Source: Nitrospinota bacterium (lineage in GTDB: Bacteria; Nitrospinota_A; UBA7883; JACRGQ01). From it: 64,000 bases of DNA. The DNA lies in contig JACRGQ010000016.1 of the NCBI GenBank assembly GCA_016217735.1, positions 1-64,000 of the forward strand. The letters are read 5' to 3'. The notes under the pieces are model-generated. The model saw only the letters and a list, made by a program, of their open reading frames with translations. It was not told where the DNA came from and did not search any database. Positions within the stretch are counted from its first letter, which is position 1; the number at the start of each line of letters is the position of its first letter. The translations under genes and the position numbers were made by a program. Of this stretch, positions 1-64,000 are shown one piece after another.

Positions 1-2
1 GA

Positions 3-125
3 CGCCTATGCACCCATAACAGGTATTTCAAAAGCCTTGAGGAGTTGATTGTCGTTATCGGAAAACAGTTGGATAAATGGCTGAGGCCAAACGGACAGCT
101 TAAAAGACTATGCGCAATTATTTAA
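3..125 (+). CDS. C-terminal fragment of an IS630-type transposase (cut by window edge)
   Basis: An open frame entering from the left edge ends with a stop at 123-125 and gives about 40 residues. They contain NRYFKSLEEL, then KWLRPNGQLKRL, then LCAII just before the stop. This resembles the C-terminal tail of IS630-family DDE transposases, where an aromatic NRYF-type motif is followed by a short helix and an LRxLC ending. Only the tail is visible, so neither catalytic residues nor terminal repeats can be checked, and the identification rests on memory of the family. It could instead be the end of an unrelated DNA-binding protein. Confidence 0.45.
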   Translation, partial: RLCTHNRYFKSLEELIVVIGKQLDKWLRPNGQLKRLCAII

Positions 126-155
126 GACGCTGTGTATAAAAGGCGGGAGAATGGG

Positions 156-1043
156 ATGGCCAATAAAAAGACTTTTGAAGAGTTGAACCGCGCGCTACGG
201 TTGACGAACGAGGTCAACGAGCTCATTCTGCGCATACCCGAAGAGAAGCTGCTGCTCAACGAGATTTGCCGCCTCATAGTGGATATTGGCGGCTACCGGC
301 TTGCATGGGTGGGGTTAAAGAGGCACGACGATGAGAAGAGTGTGCCGCCCGCCGCCGTCTCAGGCATCGCGAAAGAATATGTCGACACCATAAAGGTGTC
401 GTGGGACTCTGAACATGCCCTCGGGCAGGGGCCGACCGGGAGCGCCATCCGGAGCGGCCACACCGTCACCACGCACGTCAGCGACAAATTATTTTCTCCG
501 TGGCGCGAAAGCGCGCTGAAGCACGGCATCAACGTCATCGCCGCCCTGCCGATGCATCTGGATGACGAGGTCATCGGCGCGTTGAACATCTATTCCGCGA
601 ACCACGACGCATTCAGCGACGACGAGCTGATCCTGCTGGAGCGGATGGCGGACAACCTCGCCTACGGCTTGCGGAACCTCAAGGCCGCGGCGGAACTGAA
701 GAAGCTTCATATCGCCATCAAATATCTGAACCAGCCGCTGTTTATCACCGATACCGCGGGAAAGATTGAATATGTGAACAAAGCGTTCGCCGAACTCACC
801 GGCTACGCCGAGGGGGAGGCCATCGGCCAGACCCCCGCAATCCTCAAGAGTGAAAGTCACCCGCCCGAATTTTATAAAGCGATGTGGGATACCCTTCTCA
901 AAGGGAAGGGGTGGAGAGGGAAGATTGTCAACCGGATGAAAAACGGTCAACTGCGCGAAGAGTTTTTGGCAATCACCCCGCTCAACGGCGAGGACGGTAA
1001 AATTATCAGCTTCGCGTGTATCATCACCGATATCGCCCGATAA
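156..1043 (+). CDS. GAF-PAS sensory protein without output domain
   Basis: 295 residues. A GAF domain fills about residues 10-180 and a PAS domain about 190-293, with the typical PAS pieces FITDTAGKIEYVNKAF and ELTGY. The protein stops at CIITDIAR, where most sensors would continue (DITERK-type linker) into a kinase or GGDEF module. It is therefore either a stand-alone ligand-binding subunit or the truncated front of a sensor kinase. ATG 156 is preferred because a purine-rich GGCGGGAG lies just upstream; a GTG at 132 is in frame but has no better ribosome site. The transposase tail immediately upstream is compatible with a past rearrangement. The ligand is unknown. Confidence 0.75.
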   Translation: MANKKTFEELNRALRLTNEVNELILRIPEEKLLLNEICRLIVDIGGYRLAWVGLKRHDDEKSVPPAAVSGIAKEYVDTIKVSWDSEHALGQGPTGSAIRSGHTVTTHVSDKLFSPWRESALKHGINVIAALPMHLDDEVIGALNIYSANHDAFSDDELILLERMADNLAYGLRNLKAAAELKKLHIAIKYLNQPLFITDTAGKIEYVNKAFAELTGYAEGEAIGQTPAILKSESHPPEFYKAMWDTLLKGKGWRGKIVNRMKNGQLREEFLAITPLNGEDGKIISFACIITDIAR

Positions 1044-1291
1044 CTTTCGCCTTTTCAATGCTTGGCGCCATCGCGTCAATGCCGGCAAAAGAGTCTGTTC
1101 CGCCGGTTAAATATGCAAAAAAGCCATCTTTTCATCGTTTCCGCTTCACATTATGATATAATCTTTAATTACTTTAAGCCGGTAAAGGCAGCCTTTCCGG
1201 GTTGTTCAAGTTTCGTTAGTCCCCATCGGGCAGCATGGCGGGGAAGTTCGCAAGTATTGCGCCGCCGCAACCATGCACAAAGGAGTGTCGA

Positions 1292-2656
1292 GTGAAGATC
1301 AAGAGTATTGCCCTCGTGGAAACCAAAGCGGTTAAGACCCATGTGTTTAGCCGGGTGTACCTGCCGCGGATGGGGTTGCCGTTTCTGAGCGGCCTTATGA
1401 AAAGCCGGGGATACGAGGTGGAAACCTTTTTCCAGGAAAAGGCGCCGGTTGATATTGACTATTTGTGCGGATTCGATCTAGTCGGGATCAGTTCCCTCAC
1501 TTCCACCGTCAACGAGGCGTACCGGTTGGGGAGCCTGCTGAAAGGGCGGGGGAAGACTGTTGTCATGGGCGGCCCGCACGTCAGCGCGATGGCGGAAGAG
1601 GCGTTGCGGCACTGCGACTACGTGGTGCGCGGCGAAGGGGAGGCGACGTTCGCCGAGTTGGTGTCGAAAATGAACGGCGGCGGCGTTTCGGATGTGCCGG
1701 GCATTTCGTATATGCGCGACGGCGTGTTGGTGCAGAATCCTTCATCCATCGCTAAAGTTAATATGGAAGAGATGCCACAGGCCGATTTTTCGTCGTGCAA
1801 GGCGTTCAAGGGGCCGGAAGAGTATCCGGCGCAACTGATGTTCTCGCGCGGATGCCCGTTCGATTGCAGCTTTTGCAGCGTTACCACCACCTTCGGGCGG
1901 AAGTACCGCTATAAGACCAAAGAACAGCTTATGGCCGAGATGGCTCCCATGCTTGGCCGCACCATCAATTTTATCGACGACAACTTCGCGGCGAACCCGC
2001 GCAGGACTAAGGACTTGCTCAAGACCATGATCGCCGAAAACAAGGTGCCGCACCGCTATTCGTGCCAACTGCGGATAGATGCCGCGCGGGACGAAGAGCT
2101 GCTTGACCTGTTAAAGCGGACCAATTGCCGTATCGCCTACATCGGGATGGAATCGATCAATCCCGAAACGCTCAAGGCGTATGACAAGGGGCAGACGGTG
2201 GAGGAGATCGTTGCATCCATCAAGGGCTTCAAACGGCATAATATCGGCATCCACGGCATGTTTGTGCTGGGGGGCGACCACGACACGCCCCAGACCATCA
2301 GGGATACCACGGACTTCGCCATCGAGGCGGGCTTGGATACCATCCAGCTTTGCGCGCTCACGCCGTTCCCCGGCACGGCCGTGCATGGCCAAATGGTTGC
2401 CGAGAAACGGATACTGCATCAGGACTGGGATCACTATGACGGGCTGCATTGCGTGATCCGGCCCACGCGGATGACCCCTTACGAGTTGCAGCACGGCATC
2501 ATCGAGGAGATGCGGCGTTTTTATTCGTTTCCCCGCGCATTTAACATTAGCGTGCAAAAGCGCTGGCGGTTCAAATACCGGATGGGCGGCCGCTATTTGG
2601 TGAACCGTTGGAAGAATGAAAACTCCGCCTATTTCGATTATTTGAAAACAGTGTAG
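1292..2656 (+). CDS. B12-binding-domain radical SAM protein
   Basis: 454 residues. The N-terminal part (about 1-140) looks like a cobalamin-binding Rossmann domain: FDLVGISSLTST, then VVMGGPHVSAM. It is followed by a radical SAM core with the cluster motif RGCPFDCSFC (CxxxCxxC) near residue 190. The family catalyses radical methylations, ring contractions and other difficult reactions, and the substrate cannot be read from sequence. GTG 1292 is chosen as the start: AGGAG lies six bases upstream and the first residues (KIKSIALVET) begin the domain, whereas the in-frame ATG at 1235 would add a non-conserved leader. It converges with the TPR gene downstream. A TATAAT sits at 1157-1162, but no convincing -35 precedes it. 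Confidence 0.85.
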   Translation: MKIKSIALVETKAVKTHVFSRVYLPRMGLPFLSGLMKSRGYEVETFFQEKAPVDIDYLCGFDLVGISSLTSTVNEAYRLGSLLKGRGKTVVMGGPHVSAMAEEALRHCDYVVRGEGEATFAELVSKMNGGGVSDVPGISYMRDGVLVQNPSSIAKVNMEEMPQADFSSCKAFKGPEEYPAQLMFSRGCPFDCSFCSVTTTFGRKYRYKTKEQLMAEMAPMLGRTINFIDDNFAANPRRTKDLLKTMIAENKVPHRYSCQLRIDAARDEELLDLLKRTNCRIAYIGMESINPETLKAYDKGQTVEEIVASIKGFKRHNIGIHGMFVLGGDHDTPQTIRDTTDFAIEAGLDTIQLCALTPFPGTAVHGQMVAEKRILHQDWDHYDGLHCVIRPTRMTPYELQHGIIEEMRRFYSFPRAFNISVQKRWRFKYRMGGRYLVNRWKNENSAYFDYLKTV

Positions 2657-2673
2657 CCCGCGTTTTTTTTCGG

Positions 2674-4239
2674 TTACAGCGTGGCGGGGAGCTGGGCCAG
2701 CGCTTCTTTGGCTTCGGCCAAATCGGGATTCAGCCGCAACGCTTCCTCATACGATTTGCGGGCGTTGGCATAGTCCTTCAGCATGAAGTGGACGCGGCCG
2801 AGATTGTAGTGCAGGTTGAAATCGTCCGGATCCATTATCAGCGCCTTTTTGTAGTTTTCCATCGCCTTCACCCCTTGCTTCATGCGGCGGCAGCTGATGC
2901 CAAGCCAGTTGTAGAGCCGCGGGTCGGACGGGTTTATCGCAACCGCTTTCTCGAACAGGGCAATCGCTTTATCGTAATTTTGCCGGCGGAACCAGACTTC
3001 GCCCGCCAGAACAAGGATGGCCTGGTTCTCGGTATCCATCACAAGCGCTTTTTGCAGCGCATCCTCCGCGTTTAGGGTGTCGCCGGCATCCATGTAATGG
3101 AAAAACCACTCCAGCCAGTCGGCGGGGAGGGCGGGCGTTATTTTCTTGGCCGCTTCCAGCGCCTGGGCGGCTTCGGTATCTTTGCCGAAATTTTTGAGAA
3201 TGGCGTGCAGGAGGAAGAAGGGGGCAAGCATCGCGGGATCGATCCGCAACGCGTTTTTGAGTTCCGCCAGCGCCGAGGCGCAGGCTTCGTAGCCGGGTTT
3301 TTCGCCGGCCTTCAAAAAAAGGGTTTTGGCCAGCCCGTAATGCGCGCGCGCTTTCAGCCCTGGCGGGTCGTTAGCGCCATGCAGCCCAAGCGCTTTGCGG
3401 AAATATTCCTCCGCCTTGTCCAGCCCCCCCTGCTCGATACGATAGGCCTGCGCGAGGCGGTAATGCAGATTGGCGTCGCCGGGACGCGCTTCTATAAGCT
3501 CGCGCAGGGATTCGGCGTCTTCCAGGCTCTTCCCGGTTCGCTTGTAACACAGGGCGAGCGACTTGTGCGCCTCTTTGTCCGTAAAACTGAATTTGATAAG
3601 GTTTTTGAGTATCGGTATGGCGTTCGCATAGTCTTCACCGCCGATGTAGACTTTTGCCAAGTGGTTATTCAGGTCGCGCCGCCAAGGGGCCATCTCCACG
3701 CATTTCTTCAGCGTGGCAACCGTGGTATTGCAGAGATCCTTAAAGGCGGCGGCGTTGTCATCGCCCGACATTTTCAGCATTTCCCCATTGGCTTCCATCT
3801 GCTGCAGGGCTTTTTCCGCGGCGGCATCGGCGATGTTCCCAAACGCTTCCCGCAGTTGATCCACGCTGACCGGGTTTTGCAGTATCGCCTGTACGCCGGT
3901 CTTTTCCCCTTCCTCTTTCAGTTGGGGGGTTACCGCGCTGGCCAGCAAAATTATGTTCACTGGCGGCAGTTTTTTCTTTTGTGCCAACAATTGGGCGAAC
4001 TGGAGGCCGGTCAGTTTTTTCATCAGGTGGGAGACGATGGCGAAATCGTAGAACACCCCTTTTTGCGCATCGGCTTCGATTTTGTCCAGCGCGTTTTTGG
4101 CGGAGTCCATTTCGTAGCAATCCAGGCGGAAGTTGCGGTCGTATTCGGAGAACGGGAGACTTTGAAGGAATTCGCGAAGCTGTTTGGTTTCGAACGATTT
4201 TTCAGAGATTATCAGCGCTTTCAGGCGGTTCCCCTTCAT
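2674..4239 (-). CDS. TPR protein with degenerate response-regulator receiver domain
   Basis: 521 residues from ATG 4239. Residues 1-130 have the length and hydrophobic pattern of a CheY-like receiver (KALIISEKS, DFAIVSHLMKKLTG, NIILLASAV, QAILQNPVS). The acidic pocket is missing, the phospho-acceptor Asp position reads Ser-His, and the conserved Lys before Pro is Asn. It therefore probably cannot be phosphorylated. The remaining ~370 residues are tetratricopeptide repeats, best seen in the last four (YDKAIALFEKAVAINP, VKAMENYKKALIMDP, YANARKSYEEALRLNP). The role is probably a scaffold. It is divergent from the cyclase gene at 4347. A GTG at 4302 would extend the start by 21 residues, but these precede the domain. 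Confidence 0.8.
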   Translation of the reverse strand: MKGNRLKALIISEKSFETKQLREFLQSLPFSEYDRNFRLDCYEMDSAKNALDKIEADAQKGVFYDFAIVSHLMKKLTGLQFAQLLAQKKKLPPVNIILLASAVTPQLKEEGEKTGVQAILQNPVSVDQLREAFGNIADAAAEKALQQMEANGEMLKMSGDDNAAAFKDLCNTTVATLKKCVEMAPWRRDLNNHLAKVYIGGEDYANAIPILKNLIKFSFTDKEAHKSLALCYKRTGKSLEDAESLRELIEARPGDANLHYRLAQAYRIEQGGLDKAEEYFRKALGLHGANDPPGLKARAHYGLAKTLFLKAGEKPGYEACASALAELKNALRIDPAMLAPFFLLHAILKNFGKDTEAAQALEAAKKITPALPADWLEWFFHYMDAGDTLNAEDALQKALVMDTENQAILVLAGEVWFRRQNYDKAIALFEKAVAINPSDPRLYNWLGISCRRMKQGVKAMENYKKALIMDPDDFNLHYNLGRVHFMLKDYANARKSYEEALRLNPDLAEAKEALAQLPATL

Positions 4240-4346
4240 GTAATTATCTGCCGTTATTTTATCATACCCCGCTGGACGTGTGAGGATGGCTGAAAACCGC
4301 ACCTAATCGCAAGGAAAAATCCCCCTTTCGGATATACTGGGTGTGA

Positions 4347-6596
4347 ATGAATGCGGGCAGATTTGTTCCCAAGCTAAGCGAGGTCAAGCTGGGCCTCCTG
4401 CTGACCATTCTTTCGTTCCTCCTCTTTTTGGCGAATTTCGAGCTTTTCTCGCTTGTCTCGCACAAGATGTTCGATCTCAACTTCCGCGCACGGGGGATCA
4501 TCACCGGCAAGCGCGACGTGGTAATCGTCGCCATCGACCAGAAGAGCCAGGATGTTTTCGGCCGCTGGCCCTGGACGCGGACCGTGATCGCCGGCGTGGT
4601 CAACCGCATTGCGAAGGGAAATCCGAAGGCGGTCGGACTCGATATCGTTTTCTCATATCCCGAAGAGAGGCCGGATTTCACCCTTGCGCAACAACTGCTT
4701 GCCAAAGCGCCTCCAAACGGCCCGTTGCGCGCCGCCCTGGAAGACGCGCTGGATAACGCGAACGCCGATCAGCGTCTCGCCGACGCCATCAAAAACGCCG
4801 GCAACGTTGTGCCGGGCTATTTTTTCTTCACCGATCCCGTTGAGGTGAAAGACCTGAAGATGAATCTCGAAGCGGATTACCGCGTCATAAAACATTCGCG
4901 GTTCGGCGCCATAAAGTACCCCGTGTCGGGCAGGCGGGACTTCCCCATGATTAACGCGGTCGGCGTAAAGCCGAACATAAAGCTGATTACCGACAGCGCC
5001 CCGGTGACCGGGTACTTCAACATGGTGCCGGATGCCGACGGAACGCTGCGGAAAATAACGAATGTCATCCAGTTCAACGGCAAGTATTTTCCTTCGCTCA
5101 GCCTGCAAGTGTTGGGGCTTTATTATGGCGGCGGCCCGCCGAAAATCATCTTTTCTGACGGGGGTGTGGAAGGGTTTGAAGTGGGCAAGACGTTCATTTC
5201 CAGCGATGAAACGGGCGCGAGTTACGTCAACTACTATGGCGGCGAGGGCGAGTTCCCGGCGGTCTCCATCGCCGACCTCATGGGGCACGATTACGATTCG
5301 CCCGAAGCGCTGGAAAAACTCTTTAAGGACAAGATCGTCCTTGTCGGCGCCACCGCCATCGGCATTTACGACATGCGTGTCACCCCGTTCGGTATTCAGC
5401 CGGGAATGATGGTCCACGCGAACTATATTCAAAGCGTCCTCGATGGCCGTGAGCTTAAACGGGCCAACTGGTTTTTGATATTCGATGCGGCCTCGATCAT
5501 GGTGGTGGGCATTGCGCTCACGCTCGCCATGCGGCGGCTCAAGGTGTTTGGCGGACTGCTGCTTGCCCTCATCCTCATGGTTTCATACATACTGTTCCAG
5601 CGTTTTATGTTCGTGGAGAAGAATACCCTCCTCGACGTTCTCTATCCCGTGATCGCCATCGTCATGGTTTACGGCGGTATCGCGTTTTATAAGTACTTTA
5701 TCGAGTCCAAGGAAAAGCAGTACGTCAAGAAGGCATTCGGACATTACCTCTCCCCGGCCGTTATCAGCAAGATCATGGAAGATCCCGGCAAACTCAAGTT
5801 GGGCGGGGAAACGCGGGTGCTCACCGCGTCGTTTTCAGACATCAAGGGCTTTTCCACCATCTCCGAGGGGCTGACGCCGGACGCGCTGGTCGAACTGCTG
5901 AACGAGTATCTCACCGAAATGACCGACATCGTCATGGAAAACCAGGGGACGCTCGACAAATACATCGGCGACGCCATCGTGGCCTTTTACGGCGCGCCGC
6001 TGCTGTACGATAACCATGCCGAGTTGGCTTGCCGCTCGGCGCTGCTTTGCCAGAAGCGGCTGAAAGCTCTCCGTGAAAAATGGAAGGGGGAGGGGAGGCC
6101 GATGGTGGAGGCGCGGCTTGGCATCAACACCGGCCCGATGCTGGTGGGGAACATGGGATCGCAGCAGCGCTTCGACTACACCGTGATCGGCGACGAGGTG
6201 AATTTGGCCGCCCGTCTTGAAGGGATCAACAAACAGTATGGCACGTACATATGCATTTCGGAAAATACGCGCAATGCCATCGGCGGCGCTTTTGTCGTGC
6301 GCGAGCTTGATCTTGTGCGCGTGGTCGGGCGTTCCACCCCGGTACGGATATATGAACTGGTGGATTTCCCCGCCGATGTGACGGATGCCACGCGGCAATG
6401 GCTTCACAGTTATGGCGTGGCGCGCGCGCTGTATCAGGCGCGGAAATGGGAGGAGGCCATTGAGGCCTTTGAAGCGGCCATGGCGCTCAACAAGGAAGAT
6501 GCCGCGTCATGGACTTATATTAAACGGTGCCGTATTTTTATGGCGGCTCCCCCCGACCCCGATTGGGACGGGGTTTTTTCCCACACTTCAAAATAG
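4347..6596 (+). CDS. CHASE2-domain class III adenylate/guanylate cyclase
   Basis: 749 residues. One N-terminal membrane helix (about 14-34) is followed by a large extracytoplasmic CHASE2 sensor (to about 365) and three further helices ending near residue 455. A class III nucleotidyl cyclase domain follows (about 480-690). The two metal-binding aspartates are visible in FSDIKGF and KYIGDAIVAFYGAP, and the transition-state region reads VIGDEVNLAARLE, so the enzyme should be active. The C-terminal 60 residues form one TPR-like helix pair (ARKWEEAIEAFEAAM). The likely product is cAMP, consistent with the cyclic-nucleotide-binding protein two genes downstream. The last codons overlap a terminator-like hairpin. 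Confidence 0.9.
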   Translation: MNAGRFVPKLSEVKLGLLLTILSFLLFLANFELFSLVSHKMFDLNFRARGIITGKRDVVIVAIDQKSQDVFGRWPWTRTVIAGVVNRIAKGNPKAVGLDIVFSYPEERPDFTLAQQLLAKAPPNGPLRAALEDALDNANADQRLADAIKNAGNVVPGYFFFTDPVEVKDLKMNLEADYRVIKHSRFGAIKYPVSGRRDFPMINAVGVKPNIKLITDSAPVTGYFNMVPDADGTLRKITNVIQFNGKYFPSLSLQVLGLYYGGGPPKIIFSDGGVEGFEVGKTFISSDETGASYVNYYGGEGEFPAVSIADLMGHDYDSPEALEKLFKDKIVLVGATAIGIYDMRVTPFGIQPGMMVHANYIQSVLDGRELKRANWFLIFDAASIMVVGIALTLAMRRLKVFGGLLLALILMVSYILFQRFMFVEKNTLLDVLYPVIAIVMVYGGIAFYKYFIESKEKQYVKKAFGHYLSPAVISKIMEDPGKLKLGGETRVLTASFSDIKGFSTISEGLTPDALVELLNEYLTEMTDIVMENQGTLDKYIGDAIVAFYGAPLLYDNHAELACRSALLCQKRLKALREKWKGEGRPMVEARLGINTGPMLVGNMGSQQRFDYTVIGDEVNLAARLEGINKQYGTYICISENTRNAIGGAFVVRELDLVRVVGRSTPVRIYELVDFPADVTDATRQWLHSYGVARALYQARKWEEAIEAFEAAMALNKEDAASWTYIKRCRIFMAAPPDPDWDGVFSHTSK
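6555..6579 (+). terminator. Terminator-like hairpin inside the 3' end of the cyclase gene
   Basis: CCCCG (6557-6561) and CGGGG (6569-6573) enclose a seven-base loop and are followed directly by TTTTTT (6574-6579). The structure lies within the last 14 codons of the cyclase (Pro-Asp-Pro-Asp-Trp-Asp-Gly-Val-Phe), so coding and termination signals overlap. It would separate the cyclase transcript from the reductase gene whose start is 37 bases downstream. Stem length is modest. Confidence 0.55.
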
Positions 6597-6615
6597 TTTT
6601 ACGGAGGTTTATCTT

Positions 6616-7545
6616 TTGGAACAGCGTGAACTCGGAACAACCGGGATACAAGTATCCGTCATCTGTTACGGCGCGTGGGGCATAGGCGGCGCGCCGTGGT
6701 GGACCACCAAGGGGGACGAGGTTTCCCGCGGCTCAATCCTCGCGGCGGTGGAGGAGGGAATCAATTTTTTCGACACCGCCCCGGCCTACGGTTGGGGACA
6801 CAGCGAACGGCTGCTGGGCGATGTGCTGAAGCCGTTCCGCGATACCGTGGTGTTGGCAACCAAGTGCGGGCTTTCCAACATGAACGGGCAAATCGTGCGC
6901 GACCTGAAGCCCGCGGCCATACGAAAGGAACTGGACGTCAGCCTGAGAAACCTCAAGACCGAATATATCGACCTTTACCAGATACATTGGCCATCGCCTA
7001 ACGATTCGATGGAACACGCGATGGAAGAGTTGGCCAAGGCGAAGGAAAAGGGGAAGATACGGGCCATCGGCGTGAGCAACTTCGATCTGCCGCTGCTGGA
7101 GCGGGCGCGCAAGGTGGTTCTGGTCGATTGCGTACAGCCGAAGTACAACCTGCTGGAGCGCGATATTGAGGCCGACATTCTGCCATATTGCGCGAAGAAC
7201 AAAATCGGCGTGATCGCCTACAGCCCGCTGAGCTCCGGCCTTTTGACCGGCAAATACGGCAAGGGAACGCACTTCGAGGATTGGCGCGGCGGCGGCGGGT
7301 TCGGGATATTCAGGCCTGAAACGCTGGCGAAGGCCTATGACAGGGTGGAAAAACTCAAAGCCACCGCCGCGGAAATCGGCAAGCCGCCCGCCCATATTGC
7401 GATCAACTGGGTAATCGCCAATCCGGCGGTCACCGCGGCGATTGTCGGCGTAAAAGATGCCGCACAACTGAAAGATGGTGTAAAATGTCTTAGGTACCCG
7501 TTAACCACGGAGGAGAAAAAACGTGTCGAATTGGCAACCGGTTGA
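6616..7545 (+). CDS. Aldo/keto reductase
   Basis: 309 residues of the AKR (TIM-barrel) family, NAD(P)H-dependent carbonyl reductases. The catalytic tetrad is visible: Asp and Tyr in FFDTAPAYGWGHSE, Lys in VLATKCG, His in LYQIHW. The C-terminal cofactor part (AIVGVKDAAQLKDGV) is complete. The start is TTG 6616, eight bases after a strong GGAGG (6603-6607), and the protein then reads MEQRELGTTGIQVS as in family members. A longer in-frame reading from 6385 only duplicates cyclase sequence. Its 3' end overlaps the next gene by 23 bases, so the two are translationally coupled. The substrate is unknown. Confidence 0.9.
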   Translation: MEQRELGTTGIQVSVICYGAWGIGGAPWWTTKGDEVSRGSILAAVEEGINFFDTAPAYGWGHSERLLGDVLKPFRDTVVLATKCGLSNMNGQIVRDLKPAAIRKELDVSLRNLKTEYIDLYQIHWPSPNDSMEHAMEELAKAKEKGKIRAIGVSNFDLPLLERARKVVLVDCVQPKYNLLERDIEADILPYCAKNKIGVIAYSPLSSGLLTGKYGKGTHFEDWRGGGGFGIFRPETLAKAYDRVEKLKATAAEIGKPPAHIAINWVIANPAVTAAIVGVKDAAQLKDGVKCLRYPLTTEEKKRVELATG

Positions 7546-8014
7546 AATGGATCATGCGGCGCTGCTGGCGCTGCTGAAAAAGGCGGAAAGTCTCACCGCC
7601 GGGCTTGACGGCGCGGATATGGAAAAGCTTATTTCCATCGCTTCCCCGGAGGAATACGGCGCCAACAGCGTTTTGACCCAGGAGGATGAACGTTCGCGCG
7701 ATATTTTTATCGTGGTCAAGGGGACGTTAAGTGTGGAGATGAACCTCACGCCGCAAGACGTCAAGCCCGTGAGCTTGTTGAAGATCCGCGATGGCGGCGT
7801 GGCGGGTGAGCTGTCGTTTCTGGACGGCGCGCGGCGTTCCGCCTCGCTCAGGGCGGCGATGCCCACCAGCGTGATCCGTTTCCCCCACGACAAGATGGAA
7901 AACCTTTTCAATGCTGAAAAGGGGCTTGGTTTAACGGTTATGCGCAATCTGGCCCAGTTGGTGACCCAGCGGCTTCGGAGCACCAACTTCGAACTCCGCT
8001 CCCGCCTCGGCTGA
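7523..8014 (+). CDS. Cyclic-nucleotide-binding domain protein
   Basis: 163 residues consisting of one cNMP-binding (Crp-like) domain with no DNA-binding helix-turn-helix. The phosphate-binding cassette reads GELSFLDGARRSASLRA, retaining the Gly-Glu that contacts the ribose and the Arg that contacts the cyclic phosphate. It starts at GTG 7523 behind GGAGGAG, within the end of the reductase gene. Together with the cyclase at 4347 it suggests a local cyclic-nucleotide signalling set: synthesis by the cyclase and sensing by this small soluble protein. Its partner or output is not evident. Confidence 0.85.
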   Translation: MSNWQPVEMDHAALLALLKKAESLTAGLDGADMEKLISIASPEEYGANSVLTQEDERSRDIFIVVKGTLSVEMNLTPQDVKPVSLLKIRDGGVAGELSFLDGARRSASLRAAMPTSVIRFPHDKMENLFNAEKGLGLTVMRNLAQLVTQRLRSTNFELRSRLG

Positions 8015-8035
8015 CCGGCTTGGCGGCGATGCCCG

Positions 8036-9583
8036 CTACTTTCCCAAAAGGTCGAAGGCGTCTGTGACGGCTTTGCCGGCGAGCGGCGACTCCATCCACT
8101 CGCCGGTGCGCTTTTTGATGCAGGCGCGGAGGTTCTTGCCAACCGGGCCGCCGTTCACGCGGATGCGGGCGGCGGGGGAGAGCGCCGCGCCGGGGAGCAC
8201 ATCGCGCATCCAGAATACGGCGTCGGCGTTTGCCGCCACCGGCGTTTCGGTGACGATGATGGCATGTGTTTTTTTCGCCAACTTCAGCGTGGCGGGGGAT
8301 TCCGCGCCGGTGAGGAAGACCGCGCACGTCCCTTTTGTCAGGTATTTTTCCAGCGCGGCGTGGCTCATGCCGCCGTTTTCGGCGGGGAGCAGCGTTACGC
8401 GCAGGCCGTACTTTTTAAGCCGATCCAGCAGCCAGCGCCCGCTTTTTTTCCCCGCGATCACCGCGTCGCCGCGCCCCACGCCGCAGGCGCGCAACAGCAG
8501 GTCGAATGCTTCGCCCGCGCGGATGAAATCGAACACTTTTTGCGCGCCGGGGCGTGGCGCCGCCGCGCGCCGCCTGCCGCCGGCGAGGATGCTGGCCGAT
8601 TCCTTCATCCGCAGGATGTTGAAAAATTCGCCGGTGTTGTAGTCCTTTTTTATATCGCGCCCCACCCATGCGGCAACCTCGCGTATCCCATCCACAATGG
8701 AGTGTGAAGCCTTGAAGCCAAGCACACGCGCGATCTTGGAAAAATCAACGTTGTAGTTGCGCCGGTCGGCATCCGCCGGGGCCACTTCCACTTCGGCTTC
8801 CACCTCGCCGCTCACCGTGCGGGCGAGATCGGCTATTTTTATGTTGTTGGCATTGCTCCCGACGTTGAACGCCTGACAAAACACTTTTTCACGCTTCGCC
8901 TCCAGCGCCAGCCGGAACGCCGCGGCGGCGTCGCGCACATGGAGGAAGGGCCGCCACTGCTGTCCGCCCCCCAGCACAAAAATCTTGCCGCGCGTGATGG
9001 CGTGGAGCGTCATCTGGTTCACCGCCAGGTCGAACCGCATGCGGGGAGCGAGGCCGAAGATGGTCGCCTGCCGCAAATAAACGGGGCAAAACGAGCCATC
9101 CGCCATCGCGGTCAGTTCGGTTTCGGTTTTGAGCTTCAGCTTGGCGTAAAGCGATACCGGATTGCAGGGGGAGTTCTCCCCCAAAACCTTGCCATCGCCG
9201 TAGCCGTAGACCGAACAGGAGGAGGCGAAAATGAATCGTCCGCCGCCAGCCGCTTTTGCCGCCGCCGCCAGCCGCATCGCCGCTTCGTGGTTGATCGCCA
9301 CGGACCAGCCGGGATCGAGGTCGCACGATGGGTCGTTGGAAAGCGAGGCGAGGTGGATCACCGCCATGCCGGGCTTCAGCAGCCGGGCTATTTTTTTGGT
9401 ATCGCGGATGTCGCCGTGGACGATGACGAGGCCGGGGCGGTTTTTCAGGTGCGCCACCGGCTTTGAACCGAAAAGGAAGCGGTCGTACAGAATCACGCCG
9501 TAGCCGGCATCAAGCAGATGTTCGCAGAGCGCCGCGCCGATATACCCGGCGCCACCGGTGACCAGTACCTTTTCTATTTTCAT
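8036..9583 (-). CDS. NAD-dependent sugar epimerase/dehydratase fused to a degenerate DegT-like domain
   Basis: 515 residues. Residues 1-315 form an extended short-chain dehydrogenase: the dinucleotide motif TGGAGYIG lies at the N-terminus, and SSCSVYGYG with the downstream YAKLK supplies the Ser/Tyr/Lys catalytic set. These enzymes epimerise or dehydrate nucleotide sugars. The last ~190 residues resemble the first half of DegT/DnrJ-type aminotransferases (LLLRACGVGRGDAVI, then HAALEKYLTKGTCAVFLTG), but I see no PLP-binding lysine motif and the domain is short. ATG 9583 is chosen because the dinucleotide fold starts there; ribosome-site support is weak. The gene is transcribed alone, convergent with the cNMP-binding gene. 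Confidence 0.8.
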   Translation of the reverse strand: MKIEKVLVTGGAGYIGAALCEHLLDAGYGVILYDRFLFGSKPVAHLKNRPGLVIVHGDIRDTKKIARLLKPGMAVIHLASLSNDPSCDLDPGWSVAINHEAAMRLAAAAKAAGGGRFIFASSCSVYGYGDGKVLGENSPCNPVSLYAKLKLKTETELTAMADGSFCPVYLRQATIFGLAPRMRFDLAVNQMTLHAITRGKIFVLGGGQQWRPFLHVRDAAAAFRLALEAKREKVFCQAFNVGSNANNIKIADLARTVSGEVEAEVEVAPADADRRNYNVDFSKIARVLGFKASHSIVDGIREVAAWVGRDIKKDYNTGEFFNILRMKESASILAGGRRRAAAPRPGAQKVFDFIRAGEAFDLLLRACGVGRGDAVIAGKKSGRWLLDRLKKYGLRVTLLPAENGGMSHAALEKYLTKGTCAVFLTGAESPATLKLAKKTHAIIVTETPVAANADAVFWMRDVLPGAALSPAARIRVNGGPVGKNLRACIKKRTGEWMESPLAGKAVTDAFDLLGK

Positions 9584-9713
9584 AATGCGTGGGTTAAGGG
9601 TATCAAAATCGGGGGGAAAAGGTAACCGGGACTCCGAAAATATCTGCATGGGGCTTAGCATGATACTTGACTTATCGGACGGAAAAAGCTGCTCTTGAGC
9701 GCGATTTCCGGCT

Positions 9714-10295
9714 TTAAAAAAAGCGGCGGGCCACGGAGGCGGAAGGGTTGCGGCCGTTCGGTTCTTCGCGCTCCCGCAGGTCGGCGGGGAGTGAGGCCGG
9801 GTCGCCGTAGCGGCCTATGGCGATGGCGCAGACCGCTTCGTAGTCCTCTTGCGGCACCTTCAGCAGGCGGTGGGCGGCCTCTTTGCTAAAGCCAGCCATA
9901 CCATGTGTGTAAAGGCCGAGCAGCCGGGCCTGCATGGTGAGCGCCATCCATGCCGCGCCGCAATCAAAGACGGCCCAGCCGTTGGGCTTGTTGTTGTGGG
10001 CAAAGCGTCGGCGGGCGAAAAGGATAGCCAGCGCGGGAGCATTTTTGCACCATACGCGGTTTCCCTCGGCCAGGATTTCAAGGTGGGTTGCCCGCAGTTC
10101 GGCGGTATCGGCATACATGAAGAGCCACGGCTGATCATTGAAGCAGGAAGGAGACCAGCGGGCTGCCTCGAACAGCGTTTTAAGCGTTTCCGGGTGGATG
10201 GGGGAGGGGTCAAGAGCACGGGGAGACCAGCGGTTTATAAAAATTGGATCGACTGGTGCTTCTGGAACTCGTTTGTTATCAGGTTCTTTCCCCAT
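9714..10295 (-). CDS. Nitroreductase family protein
   Basis: 193 residues of the FMN-dependent nitroreductase fold. Typical pieces are RWSPRALDPSPI near the N-terminus (the family's RRSxR flavin-phosphate motif in variant form), AARWSPSCFNDQPW (flavin-binding SxxNxQPW), GLYTHGMAGF, and a late AIAIGRYGDP. Such enzymes reduce nitro compounds, quinones or flavins with NAD(P)H. ATG 10295 follows an AGGAGG with ideal spacing, so the 12 residues ahead of it in the open frame are excluded. A good promoter and an operator-like palindrome lie upstream on the same strand. Confidence 0.85.
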   Translation of the reverse strand: MGKEPDNKRVPEAPVDPIFINRWSPRALDPSPIHPETLKTLFEAARWSPSCFNDQPWLFMYADTAELRATHLEILAEGNRVWCKNAPALAILFARRRFAHNNKPNGWAVFDCGAAWMALTMQARLLGLYTHGMAGFSKEAAHRLLKVPQEDYEAVCAIAIGRYGDPASLPADLREREEPNGRNPSASVARRFF

Positions 10296-10393
10296 AGTTC
10301 CTCCTCGTAGGTTATAGCGATGTTGCCGCAAATGGTAATAAAAGAGCGGAGAATTGCATTTAACCTATTGATATGCTGAGTGGTTTGTTTGAC

Positions 10394-10417
10394 TTGGACA
10401 ATGAATATTGTCTTCAA
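10394..10417. promoter_or_regulatory. Operator-like palindrome before the nitroreductase gene
   Basis: GACAAT-GAAT-ATTGTC (arms 10397-10402 and 10407-10412; the base at 10397 is the second G of TTGG) is embedded in a longer imperfect dyad running from TTG at 10394 to CAA at 10417. It would lie about 10-30 bases after the predicted transcription start, a position suited to repression. The regulator is unknown. Confidence 0.4.
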
Positions 10418-10432
10418 CGATTGAACAAATTA

Positions 10433-10460
10433 ATTATAGCACATTATTTGCCGCCCGCAA
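10433..10460 (-). promoter_or_regulatory. Predicted promoter of the nitroreductase gene
   Basis: On the minus strand TTGCGG (10460-10455) and TATAAT (10438-10433) are separated by 16 bases, with TGC directly before the -10 (an extended -10). The same stretch also satisfies GG-N10-GC (CGGCAA-N5-GTGCT), so a sigma-54 reading cannot be fully excluded, but the sigma-70 match is better. Confidence 0.55.
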
Positions 10461-10544
10461 CAACTATTTTTAAGTATTTTTTGGAAAAATAAATAGCTTC
10501 AAGTGTATACAATACATATAGATACGGCTTAGAATCTGAAAGGG

Positions 10545-11726
10545 TCAGGCGCCGCCGAAGGAATAGACCACGCCGATATCGATATTGAACCCGCGATATA
10601 CCGCCCCGCCCGGTTCGAGGGCGTCATTGGCATTCCATATCTGGAAGAAGCGCAGATCCAGCGTACCGTACAACCGCTTTGAGAAATAGCTGGTGGCTCC
10701 GCCGCCGAAATAGATTTTGCCAAAGCCGCCGTCGTACAGGGCGTTCGCCTCATCATAGCCGTTCGGTTTCACGCTTTTGTACCCGGCAATTCCATTCAAT
10801 GCCAGGCTGGAATCGACATGGTGGGCCGTGTTGATGAACAGGTCGTAGTAATTGTTGTTGGTATTCCTGTCCTCCGTGGTCAACCCCCCGGCGCCGTACA
10901 TCTGATTATTTTCCTGCCAGCCATACGTCAGGCCGTAGGTCACGCGGTTTTGCTCCTCCAGCGTCACATACCGCGCGGTCAGCGAATAGGCGTTCCCCTG
11001 CTTGAAAACCTCGGCCCCTCCCTGGGTATCCTTGCCGACCATCGTTGTGCTCACGTCCAGATAGAGGGATTTCGCCTCGGTGAAGTTGTACTGCATGGAG
11101 GCAAATATCATGAGGATATTTCCCGGGTTGTATGAGTCGTCCGCCACATCCGAGGTGGGATCGTATTCGCCGGTCAACTCATAGCGTACGCCGAGGCCGA
11201 AACTGCCTTTTGCATACGGCACCGAAAGCGCCACGTTGGGGGCGATGTTAAATCCCTTGCCGTAGGATGATAACAAATTAAGTTCCTTGGAAACGTTATC
11301 GATCATCAGACTGGCCAGTTCCCGGCTGCTGAACCGCGAATGGCCCGTGGGGATGTTGAAATCGGCGCCGAGGCGGATGTTTGCCCCCGCCACCGGCGCG
11401 GGAAGGTAATACAGCGACACGGTGCTGTCCGTAAACGCCGCAAGGGAAAAATCATCTTTGGAAGGGCTGTTGTAACGGTAAGCGGTATCGCCGTGGGCGC
11501 CGAGCGCCGTGATGCCGTAATTGGGCGTGTAATATCCCGCGGAAAAATAAAGGTAGTTTTGGCCGCCCTCTTTTTTGGGAGAGGAGTTGGCGCTCCACGA
11601 ACCGCGGTTTTCATTTATTTGGAGCAGCAGTTTGCCGTCTCCGTCATCCTCGGCGAAAGCCGGCGCGGAAATTACGGCAAACAGGAAAGCCATTACGGTT
11701 GCGGCGCTTTTTTGCGGTGTTTTCAT
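10545..11726 (-). CDS. Outer-membrane beta-barrel protein
   Basis: 393 residues. It has a cleavable signal peptide (MKTPQKSAATVMAFLFAV...ISAPAFA) followed by alternating aromatic/polar strands typical of a beta-barrel, ending in Phe-Gly-Gly-Ala rather than the canonical terminal Phe. Repeated short strands (YLYFSAGYYTP, SLYLDVSTTM, KIYFGGGATSYF, NIDIGVVYSF) support a barrel of roughly 16 strands. I do not recognise a specific porin family. Its start overlaps the FecR-domain gene by four bases (ATGA), so the two are coupled and probably work together at the cell surface, possibly with the large NHL-repeat protein upstream. Confidence 0.7.
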   Translation of the reverse strand: MKTPQKSAATVMAFLFAVISAPAFAEDDGDGKLLLQINENRGSWSANSSPKKEGGQNYLYFSAGYYTPNYGITALGAHGDTAYRYNSPSKDDFSLAAFTDSTVSLYYLPAPVAGANIRLGADFNIPTGHSRFSSRELASLMIDNVSKELNLLSSYGKGFNIAPNVALSVPYAKGSFGLGVRYELTGEYDPTSDVADDSYNPGNILMIFASMQYNFTEAKSLYLDVSTTMVGKDTQGGAEVFKQGNAYSLTARYVTLEEQNRVTYGLTYGWQENNQMYGAGGLTTEDRNTNNNYYDLFINTAHHVDSSLALNGIAGYKSVKPNGYDEANALYDGGFGKIYFGGGATSYFSKRLYGTLDLRFFQIWNANDALEPGGAVYRGFNIDIGVVYSFGGA

Positions 11727-12751
11727 TTGGTTTGCAGGTTGAGTTGTATATGCACTTTGGTTGTGGCGGGCATCTGGGTTGCGGTCTGGGTAGTGGTGAT
11801 ATTTCCCGCTTGCACCCCCTGCTGCTCGCTGTTTTCACCGGTGGTGGAATCGGCGGGAGGGGTGAACGTTGTAATGGAGATATTTTTTGCCACATGGTCG
11901 AGCATCGTATCCACCGGGGCCGCTGGCGGCTGCACGGCGGTAGCCGGAGCGGCGGCTTTCGCGGGCTCAACGGGTTCCTCCGGCGCCGCCTCTGGTGTGG
12001 CGGAAGCCCCTTCACCCGAAGCGGGGGGCGGCTCGGCGCCGATGCCGGTCTTGATGTCCAGTTCCTGCCGTTTTTGCTGCATGGTTTCGGGCGGCGTGGT
12101 GATTGGCATTGCCTTCTGCAACTGCGCCAGGCGAGCCGGTGAAATAGGGGATGGCGGAGCCGGTGGCATTCCGAACAAAACCATTGTGCGGGTGCCGGGC
12201 GTCAAAAACACTTTTGGCGCCGCCGGGTCAATCCCTTTTACGAAGACCTGCCCGCTTGTGCCGGTAATAAGGTCGACCTCCGTCCGTTGCGCGCCGCCCG
12301 CCTTGCCACCGATGGCTTTTACCACCCACGGTGGCGTGCCGGTAACGCCCGCCACGGCGGATTTCGTGTGTACCTCGAAGCTGGAGGTCTTGCTCACAAG
12401 CTTTGACACGGAGTTTTTCAATTGTCCCGCCGCCAGATCAAGCACCGTCTTGCGGCTCTTGTCGTCGGCAATGGAGAGTTCTTTAATCGTGAGGGTTGTC
12501 TCTTCGCCGACTCTTGTAACGTTGCCGTCTTCGTACAGCAGTTCCGCCTCGGCGTCTGTGGCGGTTGCCAACACATCGCCGGGAACGAGCTTCATCCCTT
12601 TTTGCGCGGGCGTTGCCTTGCCGGCGGCTTTTTGCGTGACCGTCACTTTACCGTCAAGGTCGACGATCTCGGCGGTGAAATCGGCGGCGAACGCCGTGCC
12701 GGGGATAAGAAGGAGGAAAGCCGGCAACAACCACGCAAACATTCGTTTCAT
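11723..12751 (-). CDS. FecR-domain exported protein
   Basis: 342 residues. A signal peptide (MKRMFAWLLPAFLLLIPGTAFA) is followed by a FecR domain (about 30-145: LVPGDVLATATDAEAELLYEDG, then FEVHTKSAVAGVTGT). The rest is a Pro/Ala-rich, low-complexity tail without recognisable fold. FecR domains occur in periplasmic signal-transfer proteins and in many surface-protein loci where the function is structural or unknown. There is no ECF sigma factor next to it, which argues against iron-type cell-surface signalling. It is translationally coupled to the downstream barrel gene. Confidence 0.8.
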   Translation of the reverse strand: MKRMFAWLLPAFLLLIPGTAFAADFTAEIVDLDGKVTVTQKAAGKATPAQKGMKLVPGDVLATATDAEAELLYEDGNVTRVGEETTLTIKELSIADDKSRKTVLDLAAGQLKNSVSKLVSKTSSFEVHTKSAVAGVTGTPPWVVKAIGGKAGGAQRTEVDLITGTSGQVFVKGIDPAAPKVFLTPGTRTMVLFGMPPAPPSPISPARLAQLQKAMPITTPPETMQQKRQELDIKTGIGAEPPPASGEGASATPEAAPEEPVEPAKAAAPATAVQPPAAPVDTMLDHVAKNISITTFTPPADSTTGENSEQQGVQAGNITTTQTATQMPATTKVHIQLNLQTK

Positions 12752-12774
12752 TCAGTTTTCCTCTTCCTCTTTTC

Positions 12775-12875
12775 CCCCGGTAGATGCGGCATTCTTGTCG
12801 CACAATCGGCCCAATGGGCCGACCTTGCTTGGCGCGGTGCGCCAACGTGCGACAGGAGTGTCGCACCTACCGGGG
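12775..12875. repeat. REP-like inverted repeat with internal hairpin
   Basis: Arms at 12775-12804 and 12846-12875 match in inverted orientation at about 24 of 30 positions. A second perfect seven-base-arm hairpin (TCGGCCC-AAT-GGGCCGA) lies between them. The right arm contains GACAGGAGTGTC (12851-12862), a core also present in the element at 31904-31976. The element sits just after the stop of the large NHL-repeat gene and before the FecR gene. No transposase is nearby, so it looks like a REP/MITE-type palindromic element. Confidence 0.65.
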
Positions 12876-12894
12876 ACGGGAAACGGAGATTTCA

Positions 12895-15800
12895 TCATTG
12901 GATTTTCCGGATGGTGTGGTTGCCGGTATCCATCACATAGAGGCTCGTGCCGTCCGTCGTAATGCCATAAGGACCCTTAAACAGCGCCGCCGTGCCGGTT
13001 CCGTCGGTGGAACCTTGCGCCTGCGACAGTAAGGTGGAGCCAGCCAAAGTCGTTACAACGGTGGACGCAATCACAATTTTCCGGACATTGTGGTTCCAGT
13101 AATCCGTTACATAGAGGTTCGTGCCGTCCGTCGTAATGCCTTGCGGCCCGTAGAATGCCGCCGCCGCGCCGATGCCATCGACGTCATCATTGGTACCTGC
13201 GGTGCCTGCCAGCGTCGTTACCACGCCTGTTGATATCACTACTTTTCTGATAGTTGGACCGTTGAAGTCCGCCACATAGAGGTTCGTTCCATCTGTCGTG
13301 ATGCCCTTAGGATAACTGAACGACGCCGCCGCCCCCGTGCCATCTGCAGACCCCGTTACCAACGCTGTTCCCGCAAGCGTGGTAACCGCCCCGGTGGAAA
13401 TCACAATCTTTCGGATGGTTTTGTTACCGCCATCCGCCACATAGAGGTTCGTGCCGTCCGTCGTAATACCTTCAGGGAAATTAAACCGCGCCGCCACCCC
13501 TGTGCCGTCGGCTGAGCCCGTCAACCCAGCACTTCCGGCAAGCGTTGTTACCACGCCGGTGGATATCACAACCTGACGGATAGTGTGGTTACCGCCATCC
13601 ACCACATAGAGGTTCGTGCCGTCCGTTGTGATGCCCCGTGGGAAGTTAAACAGCGCCGTTCCAATTCCCGCACCATCGGTCGAACCAGCAGAAAGCGCGG
13701 TACCGGCAAGCGTCGTAACCGCTCCGGTGGAAATCACGACCTTGCGGATGGTGTTGTTGACGGTATCCGCAACGTAGAGGTTCGTGCCGTCCGTGGTGAT
13801 GCCATCTGGCCAGTTAAACCGGGCCAGCGTTGCCGGGCCTGTTCCGGTATCTGTCGAACCTGTTACCCCAGCAGCTCCGGCATATGTGGTGACGACGCCG
13901 CCGGAGGCAAGCTGTTTCTGTATTGCGCCCCCCATGAAAGGCGAGTGGGAAACAAGAATCGTACCGGCGGCGCCGACCGCCACGTATTGCGTGCCATCCC
14001 ATGTAATGCCATTCAGGGCATTTGCGGTGCCGGATGTTTGGGCCGTCCAGGTTATGCCGTCCGGCGAGGTAAGGATGGTTCCCACCGCTCCAACCGCCAC
14101 GAACTGCGTGCCGTTCCAATTTACGGCATTCAGGGCGCTTGTGGCCGTGGATGTTCTGGGGGTCCAAGTGATGCCATCCGGCGAGGAAACGATTGTGTAA
14201 TAAGGAGGGCCGACGGCCGATCCGATGGCCACACAAATCGCGGGAGAGCAGGCAACGCCGGCAAGCAATTCCGTGGTGCCCGATGTGGCTGTTCGATTTG
14301 TCCATATTATTATACCGTCCGGCGAGGTAACGACGGTTCCCCCCGCGCCAACCGCCACGAATTGGGCACCGCCCCACGTGACGCCTTTGAGCAGGTTGGC
14401 CGTGCTTGGCGTCCGAGCCGTCCATGTGATGCCGTTCGGCGAGGTATTGATTTCGGCTGTCCCCCCCGCGCCGACCGCCACAAACTGCGTGCCGTTCCAC
14501 GCTAAGCCGTTTATATCGTTTGCGGTGGAAAACGTCTGCAACGTCCATGCAGCGCCCGTCGGCGACGTTAAAAGGGTTCCCGCCACACCGCCGGTAACAA
14601 ACTGTGTGCCGCCCCACACAACGCCAAACATATCGTATCCCCAGGTGGTGGGATCAGGGCGCGTTGTCCAGGCTATGCCGTCCGGCGAGGTCCGAAGCGT
14701 GGTACCTGCTCCAACTGCGGCAAGCCCTGTGCCGGATGAGGCAACAGCGTACAGGATATTTGCGGTGCCGGATGTCCGCCCCGCCCAAGCAACCCCTGCT
14801 CCCGGAATACCTCTCACTTCCACCGAAGCGGTTCCCTCTCCCGCCGCGTTCTCCGCCGTCACCTTGTAATAGTAGGGAATGCCGTTTGTGAGGGGGGTAT
14901 GCGTATAAGAAGTTCCACCCAGCCAGATTGAACTTCCTGCCACCCCCGGCGTGACGCTCCAGTAAACATGATAAAGGGTGGCGCCGCTTACCGCATTCCA
15001 GCTTATCGTTACCCGCGAGTCGCCCGATGTTGCCGTCACCCCCGTCGGCGCGGCGGGGGCGGGAACCTGCGGCGTTGCGGAAACTTCCGATGATGTGGCG
15101 CTCTCGCCCCCGGCACCCACCGCGGTAACGATGAAGTAATACGTCGTTCCGTTGGTAAGGCCGGTGATCGCGCCGCCATTCGTTGCGCCGGTAACTTTCG
15201 TCCCGTTGGCGGTTGTCACTCCGGAGACGGAAGCGCGGTAATAGACGTTATAGCTTGTCGCCCCCGTTACAGCCGTCCAGCCGATGAAAGCTTGCGCGTT
15301 CCCGGCGGAGACCCAAACCCCCGTCGGCGCGGCGGGGGGGGATACCGTAGTGGTGGATGGCGGCGCAACAGCGGAGACAATCAGGCTGATGCTTGACGCG
15401 CCCGCCGTGCCGGCGCTTCCCACCGAGAGAGTCGTGCCGTTGGGGTCGTAGCTCGCGGTGATCTCGCTTTCAAGCGCGGCGGCCGCTACCGCCAAATTGG
15501 GATCGGCCAGAATGCTCGCATACAAGGTGGAGATGTTCGCCGCGGCTATCGCCGCCGTGCCGCTGACACCGCTATCTCCCAGATTCGCCACCCCCAACGA
15601 TTGAGCCAGCACCATCACCGCGGCGGTGCTGGTGGTATTCACGCTCACCGCGGTGGCTCCGGAAGTGCTCGGCACATACGCCTTCAGCACCATGTTGCCT
15701 ATCTGCGCCCGCACAAAATAATTCGCCCCGTCCGGCACGTCCACCGAGTAGGTGCCGTCCGCGGCGGCGGTGCCGGTGCCGACCAGCGCCCCCGTGGAGT

Positions 15801-16326
15801 CGAATACCTCCACCACCGCGCCGGCCCACGTGCTTATTGCCGCCTTCAGGCCCGGCTTTGAAACGGCGGCGGAGAGCTTGCCCGAAATGAGCGCGCTGTT
15901 GATGGCCATGCTTATCGATACGCTCAGCGCGCTGCCGGAAACATCGGTGGTGTGGCTGCCGGTGAAGGAGCCGCCGATGTCGGTCTTCACCAGCGCGGTG
16001 AAGGTGCGGGCCGCGCCGACCGGCACGTCAATCGTCGCGTCAAGGGTTGTCAGCGAAACAGGCTGCGTGATCGTCGTCATGTCGGCGGCGCTCACGCTGA
16101 TGGTGATGGCGGTGATGGTGGCGGCGCGCTTGTTGCCGGTTTGCGCAATCTGCCCGCCCGGCTTGAGTGACACCCCTTTGGGCAATTTGAGCGTAACGGA
16201 AGCCTGGGCGTTGCCGGTTTTGGCCGTGTCGGAAGTGGAGAACTCGCTGCAATGGGATAAAAGAAGGGCCGTCAATCCGTAAATGACGATGCTTTTAAGA
16301 ACCGCCCGTCTGGCCGCCGAATTCAT
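12895..16326 (-). CDS. Large exported FN3 / Ycf48-like / NHL-repeat protein
   Basis: 1143 residues. A hydrophobic N-terminal segment ends near LLLSHC; the Cys could be lipidated, although His before it is atypical. In order: a surface-protein-like region with a carboxypeptidase-regulatory-type fold (about 40-330), two fibronectin type III domains (about 335-505), and seven or eight WD/BNR-like units of the form SPDGITWTARTS...GVTWGGAQFVAVG (about 510-820). Last come six NHL units (LYVADTVNNTIRKVVIS type) to the C-terminus. Such proteins form adhesive or structural beta-propellers outside the cell. ATG 16326 is preferred to GTG 16329. Its own promoter lies in the divergent region shared with the ZnuA-type gene. 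Confidence 0.8.
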   Translation of the reverse strand: MNSAARRAVLKSIVIYGLTALLLSHCSEFSTSDTAKTGNAQASVTLKLPKGVSLKPGGQIAQTGNKRAATITAITISVSAADMTTITQPVSLTTLDATIDVPVGAARTFTALVKTDIGGSFTGSHTTDVSGSALSVSISMAINSALISGKLSAAVSKPGLKAAISTWAGAVVEVFDSTGALVGTGTAAADGTYSVDVPDGANYFVRAQIGNMVLKAYVPSTSGATAVSVNTTSTAAVMVLAQSLGVANLGDSGVSGTAAIAAANISTLYASILADPNLAVAAAALESEITASYDPNGTTLSVGSAGTAGASSISLIVSAVAPPSTTTVSPPAAPTGVWVSAGNAQAFIGWTAVTGATSYNVYYRASVSGVTTANGTKVTGATNGGAITGLTNGTTYYFIVTAVGAGGESATSSEVSATPQVPAPAAPTGVTATSGDSRVTISWNAVSGATLYHVYWSVTPGVAGSSIWLGGTSYTHTPLTNGIPYYYKVTAENAAGEGTASVEVRGIPGAGVAWAGRTSGTANILYAVASSGTGLAAVGAGTTLRTSPDGIAWTTRPDPTTWGYDMFGVVWGGTQFVTGGVAGTLLTSPTGAAWTLQTFSTANDINGLAWNGTQFVAVGAGGTAEINTSPNGITWTARTPSTANLLKGVTWGGAQFVAVGAGGTVVTSPDGIIIWTNRTATSGTTELLAGVACSPAICVAIGSAVGPPYYTIVSSPDGITWTPRTSTATSALNAVNWNGTQFVAVGAVGTILTSPDGITWTAQTSGTANALNGITWDGTQYVAVGAAGTILVSHSPFMGGAIQKQLASGGVVTTYAGAAGVTGSTDTGTGPATLARFNWPDGITTDGTNLYVADTVNNTIRKVVISTGAVTTLAGTALSAGSTDGAGIGTALFNFPRGITTDGTNLYVVDGGNHTIRQVVISTGVVTTLAGSAGLTGSADGTGVAARFNFPEGITTDGTNLYVADGGNKTIRKIVISTGAVTTLAGTALVTGSADGTGAAASFSYPKGITTDGTNLYVADFNGPTIRKVVISTGVVTTLAGTAGTNDDVDGIGAAAAFYGPQGITTDGTNLYVTDYWNHNVRKIVIASTVVTTLAGSTLLSQAQGSTDGTGTAALFKGPYGITTDGTSLYVMDTGNHTIRKIQ
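12897..13870. repeat. Tandem ~165-bp repeats encoding six NHL units
   Basis: A near-identical block (CACATAGAGGTTCGTGCC, with small variants) recurs about every 165 bases, six times between about 12936 and 13800. It encodes the NHL beta-propeller blades of the large exported protein. The high DNA identity between copies suggests recent duplication or homogenisation and makes the array prone to copy-number change. Confidence 0.8.
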
Positions 16327-16371
16327 CACCGTCCGTCACCCCCATGTTCCCACATGTTACCGGCTGTATAT

Positions 16372-16401
16372 ATGCTATTCCCTTTATTACATATTTGTCA
16401 A
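16372..16401 (-). promoter_or_regulatory. Predicted promoter of the large exported-protein gene
   Basis: On the minus strand a perfect TTGACA (16401-16396) is followed, after 18 bases, by TAGCAT (16377-16372), about 46 bases before the ATG at 16326. It is divergent from the Fur/Zur-controlled promoter 50 bases away. Confidence 0.5.
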
Positions 16402-16452
16402 AAATAATTACCCCTTCGCCCAGTTCCATGAAATATGCGGCCCCGGCGCGGC

Positions 16453-16481
16453 TTGACAGTTATTCCCGCATCCCGTATAAA
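16453..16481 (+). promoter_or_regulatory. Predicted sigma-70 promoter of the metal-binding protein gene
   Basis: Perfect TTGACA (16453-16458), a 17-base spacer and TATAAA (16476-16481), about 40 bases before the start codon at 16521. The -10 overlaps the palindromic operator. Confidence 0.75.
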
Positions 16482-16499
16482 TGAAAATCATTTTCATTT
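16479..16499. promoter_or_regulatory. Fur/Zur-type operator
   Basis: A 21-base palindrome with ten perfect base pairs on each side of a central C (core TGAAAATCATTTTCA). It matches the 7-1-7 architecture bound by Fur-family repressors and overlaps the -10 element. Whether Fur (iron) or Zur (zinc) binds cannot be decided from sequence. Control of a ZnuA-type gene favours Zur or Mur, while the AT-rich core resembles Fur boxes. Confidence 0.75.
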
Positions 16500-16520
16500 A
16501 TGAGCGGAAGGGGAGCGGTG

Positions 16521-17441
16521 ATGAATTTCAGGAAGGGCGCGTTGGCTATGGCGTTCCTGTTGATACTCGCCGCCGCCTGTCAGCGTTCCGCACCGCAATC
16601 CACGGGACGTCCGCGCGTCATTGTCACCCTTTTTCCGCTTTACGATTTCACCCGCGCCGTCGGGGGAGGCCGCGCCGATGTGACGATGCTGCTTTCTCCC
16701 GGCATGGAGCCGCACGCCTACGAGCCGCCTCCATCCGATGTGGCCGGCATCATGGCGGCCAGCCTTTTCATCTACACCGGAGCGGCGATGGAGCCGTGGG
16801 CGGAAAGGATATTAAAAAGCGCTCCCAATCCCCGGCGGCTGGTGGCCGATACCTCCAACGGCATCCGGCTGATGGAAGGGGAGAAGGATGACGGGCATCA
16901 TCATGAGCGTGGGGGAGACCCGCATATCTGGCTGGACTTTGAAAATGCCCAGAAGATGGTGAACTCCATCGCGGAGGCTTTTGCGAAAATAGACCGGAAT
17001 AACGCCCAATTATACAGGGATAATGCATCCGTCTATAACAAACAACTGGAAGAGCTTGATGCCGCATATCAAAAAGGGTTGGCCCGATGCGCCACGCGCG
17101 AACTTATCCACGGCGGGCATTACGCTTTCGGCTATATGGCGCGCCGTTACCGGCTGGACTATCACGCCGCCTATGGGTTTTCACCCGAGGCCGAGCCGTC
17201 GGCAAACACGATGATGGCGCTGACCAAGCTGGTAAAGTCGTCGAACGCGCGAGGCGTTTTTTACGAGGAGTTGGTGCTTCCCAAAACGGCACAGGCCATC
17301 GCCGGGGAGGCGGGGGTGCCGCTGCTGCAATTGAACGCCGCGCACAATATCACCCGCGAGCAGATGGCGCGGGGAGTTACCTTCATCGGCCTGATGCGGG
17401 AAAACCTGCAAAACCTCCGCACCGGCCTCGCCTGCGAATGA
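16521..17441 (+). CDS. ZnuA-type metal ABC transporter substrate-binding lipoprotein
   Basis: 306 residues of the cluster A-I (TroA/ZnuA) family, which captures Zn(II) or Mn(II) in the periplasm. The signal peptide has a lipobox (LAAAC). Ligand candidates are the His in GMEPHAYEPP, the His in DPHIWLD, the His in IHGGHYAFGY, and an acidic residue (YEEL) near 250. A short His-rich loop (DDGHHHERG) lies before the second ligand, as in zinc-specific members. ATG 16521 follows AGGGGAG; an in-frame ATG at 16500 falls inside the operator region and adds non-signal residues. No permease or ATPase gene is adjacent: the next gene is gltD on the other strand. The protein is therefore an orphan here, serving a transporter encoded elsewhere. 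Confidence 0.85.
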   Translation: MNFRKGALAMAFLLILAAACQRSAPQSTGRPRVIVTLFPLYDFTRAVGGGRADVTMLLSPGMEPHAYEPPPSDVAGIMAASLFIYTGAAMEPWAERILKSAPNPRRLVADTSNGIRLMEGEKDDGHHHERGGDPHIWLDFENAQKMVNSIAEAFAKIDRNNAQLYRDNASVYNKQLEELDAAYQKGLARCATRELIHGGHYAFGYMARRYRLDYHAAYGFSPEAEPSANTMMALTKLVKSSNARGVFYEELVLPKTAQAIAGEAGVPLLQLNAAHNITREQMARGVTFIGLMRENLQNLRTGLACE

Positions 17442-17486
17442 ATGGAGAACACTTTTTGGGCGTTCAGCCATGCGTTGGAGGCGGGT

Positions 17487-18950
17487 TTACTTGAGGTCGT
17501 AGAACGAGCGGTTCCGAGAGGGGAGCAGTGATTCGCCGCCGCTGAGGAACTTGTCCACTTCGCGCGCGCACTCGCGCCCTTCGGCGATGGCGCTGACCAC
17601 CAGCGACTGGCCGGTGTGGCAGTCGCCCGCGGAAAACACCTTCTTTACCGAGCTTTGGTAGTCGGCGCCGGTCTTTACGTTGCCGCGCTGATCCAGCTCC
17701 ACCCCCAGCTCCTTAACGATAGAAGCGGGGTCGGTGTAGAGGAAGCCCATCGCGAGGAATACCGCGTCGGCCTTAAGCGTCATTTCGGTGCCGGGGAGTT
17801 CCTTGAATTTCATCCCTTCCCATTCGAGGCGGACCGCCTTGATGCCGGAAACATTGCCTCTGCCATCATCAATGAACTCTTTTGAGAGGATCGACCAATC
17901 GCGCGCGCATCCTTCGGCCTGCGAAGATGAAGTGCTGAACATCCGGGGGCCGGGATAAACCGGCCACGGGGTTTGGGCGGTGCGTCCTTCCGGCGGTTTC
18001 GGCAGCAGCTCGATCTGCAAAACCGAGGCGGCCCCTTGCCGGATGGAGGTGCCGACGCAGTCGGAGCCGGTATCGCCGCCGCCGATAACGACGACGTGTT
18101 TTCCCGTAACGGTGATCTCGGCGTCGGCGGCGATCTTATCGCCAGCCACGCGCTTGTTGTTCTGTCCCAAAAACTCCATCGCGAAGCGAACGCCTTTCAG
18201 GTTGCGGCCCGGTATCGGCAGGTCGCGCGGGATGGTTGCGCCGCACGCCATCACCACCGCGTCCGATTCATCCAGAATCTTTTTGGCGGCAACGTTCACG
18301 CCGATGTTGGCGTTGGTGACGAATTTCACCCCTTCGGCTTCCATCAGCTTGATGCGGCGGTCGATCACCGATTTGTCCAGCTTGAAATCGGGGATGCCGT
18401 AGCGGAGCAGGCCGCCGATGCGGTCGGCCCGTTCGTAGACGGTCACGGCGTGGCCCGCTTTGTTGAGCTGGTCGGCGGCGGCAAGGCCCGCGGGGCCGGA
18501 GCCGATGACGGCGATTTTTTTGCCGCTCCGCTGCGCCGGGGGATTCGGCTTTATGATGCCGCTCTTCCACGCCTCTTCGATGATGGAATATTCAATCCCC
18601 TTGATGGCGACAGGCGGACTGATGATGCCGAGCACGCAGCCCGATTCACACGGGGCGGGGCAGATGCGGCCGGTGAACTCGGGAAAATTGTTGGTGCTCC
18701 AAAGAGCCTGAAGCGCCTCTTCCCAGCGTCCTTTGTAGACGAGGTCGTTCCAGTCCGGTATCAGGTTGTTGAGCGGACAGTTCGGGTGGCAGAAGGGGGT
18801 GCCGCATTCCATGCAGCGGGCCCCCTGATTTTGCACCTGGTCTTTGGAAAGCGGGAGCACGAACTCATGGCAGTTCTTCACCCGCTTTTCCACGGCGTCG
18901 TACCGGTGGGTCTGGCGTCCAAATTCCTTGAAGCCGAGTATTTTACCCAT
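17487..18950 (-). CDS. gltD: Glutamate synthase small subunit
   Basis: 487 residues. The beta subunit of NADPH-glutamate synthase oxidises NAD(P)H and passes electrons to the large subunit. N-terminal cysteines for the iron-sulfur clusters are seen in CMECGTPFCHPNCPLNN and CPAPCESGC. The FAD-binding motif (VIGSGPAGLAAADQL) lies near residue 150, the NAD(P)-binding motif (VVIGGGDTGSDC) near 290, and a second FAD contact (VFSAGDCHTGQSLV) is near the end. ATG 18950 sits six bases after GGGAGG and two bases after the gltB stop, so the subunits are co-translated. It is distantly related to DsrL in this window. Confidence 0.95.
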   Translation of the reverse strand: MGKILGFKEFGRQTHRYDAVEKRVKNCHEFVLPLSKDQVQNQGARCMECGTPFCHPNCPLNNLIPDWNDLVYKGRWEEALQALWSTNNFPEFTGRICPAPCESGCVLGIISPPVAIKGIEYSIIEEAWKSGIIKPNPPAQRSGKKIAVIGSGPAGLAAADQLNKAGHAVTVYERADRIGGLLRYGIPDFKLDKSVIDRRIKLMEAEGVKFVTNANIGVNVAAKKILDESDAVVMACGATIPRDLPIPGRNLKGVRFAMEFLGQNNKRVAGDKIAADAEITVTGKHVVVIGGGDTGSDCVGTSIRQGAASVLQIELLPKPPEGRTAQTPWPVYPGPRMFSTSSSQAEGCARDWSILSKEFIDDGRGNVSGIKAVRLEWEGMKFKELPGTEMTLKADAVFLAMGFLYTDPASIVKELGVELDQRGNVKTGADYQSSVKKVFSAGDCHTGQSLVVSAIAEGRECAREVDKFLSGGESLLPSRNRSFYDLK

Positions 18951-18952
18951 CG

Positions 18953-21900
18953 TCAACCTCCCGCCACGGCCGTCACCGGCGCTTTTTTCTTTTTTTCGCC
19001 TGAGAGCTCGGCCAGCGCCCGTTTGTATTCCACCGGCATCACTTTTATGACTCTGGCCTTCAAATCACCCCATTCATCCAGTGTCTTCTTGCTGTAGATG
19101 CTGCCGGTGTATGCGTGATGCCGTTCTATCATCCCTTTTACCAGCGCTTCATCCGAGGCGTCCATCGTTTCCAGCGCGACCATTTCCATGTTGATGCGCT
19201 GGCGGGCCATATCGCTGTCGTCCAGTATGTAGGCGATACCGCCGCTCATCCCCGCGGCGAAGTTTTTGCCGATGGGGCCGAGAATAACCACGCGGCCGCC
19301 GGTCATGTATTCGCAGCCGTTATCGCCCACGGCTTCCACCACCACATTGGCGCCGGAGTTGCGCACGCAGAAGCGCTCGCCCGCGCGGCCCCGGATATAG
19401 GCTTCACCTTTGGTGGCGCCATAGAACGCGACGTTTCCCACAACGATATTATCGTGCGGGTTGAAGACGGCTTTACGCGGCGGGTACACTATCAGCCGCG
19501 CGCCCGAAAGTCCCTTGCCAACGTAGTCATTTGCTTCGCCTTCCAGTTCCAGCGTGACGCCGCGCGCGCCGAATGCCCCGAAGCTTTGTCCCGCCGAGCC
19601 TTTCGCTTTTATCCGGATGGTGTCATCCGGCAAGCCCCGCTCGCCGTGGTTGCGCGATATTTCCGCCGAGAGCATGGTGCCGAAGGCGCGGTTCACGTTG
19701 CGGATATTGGCGGCGATGGAGACCGTTTCCTTTTTCTCAATTGCCGGCTTCGCCCGGCGGATAAGTTCGTGATCCAGCGCGGTGTCGAGGCCAAAATCCT
19801 GCTTATCGCGGCAGTAGGGGGCGCAGCCCGCCGATTCGGCCTTCACCAGCACGCGACCGAGCTTCACATGCTTCGCCTTCCAGTGGGTGATCCCCTCTTT
19901 GGCTTTCAGCATGTCGGCGCGGCCCACCATTTCGTTAACGGTGCGGAAGCCGAGGCGCGCCATCAGCTCGCGCAACTCGCGCGCGAGGAACATGAAGTAG
20001 TTGATGACATGTTCCGGCTTGCCGGTGAAATTTTTGCGCAGATCAGGGTCCTGCGTGGCGACGCCGACGGGGCAGTTGTTAAGATGGCATTTGCGCATCA
20101 TGATGCAGCCGCTGACGACAAGCGCCGCGGTGGCCGCGCCCCATTCTTCGGCTCCCAGCAGGGTGGCGATGGCGATATCGCGCCCGGTCAACACACGTCC
20201 GTCCGTCTGCACCACGATGCGGGAGCGGAGGTTGTTCCGCATCAGCACCTGATGGGTTTCCGCCACGCCCAGTTCCCACGGCAGGCCGGCGCGCTTGATG
20301 GAGGAAATGGGGGAGGCGCCGGTGCCGCCATCGTGGCCGGAAATAAGCACGGCTTCGGAGTGGCCCTTCGCCACACCGGCGGCAACGGTGCCGACGCCGG
20401 CCTCGGAAACCAGTTTCACGTTTATGCGCGCGTTTACGTTGGCGTTTTTCAGGTCGAATATCAACTGCGCCAAATCTTCAATGGAGTAAATGTCGTGGTG
20501 CGGCGGCGGGGAAATGAGGCCGACGCCCGGCGTGGAATGCCGCACGGCGGCGATCACCGTGTCGACCTTCGGGCCGGGGAGTTGGCCCCCTTCGCCCGGC
20601 TTGGCCCCTTGGGCCATCTTGATCTGTATCTCGTCGGCGTTCACCAGATAGTTCGAGGTGACGCCAAACCTGCCCGAGGCCACCTGCTTGATGGCGCTGC
20701 GGACGGAATCGCCGTTCGGCAACGGCGTAAAGCGCGCCGGGTCTTCGCCCCCTTCGCCGCAGTTGCTTTTCGCGCCGAGGCGGTTCATGGCGATGGCGAT
20801 GGTCTCGTGCGCCTCTTTGCTGATGGAGCCGAACGACATGGCGCCGGTGAAAAAGCGTTTGACGATCGCTTCGGCCGGTTCGACTTCCTCCAGCGGCGCG
20901 GGCGCCGCGGGCGCGAAATCCATAAGACTCCGGATGGTGTTGAAGGTTCCATCCTGGGTGTCCACCACGGCCGTGTATTTTTTAAACAGTTCGTAATCGC
21001 CAAGCCGGGCGCTTTGCTGGAGCATCTGGATCATTTCGGGCGAGTAGGTGTTGTTTTCGCCGCGCGCGCGCCAGTTATAGACGCCGCCCGGATCGAGGGT
21101 GACGAGCCGGCCCGCGGGGGCGTTGTCCGGCCACGCGTAGCGGTGTTTCATCATCGTCTCTTCCCGCACTTCCTCTATGCCGATGCCGCCGATGCGCGAC
21201 GGCGTGCCGGTGAAGTACTTCGCGATGAACTCTTCCGAAAGTCCCACGGCTTCGAATATTTGCGCGCCGATATACGACTGGATGGTGGAAATCCCCATTT
21301 TGGAAATGATTTTCAGCAGTCCCTTATCGACGCCCTTCATGAAATTGTATTCCGCCGCTTCGGCGGTCACGCCGCCGTCCAGCTGGCCGGTGCGGTGCAT
21401 TTCTTCGATAGTCTCGAACGCGAGATACGGGTTTACCGCGCTGGCGCCGTAGCCGAGCAACAGCGCGAAGTGGTGTACCTCGAACGCTTCGCCGGTCTCG
21501 ATGATGATGCCGCAGCGGGTTCGCCCGCCGGCTTGGATCATATGGTGATGCACCGCGGCAACCGCCAGCAGCGAGGGTATGGCGGCCCGCGCGGGGCCGA
21601 TGTTCCGGTCGGAAAGAATGATGACGCTTTCGCCGCGGTCAACCGCTTCCACGGCGCGGCGGCACACGGCGGCAAGCGCGTTTTCGAGCGCCCCCTTGCC
21701 CCCTTTGGCGTCAAAGGTAATCGGGATGTTGGCCGCGCGGAAGCCATCCACGTCGATCTGGCGCAGCTTTTCCAACTGGTGATTATTCAGGACGGGGTGG
21801 GGAAGCTCAACCACCTGCACCCGGTTTTCATCGCCCGGTTCGCGCAGTATTTGCCCAACCTTGCCGATGAACGAGACCAGCGACATGACGTTCAGTTCGC

Positions 21901-23515
21901 GTATCGGGTCTATCGGCGGATTGGTCACCTGCGCGAAAAGCTGGTAAAAGTAGTTGAACAGCATCTGCGGCCGGCTGGAAAGAACCGCCAGCGGGGTGTG
22001 CGATCCCATCGAGCCTATCGGTTCCGCCCCGCTGTTTGCCATCGGGGCCATGATCACCTTGATATCTTCCGCGGTGATGCCGAAGGCGGCCTGGCGCTGC
22101 GCCAGCGTCGCGCGGTCCGTTTGGTATTTCAACTCGACATCGCGCATCCGGCCCAAGGTAACTTTGCCTTTTTCCAGCCATTCTTCGTACGGCTTCGCGG
22201 CGGCGATTTTTTCCTTTATCTCCCGGTTGCTGATGATCCGGTGTTCGTCGACGCTGGCGAGGAACATGCGTCCCGGGCGCAGCCACCCCTTCCGGATTAT
22301 TTTTTCGTCCGGATAGTCCAGTACGCCCGCTTCGGAAGCCATGACGAGGATGCCGTCGTCGGTTTCCATGAAGCGCGAGGGGCGCAGCCCGTTGCGGTCA
22401 AGCGTCGCGCCGATAATATGGCCGTCGGTGAAGGCGACGGCGGCGGGGCCGTCCCACGGCTCCATCAATGTGGCGTGGTATTCGTAAAACGCCCGCAGCT
22501 TCGGATCCATCTCCTCGTCGGTGGCCCACGCTTCGGGAACCAGCATCATCATGACGTGCGGCAGGCTGCGCCCGCTCAGGTGCAGCAGTTCCACCACGTT
22601 GTCCAGCGTGGCGCTGTCGGACTGCCCTTCGGTGATGATCGGCACAAGCTTGTCTATCTCGTCTTTTGTGAAAAGATCGGCTTCAAACACCGCTTCGCGC
22701 GCCTTCATCCAGTTGATGTTGCCGCGCAGGGTGTTGATCTCGCCGTTGTGCGCGATGTAGCGGAACGGGTGGGCCAGCCGCCAGGTGGGGAACGTGTTGG
22801 TGGAAAAGCGGCTATGCACCAGCGCCAGCGCGCTCTCATAGCTTTTGTCTTGCAGGTCGGGGTAGTACTGTTTGAGCTGCGCGGTGGTGAACATCCCCTT
22901 GTAGGCGATAGTCCGGCTGGAAAGGGTGAGGCAGAAGAAGATGTCGCTCCCCCCGATGCCGGAATTGAGCACGGTCTTTTTGGCGTACTTGCGCAGCACA
23001 AAGAGTTTGCGCTCGAAGGCCATCTCATCTTTGGCGGCGGCGGGGCGCTCGATGAAGGCCTGCTCCATGAACGGCTCGGCCGTCTTGGCGGTTTCGCCGA
23101 TGCCGCTGTTGTCCGCCGGCACGGGGCGCCAGCCCAGCACTTTCAGGCCCAGTTCGGCGGCGCATTTGTTGAAGAGGGTTTTCACTTCGTTGCGCGCCTT
23201 GGCATCTTGCGGCAGGAAAACGATCCCCGCGCCATAGTCCCCCAATGCGGGAAGGGGAATGCCGAGTTTGGCGCATTCCTTCCGGAAGAACGCATCCGGA
23301 ATCTGCGTTACGATACCGGCGCCATCGCCGCTGAGCGGATCCGCCCCCACCGCGCCGCGGTGTTCCAGGTTTTCCAGTATTTCCAGCCCCTTTGCCACGA
23401 TGTCGTGGGTGCGGGTTCCCTTCAGGTTGGCGATAAAACCGACGCCGCAGGCGTCGTGCTCGAAACGGGGGTCGTACATCCCGTTTTGCTGGCGCGGTTC
23501 TTCCTCAGTCTTCAC
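18953..23515 (-). CDS. gltB: Glutamate synthase large subunit
   Basis: 1520 residues, the usual length. The N-terminal Ntn-amidotransferase domain has the nucleophile Cys23 (HDACGVGFIA) exposed after removal of a short propeptide. The central domain, the FMN-binding synthase barrel (about 850-1200) and the C-terminal GXGXG beta-helix follow. The 3Fe-4S cysteines are in CIMMRKCHLNNC. It makes two glutamates from glutamine and 2-oxoglutarate. GTG 23515 is chosen, about 12 bases after AAGGA; an ATG at 23479 is an alternative but would leave only ten residues before the Cys. A TATAAT (minus strand, 23611-23606) precedes it without a clear -35. Confidence 0.95.
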   Translation of the reverse strand: MKTEEEPRQQNGMYDPRFEHDACGVGFIANLKGTRTHDIVAKGLEILENLEHRGAVGADPLSGDGAGIVTQIPDAFFRKECAKLGIPLPALGDYGAGIVFLPQDAKARNEVKTLFNKCAAELGLKVLGWRPVPADNSGIGETAKTAEPFMEQAFIERPAAAKDEMAFERKLFVLRKYAKKTVLNSGIGGSDIFFCLTLSSRTIAYKGMFTTAQLKQYYPDLQDKSYESALALVHSRFSTNTFPTWRLAHPFRYIAHNGEINTLRGNINWMKAREAVFEADLFTKDEIDKLVPIITEGQSDSATLDNVVELLHLSGRSLPHVMMMLVPEAWATDEEMDPKLRAFYEYHATLMEPWDGPAAVAFTDGHIIGATLDRNGLRPSRFMETDDGILVMASEAGVLDYPDEKIIRKGWLRPGRMFLASVDEHRIISNREIKEKIAAAKPYEEWLEKGKVTLGRMRDVELKYQTDRATLAQRQAAFGITAEDIKVIMAPMANSGAEPIGSMGSHTPLAVLSSRPQMLFNYFYQLFAQVTNPPIDPIRELNVMSLVSFIGKVGQILREPGDENRVQVVELPHPVLNNHQLEKLRQIDVDGFRAANIPITFDAKGGKGALENALAAVCRRAVEAVDRGESVIILSDRNIGPARAAIPSLLAVAAVHHHMIQAGGRTRCGIIIETGEAFEVHHFALLLGYGASAVNPYLAFETIEEMHRTGQLDGGVTAEAAEYNFMKGVDKGLLKIISKMGISTIQSYIGAQIFEAVGLSEEFIAKYFTGTPSRIGGIGIEEVREETMMKHRYAWPDNAPAGRLVTLDPGGVYNWRARGENNTYSPEMIQMLQQSARLGDYELFKKYTAVVDTQDGTFNTIRSLMDFAPAAPAPLEEVEPAEAIVKRFFTGAMSFGSISKEAHETIAIAMNRLGAKSNCGEGGEDPARFTPLPNGDSVRSAIKQVASGRFGVTSNYLVNADEIQIKMAQGAKPGEGGQLPGPKVDTVIAAVRHSTPGVGLISPPPHHDIYSIEDLAQLIFDLKNANVNARINVKLVSEAGVGTVAAGVAKGHSEAVLISGHDGGTGASPISSIKRAGLPWELGVAETHQVLMRNNLRSRIVVQTDGRVLTGRDIAIATLLGAEEWGAATAALVVSGCIMMRKCHLNNCPVGVATQDPDLRKNFTGKPEHVINYFMFLARELRELMARLGFRTVNEMVGRADMLKAKEGITHWKAKHVKLGRVLVKAESAGCAPYCRDKQDFGLDTALDHELIRRAKPAIEKKETVSIAANIRNVNRAFGTMLSAEISRNHGERGLPDDTIRIKAKGSAGQSFGAFGARGVTLELEGEANDYVGKGLSGARLIVYPPRKAVFNPHDNIVVGNVAFYGATKGEAYIRGRAGERFCVRNSGANVVVEAVGDNGCEYMTGGRVVILGPIGKNFAAGMSGGIAYILDDSDMARQRINMEMVALETMDASDEALVKGMIERHHAYTGSIYSKKTLDEWGDLKARVIKVMPVEYKRALAELSGEKKKKAPVTAVAGG

Positions 23516-23760
23516 TAATCATGCTTCCTTCAATATATAGAGGAGCCATCATCTCCTCCGGCACGCCGTGCGGGGCGCGTTAAATCTCCAATTTACAGAC
23601 GGGCAATTATATAACATTTCGCCACATGTGAAGTACCAGATTGCACTTTTTATAAAATATTTTTGGGGGAAAACCGGGGGCGGTGAAAATCGCCATTCCA
23701 CGGAAAATGGCGCTGCTTTTGCCAGGGAAAGCGATTGGCGCGGGGAGCTTTCCCTCGCGC

Positions 23761-24312
23761 TTATTGTTTATCGTTGCCGGAAGAAATGCCGCCGGAAACG
23801 ACAAGCGCCATCACCGCGCCGCTTGGCGCGTCAATCGGCGTCACCTGTTCCCTTGATACCACGATCAGATTGCCGGCGAAATTGTAGCTCTGCGGCAGGT
23901 AGACCGCCACTTTGTTTTTCAGGCCGATGCCTTCCAGCGTTTCCAGCGTCATGAAACCGATCACCGATGCCCCGCCGGGCGCCAGCGTCACCAGCACCGG
24001 CTTGTCAAAACTCTTTTTGCCGCCAACGAAGGCTTCCATCAAGTCCTTGATGGATTGATAGAGCATTTTGATAAAAGGGAGACGGGCGAAGAGCGCATCA
24101 ACCCATCTGCCCACGGCGCGGGCGAGATAGTTCGACGCAAAAAAACCGGCCAACGTGATAAATACAAAGGTAAACACCAGCCCCATGCCGGGAATCGGCG
24201 TGGGGTTAAGCTGGTCGATTACTTTCATAATCCAGAGAATGACATAGAGCGTGATGGCAACCGGGGCCACCAGCAAAAGCCCCTCAAAAAAATAACGGGT
24301 GATTTTGTTCAT
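23761..24312 (-). CDS. DUF502 family membrane protein
   Basis: 183 residues with two N-terminal transmembrane helices (about 9-31 and 45-68) and a soluble C-terminal domain carrying the DUF502 signature (LPFIKMLYQSIKDLMEAF and the later KVAVYLPQSYNFAGNLIVV). The family is widespread and of unknown function. ATG 24312 follows AGGAG at good spacing. A TATAAT on the minus strand at 24344-24339, downstream of the dsrE2 terminator, could drive it alone. A perfect seven-base-pair hairpin (23691-23712) after its stop is a weak candidate terminator. Confidence 0.85.
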   Translation of the reverse strand: MNKITRYFFEGLLLVAPVAITLYVILWIMKVIDQLNPTPIPGMGLVFTFVFITLAGFFASNYLARAVGRWVDALFARLPFIKMLYQSIKDLMEAFVGGKKSFDKPVLVTLAPGGASVIGFMTLETLEGIGLKNKVAVYLPQSYNFAGNLIVVSREQVTPIDAPSGAVMALVVSGGISSGNDKQ

Positions 24313-24387
24313 ATCATTTACTCCTTTAACGGGGCTTTATTATACCGTCATGGGGGAGAAATAAAAAAATGGCCGGTTGAATGGGAT

Positions 24388-24420
24388 GGAAAAACCCCGG
24401 ACTTGGTATTGTCCGGGGTT
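24388..24420 (-). terminator. Strong intrinsic terminator of the tauE-to-dsrE2 operon
   Basis: A perfect ten-base-pair stem, AACCCCGGAC (24393-24402) with GTCCGGGGTT (24411-24420), has an eight-base loop. On the minus strand it is followed by a short T-run (bases 24394-24390). It lies 12 bases after the dsrE2 stop codon. Confidence 0.85.
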
Positions 24421-24431
24421 CAGAAAAAAAC

Positions 24432-24923
24432 CTAGAAGGAGAGGGATATGTCGGCATCGACCGCGTAATCGAGGTACATCCCCGCGCCGCCGATTTCCAC
24501 GCCGTCGATGAGATCCTCTTTTTTGACTCCCATTACATCCATTGTCATTTGGCATCCAATCATCCGCACACCGGTCTTCAGGCAGGTTTCCAACATTTTA
24601 TCCACCGGCATCACGTTCGCTTTTGCCATCCAGCCCTTCATCATGCCGGTGGCCATCGCGGTCATGCCGGGAAGCACGCCTATGATGTTCGGCACGCCGA
24701 TCGGCAGCCCCGGTATCGGTTTGGGCGCCGCCGGGTTGGCCAGCGGGGCAACCTGCAGGTTGGCGCCTTTCTTGATGATTTCAAGGCCGTAAAAGGTGAA
24801 GAAAATGCAGGCTTCCATGTCCATCGCCACCGCCGTGCTTGCCAAAATCAGCGGCGGATAGGCCATGTCCAGCGTCCCATGTACGGCAATAATTGAAATG
24901 CGCTTCGGTTTTTCTTCGCTCAT
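24432..24923 (-). CDS. dsrE2: DsrE2-type (DsrE/F/DrsH-like) sulfur-transfer protein
   Basis: 163 residues of the DsrE/DsrF/DrsH-like superfamily, longer than classical DsrE. The N-terminal strand IIAVHGTLDMAYPPLILA is followed by a hydrophobic Gly/Pro/Met-rich central region (IPGLPIGVPNIIGVLPGM) and the Cys-containing segment GVRMIGCQMTMDVMG. The last is the region that carries the DsrE2 active-site cysteine. In sulfur oxidisers DsrE2 is encoded with TusA and a rhodanese and is a membrane-associated partner in cytoplasmic sulfane-sulfur trafficking. Here tusA is 12 bases upstream, no rhodanese is present, and a terminator follows. Confidence 0.85.
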   Translation of the reverse strand: MSEEKPKRISIIAVHGTLDMAYPPLILASTAVAMDMEACIFFTFYGLEIIKKGANLQVAPLANPAAPKPIPGLPIGVPNIIGVLPGMTAMATGMMKGWMAKANVMPVDKMLETCLKTGVRMIGCQMTMDVMGVKKEDLIDGVEIGGAGMYLDYAVDADISLSF

Positions 24924-24935
24924 CGATTCCCCCTT

Positions 24936-25163
24936 TTATTTCTTTTTTACGTAGAAGGTGAAGACGGTGCCTTCCTGCTTCTGTTCAACGATGGCGTTGC
25001 CCGTGCGCTTGGCCCACGACGCCATATCGTTCACCGAACCCGGATCGGTCGCGCACATTTCGACGATGTCGCCGCTTTTCACTTCGCCCATGGCGGCCTT
25101 GATGTTCAGGATCGGTTCCGGGCAACACTGTCCTTTGCAATCCAACTTTTTGGCTATTTGCAT
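24936..25163 (-). CDS. tusA: TusA family sulfurtransferase
   Basis: 75 residues. It carries the family's CPxP motif (DCKGQCCPEPIL) with the sulfur-carrying Cys near residue 14, followed by GDIVEMCATDPGSVNDMASWAKRTG. TusA accepts persulfide sulfur and, in Dsr-containing sulfur oxidisers, donates it to DsrEFH. ATG 25163 follows GGGAGG. It lies between the NtrC-family regulator gene (35 bases upstream) and dsrE2 (12 bases downstream), so sulfur-transfer and regulatory genes are in one transcription unit. Confidence 0.9.
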   Translation of the reverse strand: MQIAKKLDCKGQCCPEPILNIKAAMGEVKSGDIVEMCATDPGSVNDMASWAKRTGNAIVEQKQEGTVFTFYVKKK

Positions 25164-25198
25164 TTCACGTTCCTCCCTGTTAAACGATTGTTTGGTTT

Positions 25199-26602
25199 TC
25201 AGCCTTCAAACTGGCTTTTTTTCAAATGGTATTTTTTCAGCTTGTTGTGGAAATTCTTGTAGTCCAGCCCCGCTTCTTTGGCGGCGGCGCTGATATTCCC
25301 CCGGTGCTTTTTCAGCACATGGGAAAGATAATGCGTTTCGAACGATTCAATCACTTTCTTTTTGGCGGACTGGAAGCCGGCTTCCTGTCCGGTGATATGC
25401 AACGCCTTTCCGTTGTTGCCCGGCATGCCGGGGATCTCAATTTTATCCAGCCGGTCTTTGGCGGCGAGCACCACGGCGCGCTCGATGATGTTTTCAAGTT
25501 CCCGCACGTTGCCGGGCCAATCGTACTGGGTGATGGCCGCCATCGCGGCGGGGGAGATGCTGGTAATCTCCTTGTTGTTCTTTTTGGCGAATTTTTTGAT
25601 GAAGTGATGCACCAGCAGCGGGATATCCTCTTTCCGCTCGCGCAGGGACGGCAGATAAATCGGTATCACGTTCAGCCGGTAGAAAAGGTCCAGCCGGAAG
25701 GTTCCCTCGCGGATCGCCTCTTCCAGGTTGCGGTTGGTTGTGGTTATCACGCGGGTATCGACGGTGATGGTGTCGTTTCCCCCCATCCGGTCAAATTCCC
25801 CCTCCTGCAGGACCCGCAGCAGCTTCGCCTGCACGGCCATGGATATTTCCCCGATTTCGTCAAGGTAGATGGTGCCGCCGTTTGAAGCCTCGAATTTTCC
25901 CTTGCGCTGCTGGATGGCTCCGGTGAACGCGCCGCGCTCGTGCCCGAACAGTTCGGCTTCCAGCAGCGATTCGGGGATGGCCGCGCAGTTCATCCGGATG
26001 AAGTTGCGGTTGCGCCGCTGGCTGTGGCGGTGGATGGCGCGGGCGATAAGCTCCTTGCCGGTGCCGGTTTCGCCGCGGATAAGAACCGTGGCGTCGCTTT
26101 CGGCCACGACGCGGACTTTTTCGTACACCTTGAGCATCTTCTTGCTCTGGCCCACGATGTTGTCCATCTCGAATTTTTCGTCCAGCTCGGCCTTGGTCCG
26201 CCAGAGTTCGGTCAGCAACCGGTGGTGCCCCGCCGCCTTTTCCACCAGCAGGGCCATTTCATCGTAGTTAATCGGTTTGGCGAGGTAGTTGAACGCCCCC
26301 GCCCGCATAGCCTCCACCGCCATCTCGATGGTGCCGTGGGCGGTAATCATCATGACAATGGCATCCGCGTCTTTGCGCCGCAGTTCCGCCATCAACTGAA
26401 AACCGTTCATATCCGGCAGGCTGTAGTCGATGATAAAGAGGGCATAGGAGTTTTCATTGGTGTGCGAAAGGGCCTCGCGCCCCGTCTGCGCGGTATGCAC
26501 AGTGTAGTTCTTGCGTTCGAGGTTCACGCGCATCACGTCCAGGATGGCGGGCTCGTCGTCCACCACCAGGATCGGATACGGATAAACCTTGTCCGGCGTC
26601 AT
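25199..26602 (-). CDS. Sigma-54-dependent response regulator (NtrC family)
   Basis: 467 residues. A receiver domain (1-120; DDE acidic pocket, phospho-acceptor Asp in FIIDYSLPDMNG) is followed by an AAA+ activator domain (about 145-385; Walker A GETGTGKE; sigma-54-contact loop GAFTGA intact). A Fis-type helix-turn-helix comes last (about 425-460; GNISAAAKEAGLDYKNFHNKL). It should open sigma-54 promoters when phosphorylated by the kinase encoded just upstream, whose gene overlaps it by four bases. Downstream tusA and dsrE2 share the transcript. Likely targets are discussed in the findings: its own operon and the dsr operon. Confidence 0.95.
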   Translation of the reverse strand: MTPDKVYPYPILVVDDEPAILDVMRVNLERKNYTVHTAQTGREALSHTNENSYALFIIDYSLPDMNGFQLMAELRRKDADAIVMMITAHGTIEMAVEAMRAGAFNYLAKPINYDEMALLVEKAAGHHRLLTELWRTKAELDEKFEMDNIVGQSKKMLKVYEKVRVVAESDATVLIRGETGTGKELIARAIHRHSQRRNRNFIRMNCAAIPESLLEAELFGHERGAFTGAIQQRKGKFEASNGGTIYLDEIGEISMAVQAKLLRVLQEGEFDRMGGNDTITVDTRVITTTNRNLEEAIREGTFRLDLFYRLNVIPIYLPSLRERKEDIPLLVHHFIKKFAKKNNKEITSISPAAMAAITQYDWPGNVRELENIIERAVVLAAKDRLDKIEIPGMPGNNGKALHITGQEAGFQSAKKKVIESFETHYLSHVLKKHRGNISAAAKEAGLDYKNFHNKLKKYHLKKSQFEG

Positions 26603-27693
26603 ACCGGCAGGCCGACCCGCACGCAGGCGCCGCCGCCCGGATTGCTTTCGATGAACGCGTAGCCGCCGTGGCTTTTCATGATTTCCTTCACGATGGGAAG
26701 TCCCAGCCCGGTGCCGTTTTTCTTGGTGGTGTAGAACGACTCAAAAAGCCGGTCGGCCATCTCCTGTGAAACGCCGATGCCGCTGTCGATGAAGCTGATC
26801 TCGAGGAAATCTTCCCCGTTGATTTGCCGCTGGTTGCCCACGATCTCGATGTTTCCCGCCCCGTCAATGGCGTCGACGGCGTTGCGGAGCACGTTGATGA
26901 ACACCTGCTGCATCCGCTCGGCGTCGTACTTCACGGCGGGAAGCCGTTCGTCAAGGAACAGTTCCACGCTGATATCGCGCGCGCGCGCCTGTTCCTCGAT
27001 GATCGTCACCGACTTGAGCAACGCGGCATTGATCAATGCTTTTTCCACGCGCATCAGTTTTGGCCGGGCGTCTTCCAGCAGGCCAGTGGTAACTCTGTTC
27101 AGGCGCCCGATCTGCTCCTTGATGAGCCCCAGGTATTTTTGAATCTTTTCGTCGCCGGCATACTCTTGCAGCAGATAGTGGGCCGCCCCCTCCATCGCTT
27201 GCAGCGGGTTTCGTATCTCGTGGCTGGTCTTGGCCGCCATCTCGCCGATGATCGCCAGGCGGCGCGACCCCATCAGTTCTTTCTCCATCATCTGCCGCTC
27301 GGTGATGTCTTTGATGTATTCGACCATAAACTCCACTTTTCCCCCGCCGTTGCGTATGGGGAAATTGCGGATCTCGAACTGGCGCCGCAGGTTGTCCCTG
27401 AAGCACTGTTTGATACGCGATGGGGGGGAGATGTTGCTGAAGGCGGTCTGCGCCTGGCAGTCCTCGCAGACGGTGTTGTTGTTGTGGCAGACGAAAAAGC
27501 AGAAGCGTCCTTCGATATCTTCCGCCGTCTTGCCCATGAAGCGCTCCATCGCCTTGTTGAACATGACGACGCGGTAGCTTTGGTCAATGACAAGAATGCC
27601 GTCGGTAATGCCGTCGAAGATCGATTGGAGGATTGGATGGCTTTCGGTAAGGCTTCCCTTACCCGCGCTGATCGTGGCAATTCCGTTCAACAT
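26599..27693 (-). CDS. PAS-domain sensor histidine kinase with Cys cluster
   Basis: 364 residues, no membrane helices, so a cytoplasmic sensor. The PAS domain (about 20-135) contains an unusual Cys-rich insertion, CFFVCHNNNTVCEDC. HisKA dimerisation follows with the phospho-accepting His in KTSHEIRNPL. The ATPase domain has its N-box (NVLRNAVDAI), G1 box (DSGIGV) and G2 box (GTGLGLPI). The cysteines could bind a metal or iron-sulfur cluster, or react with persulfide. It is partner of the overlapping NtrC-type regulator. The N-terminal start is not firmly fixed; ATG 27693 is the first in the frame. Confidence 0.9.
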   Translation of the reverse strand: MLNGIATISAGKGSLTESHPILQSIFDGITDGILVIDQSYRVVMFNKAMERFMGKTAEDIEGRFCFFVCHNNNTVCEDCQAQTAFSNISPPSRIKQCFRDNLRRQFEIRNFPIRNGGGKVEFMVEYIKDITERQMMEKELMGSRRLAIIGEMAAKTSHEIRNPLQAMEGAAHYLLQEYAGDEKIQKYLGLIKEQIGRLNRVTTGLLEDARPKLMRVEKALINAALLKSVTIIEEQARARDISVELFLDERLPAVKYDAERMQQVFINVLRNAVDAIDGAGNIEIVGNQRQINGEDFLEISFIDSGIGVSQEMADRLFESFYTTKKNGTGLGLPIVKEIMKSHGGYAFIESNPGGGACVRVGLPV

Positions 27694-27712
27694 CGCCTTT
27701 TTATCCGCCTGT

Positions 27713-28552
27713 TTAATGGCTTTTGATGCCGGTTACCATGCTCACAAAGCTTATGAACGCCAAACCCGCCATCACCCGCTTCAGTACCAGATTCGGCAGC
27801 TTGTGGGCCATGGCGACCCCCAGTTTGATGCCGGGAAGTGAGCCGACCACCAGCAAAAGGGCAATGGCAAGATTTACATTTCCATAGTACAGGTAAACCC
27901 CCGCGCCGACAAGGGTGAGCATCACCGAAATGATGGTGCTGGTGCCGACCACGCATTTGGCTGACAGCTTAAACACCCCCGCGAGAATCGGGATGATGAA
28001 GACGCCGCCGCCGATGGAGGTGCCCCCCACCAGCGCCCCGATGCCGCCGCCGAACAGCGCCCCCGTCGTTTTCTGTTTCGCGGTGAGCGGGTCGCCGCAT
28101 TTATATAAGTCCGATTGATTTTTTTTAAACGCATCCCAAAAAAGGTAAATGCAGATTAAAAAGACCATCACCGCCAGTGCGGCTTTCATGTAAAAATCGA
28201 ATGTATCAGGCGGCATCGATGCCTTGAGAATGTTTACGCCGATCGAAGAGAGCAGCACCATCGGCACCGCGCCGATGCTGAAGGCGAGGTTGGTTTCCAC
28301 GTCAATGCTTCCCAGTTTCCAATGTTCAAACACCCCATATCCTTTGGAAAGCACGGAAAAGAGAAGGCTGGTGCCAACCGCCATTGCCGGATCGGTATGT
28401 GAAACGAACAGCAGCGCCGGCATGATCAAAACGCCGGCGCCGATGCCGGTCATGCCGATCAAAAATCCTAAAATGGCTCCCATGGCGAGCTGCGAAACGA
28501 TAAAGCCACCGGTAAGCTCAAGCAACGAAGACCAAATCAGATCCAATAACAT
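27713..28552 (-). CDS. TauE/SafE family anion exporter
   Basis: 279 residues with eight predicted transmembrane helices in two halves, each beginning with the family's Gly-rich motif (LIGMTGIGAGVLIMPALL and LVGGTSIGGGVFIIPIL). TauE/SafE proteins export sulfite, sulfoacetate or related organosulfur anions. In an operon with tusA and dsrE2 next to a Dsr pathway, sulfite export is the natural inference. The ATG at 28552 directly abuts a GAGGGA sequence; the TTG two codons later would have better spacing. First gene of the operon, 19 bases ahead of the kinase gene. Confidence 0.85.
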   Translation of the reverse strand: MLLDLIWSSLLELTGGFIVSQLAMGAILGFLIGMTGIGAGVLIMPALLFVSHTDPAMAVGTSLLFSVLSKGYGVFEHWKLGSIDVETNLAFSIGAVPMVLLSSIGVNILKASMPPDTFDFYMKAALAVMVFLICIYLFWDAFKKNQSDLYKCGDPLTAKQKTTGALFGGGIGALVGGTSIGGGVFIIPILAGVFKLSAKCVVGTSTIISVMLTLVGAGVYLYYGNVNLAIALLLVVGSLPGIKLGVAMAHKLPNLVLKRVMAGLAFISFVSMVTGIKSH

Positions 28553-28635
28553 TCCCTCTTTAACTCAAGCAAACGTTGCATAAGGGGGTACAGTGGCATC
28601 CATCCCCAACTCCCCGGTCATCCCAGTCCATATTC

Positions 28636-28651
28636 AGCAAATAGCATACCA
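28636..28651 (-). promoter_or_regulatory. Sigma-54 (-24/-12) promoter of tauE-HK-RR-tusA-dsrE2
   Basis: Reading the minus strand, TGGTAT (28651-28646), five bases, then TTGCT (28640-28636). The invariant GG and GC are ten bases apart, and the -12 element is a full match to TTGCW. Initiation would be near 28625, about 70 bases before tauE. The operon itself encodes a sigma-54 activator, which makes autoregulation plausible. Confidence 0.65.
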
Positions 28652-28697
28652 CCGAAGTTTGATTTTGTATCATATATTTCAACGCGTTAACGTGGCC

Positions 28698-28757
28698 GAC
28701 AGTGATTTTAAACCATATATATGGCATATTGACCATATATACATGCAAACCACTGTC
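28698..28757. promoter_or_regulatory. Nested dyads upstream of the tauE promoter (candidate activator site)
   Basis: The inner repeat is ATATGG (28719-28724), eight bases, CCATAT (28733-28738). The outer repeat is GACAGTGATTT (28698-28708) with AAACCACTGTC (28747-28757), 10 of 11 pairing. The two dyads have nearly the same centre. The centre is about 100 bases upstream of the predicted start of transcription, as expected for an enhancer bound by an NtrC-type dimer. The same inner dyad occurs upstream of dsrE. Confidence 0.6.
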
Positions 28758-28867
28758 TATGGTGTTGAGTCTTGGCGAATCCAAAGGGTTCGGGAAAAAT
28801 CTCAAAATGCTTGAAAGTCCGCACTTCGCTTCCCGATATTTATGTTTAAAATAAACCAAGAGGAAGA

Positions 28868-29824
28868 ATGACAACTGACGACGGTCCCAAGAAATTCGAT
28901 GCCGCAATCATGGCTGGCGGACCCACGGCTCCTTTTGCCCGGAATCTTCCCAACAAAACGTTCATCAAAATAAAGGGACGCTGCCTGTTCGCCCATGTGT
29001 TGAACGCGTTGCTGCACGCCGGGAGGATAAAGCGCATCTACATTGTCGGACCAAAACAGGCGGTTGAGAAGGAACTTGCGGCCGATGCCGGGCTTCCCCT
29101 TTCCCGCAAGCCGGTGACGGTGATTCCAGAATCGAGGAACCTGATAGATAACATGTTCAACGCGTTCACGGCGTCGATAGAAGGCTATCATCCGGGGGAG
29201 GAGCTGAACAACGCTGCTTTGCTGGAGCAGGCCATTTTCGGCGTGGCGGGGGACTGTCCGCTCATTCTCCCGGAAGAGGTGGATCAGTTTCTGGAACGGT
29301 GTGACCTTTCGCGTTACGACTACTTCGTTGGCATGACATCCGAAGATACGCTGGAAAAATTCTATGCCCGTCCCGGCCACAGGGGCATCCAGCTTATTTA
29401 CACCCCCTTCGCCGAAGGGCTGTTGCGGATCAATAACCTCCACCTGGCAAAACCGTTCAGAATAGCCCACCGGAACGAGCTTCACGAGATGTACCGGTTG
29501 CGCCATCTGCGGGAGATAATGAACATCCTCAAGTTCGGCTATGGGCTCAGCAAGCGCGGCCTCACGGTGGAAGAGTGGCGCGTATGGGCGAAAATGTTCA
29601 CGGCGATCAAGGCGCGGCGGATGGGTTTTACGCGGCTCGCCGAATCGCTGCGGCGGCGCTCCCCGATGGATGTTGTGGTCGGCGCGGTGGACAAGATATT
29701 CGGCACCCGCTCAACCGTTGTGTTGACCACCTATGGCGGCGCGGCGCTCGATGTGGACCGCCCCTCGAACGCCCCGCTTTTTGAAACGTACTTCGACGAG
29801 TGGATAACGATACAGCGGGGTTGA
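28868..29824 (+). CDS. MobA-like nucleotidyltransferase family protein
   Basis: 318 residues. The N-terminus has the nucleotidyltransferase fold of sugar-nucleotide and molybdopterin guanylyltransferases: AAIMAGGPTAPFARNLPNKTF supplies the glycine-rich loop and a downstream Lys, and AGDCPLILPEEV holds the metal-binding Asp. The C-terminal 120 residues are helical and unlike MobA itself, so the substrate is uncertain. ATG 28868 follows GAGGAAG. The SPL-like radical SAM gene begins six bases after its stop, so the two are probably cotranscribed. Confidence 0.75.
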   Translation: MTTDDGPKKFDAAIMAGGPTAPFARNLPNKTFIKIKGRCLFAHVLNALLHAGRIKRIYIVGPKQAVEKELAADAGLPLSRKPVTVIPESRNLIDNMFNAFTASIEGYHPGEELNNAALLEQAIFGVAGDCPLILPEEVDQFLERCDLSRYDYFVGMTSEDTLEKFYARPGHRGIQLIYTPFAEGLLRINNLHLAKPFRIAHRNELHEMYRLRHLREIMNILKFGYGLSKRGLTVEEWRVWAKMFTAIKARRMGFTRLAESLRRRSPMDVVVGAVDKIFGTRSTVVLTTYGGAALDVDRPSNAPLFETYFDEWITIQRG

Positions 29825-29830
29825 TAATAA

Positions 29831-30574
29831 GTGGTTGTTAAAGAGATTACAGCCAAGAGCATCCTGTCGAAATCCCAAATTTATGACTATGCCTTGAACC
29901 CCTACGTTGGGTGTCAGCATAACTGCGTTTATTGCTATGCCAAGTTTATGAAACGATTCACGGGACACCGTGAGCCGTGGGGGGAATTTGTCGATGTTAA
30001 AATAAATGCCGCCGAACTGTTGGCCCGCGAGGTTAAGAAAAAGAAAAAAGGCAACGTCTGGATAAGCGGGGTTTGTGATGCATACCAACCCTTGGAGGGG
30101 AAATATCAGCTTACAAGGAGATGCCTTGAAATCCTCGTTGAAGATTCCTGGCCATTTGCAATTCAGACCAAATCTCCGTTGGTTCTACGAGACATCGAGC
30201 TATTAAGGAAGGCGGCCGGCTGCGAGGTCGGGTTCACCATAACCACGGCGGATGAAAAGATGCGAAGCATTTTTGAGCCGGGCGCCCCGCCGATAGCCAA
30301 ACGGATCGAGGCGTTGGCAACGCTTCATTCGGCGAAGATAAAAACCTTTGTCATGATAGCCCCTTTGCTTCCCGGCGCCGAAGGGCTGGTTGATCTGCTC
30401 AAAGGCAAGGTCGACCATGTTCTGGTCGACAGGTTGAACTATCATTATGCGGATTGGGCATATAAGAAACACCATATGCAATGGGCGATGGATAATGCGT
30501 TCTTCGATCAAAAGGGTGAAGAACTGAGGGCGGGATTTGAAAAGGCGGGTGTGGCTTGTGAAAAGCTGTTTTAA
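29831..30574 (+). CDS. SPL-like radical SAM protein
   Basis: 247 residues. The cluster motif GCQHNCVYCYA lies near residue 35, followed by WISGVCDAYQPLE and later LPGAEGLVDLL and HVLVDRLNY. This is the layout of the spore photoproduct lyase-like / Rv2578c-type radical SAM proteins, of which only a few are genuine photoproduct lyases; the others are uncharacterised. It is shorter than Bacillus SplB and lacks its N-terminal domain. It starts at GTG 29831, six bases after the nucleotidyltransferase stop. Convergent with the parvulin gene, 18 bases apart. Confidence 0.8.
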   Translation: MVVKEITAKSILSKSQIYDYALNPYVGCQHNCVYCYAKFMKRFTGHREPWGEFVDVKINAAELLAREVKKKKKGNVWISGVCDAYQPLEGKYQLTRRCLEILVEDSWPFAIQTKSPLVLRDIELLRKAAGCEVGFTITTADEKMRSIFEPGAPPIAKRIEALATLHSAKIKTFVMIAPLLPGAEGLVDLLKGKVDHVLVDRLNYHYADWAYKKHHMQWAMDNAFFDQKGEELRAGFEKAGVACEKLF

Positions 30575-30592
30575 GGATGTTTAACGCAACAA

Positions 30593-31861
30593 TCACAAAT
30601 CGTTCACGGCGGGGTAGATGACGAGGTCTTTCCCCACGCGGAGTTTTTCCAGGTATTTCAGCATGCGGGTTTCGATGATGAGTTGCGAGGCCGCCTTCTT
30701 GATGTCCGCCGCGTCGCGTTTCTCGCGCGGGGTTATCGAAAGCAGCTTGAAGATGCTGTACCCTTTGTCCCCTTTGATCGGCTGCGTGATCTCCTCCGGC
30801 TTCATTTTCATGATTATCCGGTCGATGCTGGAGTAGAGGTGCTCACCGATCTTGACCGGCTCGATGCGTCCGGCGTTTATGCCGGCGTTCGGCGCTATGG
30901 AATGTTCAGAGGCGAGTGCATAAAAGCTTTCCCCTTTCAGGGCGCGTTGCCGCAGCGATTCGGCCTCCCGCTCCGTTTTGGCGACGATCAGCAGGACTTC
31001 GGCGGTTTGCGGCTTGTAGCGCAGGTGGCCGTTCTTTTTTATAAACGCGCTTACTTCTTTTTCGGCGGGGATAAACCGCTTTTCCAGATTACGCCGGTGA
31101 ATCACAATAGCCAGCACGCGGCTGTTGTTGGCAATTTCGTCGTTATAGTCCTTGTCCCCATCAAGGCCCGCCTCGCGCGCGGCGGCGGCAAACAGTTCTT
31201 CCTCCACTGATTGGGCAAGAATATCCATCAACGCGTCTTTGCTGTTGCCCGATTCGGCAAGCGGCCCCTTGATGTCTTTAAAATAAATGCTGAATGATTT
31301 GGAAGATACCAGTATGTCATCATCCGCGAACGAAGAGGTCGCCGCCGTGGCGATGGTCGGGACATATTTGACCGCATAGGCGTCGAAAAGGCGCGCCGAT
31401 TCGTTTTCAAGCGCCTTGTGGCGGCTCTCTTTCAAAAGCAGCGCTTTGGCGGCTTCTTCCCCGATTCCCTTTTCTTTGGCGAATTTTTTAATATCGGTTT
31501 CGGCGGGGGAAATGGCGTTTAGCAGTTTTTTACGGTACAGATTGGCAAGCTGGGAGCGTTTGTGGATATTCATCTCGCCGGTAAATTCGGGGGAGGAGGG
31601 GACGCCATGCGCCACCGCGTCGCTATATAACAGTTCGGCGTCAATCATGTTTCCCAGCACTTCCATCACGAGCATTTTTTGCGATGCCGTGGGGGGGGAG
31701 CCGCCCGGCAAGGCGTAAGGGGTGCTGTTCACCGTTTTTTTAAGTTCTTCGATCGTGATGGTGCGGCCCCCCACTTTCGCGGCAGGAGTATCAGCTGCTG
31801 CAATTATGGGTAACAGGAACAAGAGGGCCGCCATCAGCAAGGTGAACGGTTTGTTGGTCAT
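30593..31861 (-). CDS. Parvulin-type peptidyl-prolyl isomerase, exported
   Basis: 422 residues. A signal peptide (MTNKPFTLLMAALLFLLPIIAAA) precedes a SurA-like N-terminal helical domain (to about 275). A parvulin rotamase domain (about 280-385; TAEVLLIVAKTEREAESL, FYALASEHS, EITQPIKGDKGYSIFKL) and a terminal helix follow. It is probably a periplasmic chaperone for outer-membrane or multihaem proteins. ATG 31861 is eight bases after AGGAG; an earlier in-frame codon at 31885 would put charged residues ahead of the signal peptide. The haem-protein gene upstream on the same strand is separated from it by a strong terminator and a REP-like element. Confidence 0.85.
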   Translation of the reverse strand: MTNKPFTLLMAALLFLLPIIAAADTPAAKVGGRTITIEELKKTVNSTPYALPGGSPPTASQKMLVMEVLGNMIDAELLYSDAVAHGVPSSPEFTGEMNIHKRSQLANLYRKKLLNAISPAETDIKKFAKEKGIGEEAAKALLLKESRHKALENESARLFDAYAVKYVPTIATAATSSFADDDILVSSKSFSIYFKDIKGPLAESGNSKDALMDILAQSVEEELFAAAAREAGLDGDKDYNDEIANNSRVLAIVIHRRNLEKRFIPAEKEVSAFIKKNGHLRYKPQTAEVLLIVAKTEREAESLRQRALKGESFYALASEHSIAPNAGINAGRIEPVKIGEHLYSSIDRIIMKMKPEEITQPIKGDKGYSIFKLLSITPREKRDAADIKKAASQLIIETRMLKYLEKLRVGKDLVIYPAVNDL

Positions 31862-31903
31862 GGTGCAAACTCCTTTTGAATCCATTGTCCTTGCAGGACA
31901 AGA

Positions 31904-31976
31904 CGGACAGGAGTGTCCGTCCCACCTGGATTAAGGCATAAGGCTATTTCATAGGTGGCGCGGACACTCTTGTCCG
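31904..31976. repeat. REP-like inverted repeat sharing its core with 12775-12875
   Basis: Arms 31904-31927 and 31953-31976 match in inverted orientation at 21 of 24 positions and flank a 25-base spacer. The left arm contains GGACAGGAGTGTCC (31906-31919), the same core as the element 19 kb away. A small hairpin (GCTCC-ACAA-GGAGC, 31981-31994) follows. It lies just upstream of the parvulin start codon. Confidence 0.7.
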
Positions 31977-32072
31977 CGTTGCTCCACAAGGAGCAAGCCC
32001 TATCTATCAATTTTAAAACTGAGACACCACTGTAATTCGCGGTTCATTTCTTGTCCAAGTTCTTTCACCAAA

Positions 32073-32109
32073 TAAAAAACGGCTGGCGGCCTAGAACCGC
32101 CAGCCGTTT
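32073..32109 (-). terminator. Intrinsic terminator of the heptahaem cytochrome gene
   Basis: A perfect 13-base-pair stem, AAACGGCTGGCGG (32077-32089) with CCGCCAGCCGTTT (32097-32109), has a seven-base loop. Reading the minus strand it is followed by a T-rich tract (TTTATT). It begins 24 bases after the cytochrome stop. Confidence 0.9.
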
Positions 32110-32132
32110 CATTATACCGCGCTACAGCCCGC

Positions 32133-34466
32133 TTACTTGGGGTTGGCTCCGCCAAGGTCGGGGGCGATAGAGTGCATGAATTCGACCGCGAGGGCGAAGT
32201 CGGTGCCTATCTTCTTGCCGTTGTATTCGCGCTTTTCGGCGATGACCGGCACGCCGCCTTTGTTGGTCACGTGGCAGGCGGCGCACTTGATCGGGCCGTG
32301 GCTGCCGTCCGCGTTCATCGATGCGGCCTGCTTAAAGGAGGTTTGATCCACCTTCGGGCTGGCCGGATAGAGGCCGTGGATCGATTGGTGGCACGCCTGA
32401 CAGGCGAGGCCGGAGTGGCCTTTGGAGTAGCGCATCAGGCTGTATTTTCCGGGCTGGTTGATCGGGAAGGCGACGCCGCCCTGGCCTTCGACGAACGGCG
32501 CGCTGTGGCAGTCGGCGCAGTGCGGTTCGCCAGCCGAGAGCCAGTAGTCGCGGCCGTGGGTGGCCGCTGAATACGGCACCGCCATGCCGCCGTCGATCTT
32601 GTCGCTCGGGTTGGCCGAGAGTATCTGGACATTGATGTCGCCGTCTTCGTCCTTAGTCGCCACCGGGCCGCCGTTGGCGATCTTGATGACCGCGATATCC
32701 GGCACGGTGCGTTCCTTGCCCCAGGTCAGGAGCACGCCGTTGTCCTCGTTGGTCACCTTCGGATCGATGTAGCGGTCTATGAGGGTTTTTTCATCGACGC
32801 CGATGGCTTCCGCTATCTGGGCGAGCGACTTGTTGCGCAACGTTTCCCCTTCGCCCGGCTTAAAGGCCGATTTCAGGTTGTCGCGCTGATAGAGTTCGCG
32901 GGAAAGCTGGTTGTGGCAGTTGGTGCACCAGATGCCCTTGTATTTGTCTCCTTCGTAGGCCACATTTTTTTTCAGATATTGACCCACGGCGTTGAGGTGC
33001 TGTTTGCTCTTGAGTTTGGCGGTATCCGGGTTGCTGTGCGCGTCGCGGCCCACGAAGCAGCCGCCGGCGGCGTCGCGGTTATCCGCTTTGGCGAAGGCGT
33101 TTTCCCCGGTCTTGGTGATCGGGTAGCCCTTCATGCTCCGGTCAAACCGATGGGCCGGGTGGCAGCCCTGGCAGGAACCGGTGCGGCCCTTGCTGTCCGA
33201 CAACGGACGGTTCTTGATGTGCGCGAAGTGCAGCGCTTCGGTCAGCGCCATAATCACGCGTCCCTTGTCTTCGGCCTTGGCGCCGGGCACCACTTCGCCC
33301 ACCGTTTTGGAGGAGAGCTTGGCGATGACGTTGTCCGCGTGGCAATCCTGGCACAGCACCGCCTGACGGCCGAGGCGGTTGTTGGTCGCCTTCGGGTTGT
33401 AGTTTTTCAGGAATTCGGTGCCGTGCTTGTCGTCGTGGATTTCCATGATGGAAATGGCTGTGCCTTTCAGGCTGGCGAACCAGTCGGAGGCGCCAACCGA
33501 TTTCCAGTAGTTCATTTCATCCTTGTACTTGTTGAACTTGGCGCCGTTGGCATTGGCGTTCGAGTGGCAGTTGAAGCAGTTCGGCACGTCAATCGGGTTG
33601 GTGCCGGTAAACGACACCGGTTTGCCGGTGGTGGAATCGATGACCGCTTTGCCGGTTTTTTCGTCCACCAGCGTTACTTTCGCCTCTTGATAGGGCTGGA
33701 TGTCGGTTTCGTCCAGCCGCAGCATTCCCTTCACCACGTCCTTGTCGTAGAAGCCGGTGAGCGGCAGGCCGAGCGCATCCCAGATGCCGGGGTTGGTCAG
33801 CACGATCGGCACGTTGTCCAGCACGGGGCTTTTGGTGTAAACGATGGTTCCCTTGTCGCCGGAGTAGTGGAGAAAGCCGTTGGATACCGGCTGGCCGGAT
33901 GGCCCCGCGTCCTGCGGGATCGGAATTTCGACGCCGACGCGCAGTTTTTCGCTGTCCTTGCTGGTGCCGTTCGGATTGGTGCCCGCAAGGTCGGCGTAGA
34001 CATAGAGGTGGCGGAAGTAGGCGTTCGCCACGCTTTCGTTCGGCTCGTAGGGGTTGCCGTTGCCGTTGATGTCGTATGGCGCGTTCCAGTACGCCATCTT
34101 GTTCCCTTCGGAGTAGGAGTTGCCGACATGTTCGTAGTGCAGTTTGTACCGTTTGTTGCCGTCAACCAGCACTTCGTGGTTTTTCGGATCGGCTTCCAGC
34201 ACCTTCGGCAGCTTGTCGGCGCCGCTGTCCAGCCTGCCGTGGCGGACGACCTGGGCCTGCACGGAGTTGTACGGGGGGAGAACGCAACAGTAGGTGAAAT
34301 CGAAGCCGGTGCAGTGCATGCCAAGCTCGTAGTTGATCGAGATGACATAGTCATGCCCCGCGTCCTTCGCCGCTTCCGCCACCATCGGTTGCGCCGCCGC
34401 GCCGTAACCGAAGAAGAGGGCCGCGAGGAACAACGGCATTCTACAGACAGACCACCACTTGTTCAT
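32133..34466 (-). CDS. Exported heptahaem c-type cytochrome
   Basis: 777 residues with a signal peptide. Seven CxxCH haem-binding motifs are present in order: CFNCH, CQDCH, CQGCH, CTNCH, CADCH, CQACH and CAACH. The CFVGRDAH segment between the third and fourth could be a decayed or unusual site. A ~280-residue N-terminal region without haems starts with NYELGMHCTGFDFTYCCVLPPYN, a motif I have seen at the start of other large multihaem cytochromes of unknown function. It is downstream of the dsr genes and the DUF302 gene on the same strand, so it may be a periplasmic electron acceptor for sulfur oxidation, although this is inference. The start codon ATG 34466 is preceded by AAAAGGAGG. Confidence 0.85.
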   Translation of the reverse strand: MNKWWSVCRMPLFLAALFFGYGAAAQPMVAEAAKDAGHDYVISINYELGMHCTGFDFTYCCVLPPYNSVQAQVVRHGRLDSGADKLPKVLEADPKNHEVLVDGNKRYKLHYEHVGNSYSEGNKMAYWNAPYDINGNGNPYEPNESVANAYFRHLYVYADLAGTNPNGTSKDSEKLRVGVEIPIPQDAGPSGQPVSNGFLHYSGDKGTIVYTKSPVLDNVPIVLTNPGIWDALGLPLTGFYDKDVVKGMLRLDETDIQPYQEAKVTLVDEKTGKAVIDSTTGKPVSFTGTNPIDVPNCFNCHSNANANGAKFNKYKDEMNYWKSVGASDWFASLKGTAISIMEIHDDKHGTEFLKNYNPKATNNRLGRQAVLCQDCHADNVIAKLSSKTVGEVVPGAKAEDKGRVIMALTEALHFAHIKNRPLSDSKGRTGSCQGCHPAHRFDRSMKGYPITKTGENAFAKADNRDAAGGCFVGRDAHSNPDTAKLKSKQHLNAVGQYLKKNVAYEGDKYKGIWCTNCHNQLSRELYQRDNLKSAFKPGEGETLRNKSLAQIAEAIGVDEKTLIDRYIDPKVTNEDNGVLLTWGKERTVPDIAVIKIANGGPVATKDEDGDINVQILSANPSDKIDGGMAVPYSAATHGRDYWLSAGEPHCADCHSAPFVEGQGGVAFPINQPGKYSLMRYSKGHSGLACQACHQSIHGLYPASPKVDQTSFKQAASMNADGSHGPIKCAACHVTNKGGVPVIAEKREYNGKKIGTDFALAVEFMHSIAPDLGGANPK

Positions 34467-34604
34467 GAAAACCTCCTTTTATAAAACCCCTTTTATAGGC
34501 CAATGGCCGGTATCGAAGGTATTTCCGCACCGCCCCTAGCCTGATTCTTTACGCTTTCCATTTAATTATCCGCCTGTTTTATATTTTCAGGCACCCAAAA
34601 ATGT

Positions 34605-34622
34605 GCTTATGCGTGCATAAGC
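34605..34622 (-). terminator. Hairpin between DUF302 gene and cytochrome gene
   Basis: GCTTATGC (34605-34612) and GCATAAGC (34615-34622) form a perfect eight-base-pair stem. On the minus strand it is followed by ACATTTTT. It lies 15 bases after the DUF302 stop and about 140 bases before the cytochrome start. A partial terminator or an attenuator fits; an operator role cannot be excluded. Confidence 0.5.
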
Positions 34623-34636
34623 GCCCCATATATGTT

Positions 34637-35527
34637 TCAATTGGTCAACCCCTTCATTGTTTCCTCTATGTCTCCCGGGGTGGACATGATCTTGCCGAAA
34701 GTTCCCATGGTCAGCAGCGGCCAATGCAACGCGATCCGGTACCGGCCATGCAGCATGGTGGCTTTTTTATCCACCAGGATTATTTCGTAGGGGAGAGCGG
34801 CGAGGTGGTCTTCCCCGATGATCGGCAAAAAATGCGCTTCGCCGGTTTCTTTGTTTCCTAACGCAACGCCGAACACGGCGGTTTTCGCCGATTGGCCGAT
34901 GATCTCATACACGGGGGCCGCTCCCCCTTTTTTGTCGGCGAGGTTTTTCCGTATTTTTTCCAATCCCTCTTCGAAAGAGCCGAAGCTCTTCAGCGTCACC
35001 GGGTCGTCGAAATATTCCATGCCGATCATGTAGTGGTAGTGTTCCAGCTCTTTGGCGTTAAGGGCGCCGCCAAAGGGGACGAGGTCTTGCTTGACCGCGA
35101 CCTGAAGCGCCTGTTTGACGAGATCGTCGATCTTCATGAGCGGCGCTTCGTGCGCCTTGAATTCTTTCATCAGGTAGGCCCGGAAGAGGTATGCGGGATT
35201 GACCAGGGAAACGGCGGTTTTCCCCCCGGTTTCCATTAGTCCGACTTTAAGCGCGGCGGCAAGGAAGCCGCGGTCTTTCACCCGCGCCAACTCGTCCTGA
35301 AGCGCTTGACCGGTGAAAACGATCACCTTCAGCGAGGGCTTATCCTCCGGGCTGTATTCACCGATGATGGCAAAGCCGGCGGTTTCCAGAGCGTCTTTTA
35401 CTTTTTGGGCGGTATCGGCGATATTCGCCTCGACCGTGGCTTTGTAAAAGGCGTGATGGCTCTCGGCCGCTTGCGCCGCGCCGCAAACAAGGAACAGCGC
35501 CGTAAGAAACGAAACAAAAGTCTTCAT
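34637..35527 (-). CDS. Exported DUF302 domain protein
   Basis: 296 residues with a signal peptide (MKTFVSFLTALFLVCGAAQAAE). It has two parts of DUF302-like alpha/beta character: about 25-150 (VKDALETAGFAIIGEYSP) and about 165-290 (ALPYEIILVDKKATMLHGRYRIALHWP). DUF302 proteins occur in many sulfur- and metal-metabolising bacteria with no established function. ATG 35527 is five bases after GGAGG. It is located directly after dsrP and before the heptahaem cytochrome on the same strand, which suggests a periplasmic accessory to this electron-transfer locus. Confidence 0.7.
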   Translation of the reverse strand: MKTFVSFLTALFLVCGAAQAAESHHAFYKATVEANIADTAQKVKDALETAGFAIIGEYSPEDKPSLKVIVFTGQALQDELARVKDRGFLAAALKVGLMETGGKTAVSLVNPAYLFRAYLMKEFKAHEAPLMKIDDLVKQALQVAVKQDLVPFGGALNAKELEHYHYMIGMEYFDDPVTLKSFGSFEEGLEKIRKNLADKKGGAAPVYEIIGQSAKTAVFGVALGNKETGEAHFLPIIGEDHLAALPYEIILVDKKATMLHGRYRIALHWPLLTMGTFGKIMSTPGDIEETMKGLTN

Positions 35528-35549
35528 CCCCACCTCCGCATTGTTAAGT

Positions 35550-35578
35550 GTCATTCTGAGCGCAGCGAAGAATCCCTT
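35550..35578 (+). repeat. Single-arm copy of the GTCATTCTGAGC dispersed repeat
   Basis: This is an isolated copy of the repeat that appears as a complete inverted pair at 50452-50517; the first 25 bases are identical. Translated, it gives the well-known spurious peptide CHSERSEES found in many bacterial genomes. It sits between the dsrP stop and the DUF302 start. Confidence 0.75.
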
Positions 35579-35595
35579 AAATGACCCATTGGCCG

Positions 35596-36816
35596 CTATT
35601 TCTTTTCACCGGCGGTTCCCTCGTCGATAACCGCTTTATCCGGCATCATTTCAAAAAATTTCAGGCCCAGCGCATAGAGGAAAAAAACAAAGGAAAGTAT
35701 GCCCGCGCCGAACAGGATTTCCATCGGGCTTATGCAATAATCGATCACCCGTCCGTCCTGAAACGGCCCCGCGATGTGGTAGCCGGGGAACATTTCCATC
35801 GGCATCACCTGCCCGGGAATGACGATGATGTAGCGTTCCGCCAATACGCCGATAACGACCAGCGCCGAGGCGAAGAGTATCCACTTTACCGATTTGCCGG
35901 TGGCGGGGTTGGCGAGGATGACAAACGGGAAGAGAAGGCCGCAGCCGATCATCCCGATCCAGAAAATGAGCGAATACTTGTTGCCGGAGAGCAGGAGAAA
36001 CTTCTGCACCGCGTAGTTCCCCGGCCAATAGGAGCGGGTGACATTCTCGATGAAGACGAGATAGGCGACGACGACGATGAACGCCGCGAGATAGAGGCCG
36101 AGGCGGCGTATCAGCTCGTCGTCGAGCGCGCGGCCGGTGAGTTTGAAGGTGCCGTAGAGCACCATGATCATCAGCGCCGTGCCGGAGGAGAGAGCCGCCG
36201 CGATGAAGCTGGGGGGGAGCAGGGGAGAGCTGTACAGCTCGCGCGCGCCGACGAAGCCGAAGATGGCCCCGGTGCCGCTATGCACCAGCACCGCCCAGAA
36301 GACGGCGGTGTAACCAAGCAGCTTTACCAGTTTTTCCCTGTTGTTGAACATCGCCCAGAGGTAGACAAAGCAGATGCCGATGTATGCGCTGTAGAGCATC
36401 CCGTTGAGTGAGAACATGGAACGGGGATTCATGCTGAAGAAGGGGACGAGGATGCGGTCCGGCCGGCCCCAATCGAGGATGATGCACATCAATGCCCCGA
36501 TGAGCAGAAGCGCGGCAAGCAGCGCCGATATGCGGGCCAGCGGCTTGAACTCCGTTCTGCCGAAAACGGACGAAAGCGCGGAAAGCACCAGCGATCCGGC
36601 GGAAAGGCCGATGAGGTATACCGCCATCACGATGGGGAAGCCCCACGGAATGGCGTTGGTCATGCCGGTGATGTGATGGCCGTGGAGGTACATCATGTAC
36701 GCGGACCAAAAGCCGCCGAGCGACAAAAGTCCCAGCATCACGACAAGGAGCCGGAAGCCGGCGGAGTTTCCCCCGATGGCGGAAAATTTCGTTTTCATGT
36801 TCGCCATGCCGTTCAT
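35596..36816 (-). CDS. dsrP: DsrP, NrfD-family quinone-interacting membrane subunit
   Basis: 406 residues with about ten transmembrane helices and no haem motif, as in the NrfD/PsrC family. Typical segments are GHHITGMTNAIPWGFPI near the N-terminus, IILDWGRPDRI, and VFWAVLVHSGTGAIFGF. As the last subunit of DsrMKJOP it exchanges electrons with the quinone pool in the cytoplasmic membrane. Its start overlaps the dsrO stop by four bases (ATGA), showing translational coupling. Last clearly assignable gene of the dsr operon. Confidence 0.93.
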   Translation of the reverse strand: MNGMANMKTKFSAIGGNSAGFRLLVVMLGLLSLGGFWSAYMMYLHGHHITGMTNAIPWGFPIVMAVYLIGLSAGSLVLSALSSVFGRTEFKPLARISALLAALLLIGALMCIILDWGRPDRILVPFFSMNPRSMFSLNGMLYSAYIGICFVYLWAMFNNREKLVKLLGYTAVFWAVLVHSGTGAIFGFVGARELYSSPLLPPSFIAAALSSGTALMIMVLYGTFKLTGRALDDELIRRLGLYLAAFIVVVAYLVFIENVTRSYWPGNYAVQKFLLLSGNKYSLIFWIGMIGCGLLFPFVILANPATGKSVKWILFASALVVIGVLAERYIIVIPGQVMPMEMFPGYHIAGPFQDGRVIDYCISPMEILFGAGILSFVFFLYALGLKFFEMMPDKAVIDEGTAGEKK

Positions 36817-37580
36817 ATCCCCGTGTAAAAGACTTTGGGTTCAAGGCCGAGGTCTTCGCGCACCCCTTTGGTGGCGACGGCGCGGATGTATTTGACGATG
36901 GCGCTTTCGGGGTTGTTGAGGTCGCCGAAGATCATCGCCCTTTCGCCGGATTTGTCGCACGCCTCGACGCAGGCGGGAATTTTTCCCTGGTCGATGCGGT
37001 GGGCGCAGAAGGTGCATTTTTCCACCACGCCGTGGCTCCGCTTCGGCACATCGCGGTTGGTCCACTCCGTCGTTTCCTTGAAGACGAAGGTGCGCGCCTT
37101 GTAGGGGCAGGCGATCATGCAGTAGCGGCAGCCGATGCAGCGGTGTTTGTCTATCATCACGATGCCGTCGTGACGGGTGAACGTGGCGGCGACGGGACAG
37201 ACGTGCTGGCACGGGGGCTGTTCGCAATGGTTGCACAGGAGCGGTAAATGCTTTTCCGGCCCGCCGCGCTCCGGCGTCAGCGTCACCTTGCGTATCCAGT
37301 GGCCGTCATACCGTTCGTCGCCGAAAGCGGGGACGTTGTTCTCGGTGCGGCAGGCCGCGGTGCAAGCGGTGCATTGCGCGGTGCATTTGTTGTTGTCGAT
37401 GACCATGCCCCACCGCGCTTTCCCTTTCGGCGGGATTTCAAGCGCCGTATCCGCCGACGCATTCTGTTCTTCGCCGGCATGCGCCGACGCGCTGTAGAGG
37501 GTGATGCCGTTGCCTATCACCGTTCCGGCGATGGCGGCGGCCCCCATTTTAAGAAGCGAACGTCGATCCAGTTCGGACAT
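36813..37580 (-). CDS. dsrO: DsrO, Tat-exported ferredoxin-like iron-sulfur protein
   Basis: 255 residues. A twin-arginine signal (DRRSLLKMGAAAIAG) marks export of the folded protein to the periplasm. Four clusters of cysteines for [4Fe-4S] centres are seen: CTAQCTACTAAC, CNHCEQPPCQHVC, CIGCRYCMIAC and CTFCAHRI...CVEAC. It passes electrons between DsrJ and DsrP. ATG 37580 follows GGGGAAG, 10 bases after dsrJ; an earlier in-frame start would sit inside dsrJ and precede the Tat motif. Confidence 0.95.
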   Translation of the reverse strand: MSELDRRSLLKMGAAAIAGTVIGNGITLYSASAHAGEEQNASADTALEIPPKGKARWGMVIDNNKCTAQCTACTAACRTENNVPAFGDERYDGHWIRKVTLTPERGGPEKHLPLLCNHCEQPPCQHVCPVAATFTRHDGIVMIDKHRCIGCRYCMIACPYKARTFVFKETTEWTNRDVPKRSHGVVEKCTFCAHRIDQGKIPACVEACDKSGERAMIFGDLNNPESAIVKYIRAVATKGVREDLGLEPKVFYTGI

Positions 37581-37590
37581 ATCTTCCCCT

Positions 37591-37941
37591 TTATGGCAGA
37601 TAATGGCAGTCAAAACATTCCGGCTGTACGCCGGCGTAGCTGTGGCAGCGGTCGCAGAACTCCGCCCGTTTGGCGTGGCATTTGCCGCATCCTTCGATGT
37701 GGTACTTGTGGCCGCGTTCCCCTCCGCGCACGATGAGGTCGCGCTGATGCGCCAGCAGCTTCATGTGGTTGGCGCGCATCCAGTCCGCCGGTTCCACGCA
37801 TTCGGTGGCGTTGACCGCTTTGGCCAGTTGGGGGGCGGGCGCTTTTTTGAACAGCCCGTTGCCCGCGGCGGCATAGAGCAGCGGCGCGGCCAGGAGCGCC
37901 AGCAGCGTGATGGCTATTGCGATGGATCCTTTTGCTTTCAT
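37591..37941 (-). CDS. dsrJ: DsrJ, triheme cytochrome c
   Basis: 116 residues. An uncleaved signal anchor (about 5-24) holds a small periplasmic domain with three CxxCH motifs (CGKCH, CDRCH, CFDCH) near the C-terminus. The distinctive DsrJ haem with His/Cys coordination could involve the isolated Cys in ATECVEP. Its start overlaps the preceding small gene by four bases (ATGA). Confidence 0.95.
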   Translation of the reverse strand: MKAKGSIAIAITLLALLAAPLLYAAAGNGLFKKAPAPQLAKAVNATECVEPADWMRANHMKLLAHQRDLIVRGGERGHKYHIEGCGKCHAKRAEFCDRCHSYAGVQPECFDCHYLP

Positions 37942-38135
37942 TTCTTCTTTTTAAACTTCAAAAAGCCTTTTTTAGGGAAGGCGCCGGTTTTATATTTATC
38001 GGTGCATAACGCCGCGCGGCCGCAGGTCTGCACGTTGCCGCACGGGTGATCCCAGTCGGTGCGGGTGCAGCCGCCGCGGCCGAAGACACCTTTAAATTCT
38101 TTGCCATCTTTTTTCCCGTTTCCGGTTCCGCTCAC
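37938..38135 (-). CDS. Small four-cysteine protein encoded between dsrK and dsrJ
   Basis: 65 residues, not recognised. Four cysteines in a C-x8-C-x5-C-x5-C arrangement (Cys23, 32, 38, 44) occupy the middle, and the last 15 residues are strongly basic (FPKKGFLKFKKKK). There is no signal peptide or membrane helix, so it should be cytoplasmic. Its GTG start overlaps the dsrK stop (GTGA) and its stop overlaps the dsrJ start (ATGA), so it is translated as an integral part of the operon. The cysteines could bind zinc or an iron-sulfur cluster. Canonical dsrMKJOP operons do not have a gene here. Confidence 0.75.
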   Translation of the reverse strand: MSGTGNGKKDGKEFKGVFGRGGCTRTDWDHPCGNVQTCGRAALCTDKYKTGAFPKKGFLKFKKKK

Positions 38136-39625
38136 TTGCCGCCAAGCTGGATGGCGTTGCCCACCAGTTGGTGAACCCCGGCCACCGCCTCCATTGGAAT
38201 GTCATAATAGGGCAGCACCTTGGTGAACTGCGCTTTGCAGATGGCGCAGATCATCGCCATGGTGTTCACCCCCTGATTGTCCATGACCTCTTTCAGCGCG
38301 GCGGCTTTCGGCGCGGCGCCTTTCACGCGGACTTCCAGCAGTTCGTCGCTCAACAGCCCGCCGCCGCCGCCGCAGCAGAAGGTCTTTTCGCGGTTGGCTT
38401 CCGGATCCATCTCCACATATTTGTTGCAAACCGCCTTGAGGATGTTGCGCGGTATCTCGAACTGGCCGCCCGGTTCGGTGCCCATCCGGCTGGCGCGGGC
38501 CACGTTGCAACTGTCGTGGTAGGTGACGGTGAACTCGTCGTTGGCGCTTTTATCCAGCCTGAGCGCGTTGCGGCGGATAAGCTCTTCGGTGAACTCGCAG
38601 ATGTGCGTCGGCACCGCGTGATTCTTGTCGAGGTAGTCGAACGGCCCCGCCAGCGTGTTCCAAAAACTGTAGGCGACGCGGTAGGCATGGCCGCATTCGC
38701 CCACGACGATCCGCTTCACCCCCAACTCGCGCCCGGCGTCGGCGATGCGGGTGGCGATCTTTTTCGTATTGTCATAGCTGCCGATGAACATGCCGAAATT
38801 GGCGAACTCGGAAGCGTGCGAACTGAACGTGTAGCTGATGCCGGCGGCGTGAAACACCTTGGCGTAGCCGACCAGCGAATCGACATGCGGCGAGCTGAAG
38901 AAGTCCGCCGACGGCACGATCAGCATCACCTCGGCCCCTTTTTGATCCAGCGGGAATTTCACGTCGACGCCGGTGGCTTCCTTGACATCCTCTTCCAGAA
39001 ACTCCAGCGTGCCGATGAGCGCGTCCTTCGGAATGCCGAGGTTGTTGCCGGTGTCATGCACCTTGGCGATGATTTCGAGGGTGTATTTTTGGCCGACGCC
39101 GATGGAATCCATTATTTCACGCGCCGCCATCGATATTTCAGCGGTATCGATGCCAAAGGGGCAAAAGACCGAGCAACGGCGGCATTGCGAACATTGGTGG
39201 AAGTAGGTCATCCACTCCCGCAACACCTCTTCGGTGAGGTCCTCGGCGCGGGCGAGGCCGCCGAAAAGCTTGCCGCCGAGGGTGAAGTTTTTGCGGTAGA
39301 CTTTCCGCATCAGTTCCTGCCGGGCCACCGGCATATTGTTGGGGTCGCCGGTGCCGAGGAAGTAGTGGCACTTGTCGGCGCATGCGCCGCACTTCACGCA
39401 GACATCGAGAAACAGCTTCAGCGATTTGTATTTGCCCATCAGCTCGTTCATTTTTGCCAGCGCCACTTCCTTCCAGTTGTCCACGCGCTTGGCGGGAAAG
39501 CCAAGCTTGGAAAGATGCGCCTCGGACGCGGCGTGATATTTCACATGGGCCATCGCGCCGGGCTTGATGGCGGGGACGCTTACCCCGTTTTCTATGTCAG
39601 GTATCTCGAAATCAGCTTTGGCCAT
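38132..39625 (-). CDS. dsrK: DsrK, HdrD-like disulfide-handling iron-sulfur subunit
   Basis: 497 residues. Two ferredoxin-type clusters (CVKCGACADKC near residue 75 and CSQCRRCSVFC near 145) are followed by the CCG-domain region. The catalytic [4Fe-4S] motif appears as CCGGGGG near residue 415, as in HdrD of heterodisulfide reductases. DsrK is the cytoplasmic face of DsrMKJOP and acts on the DsrC disulfide/trisulfide. Peripheral, no membrane helices. It starts 13 bases after dsrM. Confidence 0.95.
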   Translation of the reverse strand: MAKADFEIPDIENGVSVPAIKPGAMAHVKYHAASEAHLSKLGFPAKRVDNWKEVALAKMNELMGKYKSLKLFLDVCVKCGACADKCHYFLGTGDPNNMPVARQELMRKVYRKNFTLGGKLFGGLARAEDLTEEVLREWMTYFHQCSQCRRCSVFCPFGIDTAEISMAAREIMDSIGVGQKYTLEIIAKVHDTGNNLGIPKDALIGTLEFLEEDVKEATGVDVKFPLDQKGAEVMLIVPSADFFSSPHVDSLVGYAKVFHAAGISYTFSSHASEFANFGMFIGSYDNTKKIATRIADAGRELGVKRIVVGECGHAYRVAYSFWNTLAGPFDYLDKNHAVPTHICEFTEELIRRNALRLDKSANDEFTVTYHDSCNVARASRMGTEPGGQFEIPRNILKAVCNKYVEMDPEANREKTFCCGGGGGLLSDELLEVRVKGAAPKAAALKEVMDNQGVNTMAMICAICKAQFTKVLPYYDIPMEAVAGVHQLVGNAIQLGGK

Positions 39626-39638
39626 GATGTAAAAATCC

Positions 39639-40367
39639 TTATTTGGCGGCCCAAGGGTTTATGTGGCGGCGTTCGCGCGGGTCGTCCACCATGGTCCGGG
39701 TCGGGCTGAAAAAAACGCCGCCGGCGTGCATCAGCTTGCTGAACGGAAAATAGGCGGCAAGCATGAGCGCCAGCGTGAAGTGGATGATGAATGCCGGGTG
39801 CGGCGGCATATCCACCGGGCTGAACATCACCAGCCCCAGGAGGAAATGCTTGATGCCGGTTATGTCGGCGTGGTTTACGAATCTGAGGCCGAGGCCGGAA
39901 AGGGCGATCAGCAACAGCAGGAGCAGCACGAAGTAGTCGGCCGGAGACGAAATCCATGCGTAGCGGTCGACCGCTTTGCGGCGGATCAAGAGGTAGATGA
40001 GCGGCAGCGGCAGCAGCATCGCGCCGAGTAGCGCCACCGGCTGGATTTGCGCCAGCAGCGGCGAAACGGGGTGGATGAAAAGCCGCAGGTGCCGCGCGAA
40101 GACGGCGATGAGGATGACGTGGAAGGCGTAGCCGCCGGCCCATGTCCAGCGGTTTCCCTTGAACAGGTCGGCGAACAACGTGATGTTTATCAGGTTGCGC
40201 GCCACAACCCCGCCCATCGTGGCGGGGTGGGGGGTGACGGGAATGCTGAGCGGATTCGGCGTAACGGCATACCCCCAAAGCTTGTGGAGCAGGCCGCCGA
40301 AGAAAACGGCGGCCCCCGCATAGCTAAGGACGACGTAGACCAGCGATAACGGCGACAATCCGCTCAT
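39639..40367 (-). CDS. dsrM: DsrM, NarI-like cytochrome b membrane subunit
   Basis: 242 residues with five to six transmembrane helices and histidines positioned for two b haems (for example in GYAFHVILIAVFARHLRLF and FIIHFTLALML). It anchors DsrK and connects it electronically to the quinone pool. Shorter than some DsrM proteins but complete at both ends. Lies between dsrC (21 bases) and dsrK (13 bases). Confidence 0.93.
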   Translation of the reverse strand: MSGLSPLSLVYVVLSYAGAAVFFGGLLHKLWGYAVTPNPLSIPVTPHPATMGGVVARNLINITLFADLFKGNRWTWAGGYAFHVILIAVFARHLRLFIHPVSPLLAQIQPVALLGAMLLPLPLIYLLIRRKAVDRYAWISSPADYFVLLLLLLIALSGLGLRFVNHADITGIKHFLLGLVMFSPVDMPPHPAFIIHFTLALMLAAYFPFSKLMHAGGVFFSPTRTMVDDPRERRHINPWAAK

Positions 40368-40388
40368 CGTTTTCCCCCGGCCGCTTTC

Positions 40389-40724
40389 TCAAACACAGCC
40401 GGTCGGTTTCGGCAGGCCGCCGATCTTGCATGCCTGCTTCGCCGGGCCGCCCGGAAACAGTTCGTACAGGTACTTGGTGTTTCCTTTTTCTTTGCCCAGT
40501 TTCTTGCCGATCTCTTTCGTGAGAATGCGGATCATCGGGGCGATCTTGTATTCCTTGTAGTACTCGCGGAGAAAGTTCACCACTTCCCAGTGGTTGGGGC
40601 CCATCACGACCTCTTCGCTGGCCGCCAGGGCGTTGGCCACTTCCAGATTCCAGTCGTCGAGATTCGTCAGATACCCGTCTTCATCCACCTCGATTTTTTT
40701 GCCGGCTATTTCCATAGTCGCCAT
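40389..40724 (-). CDS. dsrC: DsrC, sulfur-carrier/substrate protein of DsrAB
   Basis: 111 residues. The C-terminal arm has the diagnostic pair of cysteines: the penultimate Cys (PTGCV) and a second one separated from it by ten residues (QACKIGGLPKPTGC). This identifies true DsrC rather than TusE or RspA-type relatives. DsrC carries sulfane sulfur to or from DsrAB as a trisulfide and is recycled by DsrMKJOP. ATG 40724 follows AGGAGGGG, the strongest ribosome site of the operon, as expected for an abundant carrier. Confidence 0.97.
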   Translation of the reverse strand: MATMEIAGKKIEVDEDGYLTNLDDWNLEVANALAASEEVVMGPNHWEVVNFLREYYKEYKIAPMIRILTKEIGKKLGKEKGNTKYLYELFPGGPAKQACKIGGLPKPTGCV

Positions 40725-40757
40725 TGTTTCCCCTCCTTAAATAAAAAGTTTAGTCGC

Positions 40758-42176
40758 TTACAGACAATTTCCTGACTTTGCCATGACCCGCCGCTTCAGC
40801 GAGAAGCCGGTCCGGGCGGCAAAACTTGCAAATTCGCGTGCCCATCGCGGGCAGCCCAGCGCGTGCAAATGGGCGAAGCCGGCGGTGACGTTTTTGTACA
40901 CGATGCCGTCGCGTTTGCCGTCTATGCCCGCGCCGCGCGTTACGCGGAAGGCGTATTCCGTGTGGGAGTTGTTCACCACTTCTCCGTAGTGGAACTCGTG
41001 CGCGCGGATTTCGGCTCCGGCGCTTAACCACGGGCTTTTGCCGGTCGGTTCCAGCGTCATATAACCGTGGCCTTTCGGTTTATGGCGGATTATCACGTCG
41101 CACGAAAGCGCCCCCACCATCGCGGCGGTCTTGCCGCCGTATGTAACGCCGCGCGAGAGGTAGATCAGCCCGCCGCACTCGGCGTGCACCGGGAGGCCGG
41201 CTTCGATGGCGTCTTTGATGTCGCGGCGCAGGCAGGCGTTGAACTCCAGCTCGTCCATGTTCGTTTCCGGGAAGCCGCCGCCGATGTAAAGCGCATCAAG
41301 CCGTTCGGGCAGACGGCCGTCTTTTATGGCGTCCACCGGCACCAGTTCGGCCCCGGCCATCCGGAGCGCTTCCAGATTTTCAGGATAGTAAAAGGTGAAG
41401 GCGCGATCCATCATCACCCCGATCCGCGCGACGGGCGCGGGAACGGGGGAGGGCGGAGCCGCCGCCTCGATCTCCATCGGCGCGGCGTTGCGCGCGATGG
41501 CGATCACCTTGTCGATGTCGACGGAAAAAGCGACCTGCCGTTTAATGTTGTGTACCAGCGTCTGGAGATTTTCGTCCTCCTTCACCGGGATAAGGCCGAG
41601 GTGCCGTTCCAGAATCTCCATTTCAGGATTTTTCCGCACGGCGCCGAGTATCGGAATGCCGCAGTATTTGTCAATTACGGTCCGCAGCTTCGCCTCGTGC
41701 CGGGCGTTTCCCACTTTGTTGAGAATGACGCCGGCGATATTGATGTCCGGCTCGAACATCTTGTAGCCGAGGAGCAGCGGGGCGATGCCGCGCGTTGTCC
41801 CCGCGGCGTCCAGCACCATAATGACCGGCGCGTTGAGCAGCCGCGCAAGATTCGCCGCGCTCCCTTCGCCGCTGGTTTCCATGCTGTCGTGCAGCCCTTT
41901 GTTCCCTTCGATGAGCGAAATATCCGCCCTGGCGGCGTGCGCGTGGAACGAGCGGAGCAGTTCGTCCCACCCGAACATGAAGTTGTCGAGGTTGCGGCAA
42001 TCCCGTCCCGCCGCGGCGGTGAGCCACATCGGATCGATAAAGTCCGGCCCTTTCTTGAAGGGCTGGACCGCGAGGCCCTTTTCGGCCAAGGCCGCGCACA
42101 GTCCCGCGGAAATGGTGGTCTTGCCGGCGCTTTTGTGGGCCGCCGAAATGACCATTCTTGGAATTGCCGTTTTCAT
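40758..42176 (-). CDS. dsrN: DsrN, sirohaem amidase (CobB/CbiA family)
   Basis: 472 residues of the cobyrinate a,c-diamide synthase family. The N-terminal ATP-binding domain starts with ISAAHKSAGKTTIS (P-loop variant), and the C-terminal glutamine amidotransferase domain (about 250-460) has the nucleophile Cys in PVHAECGGLIYLS. In dsr clusters this enzyme amidates sirohaem to the sirohaem amide used by oxidative DsrAB. The position between dsrL and dsrC supports DsrN over a cobalamin role, although cobalamin genes occur 15 kb away. Confidence 0.9.
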   Translation of the reverse strand: MKTAIPRMVISAAHKSAGKTTISAGLCAALAEKGLAVQPFKKGPDFIDPMWLTAAAGRDCRNLDNFMFGWDELLRSFHAHAARADISLIEGNKGLHDSMETSGEGSAANLARLLNAPVIMVLDAAGTTRGIAPLLLGYKMFEPDINIAGVILNKVGNARHEAKLRTVIDKYCGIPILGAVRKNPEMEILERHLGLIPVKEDENLQTLVHNIKRQVAFSVDIDKVIAIARNAAPMEIEAAAPPSPVPAPVARIGVMMDRAFTFYYPENLEALRMAGAELVPVDAIKDGRLPERLDALYIGGGFPETNMDELEFNACLRRDIKDAIEAGLPVHAECGGLIYLSRGVTYGGKTAAMVGALSCDVIIRHKPKGHGYMTLEPTGKSPWLSAGAEIRAHEFHYGEVVNNSHTEYAFRVTRGAGIDGKRDGIVYKNVTAGFAHLHALGCPRWAREFASFAARTGFSLKRRVMAKSGNCL

Positions 42177-42186
42177 TTCTCTCCGT

Positions 42187-44154
42187 TCAATTCATGTCGA
42201 TGAAGCCGCACGGGCATTCTTCAAAACATTTTTTGCAGCCGGTGCATTTGGGAAGGTTAAAAGCGTAGTGCTGCCCCTTCGGAAGCTTGTTGATCGCCTG
42301 ATCCTGGCAGTAGAGATAGCACTTTTCACAGTCGAAACACATACCGCAGCTCATGCAGCGGTCAGCCTCGTACTTCGCCTCTTCAAGGGAGAGCTGCCCC
42401 ACCACTTCGTCGAACCCGCGGTTCATCCGCTCGGCCAATTCAATGCTTTTGCGCCGCGTCATCGGTTTCGCTTCGTAGTGGTCGAGCCGCATGCTTTCGG
42501 CCAGCACGGTTTTGCGCTCTTTTACCGGCTGGGCTTCGCGGTTCATCAGGACGTTGTCGATATCCAGCGCGCGGCGGCGTCCCTCGCCGATGGCGGCGGT
42601 GGCAAGCGCGATGGGGGCGGTGATGTCGCCGCCCGCCCACACCTTGTCTATTTGCGTACGCCCGTTGGCGTCCACGGTGAGCCATCCCTTTTCGTTCCTG
42701 AACATTTCGAGGCCGGTGAAGTCCGGCTTTTGGCCCAGCGCGCCGATCAACGTGTCGCATTCCAGCACGAATTCCGAGCCGGGGATTTCCACCGGTTTCG
42801 GGCGGCCCGAGGCATCGGCGTCTTTCAGTTCCATACGGATGAGCTTCACGTTCAGCCCCGCGCCGGTTTTTTCGGCTGAAACAGGCGTGCAGAGGAATTC
42901 GTATTTCACGCTTTCGGCCTCCGCTTCCCCAACTTCGTGCTTGATGGCCGGCATTTCCCCGCGCGAGCGGCGGTATACCAGCGTTACCTCCGCGCCGAGG
43001 CGGCGGGAAGTGCGCGCCGCGTCTATGGCGGAATCGCCCGCGCCGACCACGATTACGCGCTTGCCGACAGCCACTTTTTCGCCGTGGTTGATCTTGTTAA
43101 GGAATGCCGCGGCGGTCCAGACCCCTTCAACATTTTCACCCGGCACGCCCAGCTTCATCCCCTGATGCATGCCGAACGCCAGGTATACGGCGTCGAAGTT
43201 TTTTTGCAGATCGTCGAACCGCACGTCTTTCCCTATCCTTGTATTGTATTTGATTTCAACGCCGAGGTCGACAATCCGCTGAATTTCCGCGTCCAGCACG
43301 GCATCCGGCAGGCGGTACGAGGGAATGCCGTAGCGAAGCATGCCGCCGGCTTTTTCGTGCATCTCGTGAACGGTGACGGCGTAACCGCGCCGCGCCAACT
43401 GGTAAGCCGCCGAAAGCCCGGAAGGGCCGCCGCCGACAACGGCCACCCTCTTGCCGTTCTTTTCGTTAACCAGCACGCGGAGTTTCAGGCCGTTGGCGAT
43501 GGCGTAGTCGCCGATGGCCCCTTCGACGCTGTTGATGCCAACGGTTTCGTCTTTCGCGTTCCGGTTGCACCCCGTTTCACACGGATGGGGGCAGATGCGC
43601 CCCATCGTGGAGGGGAAGGGGTTGCTGTTCGTCAGCGTGTAAAAGGCGGACTCGAATGAATTATCCTCGCGGATGTCGGTGAGCCATTCCCGGATGTTTT
43701 CCCCCGCCGGGCAGTTCATGGAGCAGGGCGGGTTTTTTTCCACATAGCTGGGGCGGAGGTTGGTGGAACTCTTCTTTCCCGACGTGGAACTGCCGCCACC
43801 GCCCCGCATTTTGAACGCCGCGCGGCTGAAGCTTTTCACTTCGCGCCCCCCGGCGGGAGCGGCGGCCGGCTCGGCGGCTTCCTGCTTCGGGGCCGAAGTG
43901 TCCACCTGCGAGGAAGCTCCTTCTTCGTGGGGAATTTCGATGGTCGAACCGAGGAAATAGCCGTATACGAGCTTCCCCGAATCTATCATCGGTCGTATGG
44001 CCTCCTTCACGTCGTCCTTGTCGACAACGTCGGACCCGTATTTCTCTTTCATCAGCTTGATGAGGTCGGTGGCTTTAAACTTCTTCTTGCCGTAATACTC
44101 TTCTATTACGGCAAAGATCGCCGCGCCCAGTTCCTCAACCGTCGGTTTGGACAT
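42187..44154 (-). CDS. dsrL: DsrL, NAD(P)H:acceptor iron-sulfur flavoprotein
   Basis: 655 residues. An N-terminal ~75-residue helical extension is followed by a Pro/Ala/Gly linker. A GltD-like core has N-terminal cysteines (CSMNCPAGENI, CPHPCETGC), an FAD motif (VAVVGGGPSGLSAAYQL) and an NAD(P) motif (VIVVGAGDSAIDAART). The C-terminal ferredoxin domain has two [4Fe-4S] clusters (CMSCGMCFDC...C and CTGCKKCFEECPC). DsrL binds DsrAB and shuttles electrons to or from pyridine nucleotide. It is the marker gene of the oxidative pathway, although a second type occurs in some reducers or disproportionators. Confidence 0.95.
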   Translation of the reverse strand: MSKPTVEELGAAIFAVIEEYYGKKKFKATDLIKLMKEKYGSDVVDKDDVKEAIRPMIDSGKLVYGYFLGSTIEIPHEEGASSQVDTSAPKQEAAEPAAAPAGGREVKSFSRAAFKMRGGGGSSTSGKKSSTNLRPSYVEKNPPCSMNCPAGENIREWLTDIREDNSFESAFYTLTNSNPFPSTMGRICPHPCETGCNRNAKDETVGINSVEGAIGDYAIANGLKLRVLVNEKNGKRVAVVGGGPSGLSAAYQLARRGYAVTVHEMHEKAGGMLRYGIPSYRLPDAVLDAEIQRIVDLGVEIKYNTRIGKDVRFDDLQKNFDAVYLAFGMHQGMKLGVPGENVEGVWTAAAFLNKINHGEKVAVGKRVIVVGAGDSAIDAARTSRRLGAEVTLVYRRSRGEMPAIKHEVGEAEAESVKYEFLCTPVSAEKTGAGLNVKLIRMELKDADASGRPKPVEIPGSEFVLECDTLIGALGQKPDFTGLEMFRNEKGWLTVDANGRTQIDKVWAGGDITAPIALATAAIGEGRRRALDIDNVLMNREAQPVKERKTVLAESMRLDHYEAKPMTRRKSIELAERMNRGFDEVVGQLSLEEAKYEADRCMSCGMCFDCEKCYLYCQDQAINKLPKGQHYAFNLPKCTGCKKCFEECPCGFIDMN

Positions 44155-44164
44155 GACGTTTCCC

Positions 44165-45253
44165 TTAATACTTCATGTGGGTGGTGGTGCGGAACGTTTT
44201 GTTTGCGCCGCGGAAGTCGTCGATGTGGTACCGGGTGAACGGCAGACCGGTGATCTCGAAGAACTTCGGCCAGCTTATCCGCTCGATCCATTCGCCCATC
44301 CGCTCCCACGGTTTTGCGTTGTCGGCGTAGACTTCGACGATTTTTTTCACCGCGTCGGTCACTTCGGGCCAGCGGGGCGGGTTATTCGGGAGGTAGGGGA
44401 TCGCCAGTTTCGAGAACAGGGGGCGGGTGCGCGCGTTGGCCACCTTGCCGCCCACCCAGATAGACACGCCGTCGTTGTTGGGATCGGCCAGCGGCATCGC
44501 CGGGCAGGTGGTGTAACAGTTGCCGCAGTACATGCATTTTTCCTTGTCCACTTCCACCGAGGGTTTGCCGTTCACGGTGGCCGGCCGGATGGCGGCGGTG
44601 GGGCAGGCGGCCACGGTGGTCGGAATTTCGCAAAGGTTTTTCAGGTTTTCGTGGTTGACGTACGGCGGCTTGCGGTGAATGCCGAGGATGGCGATATCGG
44701 AGCAGTGAACCGCGCCGCACATGTTGAGGCAGCAGGCGACGGCAACCTTCACGCGTTGCGGCAGCTTATGGCTGCCGAAGTATTCGAAGAGGTCGTCCAT
44801 GATGACCTTGGAAAGGCCGGAGGCATCGGTGGCGGAGGTGTGGCAGTGTATCCATCCCTGCGTGTGTACCACGCCGGAGATGGAGTTGTGCGTGCCGCCG
44901 ACCGGCACGCCGTACGCCTTCAACTCGTTGATGAGCGGCTCAATGTTGGCCTTGTCGGCCAGCAGGAACTCCACGTTGTTGCGGCTGGTGAAGCGGACGT
45001 AGCCGCCGCTGTGCTTTTTCGCCAGCGCGGCCACCCAGCGGATGAACTGGGTGCTCACGAGGCGGGCGCTGGCGGCGCGCACGGTGTAGATGGCGTCGCC
45101 GCTTTCGGCCACGTGCATCAGCACGCCGGGCTGGGGGGCGGTGTGGTATTTCCACCGCCCGTAGTTCTTCTTGAGCAACGGGTGCATGAACTTCATGTGG
45201 TCGGGCGGCCCGACGTCGGTTATTCTTTGCGGGGCGGCATCAGCAGCGGCCAT
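44165..45253 (-). CDS. dsrB: Dissimilatory sulfite reductase beta subunit
   Basis: 362 residues. Sirohaem/[4Fe-4S]-binding cysteines lie in [11 protein letters not shown], and an inserted ferredoxin domain follows with ACPTAAIRP and [11 protein letters not shown]. Substrate-pocket residues lie in [11 protein letters not shown]. With DsrA it forms the cytoplasmic alpha2beta2 enzyme that interconverts sulfite and protein-bound sulfane sulfur. It begins 61 bases after dsrA. Whether it is of the oxidative clade needs a phylogeny; neighbouring dsrEFH and dsrL favour that. Confidence 0.97.
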
Positions 45254-45273
45254 GTTCTGTTTCTCCCTTAAGT

Positions 45274-45287
45274 TTAAAACGTTTTAA
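45274..45287. repeat. Perfect 14-base palindrome between dsrA and dsrB
   Basis: TTAAAACGTTTTAA sits about 25 bases before the dsrB start codon, in the widest gap within the operon core. It could be a processing or regulatory signal or chance. Confidence 0.3.
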
Positions 45288-45314
45288 CCGTTTGGCGTAT
45301 CCGGCGGCGGATGT

Positions 45315-46514
45315 TCAGTCTTCGCCTTCTTCCACGTTGTAGAACACATACGGGTTTTCACGCGGGTGCATGACCATGTACGGATTCGGCTCCAGCCCGA
45401 TGGCTTCGACGAAGTTGGCAAGACCGACGCGGTTGACCAGTTCGCCGACGCGCTCGCGGTTATTGCCGTATTCCTCCCAGAAATCCCATATCCGCTGTAT
45501 GAGGTCTTTCATTTCCGTGTACGGCGGCTCCATCTTCATGAAAGGGACGATGACCGAACCCATCAGCGCCCCTTCCACAATGGGGGCTTTCGCGCCGAGC
45601 ATGATGGCGGCCCCTTTTTCCTTGCCGACGCGGAGCGCCTTCGGCATGACGTTGAGGCAATGCATGCAGTGGACGCATTCCTTGTCGTTGATCTTCATGG
45701 TCTTGCCGTCCCAGTCGATGCACTTGGTCGGGCAGAGGTCGCAAACATCGCGCTTGATGTCGAAACCGGGGATATTCGTATACTCGGGAAGCGCCGCCTG
45801 GTCGATCCGTATCTGGTCGCGCCATACGCCGATGATGGCGAAATCGGAGCGGGCGATGCCGGATACGCAGTCGTTGGGGCAGCCGGACATCTTGAACTTG
45901 AACTTGTAGGGCCACGCCGGGCGGTGGATGGTATCCTGAAATTCGCGGGTGATGACTTCGGTAACATCCAGCGTGTCGTAGCACGACATTTCGCAGCGGG
46001 CCGGGCCGACGCAGCAGCTTGGCGTGCGCGTGGCGGAGCCGGAGCCGCCCAAATCCCATCCGGCGTGCGTGAGGGCCTGGAAGGTCGGCTCAAGCCCGTC
46101 GGTCTTGGTGCCCAGCAGAATTATGTCGCCGGTGGAGCCGTGCAGGTTGGTCAGTTTGGATCCATGTTTGTCCCATATGTCGCACAACTCGTTCAGCGCC
46201 TCGGAGGTGTAAAACCAGCCGGCGGGGGGAAGGATGCGCATGGTGTGGAATTGCGCCACTTCGGGAAATTGCTCGGCTTTGCCGGAGTAGCGGCCGATGA
46301 TGCCGGAGCCGTAACCGCGCACGCCGACAAGGCCACCGTGCTTCCAGTGCCCCATCCGGTCGTTATAGGACTGCTCGACCTGCCTCAGCAGGTCCACGGC
46401 CATCGGGGTGTCCGTGGCGGCGCGCTTGATTTCCGTCACGAAGCTGGGCCACGGGCCTTTCTCAAGCTCGTCCAGCATGGGGGTCTTTGCGTTTATCTTC
46501 GGGTTTTTGTCCAT
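45315..46514 (-). CDS. dsrA: Dissimilatory sulfite reductase alpha subunit
   Basis: 399 residues. The catalytic cofactor cysteines appear as CCVGPARCEMSC and GCPNDC. The inserted ferredoxin domain follows (CDLCPTKC, CVHCMHC). Substrate-binding arginines are in RGYGSGIIGRYS. It forms the alpha subunit of the sirohaem-containing DsrAB. ATG 46514 follows GAGGGAG. Upstream is the HEAT-repeat gene (32-base gap). Confidence 0.97.
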   Translation of the reverse strand: MDKNPKINAKTPMLDELEKGPWPSFVTEIKRAATDTPMAVDLLRQVEQSYNDRMGHWKHGGLVGVRGYGSGIIGRYSGKAEQFPEVAQFHTMRILPPAGWFYTSEALNELCDIWDKHGSKLTNLHGSTGDIILLGTKTDGLEPTFQALTHAGWDLGGSGSATRTPSCCVGPARCEMSCYDTLDVTEVITREFQDTIHRPAWPYKFKFKMSGCPNDCVSGIARSDFAIIGVWRDQIRIDQAALPEYTNIPGFDIKRDVCDLCPTKCIDWDGKTMKINDKECVHCMHCLNVMPKALRVGKEKGAAIMLGAKAPIVEGALMGSVIVPFMKMEPPYTEMKDLIQRIWDFWEEYGNNRERVGELVNRVGLANFVEAIGLEPNPYMVMHPRENPYVFYNVEEGED

Positions 46515-46546
46515 GGGTTCTCCCTCTTTGTTTCTTAAAAAACCTT

Positions 46547-47209
46547 TTATGCGCCCGTCGGCGGCGGGTGTGCGTTGCTATTCAACGCCAAGGCGGCAAG
46601 CGCGCGCCCGGCGACTTCTTTCACGGTCCAACGGTTCATCTCATCGTTTTCGTAAATGGACACTTCGCGGTTGTCGTCCACCAACAGCCGCAGTCCGGGG
46701 GCCGCCTCCGCCACGCGGAGTTTTCCCAATGCCCAGGCGGCGTTTCCCCTGATCGCGGCATCGGCGTCGTTTAACAAGGCGCGCAGTTCCGGCACCGTGT
46801 CCAGCACCGGGGCGCGATGGATTTCCCCCACGCGGCCGATTCCCCACAACACGCCGGGGAGCATCCCCCGGTCATCAAGGTAGTGGGTGGTTACGGGGAT
46901 AACATCGCGCGCGAGATCGATGTTGTGCCGCGCCACTTCGGCGATCACCTGCGGCGAGCCTTTGCCAATGTTGCCCGACTCGTCGTTAAGCTGCCACGCG
47001 AGGCGGCTCATGTACCGCCTGATGGAAGAGGGGGCGGAGAGAGCCAATCGGCCCCAGACCGCCGCGGCCCGGTGGAGCAGCAGTTCGTCCCCCTCATAGA
47101 GGATGGACACGAGGCTCCGCAGCCAGTGCTTATCCTTTATCGCCATCTGTTCCACTTCCTCAAAACGTTTCGTCCGCAACAGTTCTTTCAGTTGTTCCCG
47201 TTGGGGCAC
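46547..47209 (-). CDS. HEAT-repeat protein embedded in the dsr operon
   Basis: 220 residues, all helical. HEAT/PBS-lyase-type repeats are visible (LLHRAAAVWGRLAL, LPGVLWGIGRVGE, AAIRGNAAWALGKLRV, TVKEVAGRALAALAL). No catalytic residues, no cysteines to speak of, no signal peptide: a cytoplasmic scaffold or adaptor. It starts at GTG 47209, four bases after the dsrH stop, and precedes dsrA by 32 bases. Position suggests interaction with DsrEFH or DsrAB. HEAT-like genes have been seen near dsr genes in some other organisms, but it is not one of the named dsr genes. Confidence 0.8.
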   Translation of the reverse strand: MPQREQLKELLRTKRFEEVEQMAIKDKHWLRSLVSILYEGDELLLHRAAAVWGRLALSAPSSIRRYMSRLAWQLNDESGNIGKGSPQVIAEVARHNIDLARDVIPVTTHYLDDRGMLPGVLWGIGRVGEIHRAPVLDTVPELRALLNDADAAIRGNAAWALGKLRVAEAAPGLRLLVDDNREVSIYENDEMNRWTVKEVAGRALAALALNSNAHPPPTGA

Positions 47210-47212
47210 GGT

Positions 47213-47506
47213 TCATATCCAGGGGCAGACATTGTGCTCCGCCACCAAATCCACAAACCCGGCGTAATCCACCACCCGCACCCCGTCGATCAGCTTATCG
47301 ATGCCGCGGGCGGCGAGGTCTTCTTTCAGCGCATAGACGGCGCGCCCCTGGAGCGCGTCCTTAACCAGTCCTTCCAGCGCGGTGCCGGCCTGCGCGCCGT
47401 ATACCCCGTCTTCGTAGAGCAGCACCGGGGCCTCTTTGCCCGCGAAGCGGAGGCAGCTTTTCAGATTGTCCGTTGTAAACGGCGATTTGTTAACGGTGAA
47501 AAGCAT
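47213..47506 (-). CDS. dsrH: DsrH (TusB-like) sulfurtransferase subunit
   Basis: 97 residues of the DsrH/TusB family, recognised by the N-terminal LFTVNKSP and Cys18 in NLKSCLRF, a mid-protein ALKEDLAARGI, and the C-terminal PWI. It forms the DsrEFH alpha2beta2gamma2 hexamer that relays sulfane sulfur from TusA to DsrC. It follows dsrF by 15 bases. Confidence 0.92.
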   Translation of the reverse strand: MLFTVNKSPFTTDNLKSCLRFAGKEAPVLLYEDGVYGAQAGTALEGLVKDALQGRAVYALKEDLAARGIDKLIDGVRVVDYAGFVDLVAEHNVCPWI

Positions 47507-47521
47507 TTTTCATTCCCTTGC

Positions 47522-47920
47522 TTAAAACGGCAGAATGACCTTCTGCGCGCTGATGACGTTCGCGATTTCTTCGGCTTCAACAACTTCAACGCCGGTGACC
47601 AGGTCTTCTTCGGTGAGTCCCCGCGCTTCAAGCGAGGCGCGGTCGACATAAAGGTGTTCCACGCCGTACGGTTCCAGCACTTTGAAGGTTTTGGCAAACT
47701 CCTTGATGCCAAGGCCGGTTGTATCCTGTCCCTTTTTCAGGCAGTAAACGCCGTCGTCCACAAAAGCGGCGGTGATATCCTGGTCGTAGGCCGCCATGAT
47801 GAGGATTACTTCCAGCCCCTCATAAGGGTAGATGGTGCCGTGCGGCGCCCTCTTGAAGATGAAGAGGAACTTTGTCTTCTCTTCGCTTGTTTCCTCTTCA
47901 CCGCGTATGTCGTCGGGCAT
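47522..47920 (-). CDS. dsrF: DsrF (TusC-like) sulfurtransferase subunit
   Basis: 132 residues of the DsrF/TusC family. KFLFIFKRAPHGTIYPYEGLE begins the fold after an acidic 15-residue leader, and the conserved Cys is in FVDDGVYCLKKG. ATG 47920 is one base after the dsrE stop with GGAG seven bases upstream. A TTG at 47932 would also be in frame but would overlap dsrE. Component of the DsrEFH hexamer. Confidence 0.92.
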   Translation of the reverse strand: MPDDIRGEEETSEEKTKFLFIFKRAPHGTIYPYEGLEVILIMAAYDQDITAAFVDDGVYCLKKGQDTTGLGIKEFAKTFKVLEPYGVEHLYVDRASLEARGLTEEDLVTGVEVVEAEEIANVISAQKVILPF

Positions 47921-47921
47921 G

Positions 47922-48281
47922 TCAGTCTCCAAAGGTTATCAGGCGATCGGCGTTAATTCCCAGTTCCGTCAACTGCCCCAGCCCCGATATGCGCGATCCC
48001 GGCGCCAGGTTGCCGTCCGTTATCCCGCGGCGTTTGGCGGCGGCGATGCAGGCGATGGTGTCGATCTTGTGCTGTTGAACGAGGTCGGACCAGCGCTTGC
48101 TGATGTGGCGGTCGTCCTGCGGGGGGGTCATAAGGCTGGTGGCGTTATGAACGCCGTCGTTGTAGAAGAATATGCCGATGACCTCGTGCCCCTTTTTCAG
48201 AGCCGCCGTCGTGAAATGGTAAGCGCTATCAGAGGCCTGATGCTGATATGGCCCCTCAAGAACCAGTACAGCGAATTTCAT
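47922..48281 (-). CDS. dsrE: DsrE (TusD-like) sulfurtransferase subunit
   Basis: 119 residues. The active Cys sits at residue 78 (TIACIAAAKRRG), exactly the position of the essential Cys78 of Allochromatium DsrE. FFYNDGVHNA and the N-terminal PYQHQASDSAYHF segment are family features. It is the sulfur-accepting subunit of DsrEFH and the first gene of the operon. ATG 48281 follows GGGGGA. A sigma-54 promoter lies about 70 bases upstream. Confidence 0.95.
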   Translation of the reverse strand: MKFAVLVLEGPYQHQASDSAYHFTTAALKKGHEVIGIFFYNDGVHNATSLMTPPQDDRHISKRWSDLVQQHKIDTIACIAAAKRRGITDGNLAPGSRISGLGQLTELGINADRLITFGD

Positions 48282-48352
48282 GCTATCCCCCGCGTGAAGC
48301 GTTTTGCCCGTTGGCTATTATGTTTTTTTGCCATAGCAGTCAATCAATAATA

Positions 48353-48368
48353 GGCAATATTGGTGCCA
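48353..48368 (-). promoter_or_regulatory. Sigma-54 (-24/-12) promoter of the dsr operon
   Basis: On the minus strand TGGCAC (48368-48363), five bases, TTGCC (48357-48353): the full -24 consensus and the TTGC core of the -12 at exact GG-N10-GC spacing. Initiation is expected near 48343, giving a leader of about 60 bases before dsrE. This is the best sigma-54 match I found in the window. Confidence 0.75.
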
Positions 48369-48416
48369 AGCGCGCGAAGCGTTTTAAACGGGCATGCATA
48401 TATTGTGTGAATTATT

Positions 48417-48436
48417 TAATGTAGCATATAACATTA
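48417..48436. promoter_or_regulatory. N8-spaced inverted repeat upstream of the dsr promoter
   Basis: TAATGT (48417-48422), eight bases, ACATTA (48431-48436), about 80 bases upstream of the predicted start. Same spacing as the ATATGG dyad further upstream, with a different half-site. Confidence 0.4.
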
Positions 48437-48510
48437 TGAATATACGCATCAAGTGTGGCGTTAATGGTTGTTGGATTTTTATCTGAAATGATATAGGCAC
48501 CTCGCTCATT

Positions 48511-48530
48511 ATATGGTGTTTGCGCCATAT
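48511..48530. promoter_or_regulatory. ATATGG-N8-CCATAT dyad upstream of the dsr promoter (candidate activator site)
   Basis: ATATGG (48511-48516), eight bases, CCATAT (48525-48530). Identical half-sites and spacing to the inner dyad at 28719-28738 upstream of the tauE operon. The centre is about 175 bases upstream of the predicted sigma-54 start, an ordinary enhancer distance. Confidence 0.6.
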
Positions 48531-48604
48531 CTTCTTGCCTAATAACTCACCCGCAACTTTTTTTGCGGAGGGGGCTGGGTGGAAGTGGTGTGGCGGCGCG
48601 GGGC

Positions 48605-48636
48605 AAAAAAAAGGGAACCTGTTTTCACAGGTTCCC
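48605..48636 (-). terminator. Intrinsic terminator of the FadL-type gene
   Basis: A perfect nine-base-pair stem, GGGAACCTG (48613-48621) with CAGGTTCCC (48628-48636), has a six-base loop. On the minus strand it is followed by eight T. It begins 22 bases after the stop codon and insulates the dsr promoter region. Confidence 0.92.
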
Positions 48637-48657
48637 AAAATGGGAGGAGGGTGTTGT

Positions 48658-49992
48658 TTATAGGAAGAGGTACGTAACTCCGAGGATGAAGGATGAGCCT
48701 TCCAGCGAGATTTTGTCGCCATAGGCGCCGGTAAGGGTTTCCTTCTGGAGGCTTTCATAGGCAAGGTTAAGCTGCCAATGCTTGCCGATGTTGGCGGTGC
48801 CGCCCACCATCATATGGCTTTTCGCGATGGCCGGGAATGCCCAGTTCTGCGAAGCGTTGCTGTTTTCAATCGGCGAAGTGCCGGAATTGTAGCCGGCGCG
48901 GATGAAGCCCTTGTCGTCGATCTGGTACTGAACCCCCAAGGCGAGAACCGTAACGTCTTTCCAGCCCATGTTCAGCGGCATTGTGGTGGCTGTGCCGATC
49001 GGGGCTCCGGTCGCGGCGTTCACGGTGTTGTAATCGCCATCGAGTTTGAGGTTCTTCATGGTATCGCTGAAGTTGATCACCTTGTAGTCAAACGTGACGA
49101 GGAGGTTGCTGGTCGGGCGTACCGCCAGACCCACCGCGTATTGCTGCGGGAAGTCCATCCCCAGGTTGAAGGTGCCGTCTTTGCTGATGTACATGGTCTG
49201 GTTGTCAGGGGAGTAGGTAACGTCTTTTGCCTTGAGGCGGTACTTCATCTTGCTGAAGTTCTGCTGCGAAACGTAGTTCAGGCCGATGCTGACCATCTCG
49301 TTCACATCGTACAGCGCGCCGACGGTGAAGCCGAAGCCCATCGCCCCTTCCGGGCTGGAGAGGTCGACGCCAAACTGCCGGTCGTAATTGCCGAAGGCGT
49401 TCTGGCTGGCCGGATCGTAAAACCACTGCTTAAGGCTCATCTGCTGGTAATCGATGTTCAAGGCCAGACCTACGGAGAACTGATCGGTGAATTTTTTGGC
49501 GAGGGACGGGGCCATCTTCCAGAGTTGGTATTGCGAGTAGATGCGGCCTTTAAAAACGCTGGTGTTGCCCAAAGCAGCCTGAAACGGCATGACGTCTATG
49601 GTGTCGTAGTCCACTCCCATGCCGGAGACGAGGAACATGCCGCCGCCGAAAAAGAGGGTCTGTTCATCGTTGATCGGCGCGCTCCAGCCGACCGCCGGAA
49701 GGAGATATTGATCGGAGCCGCCGTTGGTCTGTGCGCCGCCGGTGCCGGTGAAATCCACCGACCGCTTTGGCATGAACAATCCAAAATTAAAGTCCGCGCG
49801 GGGGCCGAGCTTGGTAAGCCCGGCGGGATTGGTGACGGCGGTGGTGCTATCGAACGGCGCGGCGGTTACCGCTCCGCCCATGCCGGCGCCGTACGCGCCG
49901 ACTGCCGCCAGTTGGTGACCGTTGGTTGCCCACGCCGTTCCGCTGGAAAGCAGGAACGCCGCAGTCAATAAACCGAGACCCAGTTTTTTCAT
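48658..49992 (-). CDS. FadL/OmpP1/TodX family outer-membrane channel
   Basis: 444 residues. A signal peptide (MKKLGLGLLTAAFLLSSGTAWA) is followed by the family's hatch-domain start (NGHQLAAVGAYGAGMGGAVTA, then STTAVTNPAGLTKLG). A barrel of about 14 strands ends in an aromatic/hydrophobic strand (FILGVTYLFL). These proteins import hydrophobic compounds such as long-chain fatty acids or aromatics across the outer membrane. In a sulfur oxidiser, uptake of hydrophobic sulfur is a possible speculation only. Transcribed alone, with its own promoter and terminator. Confidence 0.9.
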   Translation of the reverse strand: MKKLGLGLLTAAFLLSSGTAWATNGHQLAAVGAYGAGMGGAVTAAPFDSTTAVTNPAGLTKLGPRADFNFGLFMPKRSVDFTGTGGAQTNGGSDQYLLPAVGWSAPINDEQTLFFGGGMFLVSGMGVDYDTIDVMPFQAALGNTSVFKGRIYSQYQLWKMAPSLAKKFTDQFSVGLALNIDYQQMSLKQWFYDPASQNAFGNYDRQFGVDLSSPEGAMGFGFTVGALYDVNEMVSIGLNYVSQQNFSKMKYRLKAKDVTYSPDNQTMYISKDGTFNLGMDFPQQYAVGLAVRPTSNLLVTFDYKVINFSDTMKNLKLDGDYNTVNAATGAPIGTATTMPLNMGWKDVTVLALGVQYQIDDKGFIRAGYNSGTSPIENSNASQNWAFPAIAKSHMMVGGTANIGKHWQLNLAYESLQKETLTGAYGDKISLEGSSFILGVTYLFL

Positions 49993-50090
49993 TTAATTCC
50001 CCTTTTTTGAAACTGTTTAGTAGCCTGCCAACTTTAACCGTTGCACGAAAGGCGGTCCCCCCAAATATTAAGAACTGTTTTTAAACTAGC

Positions 50091-50120
50091 ATAATATATG
50101 CCGAATAAACAAATAAGCAA
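50091..50120 (-). promoter_or_regulatory. Candidate promoter of the FadL-type gene
   Basis: On the minus strand TTGCTT (50120-50115), 18 bases, TATTAT (50096-50091), about 100 bases before the start codon. Moderate match. Confidence 0.4.
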
Positions 50121-50173
50121 CGGCTTGAATAATTAACAGGTTACTGTTGAAACTAAATATCAGCTTCATCGGC

Positions 50174-50197
50174 TATTGTGGAAAACAGGCCACAATA
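50174..50197. promoter_or_regulatory. TATTGTGG-N8-CCACAATA dyad upstream of the pil promoter
   Basis: Perfect eight-base arms (50174-50181 and 50190-50197) separated by eight bases, centred about 195 bases upstream of the predicted sigma-54 start. It has the same TGG-N8-CCA skeleton as the dsr and tauE dyads but different outer bases, so a related but distinct activator (PilR-like) could bind. Confidence 0.5.
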
Positions 50198-50353
50198 ATG
50201 GTGGAAGTGCCTTATTGAGCCGGAAGTACCAACAAAAGCATTGTTTTTCATAATAATTTGGATGTTGGTATACAAAAGTGTACTATGCAAAGTGGCGTTC
50301 CCAAGCATTGTTTGCATCTGTTTGATATTGCGTGTTCATTGTTGATGCCGAAT

Positions 50354-50369
50354 CGGCACGGTATCTGCA
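50354..50369 (+). promoter_or_regulatory. Sigma-54 (-24/-12) promoter of the pil operon
   Basis: CGGCAC (50354-50359), five bases, CTGCA (50365-50369), with exact GG-N10-GC spacing. One mismatch in each element from TGGCAC/TTGCA. Initiation near 50380, leaving a ~180-base leader containing the dispersed inverted repeat. Sigma-54/PilR control of pilin genes is well known in other bacteria. Confidence 0.6.
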
Positions 50370-50451
50370 CATAAAAAGGTAATGAAAATGTGCAACCCCG
50401 TGGCTATAATGAGAGACCATATTAACAGGTGGTGAAGAACTATTTATGTAT

Positions 50452-50517
50452 GTCATTCTGAGCGCAGCGAAGAATCTCTTTCCGGAAAGGGATCCTTCGC
50501 CTTTGGCTCAGGATGAC
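50452..50517. repeat. Complete inverted copy of the GTCATTCTGAGC dispersed repeat
   Basis: The left arm (50452-50483) and right arm (50484-50517) pair over most of their length (GTCATTCTGAGC... with ...GCTCAGGATGAC), forming a long imperfect hairpin with almost no loop. The first 25 bases are identical to 35550-35574. It lies in the leader of the pil operon, about 45 bases before pilV. Confidence 0.75.
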
Positions 50518-50560
50518 GGAAGTGGAAGAAAATGCGGACGCTAACCGTTTATTTCAGGTG

Positions 50561-51106
50561 ATGACAGTGAGAAACATGTTCCGCCGGATGCAATCAACCG
50601 CGCAAGCGGGCTTCACCATCCTCGAGGTGTTGATGGCTTCGGTTGTTTTTTCAATAGCGTTGGTCGCCCTTTCATCCATCTCTTTCACGGTTATAGGCGG
50701 GAACAAGCACAGCGGTAATTTTGTGAAGGCAAGCGCCGTGGCGCAGGAACAGATCGAAACTATACGGGCATCGGTGCTCCCCCTCCTTAAAACGGAACTG
50801 GGGGGCTTTAATCTCGGCGCTGACATGGTTCTTGGCACCGCCGATGATGTTATTCCCGTACAGCTTGCAAACGGCATTACCGCAAATGATGCGCTGACTT
50901 CCCCGTCGGCCATGTTCGCCAACCCGGATTATACGCAAAACGGCAGCGCGACTCCGCTTGTGTTGAGCACCACGCCGCAGGCGGCATGGGTGGTGCGCGA
51001 CAACATACCGGTTGCCGGCATGAAGACCGTTTCGGTCGTCGTCGGCTGGCTTGAAGGAACGGCGCAAAACTACGTAGTGGTCAGCACCGCGATACAGGGG
51101 CAATAA
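50561..51106 (+). CDS. pilV: PilV-like type IV pilus minor pilin
   Basis: 181 residues. A short positively charged leader ends at Gly, followed by FTILEVLMASVVFSIALVAL, the prepilin-peptidase site and hydrophobic N-terminal helix (Glu at +5). PilV-type minor pilins prime pilus assembly. Start: ATG 50561 or 50576 give leaders of 21 or 16 residues; the open frame from 50513 begins inside the dispersed repeat and is unlikely. First of a six-gene set ending at 57339. Confidence 0.85.
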   Translation: MTVRNMFRRMQSTAQAGFTILEVLMASVVFSIALVALSSISFTVIGGNKHSGNFVKASAVAQEQIETIRASVLPLLKTELGGFNLGADMVLGTADDVIPVQLANGITANDALTSPSAMFANPDYTQNGSATPLVLSTTPQAAWVVRDNIPVAGMKTVSVVVGWLEGTAQNYVVVSTAIQGQ

Positions 51107-51109
51107 ACC

Positions 51110-51943
51110 ATGAAATCAATATTGCGCAGCCGCGCCGGCATGACCTTGGTGGAGGTGCTGATGGCGGTCGCCATCGGCTCGGTCATCGGGCTGGTGATCA
51201 TGAAGATATTCCAGTCGAACAGCCAGCTCTTCTCCGGCGAAAAGAAAGTAACCGGCATGGTTACCACCGGACGCAACGCCATGGGGACGCTCTCGCGCCT
51301 TGTGCGCGAGGCGGGATATAATCCCACCGAAGCGGCAAGCGGCACGTTCGGGCTGAAAGACAGCACCGGGAACTTTGCTACCACTTCCCCGGCCGCCATC
51401 ACCTCCGCGAAATCGATTTTCTTTACAATGGATGACAACGCCGATGGCAGCCTGGCAAATAACGGCAACGAGAGGGTCGGTTTCCGCTTCACCGGAGCGG
51501 ATTGCGATCCATCAGCCGCCAATGCTTCAGGCTGCATTGAGATGGCGCAAATCGACGCGGCGGGCGCAATATCCGGGTGGACTTCCAAGATTCCCGATAT
51601 CCAGGATCTCGTCTTTGTTTACCACTACAGAACCGGCAGCGCCGGGGCTTACGTCTTCACCGACAGTGTCTGCGGCACTGTCGCTGTCCCGGCAACTGCC
51701 GCCCCCACTTACGTGGCGACAGCCGCCCCCACCGCGACCGCGATTGCCTTTACTTGCGGCGGGGTGGCCGTCGCCAACCCCCCGGTCGGTTTATTGCCGG
51801 ACAGCAGCGTAACCGGCCGCAAGTACAGCGATGTGGTGGGCGTTACGATACATGTGCTGGCCAAGACAAGGGCAAAGCACGACCTTACAAAACAGAACAC
51901 GGCCCAGCTTTTTACAAGCAGCGTGGTCTTGAGGAGCAGATGA
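51110..51943 (+). CDS. pilW: PilW-like type IV pilus minor pilin
   Basis: 277 residues. The leader ends in RAG, followed by MTLVEVLMAVAIGSVIGLVIM, a class III prepilin cleavage site with Glu at +5. The large C-terminal domain includes Ala/Thr/Pro-rich stretches and three Cys that may form disulfides. It starts three bases after pilV and overlaps pilX by four bases (ATGA). Confidence 0.85.
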   Translation: MKSILRSRAGMTLVEVLMAVAIGSVIGLVIMKIFQSNSQLFSGEKKVTGMVTTGRNAMGTLSRLVREAGYNPTEAASGTFGLKDSTGNFATTSPAAITSAKSIFFTMDDNADGSLANNGNERVGFRFTGADCDPSAANASGCIEMAQIDAAGAISGWTSKIPDIQDLVFVYHYRTGSAGAYVFTDSVCGTVAVPATAAPTYVATAAPTATAIAFTCGGVAVANPPVGLLPDSSVTGRKYSDVVGVTIHVLAKTRAKHDLTKQNTAQLFTSSVVLRSR

Positions 51944-52587
51944 TGAACACCATGAAACGGATATATTCTCCCGCCGCAAACCAACGGGGGGCGGCGCTCG
52001 TCCTTGCCCTGTTGGTGATGATGGTGCTCGCCGTTTTCTCGACGGTCGCCATCATGAGCGCCACGCAGGGGCTTAGAATCAGCGGCAAGTACAAAACGCA
52101 GCAGCAGGCCGTCTACACCTCCGATGGCGGCGCCGAATTTGCCTCCGGCCTTATCAGGGACACCATCGGCAACAAGAAGCTCGTCTCCGCCACCTACCTT
52201 AGCACGGTGAATACCACCAATACGGCGGGGGATGCCACCACCGACTTTGAAAAAGAGATCGCCGGCATTAACGGTAATATCCAGAATACCTGGACATCGC
52301 TCAGCGGCTCGGCCGTGACGGGCGTTAATCCCGACTCCACGGCCAACGCCAATGCCACCGTTTCCATCATGGGGGACACGGCGAGTATCGACATCGACTT
52401 CACGCTCAGCAAGCTGACGCCCGGCTCATCGACCGAGTTCGCGGCCCGCTATGAAGGCATCGGCAGCGGCACGGCGGGGAGCGTACAGCTACTTTATCAA
52501 GTTGACACATACAGCAAAATCGCTGATACCGAAAAAACGGTACGCGCAACTTACAAATGTGTGGAAGGTGGTGGCAGATGTTTATGA
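51940..52587 (+). CDS. pilX: PilX-like type IV pilus assembly protein
   Basis: 215 residues. The N-terminus QRGAALVLALLVMMVLAVFSTVAIM matches the PilX N-terminal domain, in which the usual Glu(+5) of pilins is absent. Start ATG 51940 overlaps the pilW stop and has GAGGAG upstream; the longer reading frame upstream is pilW in another phase. Ends inside the beginning of pilY1. Confidence 0.85.
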   Translation: MMNTMKRIYSPAANQRGAALVLALLVMMVLAVFSTVAIMSATQGLRISGKYKTQQQAVYTSDGGAEFASGLIRDTIGNKKLVSATYLSTVNTTNTAGDATTDFEKEIAGINGNIQNTWTSLSGSAVTGVNPDSTANANATVSIMGDTASIDIDFTLSKLTPGSSTEFAARYEGIGSGTAGSVQLLYQVDTYSKIADTEKTVRATYKCVEGGGRCL

Positions 52588-55500
52588 AACCCGTTGCCAG
52601 AGTTCTCGTTTTATTAGCGGCGCTCTCCATCGGCGGGCGCGATGCCCATGCCATTGAAACGATGGCGGAGTATGCCGACGTTCCGTTTTTTATGAGCAAC
52701 AGCGTTATGCCGAATATCATGGTCATCGCCGATAACTCCGGCTCGATGAACGAGTTTGCCTACTCCGCGGCATATGACCCGGCGAGAACCTACTCCGGTT
52801 ACTTCAGCGCGAGCCTCCATTACAGCTATGATGGAACGAAGTTCGTGATAAACGCGGCCGGGCCGTATCTCGGCAGCTTTTTGAACTGGGCCTGCATGCG
52901 TAAGATAGACGTCGCCCGCAAAGTGCTGGTCGGCGGCCTTGCCACATCGCGCACCGGCGGCGGCAACCAGGTCAACAAAGGCGAATCGTCGCCCACCGGG
53001 TGGAATCAACAAAAAAACCTTACCGTTACGCAAGCGGCGGGAACGACCGCGTACAACCCCGGCGGCGGCATAGCCACTTATATCTACTATCTCACCGCCG
53101 GCAGCCTGAAAGTTTATAAAACCTCCGTATCCGCGGGCAACCTTCTGGCCACCTACAACGTCTGGATTCAAAAAGACTCCACGCAGGAACCCGATGATTT
53201 TGTGAGCGGCAACCTTTCCGGCATCATGCAAAAAGTTTCCACCAAGGCGCGGTGGGGTCTGGCATTCTTCGATTCAAGTTCCAACGGCGGCTATGTGGCC
53301 GAACCGATAGTCGGTCCCGGCTATGGCACCAACTTCATCACCACCTATGAGAACAAGGCCCCCGCCACGATGACGCCGCTGGCCGAAACGCTCTATCAGG
53401 TGCTCGGCTATTTCAAGCAGGACGCTTCGATGCGTTTCGCCCCCGGTAACTACACCACCAATGTTCAGGGGAAAGATCCCTTCTGGTACAGCGATTCCAA
53501 TGCCTATGTGCGGTGCGGCAAAAACTTTGTGGTGCTGATCACCGACGGCGAGCCGACCAGCGACACCAACATCCCCGCCGCGCTTCAGGATTATGACGGG
53601 GATGGTCAAGACGCAGTGTTATGGCCAAACAGCGGTTCCGACTATCTTGACGACGTGGCGCTGTGGGGACATACCGTTGACCTGCGCGCGGATATAGCCG
53701 ACACCCAGGTTATTACGCTTTACTCGGTTTATACCTTTGGCACTTCGGCGGCGGCGAAAACGCTGCTGAAAAATGCCGCCAAGAACGGCGCTTTCGTCGA
53801 TTCCAACGGCAACAACAGGCCGGATAGCGAGGATATCAACAGCAACGGCATACTGGATGCCGGAGAGGATACCAACGGTAACGGCATGCTGGATAGCGAA
53901 TGGGATACCAACGCCGACGGCATACCGGATACCTATTTCGAGGCGAACGACGCCGACAGCATGGAATCCCAACTGATGGCCGCAATCACCGACATCCTCA
54001 AGCGGGCGTCATCCGGCACCGCCATCTCGGTTCTTGCCACCTCGGCCAGCGGCGCGGGAAATATCTACCAGGCGTACTTCCTCCCGTCCAAAACCATCAT
54101 TGATGCGCTTGGCACCCGCGACATCACCTGGATCGGACACCTTCTTTCGCTGAAGATCGACAGCAAGGGTTCCTTGCTCGACAAGAACAGCAACTGCATC
54201 AGCTTCAGCTTCGACACCGTCGCCAAAGAAACGGTCATCAACAAGCTGAGCGGGACGGCGGGCGCATGCGGCACCACCGTCACCGCCACAACCCAGCTCA
54301 CCAGCTTCGTCGACTATGACTGGGACGCGGGCGAACTGTTGGCCGCCACAACCGCCTCGTCGCGCACCATATTCACCTTTCTGGATGTGAACAAAAACAA
54401 CGTTGTGAATGGGGGAGAAAAGCTGGATTTCACCACGGCGAACGCCGGAACGTTGCAAAAATACCTCCGCACCTCCACTGTGGCGGAAGCGACAAACGTG
54501 ATCAACTGGGTGCGTGGAACCGCGGTAACCGGATATCGGGACCGGACGCTTAACGTCGGCGGCGACCAATGGAAACTGGGCGACATCATCCACTCCACGC
54601 CGACCGTGGTGGGCGCGCCGCAGGAGAATTACAGCGCCCTCTATCAGGATGCGGGCTACGAAACATTTTATAATGCGAACAAAGACCGCACACAGGTGGT
54701 CTATATCGGCGCGAACGACGGCATGTTGCACGCTTTTGATGCCACCACCGGTAACCCCACATCCGGCAAGGAACTGTGGGCCTACATTCCCTATAATCTG
54801 CTGCCGCACCTGAAATGGCTTGCCGACCCGGCGTACCCGCATGTCGATTACGTCGACCTGAAGGTGAAGATAAGCGATATCAACCTTGGCACCAAGGCGG
54901 CCCCCAACTGGAAAACTGTGTTAATTGGCGGCATGAGGTTCGGCGGCGGCGAAATAACCGACACCACCTATGATGTGGACGGCAACGGCGACACCGCCGC
55001 CAACCTGCGCAAATGGCGCTCGGCCTTCTTCGCCATCGACATAACCGATCCCGCCGTTCCCGTGCCGCTGTGGGAGTGGAATCCCGGGGATAACACGCTT
55101 GGCTATTCCATGACCTATCCGGCGGTGGCCAAGGTCGGCGACGAGTTCTTTGCCATCATCGGCACAGGCCCAAAAGCCGCCTACCTCCCCGATTACACCG
55201 GTACCTCCGCCCAAACCGCCTCGCTGTTCGTCCTTAATATCAAGACTGGCGCATTGGCGGCCACTTTCCCGATCAGCGACGTCAACTCGTTCTTCTCCGA
55301 CCCGATAACGGTTGATATCGACTTTAACGCCAGCAATCCGGTGGTGGGCGGAACGGGCAACTCGTACAATACCGAAGCCGCCTATATCGGGGAGACCTAC
55401 AAGACCAATGGGGGGGTGTGGAACTCGCGCATGTGGCGTCTTGTTACCAATCCGACAACCGCCGGTAACGATGTAAACCCCGCGAACTGGAAGATGTACG

Positions 55501-56249
55501 ATATGTATACCGACCCGGCCGGGCAAACCATCACTTCGGCACCGGCGGCAACCACCGATTCGGCCGGACACCTTTGGCTCTTTTACGGCACGGGCAAATT
55601 CCTCAACCAGGCGGATAAAGCCGATGCCAGCCAGCAGACGTTCTACGGCATCAAGGATCCCTGCTGGGTGGGGAGCACCGGCGCATGGAGCACCACATGC
55701 ACATGGGGTTCACTGAACACCGCCGGCAGTTATTCCGCCTCGGTCACCTCGGCAACCCTGGTAAATGTAACCAATGCAGTGGTGTCCACCGATGCCGTAA
55801 ACACGGTGACGGGCGTAACCGGCGCCACAACCTTTGCCGGCCTGATGAGCCTCATAGCCACGAAGGACGGCTGGTATATGAATCTCACCACCTCCCTTGA
55901 ACGGGCCTTGAACAAGCCGTCCGTCATCGGCGGCTTGGTGCTCTTCACCACATTCGTGCCCGACGCCGATGCCTGCGCGCTGGGCGGCAACAGTTGGTTT
56001 TATGCCACCTACTATGAAACCGGCAGCGCGTACACCAGTTCGGTAATTGGTTTAGGCTCTGGCGACACGACTGTGTTGCGCAAGAGCGCCAGTTCCAGCG
56101 TCGGTATGGCCTCCAGCATCGCGATTCACTCAGGGAGGGAATCCGGCCTGAAGGCCTACGTGCAGATGAGCACGGGGCAGGCCAGCGTTGTCGAGGTCAC
56201 CCCCGCATCCGACATTAACAGCGGTATTATCGCATGGAGGGAGTTATGA
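52578..56249 (+). CDS. pilY1: PilY1-type pilus tip adhesin/assembly protein
   Basis: 1223 residues. A signal peptide is followed by a von Willebrand A-like domain with a MIDAS motif (IADNSGSMNEF, about residue 50). Its insertion (about 406-452) is a run of thrombospondin-type calcium loops (DSNGNNRPD, DINSNGILD, DTNGNGMLD, DTNADGIPD). The C-terminal beta-propeller (from about 700: VVYIGANDGMLHAFD) carries a further calcium site (DVDGNGDTAANL). PilY1 proteins sit at the pilus tip, counter retraction and mediate adhesion or surface sensing. ATG 52578 and 52584 are both possible starts; the latter would overlap the pilX stop as ATGA. Confidence 0.9.
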   Translation: MFMKPVARVLVLLAALSIGGRDAHAIETMAEYADVPFFMSNSVMPNIMVIADNSGSMNEFAYSAAYDPARTYSGYFSASLHYSYDGTKFVINAAGPYLGSFLNWACMRKIDVARKVLVGGLATSRTGGGNQVNKGESSPTGWNQQKNLTVTQAAGTTAYNPGGGIATYIYYLTAGSLKVYKTSVSAGNLLATYNVWIQKDSTQEPDDFVSGNLSGIMQKVSTKARWGLAFFDSSSNGGYVAEPIVGPGYGTNFITTYENKAPATMTPLAETLYQVLGYFKQDASMRFAPGNYTTNVQGKDPFWYSDSNAYVRCGKNFVVLITDGEPTSDTNIPAALQDYDGDGQDAVLWPNSGSDYLDDVALWGHTVDLRADIADTQVITLYSVYTFGTSAAAKTLLKNAAKNGAFVDSNGNNRPDSEDINSNGILDAGEDTNGNGMLDSEWDTNADGIPDTYFEANDADSMESQLMAAITDILKRASSGTAISVLATSASGAGNIYQAYFLPSKTIIDALGTRDITWIGHLLSLKIDSKGSLLDKNSNCISFSFDTVAKETVINKLSGTAGACGTTVTATTQLTSFVDYDWDAGELLAATTASSRTIFTFLDVNKNNVVNGGEKLDFTTANAGTLQKYLRTSTVAEATNVINWVRGTAVTGYRDRTLNVGGDQWKLGDIIHSTPTVVGAPQENYSALYQDAGYETFYNANKDRTQVVYIGANDGMLHAFDATTGNPTSGKELWAYIPYNLLPHLKWLADPAYPHVDYVDLKVKISDINLGTKAAPNWKTVLIGGMRFGGGEITDTTYDVDGNGDTAANLRKWRSAFFAIDITDPAVPVPLWEWNPGDNTLGYSMTYPAVAKVGDEFFAIIGTGPKAAYLPDYTGTSAQTASLFVLNIKTGALAATFPISDVNSFFSDPITVDIDFNASNPVVGGTGNSYNTEAAYIGETYKTNGGVWNSRMWRLVTNPTTAGNDVNPANWKMYDMYTDPAGQTITSAPAATTDSAGHLWLFYGTGKFLNQADKADASQQTFYGIKDPCWVGSTGAWSTTCTWGSLNTAGSYSASVTSATLVNVTNAVVSTDAVNTVTGVTGATTFAGLMSLIATKDGWYMNLTTSLERALNKPSVIGGLVLFTTFVPDADACALGGNSWFYATYYETGSAYTSSVIGLGSGDTTVLRKSASSSVGMASSIAIHSGRESGLKAYVQMSTGQASVVEVTPASDINSGIIAWREL

Positions 56250-56599
56250 GATACCAACGCGTATTGGCGGCCTGTTTTGCGGTGGCGGTGTGCTTGATGT
56301 CAGGGCCGTTTGCCGCCGTTTCCCGGGCGGCTTCGCCCGGCACGGCGGCCAAGGCGTATACCCCAAGCGATGCCGAGGTTAACGTACTGCTCTTCGGCGA
56401 AGCGGGCAACGGCTACTTCCTGGCCAGCGAGCGTAAATTTGTGATAACGCCGAAAACCGAGTTTTTCGGCAGGAGCGGCGCCAAGATACTCCCTTCATCA
56501 ATTAGCGATGGAAGTACGGTTGAGGTTATATTCCGCCGCGAAGCCGATGGCACAACGCTCAGCGCCATTACGGTAACGGTCACCAAGGCGCCTCAATGA
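56246..56599 (+). CDS. Small exported protein of the pil operon, unknown function
   Basis: 117 residues. A signal peptide (up to about AVSRAA) precedes a small, probably all-beta domain (VNVLLFGEAGNGYFLAS, KFVITPKTEFFG, GSTVEVIFRREADGTT) reminiscent of an OB-like/DUF5666-type fold, but I do not assign it. Start ATG 56246 follows GGAGGGAG and overlaps the pilY1 stop (ATGA); it overlaps the next gene the same way. Close coupling suggests a role with PilY1 outside the cytoplasm. Confidence 0.7.
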   Translation: MRYQRVLAACFAVAVCLMSGPFAAVSRAASPGTAAKAYTPSDAEVNVLLFGEAGNGYFLASERKFVITPKTEFFGRSGAKILPSSISDGSTVEVIFRREADGTTLSAITVTVTKAPQ

Positions 56600-57339
56600 C
56601 CGGTAAAGGCCGTCATGCCGCGTGGCTGATTGCCGCGCTGCTGACGGTCTGCTCAACGATCACTGAGGCCGCCGGGCTGGTGTTCGAACAGACGGCGCAC
56701 AACTTCGGCCGGATACAAAAGATCGAGCCGCTGACATTCACTTTTTCCTTCCAGAATACCTCCGCCGCTTTCGTTACCATTGCCAACGTGTCAACCTCGT
56801 GCGGCTGCACCGCCGCGAAACCGGAAAAAACCGAATATCAACCGGGGGAAAAGGGGACGATTGTTGCCACATTCAATCCGGCGGGACACGCCGGGCTGTT
56901 TGAATCCACCATATCGGTTGAAGAGGGGGGCGGTGCGCGTCACATCCTAACCCTCGCGGCGGATATTGAGACGCTCGATCCCTCAAAGCTTATAATCAAT
57001 CTTCCCGATCCGGTCATAAGCGTAACGCCGGACAAGGTACACCTCGGCACATTCAAAATGGGGGGGACCGCGCTCTTCAAAGTTATCGTCGAGAACAAAG
57101 GGGACGGCGATCTTTATCTCAGGGGTGGTGCCGCCCCGAATGAAGCGGGAGTGCGGCTGAACGAAAAGGCGATCAAGAAAGGGAAGAAGATAGAGCTGAC
57201 CCTTTTTTACAAGCCGGAGAAATCGGGAAAAATAGACGACTTCGTGGTTATCCGCTCAAACGATCCCAAAAACCCCGAACTGAAAATCCACCTCACCGGC
57301 AAAGCGCTGAAACCCAAGAAGAGGAATAACCCAAAATAA
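56596..57339 (+). CDS. Exported DUF1573 domain protein
   Basis: 247 residues. After a signal peptide comes a DUF1573 (Ig-like/ASH-type) domain: FEQTAHNFGRIQKIEPLTFTFSFQN, then the signature VSTSCGCTAAKP and GHAGLFESTISV. A second Ig-like domain (about 140-240) follows. DUF1573 proteins are periplasmic or surface proteins of unknown function. Starts within the previous stop (ATGA). Last gene of the pil set. Confidence 0.8.
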   Translation: MTGKGRHAAWLIAALLTVCSTITEAAGLVFEQTAHNFGRIQKIEPLTFTFSFQNTSAAFVTIANVSTSCGCTAAKPEKTEYQPGEKGTIVATFNPAGHAGLFESTISVEEGGGARHILTLAADIETLDPSKLIINLPDPVISVTPDKVHLGTFKMGGTALFKVIVENKGDGDLYLRGGAAPNEAGVRLNEKAIKKGKKIELTLFYKPEKSGKIDDFVVIRSNDPKNPELKIHLTGKALKPKKRNNPK

Positions 57340-57611
57340 TTATTGATTGTTTCCCTGAAACCTGCGATACTTCTATTGGAAGACGACTTCGGGTTTAAAA
57401 AAAGAACCGCGCCGCCGGCCGCTGAAAAGCCCTTTGGGGCGTGCGGATTTCCGGCCCCGGTTCAAACAGTGAGCGGTTTAACCGCCCTCCCGAGCCGCCT
57501 TCTTTTTTTTATTCTTCGGCGCATCAACCGTAACCCCTGTAAAAACATACCGGCAATCTGGGTGTTTTTTTGCCGAAACAGCCTCCCCATGCGTTAACAT
57601 GACTTAATTTT
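57340..57611. other. Intergenic region with unexplained GC-rich structured segment
   Basis: Between the DUF1573 and cobalamin genes. A ~95-base GC-rich stretch (about 57404-57500) with several short self-complementary pieces (GCCC-TTT-GGGGC, GCGGTTTAACCGC) is bounded by AAAAAAAG (57397-57404) and TTCTTTTTTTT (57500-57510). The T-run could end a transcript reading rightwards. I looked for a cobalamin riboswitch because of the downstream genes and found none of its conserved boxes. No protein-coding evidence. Confidence 0.4.
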
Positions 57612-58688
57612 ATGCTAAAAGGACACGGCGGAAATCTATATGAAGCGGCCCTCGCCACGGGGGTTGACCCCTCGTCGGTGCTCGATTTCAGCGCCAGCGT
57701 CAACAGGATGGCCGACAGAAATCAACTCAAAACCTGGCTTGCGGAAGCCGCCGATGGCATAGGCGACTATCCCGATCCCGAATATCACCACCTGCGAAAA
57801 CTGATAGGGAAACATTACGCCGTTTCCCCCGATGCGCTGCTCCCCGGCAACGGATCAACCGAGCTTCTCTACCTCGTCCCGCGCGTTTTGGGGGTAAAGC
57901 GGGGACTTGTCATTGCCCCGTCATACGCCGACTATGCCGATGCGCTCCGGCTGGCTGGCGCGAACGTGGAACGGCTATACCTCAATAAAAACGACGGCTT
58001 TACGCTTAATTACCCGAAATTGGTTGAGCGCCTGCAAGAGCGGTTCGATATCGTCATCATTGGAACCCCCAACAATCCGACCGGCACCGTGGCGGAACCG
58101 GTGGCACTGGGGAACTTCATCACCGCACACCCGGCTACGCTGTTTCTGATAGACGAATCATTCGCCGATTTCACTCCGAAGCTATCACTGTTGCCCGCCA
58201 TCCCGTCCAACGCGGTGGTGCTCCGCTCGTTCACCAAGTTTTACGGCGTTCCCGGCCTGCGGGCCGGCTTTGCCGCCGCATCGGCGGGGGTGATAGAAAA
58301 GCTGAAAGCGGCCAAGGAGCCGTGGACACTCAACAGCGTAGCGGAGCATGTTTGCCGCCGCCTGCTGGAAGGGGGAATGGATGACGAAAAAATGCGGACG
58401 GAAACCGCATTGCAACGCGAACATCTGGCGGCGGCGCTGAAAGCAATTTCCGGCCTGCGGGTTTTTTCCACCTGCGCGAACTATCTCCTCATCGAGATCG
58501 AATCAAAAATCCTCACGGCGGGGGAACTGAGATCCCGGTTGCTGTCGAAAGAGAAAATCCTCATCCGCGATTGCGCCAATTTCGACGGTTTGGATCCATA
58601 TTGGTTCCGCGTGGCGGTGCGGAGCGGAGCCGACAATGCCCGTTTGACAACGGCTCTGAAAGGGGCCTTATGCACGCCTTCGCAATAG
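57612..58688 (+). CDS. cobD: L-threonine-O-3-phosphate decarboxylase (cobalamin biosynthesis)
   Basis: 358 residues, PLP-dependent HisC-like aminotransferase fold. The N-terminal HGGNLYEAA is typical of CobD (Salmonella naming; CobC in Pseudomonas). The PLP lysine is in SFTKFYGVPGLRAGF, with IGTPNNPTG and IDESFADF as further cofactor contacts. It makes the (R)-1-amino-2-propanol phosphate used for the corrin side chain. No strong ribosome site is seen before ATG 57612. Overlaps cbiB by 19 bases. Confidence 0.85.
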   Translation: MLKGHGGNLYEAALATGVDPSSVLDFSASVNRMADRNQLKTWLAEAADGIGDYPDPEYHHLRKLIGKHYAVSPDALLPGNGSTELLYLVPRVLGVKRGLVIAPSYADYADALRLAGANVERLYLNKNDGFTLNYPKLVERLQERFDIVIIGTPNNPTGTVAEPVALGNFITAHPATLFLIDESFADFTPKLSLLPAIPSNAVVLRSFTKFYGVPGLRAGFAAASAGVIEKLKAAKEPWTLNSVAEHVCRRLLEGGMDDEKMRTETALQREHLAAALKAISGLRVFSTCANYLLIEIESKILTAGELRSRLLSKEKILIRDCANFDGLDPYWFRVAVRSGADNARLTTALKGALCTPSQ

Positions 58689-59611
58689 GATTGGGGTATT
58701 TTCTTGATCTTTTGCTTAAAGACCCGCACACCGCGTGGCATCCGGTGCGTCTTATCGGCAACTTCATTTCCGCGCAGGAACGGTTCTACCGCGGCATCTT
58801 AAAGCTGGAGCTGGCCGGCGGACTGCTGTTGGCGATTATTACCCCCGGCGCGGTGTTTTTCCTTTCGCTGGCGATGCTCATTGCATTGGAGCGGATACAT
58901 TGGAGTCTGGCGTTCATCGGCGATGCGGTGCTTGTCTGGTGCGCCATTTCGCCGTCGGCGCTGGCGGCCGAAGCGCGCGTGATCGAAAAACGCCTGGAAG
59001 CGGGGGACGATGCGGGGGCGAAAACGGCGCTCTCGATGATTGTCGGGCGCGATACGGCGCATATGGACCGCGCGGCTATCGCGCGCGCCACGGTTGAAAC
59101 GGTGGCGGAAAACAGCGTGGACGGCGTCATTAGCCCGTTGCTGTACGCCGCGCTGGGAGGCGGGCCGCTGGCGATGGCATACCGCGCTGTGAATACCTGT
59201 GATTCGATGGTCGGCTACCGGAACGAGCGATACGAGCGCTTTGGGAAAATCCCGGCCCGCGTTGATGATTTCGCCAATTTCATCCCCGCGCGTGCCGCGC
59301 TGGCCGTCATCGCTGTTGCCGCGTGGCTGGCGGGGTTGAATCCGCAAAAGGCGGTGGTCATAGGGTGGCGTGACCGCCTGAAACATCCCAGCCCCAACAG
59401 CGCGCATGGGGAAGCGGCGTTTGCCGGGGCGCTGGGGGTGCGGCTGGGCGGGCCGAGTGTTTATGGCGGCATTGTGAAAGAAAAGCCGTGGCTGGGGGAC
59501 GAAATCAAACCGATGGATGAACTGGTAATCGCACAAGCGCGCCGGTTATTGGGGTGGACGGCATTGGTTGCGGCTCTTTGCGCCGGGGGCGTTTCGCTGT
59601 TTTTATTTTAG
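58670..59611 (+). CDS. cbiB: Adenosylcobinamide-phosphate synthase
   Basis: 313 residues with four to five membrane helices and the family landmarks LDLLLKDPHTAWHPVRLIG at the N-terminus, RDTAHMDRAAIARATVETVAENSVDG in the middle and HPSPNSAHGEAAFAGAL near the end. It attaches aminopropanol (phosphate) to adenosylcobyric acid. ATG 58670 follows AAGGGG inside the end of cobD; the longer open frame from 58571 is upstream sequence in another phase. It supplies B12 in the same genome as the B12-dependent radical SAM enzyme at 1292. Confidence 0.93.
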   Translation: MHAFAIGLGYFLDLLLKDPHTAWHPVRLIGNFISAQERFYRGILKLELAGGLLLAIITPGAVFFLSLAMLIALERIHWSLAFIGDAVLVWCAISPSALAAEARVIEKRLEAGDDAGAKTALSMIVGRDTAHMDRAAIARATVETVAENSVDGVISPLLYAALGGGPLAMAYRAVNTCDSMVGYRNERYERFGKIPARVDDFANFIPARAALAVIAVAAWLAGLNPQKAVVIGWRDRLKHPSPNSAHGEAAFAGALGVRLGGPSVYGGIVKEKPWLGDEIKPMDELVIAQARRLLGWTALVAALCAGGVSLFLF

Positions 59612-59761
59612 CCGCATTTCACGGTTATTAAATTATAGTAGAATATCGTGTGGGATAAAGGGATAAACGGGGATCGGCGGCCGCCAAGGCATTTTATATG
59701 TTACAACCGTGCCGTTAAGCGATCTCTGATTCAGCCTCGTCTGGAATTGTAAGGAGGGGAG

Positions 59762-62584
59762 ATGGAAATGGAAGATCTGCTGGGAGACAAGTCCATTCTG
59801 GACGATTTTGTCACCGAGGCGAAAGAACATCTGGAGACTGTGGAGGAGGTTGTTCTAAGCCTGGAGAAACAGGCCGGGAGCGCGGGCTTCATCGAAGCGG
59901 TGAACCTGATATTCCGCGTGGTGCATACCATCAAGGGGACGGCCGGCTTCGTGGGCCTCACCAAACTGCAAGCGGTGGCCCATGCGGCGGAAACATTGCT
60001 CTCGATGCTCCGCGCCGGCGAACTGACGCTGAAACCGGGCCTTGTGGACGCGCTCTTGGCGGCCATAGACAGCATCCGCAGCATGGTCGATGACGTTGCA
60101 AACAGCAACAGCCACAACATCACCGAAGTGGTGGCCCGTCTGGATGCTTTTATCCTGGGCGGCATCCGCAACGTGGTCGATGACGTTGAAAAAATAAAAA
60201 ACCAGAACGCCGATAAGGTGGTGGAACGCCTGGATGCTTTTGTCGCCGCGTCGCCTTCGCTGGCCGATGACACGGCCGGCGTGGCGAACGACCCTTCGAT
60301 GGAAAGCGTTTTTGCGGAAGCAAAAGCGGCTGCGGAGGAAACAGCTAAACTATCCGCCGTGGAAATGCCCGAAAGGGCGAATCCCCTTCAAGGGGAAAAA
60401 CCAGCTTTTACCGAGCGGAGAGGGGAAAGGGCGGATTTCGTCGACCGGCGGCAGGAAACCATCCGGATAAAGCTGAGCATTCTGGACGAGCTGATGCAGC
60501 TTGCCGGCGAACTGGTCTTGGTGCGTAACCAGCAGTTGCTCTCGGAAGACCGCTCCAATCCGAACAGCCGCGCCAACATCCAGCGGCTCGATATCGTCAC
60601 CTCGGAATTGCAAGAAACCATCATGGCCACCCGCATGCAGCCCATCGGCAACCTCTTCAACCGGTTTACCCGCGTGGTGCGCGATCTCGGCAACAAGCTG
60701 GGCAAACAGATTGAACTGGATATCACCGGCAGCGACGTGGAACTGGACAACACCATTCTGGAAGCCCTTGCGGACCCGATGACGCACCTCGTCCGCAATT
60801 CATGCGACCACGGCATAGAATTGCCCGCCGACCGGGTCAAGGCGGGCAAAAAAGAGGCCGGCAAGGTTAACCTTCGCGCCTACCACCGCAGCGGCCAGAT
60901 AAATATAGAAATGTCGGATGATGGCAAAGGGATAAACCCGGCGGTCGTCCGCCGCAAAGCGCTGGAGAAGGGACTCAAAACGGAAGCCGAGTTGGCTGAA
61001 ATGCCCGAGAAGGATATCGTTTCGCTCATTTTGCTCCCCGGTTTCTCCACGGCCGAACAGTTAAGCGACGTATCCGGCCGCGGCGTCGGCATGGACGTGG
61101 TGAAAACCGGCATCGAACGGTTAGGCGGCACGCTGGATATTGATTCGCAGGTGGGCAAGGGAACCACCGTCCATATGCGGTTGCCGCTGACGTTGGCCAT
61201 CATCCCGTGCCTCATCGTGATGGTGGGGAAATACCGCTACGCCATCCCGCAGGTGAATCTGGAGGAGTTGGTCTGCCTGTATGACGAAGATGTCGCGACG
61301 AAGATAGAGTGCGCCGGTGACACCGAGGTGTACCGCCTGCGCGACAAGCTGCTCCCCATTGTGCGGATCGACGAGGTTCTGAAACGCCCCAAACCGTTTA
61401 CCGCCGCCGACCGTTCGGCGATCACCGAAGACAACCGGAAACAGCAGGAGAAATACCTTGCCCAACTCGCGGGCAATGCAACGGAAGGGGCGTCACAGGC
61501 GCCGCACTCGCTCAATTTCATTGTGGTGAATGTTGTGAACCACTCCTTTGGCCTCGTCGTGGACAAAGTCATCGGCACCGAGGAGATCGTGGTGAAGCCG
61601 GTGCATCCGGCGGTGAAATCGCTTGGATGCTATGCCGGTTCCACGGTGATGGGGGACGGCCGCGTGGCGCTTATCCTGGACGTGCAGGGCGTGGCCCGTC
61701 ACGCCGGGGTCAGCTTCGATGGCGGCGCCAAGGAAGCCGCACAGGACCGCAATGCGTTGCGCGCGACGGATATGCAGCGGGTGCTCCTTTTCAAAAGCGG
61801 TCCCGCCGAGCAGCTTGCCGCCCCGCTTTCCCTCATCAAGCGGATCGAAGCCATCAAAACGGAAAACATCGAGCGCATCGGCGGCCGCGAATATATCACC
61901 ATCGAAGGCCAGTCCACCCTCATCCTGCGGCCGGACAAGCATCTGGCGGTCTCTCCCGCCGCGGACAAAAAAGAGATGTTCCTCATCATCCCGCGCATGG
62001 CGCGCCATCCGTTCGGGGTGCTGGTATCGCAATTGCTGGATACCATTGAGGCCGGCGTGGAGCTGAATACCGACTCATACGCCGAGGAAGGGCTTCTTGG
62101 CACCGCCATCATCAAGGACAAGATGACCCTTTTCCTGGATATCGACACGCTTATCCGGAAAGCGGAGCCGGCCTGGTTTCCCGCCGGTGGCGCCGGGAAA
62201 ACCGGCGGCAAAATACTTCTTGTGGAAGATTCCCCTTTCTACCGCCGGTTGGTGAAAAAATATCTCGAGGCGGAAGGGTACGAAGTGGCGGAGGCCGGAA
62301 ACGGCCAGGAGGGCCTTGCGCAACTGGATGCCCGCGAATTCGACCTTGTCATTTCCGACATCCAAATGCCGGTCATGGACGGCCTGACCTTTATACGAAA
62401 CCTGCGCGCCGGATCACGGCAAAAGGGCATACCCGCGATAGCCCTTACCGCGCTCAATAACGACCGGGACAGGGTAAACGCCAAAGACGCCGGGTTCAAC
62501 CATTATGAGTTGAAGATGAGCCGTGACCAGTTGCTCGCCAGCGTTGCGGAACTGATGGATATCGGCGCGGGCAACAGGAATTGA
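59762..62584 (+). CDS. cheA: CheA-type hybrid histidine kinase with C-terminal receiver
   Basis: 940 residues. The Hpt domain has the phospho-accepting His55 (VHTIKGTAGF). A linker (about 100-165) contains two copies of a ~25-residue VDDV...RLDAF unit. Dimerisation and ATPase domains follow (HLVRNSCDHGIELP; GRGVGMDVVKTGIERL), then a CheW-like domain (about 470-650), a further CheW-like stretch (about 670-800) and a receiver (about 820-940; Asp866 in ISDIQMPVMDG). Hybrid CheA proteins often serve pilus or other non-flagellar systems. A strong AAGGAGGGGAG precedes ATG 59762. Followed by cheW and a chemoreceptor. Confidence 0.93.
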   Translation: MEMEDLLGDKSILDDFVTEAKEHLETVEEVVLSLEKQAGSAGFIEAVNLIFRVVHTIKGTAGFVGLTKLQAVAHAAETLLSMLRAGELTLKPGLVDALLAAIDSIRSMVDDVANSNSHNITEVVARLDAFILGGIRNVVDDVEKIKNQNADKVVERLDAFVAASPSLADDTAGVANDPSMESVFAEAKAAAEETAKLSAVEMPERANPLQGEKPAFTERRGERADFVDRRQETIRIKLSILDELMQLAGELVLVRNQQLLSEDRSNPNSRANIQRLDIVTSELQETIMATRMQPIGNLFNRFTRVVRDLGNKLGKQIELDITGSDVELDNTILEALADPMTHLVRNSCDHGIELPADRVKAGKKEAGKVNLRAYHRSGQINIEMSDDGKGINPAVVRRKALEKGLKTEAELAEMPEKDIVSLILLPGFSTAEQLSDVSGRGVGMDVVKTGIERLGGTLDIDSQVGKGTTVHMRLPLTLAIIPCLIVMVGKYRYAIPQVNLEELVCLYDEDVATKIECAGDTEVYRLRDKLLPIVRIDEVLKRPKPFTAADRSAITEDNRKQQEKYLAQLAGNATEGASQAPHSLNFIVVNVVNHSFGLVVDKVIGTEEIVVKPVHPAVKSLGCYAGSTVMGDGRVALILDVQGVARHAGVSFDGGAKEAAQDRNALRATDMQRVLLFKSGPAEQLAAPLSLIKRIEAIKTENIERIGGREYITIEGQSTLILRPDKHLAVSPAADKKEMFLIIPRMARHPFGVLVSQLLDTIEAGVELNTDSYAEEGLLGTAIIKDKMTLFLDIDTLIRKAEPAWFPAGGAGKTGGKILLVEDSPFYRRLVKKYLEAEGYEVAEAGNGQEGLAQLDAREFDLVISDIQMPVMDGLTFIRNLRAGSRQKGIPAIALTALNNDRDRVNAKDAGFNHYELKMSRDQLLASVAELMDIGAGNRN

Positions 62585-62598
62585 GGGAGGGAAATAGC

Positions 62599-63105
62599 AT
62601 GGAAACGCTCGCCGCGCATAAACCGGAAAAGGAAAAGGAAAAGGAAAAGTTGGCGGTGCAAAACCGGCAGTTTTGCACCTTCTGGCTCTCTGGCCGGCTC
62701 TTTGGCGTGCAGATTTTGGACGTGAAGGAAATCCACCCCGAAGTCGCCATCACTCCCATTTTTCACGCGCCCCGCGAGGTGAAGGGGTATGTGAACATAC
62801 GGGGACAGGTATACCTGATACTCGATCTCCGCCCGATGCTCGGATTCGAGAGCAGGGAAATCGACCGCAAGAGCTGCCTGGTTATTTTCAAGAACACCGT
62901 CGGGGAGCCGTTTGGCGTGTTGGTGGATCAGATCGGCGATGTGGTGGAAGTATCAAGCGACCAGATAGAGACGGGGGGCGGGGATGGCGGCGGACAGGAT
63001 AAAATGGGCGCCGCGGGCATGGTTCAATCCGTCTGCAAATTGCCGCAGTCCTTGCTGGTGGTGTTGGATGCCCGGAAATTCCTGGGATCGATGGAAACCA
63101 AGTAA
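62599..63105 (+). CDS. cheW: CheW chemotaxis adaptor
   Basis: 168 residues: a Lys/Glu-rich N-terminal tail (KPEKEKEKEK) and then a CheW domain (FGVQILDVKEIHP, VKGYVNIRGQVYLILDLRPMLG, GVLVDQIGDVVEV). It couples receptors to CheA. ATG 62599 follows GAGGGAGGG, 14 bases after cheA. Interruption by a Gly/Asp-rich loop (GGGDGGGQDK) is the only oddity. Confidence 0.93.
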   Translation: METLAAHKPEKEKEKEKLAVQNRQFCTFWLSGRLFGVQILDVKEIHPEVAITPIFHAPREVKGYVNIRGQVYLILDLRPMLGFESREIDRKSCLVIFKNTVGEPFGVLVDQIGDVVEVSSDQIETGGGDGGGQDKMGAAGMVQSVCKLPQSLLVVLDARKFLGSMETK

Positions 63106-63202
63106 CAAAAATGAATATATTAAAGGTGATTATTCAATGACGGACAAGAAGGGCGTCACCAAATATAGCGGCGGGGCCACACGGATCGAGGAGGGGCGGA
63201 AC

Positions 63203-64000
63203 ATGGAAGCTGTCGGCAAATCACGGGGTTTTAGCATTCGGACAAAGCTCTTGGGCGGATTCGCCTTGGTGGCGCTTATCGGCGCGGTCGTAGCCGGCAT
63301 CGGCATGGCGGGCATAAAAAGTTCCGAGAAAGCCGCGACGGGTATTGATGAAATTTACATTCCCACAATTGGGGTGTTATCGGATGTGCGCGGGTTACTC
63401 TGGCGCAGCCAAGTCAATCAACTTATCCTTGCCAATCCACTTGCCATGCCGGATATGCGCAAGACCCAGTACAATTTTGAAGACGAGTTTAACGCAATTG
63501 AAACAAACTGGAAAATCTATGACGGCTTTAAAAAAGCCGATGATAGTAATGACCTTGCCGAGTCGTTCATAGAAAAGTTTGGAGAGTATAAACGTAAGTC
63601 ATTGGCGCTGATCGAAATTTCAAAGCAAAAAGACGCGCTATTGGACGCCAGCATTCTACCCAAGGACGCAAAGGTGGTTGCCTTGGACGAAAAATTCTGG
63701 ACCTTTTACCTGGAGGTCCGCGCCAATCACGAAGATATGATGACGTATCTTGATGGTTTAATGGCGCTTAATGTCGCTGAATCGGGCAATGCGTCAAGCA
63801 TCGCGGTGGCGAATGCCGAGAAGTTTTTCATCGTTTTGACCGCTGCGGCTATTATCGGCTTCATCCTCGCCCTGATGCTGGGGTATTACCTTTCCCGCTC
63901 CATCACCCGCCCGGTTATTGCCATGGTGGAAGTAATCAGGGATGTGGCGGAAGGGGACTTTACGCGGGAAGTGCCGATTACCAGCCACGATGAAATCGGC
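63203..64000 (+). CDS. Methyl-accepting chemotaxis protein, N-terminal part (cut by window edge)
   Basis: 266 residues are visible without a stop. TM1 (about 14-36: FALVALIGAVVAGIGMAGI) is followed by a ~170-residue periplasmic four-helix-bundle sensor (WRSQVNQLILANP near its start) and TM2 (FFIVLTAAAIIGFILALMLGYYL). The start of a HAMP domain (SRSITRPVIAMVEVIRDVAEGDFTREVP) ends the visible part. The signalling domain lies beyond the window. ATG 63203 has GGAGGGG six bases upstream; an in-frame ATG at 63137 with a weaker site would add 22 polar residues. Operon with cheA and cheW. Confidence 0.9.
   Translation, partial: MEAVGKSRGFSIRTKLLGGFALVALIGAVVAGIGMAGIKSSEKAATGIDEIYIPTIGVLSDVRGLLWRSQVNQLILANPLAMPDMRKTQYNFEDEFNAIETNWKIYDGFKKADDSNDLAESFIEKFGEYKRKSLALIEISKQKDALLDASILPKDAKVVALDEKFWTFYLEVRANHEDMMTYLDGLMALNVAESGNASSIAVANAEKFFIVLTAAAIIGFILALMLGYYLSRSITRPVIAMVEVIRDVAEGDFTREVPITSHDEIG

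Follow-up and report, generated by a model that had tools for sequence, protein, structure and literature searches.

A small gene in a dsr operon of the Nitrospinota, which are counted among the 'transitionary phyla' for their mixture of oxidative and reductive dsr genes (PMC11406059), may bear on the question of what determines the direction of the Dsr pathway. The window, i.e., the whole stretch of 64,000 nt analyzed here, lies on contig 16 of a 2.53-Mb assembly that is 95% complete (genome G000). Between dsrK and dsrJ it contains a frame, orf65 (37938-38135, minus strand), for which the earlier note had proposed obligate membership in the operon and a possible role as an assembly factor or additional subunit of DsrMKJOP. 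The question is whether orf65 belongs with the membrane complex whose genes flank it or with another part of the pathway, and the interest of the locus lies in the link of orf65 with the type of DsrAB.

The orf65 frame and the surrounding operon

The dsr genes of the window form a minus-strand run in the order dsrE-F-H, a DVU0298-family HEAT-repeat gene, dsrA, dsrB, dsrL, a cbiA-like gene, dsrC, dsrM, dsrK, orf65, dsrJ, dsrO, and dsrP. The dsrE, dsrF, and dsrH genes (47213-48281) were assigned by sequence, position, and conservation in relatives, and the HEAT-repeat gene (46547-47209) by NF045662 (138 bits). The dsrA (45315-46514; TIGR02064 and tree) and dsrB (44165-45253; TIGR02066) genes are of the reductive-type set, a label that, like 'oxidative', rests on the DsrD-like gene, on a DsrA tree without a named reference set, and on published work that assigns most Nitrospinota DsrAB to the oxidative bacterial type (PMC10839748). 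They are followed by a DsrD-DsrL fusion (42187-44154), which combines a DsrD-like domain (residues 1-80) with a DsrL core (residues ~135-655). The dsrC gene (40389-40724; PF04358/TIGR03342) encodes both C-terminal cysteines (CKIGGLPKPTGC). A short form of dsrM (39639-40367, 242 aa; NF038037, E 4e-46) and dsrP (35596-36816; NF045798, E 4.5e-26) match their models below the cut-offs and are supported also by position. The immediate neighbors of orf65 are dsrK (38132-39625, 497 aa; NF045796, 574 bits) and dsrJ (37591-37941), encoding a 116-aa cytochrome c subunit whose match to NF038038 (E 1.2e-25, 90 bits) is slightly below the 100-bit cut-off; dsrO (36813-37613; NF045797) comes next.

Two further minus-strand genes lie downstream of dsrP, encoding a 777-aa multiheme cytochrome (32133-34466) and a 305-aa protein (34637-35554). 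The cytochrome gene is found beside the dsr operon also in G005, G006, G007, and G002, and the 305-aa gene in G005, G006, G008, G002, G003, and G011. Both products are candidate extra redox partners.

The orf65 frame, read from GTG to TGA (65 codons), encodes MSGTGNGKKDGKEFKGVFGRGGCTRTDWDHPCGNVQTCGRAALCTDKYKTGAFPKKGFLKFKKKK. Its sole in-frame start is the GTG at the dsrK stop codon, where the two genes have AAGTGA in common (GTGA overlap), and its stop lies within the dsrJ start, with AAATGA in common (ATGA overlap). The product is a small Cys4 protein, predicted to be soluble, with a basic C-terminal tail and cysteines C23, C32, C38, and C44 in a C-x8-C-x5-C-x5-C arrangement; neither a signal peptide nor a membrane segment is apparent. 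The description in the earlier note thus holds for the 65-residue frame, both overlaps, the cysteine core, and the tail, to which the strand can now be added.

The note's further remark that the protein resembles no known Dsr protein was borne out by searches of Pfam, NCBIfam, and the PDB, in which orf65 showed no similarity to DsrM, K, J, O, or P; it did not match DsrD (PF08679) either. With one or both known copies as queries, no significant family match was obtained in Pfam, NCBIfam, PHROGs, or the PDB, and a match to HoxU (E 0.11) was attributed to chance. An origin of orf65 as a remnant of DsrL or DsrD was rejected, since the operon contains both in intact form at other positions. At the dsrK-dsrJ junction, scans for promoters, terminators, and Rfam families yielded nothing above chance and no known RNA element. 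The AlphaFold2 model of orf65 was uninformative (pLDDT 53).

A homologue in a second genus and the distribution of orf65

A homologue lies between dsrK and dsrJ in G007 (82% complete), which belongs to another genus of the same Nitrospinota family. A profile search, as suggested in the earlier note, revealed no further credible member among 289 genomes drawn from across the domain; the profile was built from these two sequences, so that distant relatives could escape it. The homologue is 62 aa long and 64% identical to orf65, begins with an ATG that overlaps the dsrK stop in the same way, and is followed by dsrJ. The G007 contig with dsrK terminates inside its frame, and a second contig, overlapping by 138 identical bases, holds the whole homologue and then dsrJ. 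Loss of cysteines, one of the two results that the note had named as refuting, was not seen: each of the two known copies retains the full set. The two proteins have in common RGGCTRT-x-WD-x-PC-x-NV-x2-CGRA-x2-C-x-DKYKTG-x-F and end in basic tails (KKGFLKFKKKK in G000 and RKSFLARFRKK in G007).

Comparison of the two copies over 58 codons gave dN 0.29 and dS 1.36, a ratio of ~0.21 that is approximate given a dS near saturation and the small sample; by the same method, dsrJ, to which orf65 is similar in this respect, has 0.28 and dsrK 0.13. The distance from dsrK to dsrJ is ~180-195 nt in both carriers, unlike all other junctions. Judging from the homologue with its four cysteines at the same position between dsrK and dsrJ, and from the dN/dS of ~0.21, orf65 is a real gene, and it is very likely translated.

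The gene is nevertheless not obligate in the operon, as the earlier note had supposed. G005 and G006, of the same genus as G000, have the whole operon and a DsrK 96% identical to that of G000, and lack the frame, the other result that the note had named as refuting; their dsrK-dsrJ gap of 7 nt makes this a clean absence, without room for a remnant. All other adjacent dsrK-dsrJ junctions examined, within and outside the phylum, are likewise free of orf65 and span no more than 36 nt. The two genomes G000 and G007 are the only carriers found. Three further phyla with dsr genes yielded no orf65 at the sensitivity of the two-sequence profile, other reductive-type dsr loci examined do not contain it, and a scan of GTDB contigs gave only G007's own record among the matches listed. 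Scans of IMG/VR, phage, and plasmid sequences returned no other credible match. The family is previously undescribed and very narrowly distributed. Weak profile matches were rejected in G215, G172, and G190 (cysteine core missing or out-of-frame readings) and in G004 (where an era-like GTPase gene is read out of frame), and those in G133, G057, and G015 (internal stops, or E near 0.1) were set aside. In the other Nitrospinota families (f2-f6; loci L014, L016-L021, and L023-L025), dsrJ is never located directly after dsrK.

Two types of dsrAB-L block within one genus

Gene-by-gene comparison divides the operon into two parts. The dsrE, F, H, cbiA, C, M, K, J, O, and P genes, together with the flanking multiheme cytochrome gene, follow the species: those of G000 are 75-96% identical to their counterparts in G005 and G006, and less so to those of G007. 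For dsrA, dsrB, and dsrL, G000 is closest to G007 (81, 83, and 74% identity, respectively, the last with the DsrD domain at the N-terminus counted in), and the two have the HEAT-repeat gene in common, whereas identity to the genes in the same operon slot of G005, G006, and G011 is ~50-55% (DsrK of G011 is 71% identical to that of G000). One genus thus contains two dsrAB-L types, reductive in the window (42187-46514, minus strand) and oxidative in G005 and G006 (L046 and L047), suggesting differential loss or replacement. Wherever typing was possible, family members without orf65 proved to have oxidative-type DsrAB (~52% identical), their dsr operons being conserved in other respects.

The trees agree with this division. 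In the DsrA tree, G000 and G007 are joined (100/100) on the side of all lineages with a DsrD-like gene beside dsrB; a long branch leads to a separate group of G005, G006, G011, and G017. In the DsrK tree, G000 is placed with G005 and G006 (100/100), and the orf65 label then needs two changes. G000 and G007 have diverged as much in their reductive-type DsrA (81% identity) as in DsrK (80%), and G005 and G011 as much in their oxidative-type DsrA (72%) as in DsrK (71%). This agreement in both types suggests that two dsr sets may have been present in the ancestor, one or the other of which was lost in its descendants; genomes with both sets are described in other phyla (PMC10591310).

The DVU0298-family HEAT gene was found in 3 of the 24 Nitrospinota genomes, G000, G007, and G012, which are the three with the reductive DsrA type. 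It lies between dsrH and dsrA in the window and adjoins dsrA also in G114, G381, G308, and G170. AprA does not separate the two genome types: G000, G005, and G006 all have it, and it was not found in G007 (82% complete).

Assignment of the DsrD-like domain relies on homology to dsrB-adjacent genes and on their position: the window's domain alone did not reach the Pfam DsrD model, and a profile search did not recover the solved DsrD structure. Residues 1-80 of the window's DsrL are 39-53% identical to the products of small genes beside dsrB in a dozen other genomes, and one member of the alignment matches Pfam DsrD (E 2.4e-4). In G000, as in G007 (L049, 4090-6048), the fusion has its full length, and it would place the DsrAB activator and its NAD(P)H electron donor on one polypeptide; a literature search of limited extent returned no description of it. 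In G012 (L087, 13845-15300), from another Nitrospinota family, the DsrD-like domain forms the C-terminus of DsrB, an arrangement already known in Bilophila according to a title cited in PMC7596348. In the G012 locus, dsrL comes after dsrK, and dsrJ, O, and P lie at other positions.

These comparisons are suggestive of orf65 presence tracking the type of the dsrAB-L block and not dsrK. The gene accompanies the reductive-type set in 2/2 cases and occurs in 0/5 of the other relatives, which by counting, with kinship ignored, corresponds to 1/21; the association is therefore suggestive, not proof. Hitchhiking of dsrAB-L and orf65 as one block is unlikely, because the intervening cbiA, dsrC, dsrM, and dsrK genes follow the species. 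The absence of orf65 from G012, with its reductive-type DsrA and DsrB-DsrD fusion, shows that reductive-type DsrAB does not require it. Differences between dsr operons within the genus are chiefly the dsrAB-L block, the DVU0298-family gene, and orf65, with DsrMKJOP, DsrC, and DsrEFH the same; this leaves few candidates for direction-specific parts and provides a natural comparison between close relatives.

Proposed role of orf65 and comparison with known systems

Our tentative reading, held with somewhat less than even confidence, is that orf65 encodes a small metal-binding accessory of the reductive-type DsrAB-DsrDL module that helps it work with the DsrK side. The four cysteines would hold one metal site, most likely for zinc and less likely for an Fe-S cluster. 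The protein would be cytoplasmic and, by virtue of the overlaps with dsrK and dsrJ, made in step with DsrMKJOP. It would serve the putative partners DsrAB, the DsrD-DsrL fusion, and the DVU0298-family protein, and might help DsrAB-DsrDL/DsrC work with the cytoplasmic side of the membrane complex, perhaps by a link through DsrC and docking at DsrK; the complex does not otherwise differ from that of relatives whose DsrAB is of the oxidative type. No sites specific to the two carriers were found above control level in DsrK, J, M, O, P, or C; docking on DsrK thus gains no support, and the result argues mildly against a tightly co-evolved DsrMKJOP subunit. A stronger version, in which orf65 is an adaptor linking a DsrMKJOP in common with sulfur-oxidizing relatives to reductive DsrAB-DsrD-DsrL, so that pathway direction is changed and the complex kept, seems unlikely.

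The proposal of the earlier note survives best among the alternatives if restricted to some lineages, with orf65 as an extra subunit or assembly factor of DsrMKJOP, e.g., for Fe-S insertion into DsrK. The position between dsrK and dsrJ with an overlapping start in both carriers fits such a role, as do the four cysteines of a protein in which no signal or membrane segment is apparent. A core subunit should, however, be present with dsrK and dsrJ wherever the complex occurs, and orf65 is not: relatives with a nearly identical DsrK and a complete operon do without it, no residues of DsrK or DsrJ co-vary with it, and its distribution follows dsrAB-L, in keeping with the reductive-type dsrAB, DsrD-DsrL, and DVU0298 set. 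A general role in DsrMKJOP is thereby contradicted, and we consider the lineage-restricted role rather unlikely.

That orf65 is a small zinc-knuckle regulator, binding nucleic acid and tuning expression of the operon, is quite unlikely. The basic C-terminus and Cys4 core are compatible with it, and the best match of the G007 copy is to zf-CXXC; this match (E 0.059, 13.9 bits) does not reach the cut-off of 26.5, no zinc-finger family is matched significantly, and the junction has no known RNA element. Occurrence in two genomes only and the clean absence from congeners are what would be expected of a recently arisen orphan or a passenger gene that sits at the junction by chance, that most relatives have lost, and that has no specific Dsr role; we regard this as about equally unlikely in view of the low dN/dS, a cysteine core invariant across genera, the conserved position and overlap, and the concordance with the dsrAB-L type. 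A spurious, untranslated frame, as its shortness, GTG start, and lack of a family match might indicate, is very hard to reconcile with a conserved homologue in another genus, a dN/dS well below 1, and the unusual dsrK-dsrJ spacing in both carriers.

Among known systems, CCCH zinc fingers have a C-x8-C-x5-C spacing, and orf65 resembles these and zf-CXXC small zinc fingers in having four closely spaced potential ligands and a basic flank; where CCCH proteins have His at x3 as the fourth ligand, orf65 has Cys at x5, and there is no significant family match. The position of orf65 recalls Allochromatium vinosum, in which the gene order is dsrK-L-J and the DsrL gene thus sits between dsrK and dsrJ. 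DsrL is, however, a large Fe-S flavoprotein without similarity to orf65, and the window's dsrL is located between dsrB and cbiA. The sequence of orf65 is also unrelated to that of DsrD, the allosteric activator of DsrAB (PF08679), a winged-helix protein that lacks the Cys4 core and is encoded after dsrB; the DsrD-like domain of G000 is separate from orf65, forming the N-terminus of DsrL. In other respects orf65 is like DsrD: it is small, apparently soluble, encoded with dsrAB-type genes, and restricted to part of the dsr-bearing organisms. It also appears to track reductive-type DsrAB as DsrD does, in that both carriers have reductive-type DsrA, although not every reductive-type genome has orf65.
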